DNA from: Kiritimatiellia bacterium
GTDB taxonomy: Bacteria; Verrucomicrobiota; Kiritimatiellia; UBA8416
Length of the DNA: 9,264 bases
Direction of reading: 5' to 3'
Assembly (NCBI GenBank): GCA_007126175.1
Contig: SLBU01000095.1
Coordinates: 1 to 9,264, forward strand
This document shows, piece after piece, positions 1 to 9,264 of this stretch (within the stretch, counting starts at the first letter, position 1; the number at the start of each line of letters is the position of its first letter). The position numbers were made by a program, and so were the translations under genes. The notes beneath the pieces were generated by a model. The model did not search any database and had not been told where the DNA came from. It saw only the letters and a program-made list of their open reading frames with translations.

Positions 1-329
1 CGTAAAAGGCCGCTGGGAAAGAGCGCCGGGACACGAATGCAGCGCACCGCATGGGGTTCGAGCAAGGCGCAGATCCACCGTGCCAGATTACCGCGCGCAG
101 CGCCCTCGAGGCCAGCTTGTTGGGGCGTGACAATCTGCATGCCACGTCCCGCACAGGTGGCGACAGCCCGTCCATATTCCAAGGCCGATACCATCATACC
201 GCGCCATCTTCCCACCTGCACATACACGACCGGATCCGGTGCCATGAAACCCGTTGCATATAACAAGTCAACATGTTGCTCCGGTGCACCTGCCAATACC
301 AAGGCACTTCTTACTGATTTTTCTGCCAT
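1..329 (-). CDS. N-terminal part of an M24-family (Xaa-Pro peptidase/creatinase-like) protein, cut by the window edge
   Basis: A minus-strand frame is open from an ATG at 329 to the left edge, giving about 109 residues. The protein begins MAEKSVRSALVLAG and contains LLYATGFMAPDPVVYVQVG at about residues 22-40, followed by a segment with LEYGRA at about residues 51-56. This pattern (a tyrosine-led 'YATGF', then 'DP', a beta strand, then 'LE.GRA') is what I know from the creatinase N-terminal domain that precedes the metal-binding pita-bread domain of aminopeptidase P and prolidase homologues. The catalytic domain would lie outside the window, so activity cannot be judged. An AGGAAGG ribosome binding site at 338-344 supports the start. 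The gene is divergent from dnaA, and a TATAAT -10 element lies about 50 bases upstream. The family assignment rests on pattern recognition only. Confidence 0.6.
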   Translation of the reverse strand, partial: MAEKSVRSALVLAGAPEQHVDLLYATGFMAPDPVVYVQVGRWRGMMVSALEYGRAVATCAGRGMQIVTPQQAGLEGAARGNLARWICALLEPHAVRCIRVPALFPSGLL

Positions 330-337
330 ATCGTTTC

Positions 338-344
338 CCTTCCT
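338..344 (-). promoter_or_regulatory. Shine-Dalgarno of the M24-like gene
   Basis: Read on the minus strand, AGGAAGG lies 8 bases before the ATG at 329. It decides the start of this edge-truncated gene. Confidence 0.6.
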
Positions 345-377
345 GGCCTGCACAGGCATGCCACAACCCATATCGTG

Positions 378-406
378 ATTATATTTTGCCGCGCCGGGCG
401 GATTTA
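378..406 (-). promoter_or_regulatory. Possible promoter of the M24-like gene
   Basis: The minus strand carries a perfect TATAAT at 383-378, about 48 bases upstream of the ATG, which would give a short leader with the strong ribosome binding site. A -35 at the normal distance (TAAATC or TTAAAT near 401-407) is poor, so the call depends mainly on the -10. Confidence 0.4.
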
Positions 407-444
407 AATTTTTGCAAGTACCGCATTAGGAATCAGTTAGCATC

Positions 445-466
445 ACCTGTTAATAACCTGTCAATA
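445..466 (+). repeat. 11-bp tandem direct repeat upstream of dnaA
   Basis: Two adjacent 11-bp copies, ACCTGTTAATA (445-455) and ACCTGTCAATA (456-466), differ at one base. Spacing by about one helical turn is typical of tandem binding sites for winged-helix response regulators and similar dimeric regulators. It ends 106 bases before the dnaA start and could control dnaA or the divergent gene. The 9-mer AATAACCTG within it (452-460) recurs at 2086-2094, after dnaA. Confidence 0.45.
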
Positions 467-571
467 TGTTTAAGCTTTTTTTCTTGTTTCGGGATGCGCT
501 TCGGATGACTATGGCCGCGTTTGAAACACGACACACCCGTCGTTCAACATCAGCTTATGGGGCTAGATTTT

Positions 572-580
572 TGTGGATAC
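572..580 (-). promoter_or_regulatory. DnaA-box-like site overlapping the dnaA start codon
   Basis: TGTGGATAC on the plus strand reads GTATCCACA on the minus strand, one mismatch from the classical DnaA box TTATCCACA. It includes the GTG start codon (573-575). DnaA binding here would be placed to repress its own expression. A chance match in coding sequence cannot be excluded. Confidence 0.4.
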
Positions 581-1967
581 GCTAAACGCCAATGCTATAT
601 GGACACAGGCCTGCAAACACTTGCAGGACGCCTTACATGCCGATGTCTATTCGCGTTGGATTGCCGTCATTTCGCCTGACCGGATCGAAGGCGATACCTT
701 GCATCTCGGGGTCGATAATGACTTCTACCAATCCTGGCTCGAAGAGCACTATCTACCGTTAATCTGTGATGCCCTGCGGGCCGTATCCGGACAGGATTGG
801 AAAATTGCCTTCAATGTAAGCCCCATGGATTTGTTTACCCATGCCGCCGCACAAGCGCAATCCACACCGGAGCCATCGCGCACGCTGCGCGAACGCCTCA
901 TGCCCCGCCGACCGGATACGCGCTTGCAGCTCAATCCGAAGTATACCATGAGTTCCTTCGTGGTTGGTCCAGCCAACAGTTTTGCGCATGCGGCCGCCCT
1001 TGCTGTCAGTGAGGCACCTGCCAAGGCCTACAACCCGCTTTTCATCTATGGTGGCACGGGGTTGGGCAAGACCCATTTGATGCAAGCCATTGGCCATGCC
1101 GTCGTCGAAAAGAACCGGGCCCGGCACATCTGCTACATTACCTGTGAAACCCTCTTGAATGAATATATTGATGCCCTGCAAAAACGCAGCATCACGGAAT
1201 TTCGTAAACGCTACCGTACGGTTGATTTGCTTTTAATCGACGATATCCATTTCCTTTCAGGCAAGGAACGCATCCAGGAAGAATTTTTCCACACGTTCAA
1301 TAGCCTGTTCGATGCCCACAAGCAGATCATCATGACCTCGGATCGGCCGGCCAGTGAAATTAATGGTCTCGAACAACGCTTGGTTTCGCGCTTCGAGTGG
1401 GGTTTGGTCACGGAATTGGAACGCCCCGATTTCGAGACCCGTATGGCGATCTTGCGCTTCAAGCAGCGCGAAATGTCATTGTCGGTGGATGAAAGCGTCC
1501 TGACCTTCATTGCTGAGAATGTCCGTTCCAATGTGCGGCGTCTGGAAGGTGCCTTGGTGCGCGCGGTATCCTTTATGTCCTTGACGCAGCAACCCCTCAC
1601 ACTCGATGCCCTCAAGCGACTCTTGCGTGACACGATTGAGGAAGAGCAACACGCCGAAATCAGTCTGTCGGCCATCCAAAAAGCCGTTGCTGCACATTAT
1701 GATATCCGCTTAGCCGACATGAGTAGTATCGCGCGGCCGCGCTCCATTGCAGTCCCGCGGCAGGTTGCCATGTATCTCTGTCGCTCGTTGACACCCTCCT
1801 CGCTTCCGGATATCGCCACGGCATTCAATAAGACCCATGGCACGGTCATACACGCCTGCCGTGCTGTGCAGAACCGTATGGATGTCGATTCCGACCTACG
1901 CCGGCAAGTGCAGGATATCTCCACCAAACTGGGCAAATCGATCCATGCCCTGGAACCCGTCAGCTAA
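573..1967 (+). CDS. dnaA: Chromosomal replication initiator protein DnaA
   Basis: The 464-residue protein is the AAA+ initiator that binds DnaA boxes at oriC, unwinds the origin and loads the replicative helicase. Domain I occupies roughly residues 1-85 and is joined by a short linker (about 86-120). The AAA+ core has Walker A GGTGLGKT (160-167), Walker B LLLIDDI (219-225), a sensor I segment IIMTSDRP (252-259) and the RLVSRFEWGL box VII with its arginines (269-278). Domain IV carries RSIAVPRQVAMYLCR (390-404) and the recognition helix around 417-430. The usual GGRDHTTV there is replaced by the shorter NKTHGTV. The start is a GTG, fixed by an in-frame TAG at 564-566 just upstream; the ribosome binding site is weak (GGGG at 559-562). 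The gene precedes dnaN, the classic origin-side order. Confidence 0.97.
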   Translation: MDTLNANAIWTQACKHLQDALHADVYSRWIAVISPDRIEGDTLHLGVDNDFYQSWLEEHYLPLICDALRAVSGQDWKIAFNVSPMDLFTHAAAQAQSTPEPSRTLRERLMPRRPDTRLQLNPKYTMSSFVVGPANSFAHAAALAVSEAPAKAYNPLFIYGGTGLGKTHLMQAIGHAVVEKNRARHICYITCETLLNEYIDALQKRSITEFRKRYRTVDLLLIDDIHFLSGKERIQEEFFHTFNSLFDAHKQIIMTSDRPASEINGLEQRLVSRFEWGLVTELERPDFETRMAILRFKQREMSLSVDESVLTFIAENVRSNVRRLEGALVRAVSFMSLTQQPLTLDALKRLLRDTIEEEQHAEISLSAIQKAVAAHYDIRLADMSSIARPRSIAVPRQVAMYLCRSLTPSSLPDIATAFNKTHGTVIHACRAVQNRMDVDSDLRRQVQDISTKLGKSIHALEPVS

Positions 1968-2090
1968 TGCACCCGACACACCTTTTCTTCAGATCCCAAC
2001 AACAGGATTTCCCTATCCCCGCAGTACGGCTGCATCCATGGTTGTTCCGGATTTTTGCTCTTTGATATCTTGTTGATTTCTGAACAATAA

Positions 2091-2120
2091 CCTGATGATA
2101 ACATCGGAGTTATCATCAGG
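2091..2120. repeat. Perfect 12-bp inverted repeat between dnaA and dnaN
   Basis: CCTGATGATAAC (2091-2102) and GTTATCATCAGG (2109-2120) pair perfectly around a 6-base loop, ATCGGA. The nearest T-run on the plus strand comes about ten bases later (TTTT near 2128), so it is not a canonical intrinsic terminator for dnaA, though it could act as one weakly. As DNA it could be a protein-binding palindrome in the origin. Confidence 0.6.
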
Positions 2121-2245
2121 GTGACGGTTTTGCTCAATCGGCCATCAATCGATTGCCAGCTTCGTGAACAGGTTCGCAGCACAGATCGCCCCTGTGAAAA
2201 TAGGGGTATACTGAAGTTATAAACAAATCAACAGGCTATATTATG

Positions 2246-2274
2246 TTGAATAGATTAAATAATTACGTTACATA
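2246..2274 (+). promoter_or_regulatory. Weak candidate dnaN promoter
   Basis: TTGAAT (2246-2251) and TACATA (2269-2274) are 17 bases apart, within the AT-rich stretch and about 60 bases before the dnaN start. TATACT at 2207-2212 is an alternative -10 without a good -35. Neither is strong. Confidence 0.25.
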
Positions 2275-2319
2275 CTATACCTCTCTTGCTGTAAATCAAT
2301 TGTAGCAGCAGGCGACATC

Positions 2320-2325
2320 AGGAGG
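2320..2325 (+). promoter_or_regulatory. Shine-Dalgarno of dnaN
   Basis: A full AGGAGG lies 9 bases before the dnaN ATG, which fixes that start and contrasts with the weak site of dnaA. Confidence 0.8.
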
Positions 2326-2334
2326 AAAAGAACG

Positions 2335-3423
2335 ATGAAAATTAGCGTGGAAAAGTCTGTTTTGGCTAGTGGGTTGCAAGCTGTGCAAAATGTGGTAGGT
2401 GGTCGCAACACATTACCGATCCTTTCGAATGTACTGATTGTTGCCTCGGAGGACCGGGTTACGCTTTCAACGACGGATCTGGATGTTAGCGTGCGCTGCC
2501 GCATCGTAGGGCGTGTTGAAACCGAAGGTAGCACCACGCTGCCGGTGAAACGCCTTGCGAGCATTGTACGCGAATTGCCAGGTGAAATGGTCAATATTGA
2601 AACCGATGACAAGGACCAGAGCATTGTCACATGCGGCCAATCGCGATTTAAACTGGTAGGGCTGGCCGCCGATGACTATCCGCAGCTCCCGGAAGCTGAG
2701 GGCGATATTTCGTATGAAGTGGAGCAGCGGGTATTTCGCGAAATGCTCAGGAAGACGGCTTACGCGGCCTCGACGGATGAAACCCGTTTTGTGTTGAATG
2801 GCGTACTCATGAGTTTTGCCGATGGCAAACTGACCACAGTGGCAACGGATGGGCGCCGCCTCGCGTTGGTGGAAAACGAAGTGGAATTCTCTGAGGATGT
2901 GGACATGATCCTGCCTAGCAAGGCCGTGACCGAATTGTTGCACATCCTCACAGAAAATGGATCCGTGCGCATCTATCCCCGCAAGAACCAAGTGGTCTTC
3001 GACTTGGGCGAAACCGTCATGGCATCGAAATTAATCGAGGGAACCTACCCGAACTTTCGCCAGGTGATTCCGGCACAATGCGAGGAGCGCGTCACGATTG
3101 AACGCGAAGCACTGTTGACGGCGCTGCGGCGCGCAGCCCTGGTGGTGGCCGACAAGGCCAGTGCCACAAAACTGACCTTTGCCGACAACAATCTCGTGGT
3201 TTCCACGAATACCCCTGATATCGGTGAATCGCGCGAAACGATCCCGGTCAAATATACCGGGGCGGAAATTACTGTGGCTTTCAATCCGGATTACATGATG
3301 GATCCGCTCAAGAACCTCTCGAATGATGAAATTGCAATTGAACTTACCGACAGCCTCAGCCCGGCGGTCGTGAAGTGCGATATCCCGTTCCTGTATGTAC
3401 TGATGCCAATGAGAGTTGACTAA
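2335..3423 (+). CDS. dnaN: DNA polymerase III beta subunit (sliding clamp)
   Basis: At 362 residues this is the normal length for the bacterial beta clamp, the ring-shaped dimer that tethers DNA polymerase III and many repair proteins to DNA. The N-terminal domain contains NVVGGRNTLPILSNVLI, a standard clamp signature. The middle domain has the FVLNGVL and ATDGRRLALVE segments (residues about 150-185) that are nearly invariant. The C-terminus ends YVLMPMRVD, close to the E. coli YVVMPMRL end, which forms part of the pocket for clamp-binding peptides. The start is fixed by AGGAGG. No terminator is evident between this gene and the tRNA that begins 35 bases later, so some readthrough is possible. 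All three clamp domains appear intact. Confidence 0.97.
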   Translation: MKISVEKSVLASGLQAVQNVVGGRNTLPILSNVLIVASEDRVTLSTTDLDVSVRCRIVGRVETEGSTTLPVKRLASIVRELPGEMVNIETDDKDQSIVTCGQSRFKLVGLAADDYPQLPEAEGDISYEVEQRVFREMLRKTAYAASTDETRFVLNGVLMSFADGKLTTVATDGRRLALVENEVEFSEDVDMILPSKAVTELLHILTENGSVRIYPRKNQVVFDLGETVMASKLIEGTYPNFRQVIPAQCEERVTIEREALLTALRRAALVVADKASATKLTFADNNLVVSTNTPDIGESRETIPVKYTGAEITVAFNPDYMMDPLKNLSNDEIAIELTDSLSPAVVKCDIPFLYVLMPMRVD

Positions 3424-3458
3424 TTTGCATTCAGGCGTTACAACACCAACCCTTTGTC

Positions 3459-3532
3459 TGCCCGATGGTGTAATGGTAGCACTACTGACTCTGAATCAGT
3501 CAGTCTAGGTTCGAGTCCTAGTCGGGCAACCA
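3459..3532 (+). tRNA. tRNA-Gln (anticodon CUG), with encoded CCA
   Basis: The acceptor stem TGCCCGA (3459-3465) pairs with TCGGGCA (3522-3528), followed by discriminator A and a genomically encoded CCA (3530-3532). The anticodon stem ACTGA/TCAGT (3484-3488 and 3496-3500) encloses the loop CTCTGAA, placing anticodon CTG at 3491-3493; it reads CAG, glutamine. The T arm is CTAGG-TTCGAGT-CCTAG (3505-3521), and the D loop contains AATGGTA. No tRNA-specific promoter or terminator is apparent, and asd starts 16 bases downstream. Confidence 0.95.
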
Positions 3533-3548
3533 TCTAGGTTAGGTACGT

Positions 3549-4562
3549 ATGGCAAAACGCTATAACATTGGAATCGTGGGAACCGGTGCAGTCGGTTCGG
3601 AAATGTTGCGGGTTTTGCGGCAACGTAATTTCCCTTGTTCCGAAATTCGTTTCATGGCGCGCAGTGCGCGACGCGAGGAGATTGCTGGGGAAAACGTCGA
3701 GGTAGTCGAGACGACATCCGCCGCTTTTGAAGGGCTCGATTTTGCCTTTTTTGCCGGTACGGAAGGGGAGAAGGGCGCGTCGCAATTGTTTGGCTGGGAA
3801 GCCGTCAAACGTGGCGTGACCGTCATCGATAATGGGGATGATTTTCGCATGGATCCGCGCGTGCCCTTGGTGATTCCCGAAATCAATCCGGAAGCGCTGG
3901 AAAACCATCAAGGTCTCATCGCGAATCCGAATTGCAGCACGATTATCGCGTTGATGGCCGTGGGCCCCTTGCATCGCGCCGCCGGTCTCCGGCGGATGGT
4001 AGCAGCCACCTACCAAGCTGTATCCGGTTCCGGTGCAGCGGCGGTCAGGGAACTGGAGCAGCAGCTCGAGTCTTATGGTAGCGATAGTGCCCCGCCCCCC
4101 AGTGTGTATCCGTATCCTATTCTGCTGAATTTGCTCCCGCAAATTGGTGGCCCCAAGCCGGAGCTGCCCGGCTATACGACCGAGGAAGCCAAGATGCTCT
4201 TTGAAACCCGTAAAATTTTGGGGAATGATGCCATACGTGTGAGTGCTACTTGCGTGCGTGTTGCCGTTTTCAATGGGCACGCTGAAGTACTGAACCTGGA
4301 ATTGGAAAAACCGCTATCGGCGGATGAGGCACGTGCCATACTGGCGAAAGCACCGGGGGTTCGTGTCGTGGACGATCTTGCGGCCGGTCAGTATCCGATG
4401 CCGCGCGATGCAAGTGGCACGGATACCTGCCTAGTGGGGCGTATTCGTGAAGATGCCAGTGTGGATAACGGTTTGTCCCTGTTTGTCTGTGGCGATAATA
4501 TCCGTAAGGGCGCAGCCTTGAATGCGGTGCAAATTGCTGAAACATTGATTGCACGCCAGTAG
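3549..4562 (+). CDS. asd: Aspartate-semialdehyde dehydrogenase
   Basis: The 337-residue protein catalyses NADPH-dependent reduction of L-aspartyl-4-phosphate to aspartate semialdehyde, the branch point to diaminopimelate/lysine, threonine and methionine. The N-terminal nucleotide-binding loop is GIVGTGAVGSEML (8-20). The catalytic cysteine is Cys129 in NPNCST, followed by TYQAVSGSGAAA with Gln156. The substrate-binding and base region is CVRVAVFNGHAE with Arg237 and His244; the family more often has CVRVPV. The C-terminus has DNIRKGAALNAVQIAE (316-331), typical of Asd and distinguishing it from ArgC. The ribosome binding site is modest (AGG at 3536-3538 and 3541-3543). The gene follows tRNA-Gln by 16 bases and precedes the O-antigen ligase-like gene by 23, on the same strand. 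Confidence 0.95.
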   Translation: MAKRYNIGIVGTGAVGSEMLRVLRQRNFPCSEIRFMARSARREEIAGENVEVVETTSAAFEGLDFAFFAGTEGEKGASQLFGWEAVKRGVTVIDNGDDFRMDPRVPLVIPEINPEALENHQGLIANPNCSTIIALMAVGPLHRAAGLRRMVAATYQAVSGSGAAAVRELEQQLESYGSDSAPPPSVYPYPILLNLLPQIGGPKPELPGYTTEEAKMLFETRKILGNDAIRVSATCVRVAVFNGHAEVLNLELEKPLSADEARAILAKAPGVRVVDDLAAGQYPMPRDASGTDTCLVGRIREDASVDNGLSLFVCGDNIRKGAALNAVQIAETLIARQ

Positions 4563-4585
4563 GATCGTGCGTACTCTTACGACTC

Positions 4586-5812
4586 ATGAAGTACAAGCAA
4601 TGGTGGATGGCTGCTGCACGTATCTGGGCCTATAGGCTGCTACTGACAGCCGCCTTCTTGGCCCCGTTTTCGTTGCCTGCTGGCAGATTGTTTCTGGCAC
4701 TCTCACTTGGTTTTCTGCTCTATGCCCGGATACGGCATGGGGAGCCGATCTATTGTACGCGGGTAGGGTGGTTGTGGCTCGCATTTGTCTTGGTGAGCCT
4801 GTTGGTATCCCTGCAAGGAATCGATCCACAACGGAGTGTAGGGGATATCAGTAAACTGCTCTGGTTCGCTGGTATTCCTGCCGCAGCTACCCTCATTACG
4901 GATCGCCACCGGGCCAGTATGCTGCTGGTAGCCTATGTGAACGGAAGTATTGTCCGAAGTCTCGATATTCTCCTGTTGCGTCTACCGGGCGCGTGGCGGC
5001 AGACCGAAAATGCTTTTATGCATGAGATTATCCATCGTGGATCGATGACGCATGGACAAGTTCTCCTGCTTGCTATGATTGGTGTCTTCGGATTGCTGCT
5101 CATGGAAATAATAAAACGAGGTGGTTGGAAAGTTTTAGCCATAAAAAGCAGTCAGTTTGTGCTTTTAACCTTGGCAATGTTGGTAAATTTCAAGCGTGGT
5201 TCATGGGTCGCAGTGACCGTTATCTTGGTGCTATTTGGCGTTTTGACAGGCAAGAAACGCATTCTGCTGCTGTTGCTGCTGGTTGTGCTTGCCGGTGCCT
5301 TTCATCCATTTGTACGTGCCCGCATGAGCCATTTGCGCAACGAGCTGGACATCAAGCATGGCGGCAGGCTTGTCATGTGGACCAAGATTGCCCCCGCGTT
5401 ATTACGCGAGCATCCTTACGGCGTCGGGTTTCGTGGGGTAACGCCCGAGGTGATGCAGGAGACGGCGCGGGCCCAAGGGGTACGTGTGGAAGAGCGTCGT
5501 AATCATCTGCACTCGAATCTTGTCGAAATCCCGGTAACCGTTGGCTGGGTCGCATTCCTGCTCTATGTTCTCTGGATGGGTACCGCGCTCTGGAAGGGGA
5601 GCACTGCCGCTTGGCATGCTGGCGATCCGCTTGGACGCATCCTGGCGCTGACCTATACCCTGATGCTGTTTGGTCTGATCCTCAATGGTTTTGTCGAATA
5701 CAATATGGGCGATGCCTATATCGTGCTGCCATATGGGATCCTCCTAGGGGTACTCGGTAGGGGAACCCTCGGGGCCGCGGCCAGGTTGTCTGAACTTCAC
5801 CCAGGAAGTTAG
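4586..5812 (+). CDS. O-antigen ligase/polymerase-like (Wzy_C/WaaL superfamily) membrane protein
   Basis: This 408-residue protein is very hydrophobic, with about ten likely transmembrane segments. A long hydrophilic loop (about residues 241-315) falls between the central helix block and the last helices. That loop contains GGRLVMWTKIAPALLREHPYGVGF (split: GGRLVMW 259-265, HPYGVGF 276-282) and ends with HSNLVEIPVTVGW (309-321); a conserved arginine before the loop (RGSW, 204-207) and the loop histidine are hallmarks of the superfamily. Such proteins join lipid-linked glycans to lipid A-core or to proteins, or polymerise them, on the periplasmic side. Sequence alone does not tell ligase from polymerase or from a protein O-glycosyltransferase. 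No other glycan genes lie nearby. The ribosome binding site before ATG 4586 is weak, and another in-frame ATG lies 21 bases on. Confidence 0.8.
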   Translation: MKYKQWWMAAARIWAYRLLLTAAFLAPFSLPAGRLFLALSLGFLLYARIRHGEPIYCTRVGWLWLAFVLVSLLVSLQGIDPQRSVGDISKLLWFAGIPAAATLITDRHRASMLLVAYVNGSIVRSLDILLLRLPGAWRQTENAFMHEIIHRGSMTHGQVLLLAMIGVFGLLLMEIIKRGGWKVLAIKSSQFVLLTLAMLVNFKRGSWVAVTVILVLFGVLTGKKRILLLLLLVVLAGAFHPFVRARMSHLRNELDIKHGGRLVMWTKIAPALLREHPYGVGFRGVTPEVMQETARAQGVRVEERRNHLHSNLVEIPVTVGWVAFLLYVLWMGTALWKGSTAAWHAGDPLGRILALTYTLMLFGLILNGFVEYNMGDAYIVLPYGILLGVLGRGTLGAAARLSELHPGS

Positions 5813-5824
5813 GCATTGCGGGCA

Positions 5825-7111
5825 TTACGCGAGCGTGTCTTCTTCTTCTTCGAATTCGGCGGGTAACGATTTGCTGACCTTGGCACCGAGAATGCGGATC
5901 TTATCGGCCTGCCCGAAGAGATTGCCTTTGCCATCCTTCAAACGCTTCATGGCCGTATCGAGCGCCTGCGATGTTCCCCCAAGCTTCTTCTGGGCATCGG
6001 CCACAGCCTCATAGATCAGGACGATCTGATCGTGCATGCGCCCCGCGCGCTCTGCAATTTTTTCGGCATTGCGGTTTTCGTTCTCTCTCCGCCAGATCTG
6101 GGCAATCAGTTTCAGGGTAATCATCAGAGTCGAAGGTCCGGTAATCACCACCGGTGCCTGGGCCTGCAAATAGAGCAGCTCCGGGTCTGCCTGCAACGCA
6201 GCTTGATAGGCAGGTTCAATCGGGATGCACATGATCACAAAATCCAGCGTCCGGTTGCCGAGCATGGCATCATAGCGGCGTTCCTTGAGTTCAGTGAAAT
6301 GCTTGCGTACGGATGCTATATGCTCCTTGAGCGCTTGTGCGCGATCTGTATCCGATTCCGCCCGGCAAAAGCGCTCATAGGCTGTCAGCGATACCTTCGC
6401 ATCCAGAATCACGGCCTTGTCGCCAGGCAGATGCAGCACAAAATCCGGGCGTTGCAGCGTACCCTCTTCCGTACGCCCCGATACCTGCCGGCTATATTCG
6501 CGATCCAACGAAAGTCCTGAAACTTCCAGCATGCGTTCCACAATCACCTCGCCCCAATCGCCCTGTTTCTTGGCATCGCCCTTGATCGCCAGGGCCAATT
6601 GGTTTGCATCCTCACTCACCTTGGTGCTCAGGCTCTGCAACTGCCGTACCTGCTCGATCAGGCGCCCCGCTTGCTCCGTCTCACTGCGGTGTACATCCTC
6701 CACACGTTTTCGGAATGCATCCAACTGCTGTTTGAAAGGTTCCAATACTGACGTGATACGACTGCGCTGTAGCTCGGCACCCGCCTGCTCCCGCGATTCG
6801 AAAATGCGATTGGCGAGATTCTCGAACTCCGTTTTTAGGCGCGCCTCGGCCTGCTGCAGCAATTGAAGCTTCTCATGACCCTGCTGCTTCTCGTGTTCGA
6901 GATCGCGTTCCAATTGTGCCTTTTCTATTCGTAAGGCATCCAGTTGTTGGCTTTTTTCGGAAAGGGTGATCTGTGCCTGCTTCCATTCCTGCTCGGCCGC
7001 TGCCAGTTGCATGAACCGCTCCCGATCGGGCTGGTCTCGCAGCAGACGCCACCAGATCGTTGCCAGCAGAACCAGACACATCACCAGCAAAAATAAAATG
7101 GTCACTACCAT
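5825..7111 (-). CDS. rmuC: DNA recombination protein RmuC homologue
   Basis: RmuC-family proteins limit recombination between inverted repeats and have a predicted nuclease-like fold. The N-terminus is a single membrane anchor (about residues 1-22, hydrophobic, ending WWRLLRD). A long Gln/Glu/Lys-rich coiled coil follows (about 30-165), then the conserved domain with KKQGDWGEVIVERML (182-196). The segment RPDF...VILDAKVS (about 221-241) gives a PD...DxK pattern like PD-(D/E)XK nucleases. LDFVIMCIPIEPAY (about 289-302) is also typical. The C-terminus is acidic (EFEEEEDTLA). I start at ATG 7111 (428 residues), because GAGG lies 6-7 bases upstream. A TTG six bases earlier would directly abut that site. 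It converges on the preceding gene with 12 bases between stops and no visible terminator. Confidence 0.93.
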   Translation of the reverse strand: MVVTILFLLVMCLVLLATIWWRLLRDQPDRERFMQLAAAEQEWKQAQITLSEKSQQLDALRIEKAQLERDLEHEKQQGHEKLQLLQQAEARLKTEFENLANRIFESREQAGAELQRSRITSVLEPFKQQLDAFRKRVEDVHRSETEQAGRLIEQVRQLQSLSTKVSEDANQLALAIKGDAKKQGDWGEVIVERMLEVSGLSLDREYSRQVSGRTEEGTLQRPDFVLHLPGDKAVILDAKVSLTAYERFCRAESDTDRAQALKEHIASVRKHFTELKERRYDAMLGNRTLDFVIMCIPIEPAYQAALQADPELLYLQAQAPVVITGPSTLMITLKLIAQIWRRENENRNAEKIAERAGRMHDQIVLIYEAVADAQKKLGGTSQALDTAMKRLKDGKGNLFGQADKIRILGAKVSKSLPAEFEEEEDTLA

Positions 7112-7132
7112 ATACAACCTCGACGCTCTGGG

Positions 7133-7162
7133 TTACAAAAAGATTCAAGGTCTGTGTATATC
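7133..7162 (+). promoter_or_regulatory. Weak candidate promoter for the four-helix-bundle cassette
   Basis: TTACAA (7133-7138) and TATATC (7157-7162) are 18 bases apart, upstream of the left repeat array. Transcription from here would place the whole left hairpin in the 5' leader of the four-helix gene. The match to consensus is mediocre. Confidence 0.25.
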
Positions 7163-7194
7163 ACAAACCGCCGCAATACGAACCCATTTTTGCA

Positions 7195-7287
7195 AGGACC
7201 GTATTGACCGTATTGACAATGGAATGAGAAATACCGATGGTGGTTGCGCAAAACTGTCAATAAGGTCAATCCGGTCAATGAGGTCAA
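7195..7287. repeat. Left hairpin of opposed 9-bp repeat arrays
   Basis: The left arm has GAC at 7197, 7206 and 7215, exactly 9 bases apart, in units AGGACCGTA, TTGACCGTA and TTGACAATG (7195-7221). After a 34-base spacer the opposite orientation appears as GTCAA at 7256, 7265, 7274 and 7283, again exactly 9 apart. Segment 7197-7218 pairs with 7255-7276 at 20 of 22 positions, a strong hairpin ending 24 bases before the start codon of the four-helix gene. It matches no standard feature type that I know and shares its units with the array downstream of the gene. Confidence 0.85.
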
Positions 7288-7298
7288 AGAAAACGATG

Positions 7299-7305
7299 AA
7301 AGGAG
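7299..7305 (+). promoter_or_regulatory. Shine-Dalgarno of the four-helix-bundle gene
   Basis: AAAGGAG lies 6 bases before ATG 7312 and only 11 bases after the last repeat unit of the left hairpin, so folding of the array could affect access to it. Confidence 0.7.
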
Positions 7306-7311
7306 CGTGCG

Positions 7312-8073
7312 ATGTCTGAATTGTTCGATAAACACGGGGGCTTTCGCAAGCTGCATTCTTTTACGCTTTCCACGATCGTGCAGCTTGAGACGCTCCGTTT
7401 CTGTCGTTGCTTCCTGACGTTCGACCACCGCGAGGCGGACACGAAGTTCTATGACCCCAAGGGACGGCAATACGACCAGATGACGCAGGCTGCCCGTAGT
7501 GGCCGCCAGAATATCATCGAGGGCTCCGAGCGCTCCGCGACATCCAAGGACACCGAGATGAAGCTGACCGATGTGGCGCGCGCCAGCCTCAGTGAGCTGC
7601 GCGGCGATTATGAGATTATCATTCTCGACCGCGGCCAGCTCCCGTGGTCTATTCATTCGCCAGAAGCCAAAGCGGTGAATGCCATCTCGTTGGATGATGC
7701 ACCTTTTCGGGACGATTTGGTGCATGAGTCGGCCAAGCATGCGCTGAAGCAGCGCGAAAAATATGCGCGCTGGCTGGATTCCGACGATATGAGCGTGGTG
7801 GCGAATGCCATGCTCATCATGATTGGCCGCGCCCTGAAGATGCTCAAGAGCCAGACCGAGGCACAGGGTAAGAAATTTGAGGAAACGGGGGGCTTCAGCG
7901 AACGGCTCATGACCAAGCGCATTGAAGCGCGCGAAACGCAGAAAAACGACGAAGCGCCCGAGTGTCCGCAATGCGGCAAGGCCATGCGCCGCCGCAGATC
8001 CGCCAGAGGTGAATTTTGGGGTTGCCTCGCATTTCCAGACTGTAAGGGCACGCGGCCCATGGGGGAGAAATGA
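7312..8073 (+). CDS. Four-helix-bundle protein with C-terminal zinc-ribbon (suffix) domain
   Basis: This 253-residue protein has an N-terminal four-helix-bundle domain of the 23S rRNA intervening-sequence/Avd-like family. The signature is QAARSGRQNIIEGSERSATS (59-78) followed by DVARASLSELRGDY (87-100). A middle helical region (about 130-210) leads to a C-terminal zinc ribbon with Cys218, Cys221, Cys238 and Cys244 in CPQCGKAM...GEFWGCLAFPDCKGTRP. That resembles the C4 zinc fingers of topoisomerase I and suggests nucleic-acid binding. The biochemical function of this family is unknown to me; relatives are encoded in rRNA intervening sequences and, as Avd, in diversity-generating retroelements. 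No reverse transcriptase or target gene is present here. The start has a good ribosome binding site, and the stop codon is embedded in the downstream array. Confidence 0.85.
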   Translation: MSELFDKHGGFRKLHSFTLSTIVQLETLRFCRCFLTFDHREADTKFYDPKGRQYDQMTQAARSGRQNIIEGSERSATSKDTEMKLTDVARASLSELRGDYEIIILDRGQLPWSIHSPEAKAVNAISLDDAPFRDDLVHESAKHALKQREKYARWLDSDDMSVVANAMLIMIGRALKMLKSQTEAQGKKFEETGGFSERLMTKRIEARETQKNDEAPECPQCGKAMRRRRSARGEFWGCLAFPDCKGTRPMGEK

Positions 8074-8177
8074 CCGTATTGACCCGATTGACCGTATTGA
8101 CGGGGCGGTGGCCTGCTGCGCAGGCGCAGCTAAGCCGAAGGCCTTTCCCGCATTTGTCAATACGGTCAATGAGGTCA
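8071..8177. repeat. Right hairpin of opposed 9-bp repeat arrays
   Basis: TGAC recurs at 8071, 8080, 8089 and 8098, exactly 9 bases apart, and the first TGA is the stop codon of the four-helix gene. The opposite orientation follows with GTCA at 8156, 8165 and 8174. Segment 8087-8101 pairs perfectly with 8156-8170 (15 bp), with five further pairs beyond a 2-base mismatch. The 54-base loop has its own GC hairpin, GCCTGC-TGC-GCAGGC (8111-8125). Units are the same as in the left array, mainly TTGACCGTA. Confidence 0.85.
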
Positions 8178-8248
8178 GAGCAACATGGTTGGGAAAGAAA
8201 TGGAGGTATCATCGAAAACAGGACTCTTTTGTTGTGTTGTGTTCTCAC

Positions 8249-8285
8249 GATGTTCATGCAGCGGGCGGTTGCCCATGAACATTTT
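8249..8285 (+). terminator. Possible terminator of the four-helix-bundle transcript
   Basis: ATGTTCATG (8250-8258) pairs with CATGAACAT (8274-8282). After a 5-base bulge on the left side (8259-8263), GGC pairs with GCC around a GGTT loop. TTTTC follows immediately. The stem is 12 bp and the T-run is short, so efficiency is uncertain. Confidence 0.45.
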
Positions 8286-8386
8286 CACCAGATATTCATT
8301 CGAGGCGAGTTTATATCGGTTCCTGTCGATGTGCTCGAAGCGCTCGAACGCGATTGAGGTTTGTTATGACTTCTGAAAGCAAATAC

Positions 8387-8399
8387 CCGACGCGCTCGG
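8387..8399 (-). terminator. Weak hairpin after cobO
   Basis: CCGA (8387-8390) and TCGG (8396-8399) form a 4-bp stem starting 7 bases beyond the cobO stop on the minus strand, followed by a loose U-rich stretch (TATTTGCTTT). It is too short to be convincing. Confidence 0.25.
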
Positions 8400-8405
8400 A
8401 GTAAA

Positions 8406-8957
8406 TTAGAACTCCACACCCTGCTGTGCCTTGTGACCCTTTTCCATGCCGTGCTTGATGCATTCCATGCTGGTGACGGTATCGGCCAGTGCGATGAGTG
8501 CTGGTGGGGCACCGCGACCGGTCATCACAAGTACGCTACCGGGGCGGGCCAGACGAGCTGCATCCGCAACCTCAGATGCTGTTAGCAGGCCACGCTCGAT
8601 GGCGGTACAAATCTCGTCGAGCAGGACCAACTCGTACTGTCCGCTTTGCAGGGCTTCGATTGCTATTTTCAAACCGTCTTGTGCAGCCGTGCGATGGCAG
8701 GGATACTGCAGGTGATCCGGTTTAGGAACAAACCCCTTGCCGACTTGTTGCATGTGTACGTGCGGGAAAGCTTTGAAGGCGGTGAGTTCGCCTGTGGAGT
8801 CGTCGGCCTTGAGAAACTGGATGATGCGCGTAGGCATATTGTGGCCGGCCGCACGCAGCGCCATACCCATGGCGGCGGTGGTCTTGCCTTTGCCATCACC
8901 GGTGAATACGAGGATCCGGGCTGGTAGCTGTTGCGTTTCTGCGTCGTTTCTTGTCAT
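8406..8957 (-). CDS. cobO: Corrinoid adenosyltransferase (CobA/CobO/BtuR type)
   Basis: The enzyme transfers the 5'-deoxyadenosyl group of ATP to reduced cobalt in corrinoids, the adenosylation step of cobalamin synthesis and salvage. From ATG 8957 it is 183 residues, close to the usual size. The P-loop is GDGKGKTT (20-27), in the family-specific context VFTGDGKGKTTAAMGMALRA. A hydrophobic strand with VLLDE (111-115) follows, then TGRGAPPALI. The C-terminus KHGMEKGHKAQQGVEF matches the family's closing KAQxGIEF motif. An upstream in-frame ATG at 9023 would add 22 residues, but that stretch covers a terminator hairpin of a riboswitch leader and has no ribosome binding site, so I reject it. No other cobalamin genes are in the window. 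The gene is expected to be B12-repressed through its leader. Confidence 0.92.
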   Translation of the reverse strand: MTRNDAETQQLPARILVFTGDGKGKTTAAMGMALRAAGHNMPTRIIQFLKADDSTGELTAFKAFPHVHMQQVGKGFVPKPDHLQYPCHRTAAQDGLKIAIEALQSGQYELVLLDEICTAIERGLLTASEVADAARLARPGSVLVMTGRGAPPALIALADTVTSMECIKHGMEKGHKAQQGVEF

Positions 8958-8970
8958 CGATTCTACCCAA

Positions 8971-9006
8971 ACAAAAACGCATCCTGAGCTCGAAAGCCGA
9001 GGATGC
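8971..9006 (-). terminator. Leader terminator in front of cobO (riboswitch expression platform)
   Basis: On the minus strand GCATCCT and AGGATGC form a 7-bp stem (9000-9006 with 8979-8985), then a 2x2 internal loop and an inner 3-bp stem. GTTTTTGT follows directly (8978-8971). It stands 13 bases before the cobO ATG, so transcripts reaching cobO must read through it. An inverted GTAATC/GATTAC pair upstream (9029-9034 and 9055-9060) may take part in an alternative fold. Confidence 0.75.
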
Positions 9007-9086
9007 CTGTATTTTTCATCCATGGTGTGTAATCAACGCCATTCCACGAGACCCGATTACGATTTTTCTCATTATCTATGTTTCTG

Positions 9087-9264
9087 TAGCCGATATTCTG
9101 ACTTTCGGATCGCTCTCCTGTTGCGCCTTCCCGTCTTACGATAGTGGCCTCGTGCAACCATTGCCAAAGAGTTTTTGCATGAGGCCACCTGCGGGCATTG
9201 CGCCAAGCGCGCCCAGTGGGCAGGATGCTTCGCTGTAATGTTGTATGTGGTCGGGTTGCCAGCC
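9087..9264 (-). ncRNA. Cobalamin riboswitch (aptamer), 5' end near or beyond the window edge
   Basis: Read on the minus strand, positions 9104-9087 give AAGTCAGAATATCGGCTA, matching 14 of 18 positions of the B12-box consensus rAGYCMGgAgaCCkGCCa as I remember it. Just 5' is GGGAAGGC (9132-9125), and before it GGCCACT (9149-9143), the usual order CACT - hairpin - GGGAAGG - GATCCGAAAGTCAG. A 14-bp stem with one mismatch (9175-9188 with 9144-9157) fits the variable peripheral arm, and CCCGCA lies at 9195-9190. The 5' half (AGCGAAGC instead of GGGAA, near 9235) departs from consensus, and I could not place the 5' strand of P1. The cobO position downstream agrees with this class. Confidence 0.8.

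Follow-up and report, generated by a model that had tools for sequence, protein, structure and literature searches.

A four-helix-bundle gene enclosed by short-period repeat arrays recurs across bacteria and is probably a minimal mobile element

The locus analyzed here, part of a stretch of 9,264 nucleotides from a Kiritimatiellia bacterium (the window), raises the question of why a gene for a four-helix-bundle protein is enclosed by short repeats of strictly constant spacing. A preliminary description of this DNA had proposed that protein and repeats form one functional unit, with the repeats serving as binding or processing sites of the protein or as the ends of a small mobile element. Comparison at the sequence level establishes the block itself, its recurrence, the tie between array type and protein subfamily, and its presence or absence as a unit. 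The gene and arrays of the window are one copy of a recurring block, which is probably a minimal mobile element with a putative array-binding four-helix protein.

The block in the window

The block is situated between the rmuC and cobO reading frames. TTGACC or GGTCAA cores follow each other at exact 9-base spacing in four arrays around one gene (Table 1); both reading of the sequence and two repeat finders confirmed the GAC, GTCAA, TGAC and GTCA positions given in the preliminary description. The outer arms had also been correctly described as inverted copies, being complementary at 19 of 21 bases, and a repeat finder extends this match to 30 nt at 83% complementarity. The downstream array takes its first TGAC from the stop codon of the gene plus the following C (8071-8074) and so starts at the gene end. 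The pattern GTCA-N5-GTCA-N5-GTCA has nine matches in the 1.33-Mb genome of the window (five at the block, four at two other places), against none for the letter-reversed control. Two further four-unit arrays of the window type, one-armed and without a gene, were observed in the same genome (G000:C38:1564-1599 and G000:C136:7029-7064).

Table 1. Features of the block, in window coordinates
Feature	Position	Strand	Details	Basis
Upstream outer array	7197..7217	-	3 units TTGACCnnn; cores at 7197, 7206, 7215	Reading and repeat finders
Upstream inner array	7256..7287	+	4 units GTCAAnnnG at 7256, 7265, 7274, 7283	Reading and repeat finders
AAGGAG	7300..7305	+	Likely ribosome-binding site of the gene	Read from sequence; role inferred
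Gene	7312..8073	+	Four-helix-bundle protein of 253 aa, carrying a suffix domain and a zinc ribbon	
Suffix domain TIGR04258	7795..7932	+	Residues 162-207	49.3 bits, cut-off 40
Topoisomerase-type C4 zinc ribbon PF01396	7960..8061	+	Residues 217-250	43.8 bits, cut-off 32
Downstream inner array	8071..8101	-	4 units TGACnnnnT at 8071, 8080, 8089, 8098; begins in stop codon	
Downstream outer array	8156..8177	+	3 units GTCAnnnnG at 8156, 8165, 8174	Reading and repeat finder

The window protein exceeds the curated cut-off of TIGR04258 (four-helix suffix proteins) and falls below those of TIGR02436 (23.3 against 24 bits) and PF05635 (22.0 against 33.8 bits). Its fold is of the S23/XCC0516 type, with S23 proteins ranking first in the VIA re-alignment only; Foldseek itself returned nothing with an E value under 0.001. 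In the same re-alignment Avd was on a level with unrelated bundles. The zinc ribbon matches topoisomerase I structures in sequence. According to the consulted sections of one report, XCC0516, which has the same fold, is a pentamer, and the function of S23 proteins is not known (PMC4990558).

Neither an rRNA match nor a template/variable repeat pair was found in positions 6900-8500, and the block is not inside a 23S rRNA gene; the only Rfam hit, to an animal miRNA, was below threshold. In Pfam and NCBIfam the four-helix protein was the sole family match inside the block: no transposase or recombinase was matched, the block's other reading frames matched no DNA-cutting or DNA-copying family, and no ribbon-helix-helix or helix-turn-helix domain was matched at E up to 0.1. 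Elsewhere in the window (573-3423), reading frames resembling DnaA and the beta subunit of DNA polymerase III were recognized by eye.

Recurrence and the tie between array and protein

A homologue scan covering one genome per species (84,980 species) yielded 257 relatives, the best 80 of which were kept. The 62 nearest of these 80 (L032-L093) show 70-85% identity in the best segment, and their records are titled as at least seven phyla, a spread to be read with the possibility of mis-binning, since the loci are mostly from metagenome-assembled genomes (MAGs). Together with the window, 63 loci were available for counting arrays, 57 of them with 250 bp or more of sequence on each side. A GTCA/TGAC array of at least two units was present upstream in 50 of the 57, downstream in 49 and on both sides in 43, compared to 1 of 99 control windows (300 bp each, 2.1-2.4 kb away). 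Only L087 of all 63 lacks such an array; a 9-base GGAC array takes its place. The gene ends in TGAC in 19 of 61 window-type genes.

The gene neighbours of the window-type block vary by locus. In 21 of the 62 relatives hsdR (type I restriction) is found within 206 bp downstream, two of these genes being fragments, and 16 of the hsdR-linked loci also have hsdS within 1.5 kb upstream (three proteins were covered by a Pfam check). The distance from the hsdS stop codon to the array start is 0-73 nt in the 13 of these 16 cases that were measurable. In L086 (4650-5000), and also in L085, L044 and L050, the hsdS end, together with an array hairpin, occurs again upstream of the block; the copy in L086 is a direct repeat of ~139 bp, seen three times. 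A window-type protein covered to at least 80% was absent from 50,697 phage and 72,556 plasmid records. Partial matches occurred in 34 plasmid records, mainly topoisomerase zinc ribbons, and one of them, from Prevotella nigrescens (63% covered, 33% identical), is annotated as a suffix-domain protein.

Array type was compared across subfamilies with a strict detector, which looks for the same 4-mer or its complement at a constant period of 6-12 within 300 bp either side of the gene and which a locus passes with one run of at least three and at least five units in all. The window type passes in 57 of 62 loci. Among the 18 next relatives (49-55% identity, among the best 80 of 257) 16 pass; none has a GTCA array within 300 bp, and TCGA/CGAC arrays with a period of 9 or 10 were detected in 14, other cores in two and none in two. 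Fewer pass among the 89 wider TIGR04258 matches, the window's own left out (38), and in TIGR02436 (19 of 30, the best locus of each of 30 genomes). Homologues without arrays, which had been named as a finding that would speak against the unit, do exist in the wider TIGR04258 family, 33 of the 89 having no run of three. As controls, rmuC flanks passed in 2 of 20 cases and the same loci far from the gene in 1 of 50, and dinucleotide shuffles of the relatives' flanks reached five units in 0-0.8%. A set of 16 cyanobacterial records, taken from 34 plasmid records with a TIGR02436-like match, gave 9 passes, e.g. with GGGAGTA upstream and its complement downstream; in the seven loci missed by the detector, visual inspection showed 7-8-base runs that are short or degenerate, and these loci were left out of the counts.

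On a tree of 206 proteins, 139 of them with scored arrays, the array period changes 16 times, against a mean of 53 and a minimum of 47 after shuffling, and core plus period changes 54 times, against 82 (minimum 79). Period 7 characterizes 23 of 28 plain four-helix (S23-like) proteins, and period 9 or 10 is found with 99 of 111 suffix-domain proteins. Arrays flank the subfamily in distant phyla and their type tracks the subfamily, in agreement with the unit proposed in the preliminary description. Joint inheritance of gene and array would suffice for such agreement, and the agreement alone is thus no proof of binding. L101 (upstream of the gene) and L109 contain very long arrays of TCGAC, with 25-26 consecutive units at period 10. 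In L003 and L167, which have no short-period array by the detector, the block lies between direct repeats of the upstream gene's end.

Presence and absence of the block, and arrays without a gene

The proposed unit is further supported by related DNA, in which the whole block is either present or absent. In the Verrucomicrobiaceae loci L064 and L065 two genes, X and Y, are separated by a window-type block, with an array touching the stop codon of Y. Only ~55 bp separate X and Y in the sister genome with L061, where the block, 90% identical to that of L065 and 88% to that of L064, is found at the other end of X. The flanks of these three loci are 78-92% identical and thus too diverged for a target duplication to be seen. 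Sequence identity stops at the arrays in the block pairs compared, e.g. L078/L091. As for the window itself, comparison with G001, of the same genus (rmuC 79% identical), gave no empty site: the 840 bases before rmuC contain no block there, and the gene and gene order are different.

A clear case was obtained from the 7-base relatives. A block of ~425 bp (array, gene, array) is present in L290 (Trichormus variabilis plasmid C), T. variabilis 0441 and Scytonema NIES-4073, and absent from six plasmids that are 97.6-98.5% identical. Junctions were read in one occupied plasmid (L290) and two of the six empty ones (L354 and L355). The empty plasmids read AAAAAGTAATTAACA, while L290 reads AAAAAGTAAT, the block and then GTAATTAACA, a 5-bp duplication of GTAAT that contains the stop codon of the upstream gene. 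L358 carries a decayed block at the same place. Among six sites compared in the 7-base relatives, target duplication is clear in this one and probable in another, L295 against L360, where TTCTA again includes the stop codon. L299 against L362 has an overlap of ATG only (3 bp) and no duplication, and in L297 ~12 bp are replaced, likewise without duplication; the other two sites compared were L292 and L293. The operon is the same in L295 and L299, and the junction that carries the block differs between them. The L293 site has a copy in L359, where arrays are present and no gene is annotated.

Arrays scattered through the genome without relation to four-helix genes had also been named as evidence that would count against the unit. 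Gene-less arrays do exist, but they are enriched in genomes having the gene type. The three-unit pattern was compared with its letter-reversed control, the counts including a block's own arrays. In the 38 genomes with a kept window-type locus, 576 matches were found against 176 for the control (32 genomes up, 2 down, Wilcoxon p 3e-6), and in the 10 genomes with a kept locus of other type 29 against 245. Among 57 relatives, the 8 with a scored window-type gene gave 87 against 5, and the 49 without the gene 72 against 53. The link between gene and array is imperfect, given that G001, G003, G004 and G038, all among the 49 counted as without the gene, contain 4-11 matches, some of them two-armed arrays with no gene. 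Furthermore, the control pattern has another codon content, and part of the array-only excess may thus be ordinary coding sequence. The control, ACTG-N5-ACTG-N5-ACTG, is itself abundant in G098 (the genome of L101; 209 matches) and G102 (25 matches), so that other 9-base arrays exist there.

In the Verrucomicrobiaceae genomes G077-G079, 39 array-only places were read. With frames found mechanically, 35 of them lie in reading frames of 100 codons or more and 27 in frames of 350 or more; inside coding sequence, a 9-base unit keeps the reading frame. Nine orthologous pairs share an array-only copy, and in one loop the array is present in G078 and G079 and replaced in G077 and G086. Five array-only copies of G021 (L155-L159) have a near-identical unit order (GTCATTAAGGTCAACG..); the genes on either side differ, and the copies resemble a dispersed repeat family.

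Competing explanations and known elements

If the block is a minimal mobile element, as we are inclined to believe, an oligomer of the protein would grip several 9-base units of its cognate array as the element ends, and the zinc ribbon may help to hold nucleic acid. The oligomer could bring the two array sets together, after which host replication and repair enzymes would cut, join and insert the block at harmless places, e.g. stop codons inside operons. Array-only copies would then be by-products.

It is unlikely that the arrays are instead operators through which the protein tunes its own expression, the block moving only by riding other elements or by recombination. Repressors that bind multiple short sites are well known (omega heptads, MetJ boxes), and arrays with fixed site spacing do directly precede the gene. 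However, arrays are also found downstream, often from the stop codon itself as the TGAC gene ends indicate, and far from the gene, and the compared blocks end at the arrays, which would be needless for operators.

An RNA element akin to 23S intervening sequences, in which the arrays pair in the transcript, RNase III excises the block, the interrupted operon tolerates it and recombination spreads it, appears slightly less likely still. It would agree with the S23-type fold, with insertion inside operons and with the inverted outermost arms of 71 of the 93 scorable loci, yet in the other 22 the arms have the same orientation. Pairing was assessed on 64 window-type hairpins with two arms and a median loop of 15 nt. 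In nested register the arm spacers form Watson-Crick pairs at 0.359 of 312 positions, against 0.346 (sd 0.026) with arms swapped between loci, and with the best shift they are weakly above expectation (0.553 against 0.498, a value reached by 6 of 500 permutations). Conservation of a paired stem was not supported, nested-register pairing in relatives being no better than in permuted arms, and the weight that the preliminary description placed on the hairpins as stems was not borne out. What is conserved in the window type is GTCAA(T/C)NNG every 9 bases, with spacers that vary inside an array; core and spacing are kept and pairing is not, which favours protein recognition of spaced sites.

Equally doubtful is an Avd-like action, in which the protein recruits a host reverse transcriptase that copies the block to new sites. 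The four-helix fold is shared with Avd of diversity-generating retroelements, but no reverse transcriptase (PF00078) was found in 7 of 16 carriers of the block or close kin, which are incomplete MAGs; the window's genome, 69% complete, is among these seven with 0 matches. A diversity-generating retroelement was rejected on the same grounds, the window having no reverse transcriptase either. In G089, the genome of L080, reverse transcriptase was matched seventeen times at identical scores, which probably reflects copies of a single retroelement.

Finally, although the intergenic DNA of bacteria often contains short-period repeats (PMC6344855, in the sections consulted), it is very improbable that the arrays are ordinary slippage-grown microsatellites unrelated to the gene, given their presence on both sides in 43 of 57 loci against 1 of 99 controls, the tie of core and period to subfamily, and the differing spacers between constant cores; slippage or chance as sole cause is also disfavoured by the shuffles and by the rmuC and far controls. 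Each of these alternatives fails to account for one feature, be it the downstream arrays, the empty sites, the array-only copies or the missing enzymes.

On all features tested, the block fits no known family: its place is not that of an rRNA intervening sequence, no reverse transcriptase was found, unlike in a retroelement, and it has no transposase as in known transposons. Intervening sequences of 23S rRNA with an S23 reading frame are described in Leptospira and Coxiella, and an older idea that this frame served mobility is reported in the same source, as far as its consulted parts go (PMC4990558). The likeness lies in a small, selfish-looking element of ~430 nt with one four-helix-fold gene between inverted ends. 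However, the window block is outside an rRNA gene, it ends in arrays of short, regularly spaced sites and not in one long stem, and its protein has a suffix domain and a zinc ribbon. In REPIN/RAYT systems a gene is flanked by short inverted motifs and motif-only copies occur elsewhere in the carrier genomes, RAYT being a transposase. The block resembles these systems in both respects, but the window protein matches no transposase in Pfam or NCBIfam.

The STRR of cyanobacteria are dispersed repeats of the heptamer type. Other dispersed heptamers are TAACTGA in Beggiatoaceae and cyanobacteria (PMC4679880) and GGGAATC in Xanthomonas (PMC4692102), and a prokaryote-wide survey of short-period repeats is available (PMC6344855). 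Like the arrays, they are short-period, mostly intergenic and found in distant phyla, and the consulted parts of these three papers give no known mechanism or function. The paper on TAACTGA states that 'no mechanism is evident' and proposes, without identifying it, a protein that binds the repeats and acts as the mobile element (PMC4679880). Compared by description, the same parts name no four-helix gene, whereas here many-core arrays flank such genes, and the window period is 9, not 7. In the open-licence literature searched, as far as its text was covered, no report joining four-helix genes to short-period arrays was found.

More tentatively than for the window, we consider it possible that the block belongs to a bacteria-wide, transposase-free mobile class with a four-helix protein, each subfamily having its own array (period 7, 8, 9 or 10) as ends, inserting at stop codons within operons and leaving array-only copies behind. 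The dispersed heptamer and nonamer repeats seen in cyanobacteria, xanthomonads, Beggiatoaceae and others could then originate from such a class, which would also be a free-living kin of rRNA intervening sequences and Avd. If true, this would be a new kind of mobile element with neither transposase nor reverse transcriptase, and recognition of the arrays by the protein as its own ends would explain the short repeats of many bacterial genomes. Linking S23 proteins and repeats gives each a partner that can be tested, namely a protein and the array cognate to it, together with occupied and empty sites.

Two four-helix genes are listed among strain-specific genes in the consulted parts of PMC8700078, with no repeat link made there. 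Four-helix genes were also observed inside CRISPR operons (L291, L296 and L300), by annotation between cas6 and cas4 in two plasmids and between cas10 and a cmr3-type gene in the third case. In the MAG loci L005, L008 and L207 a four-helix gene lies, by eye, beside a cas4-like frame.
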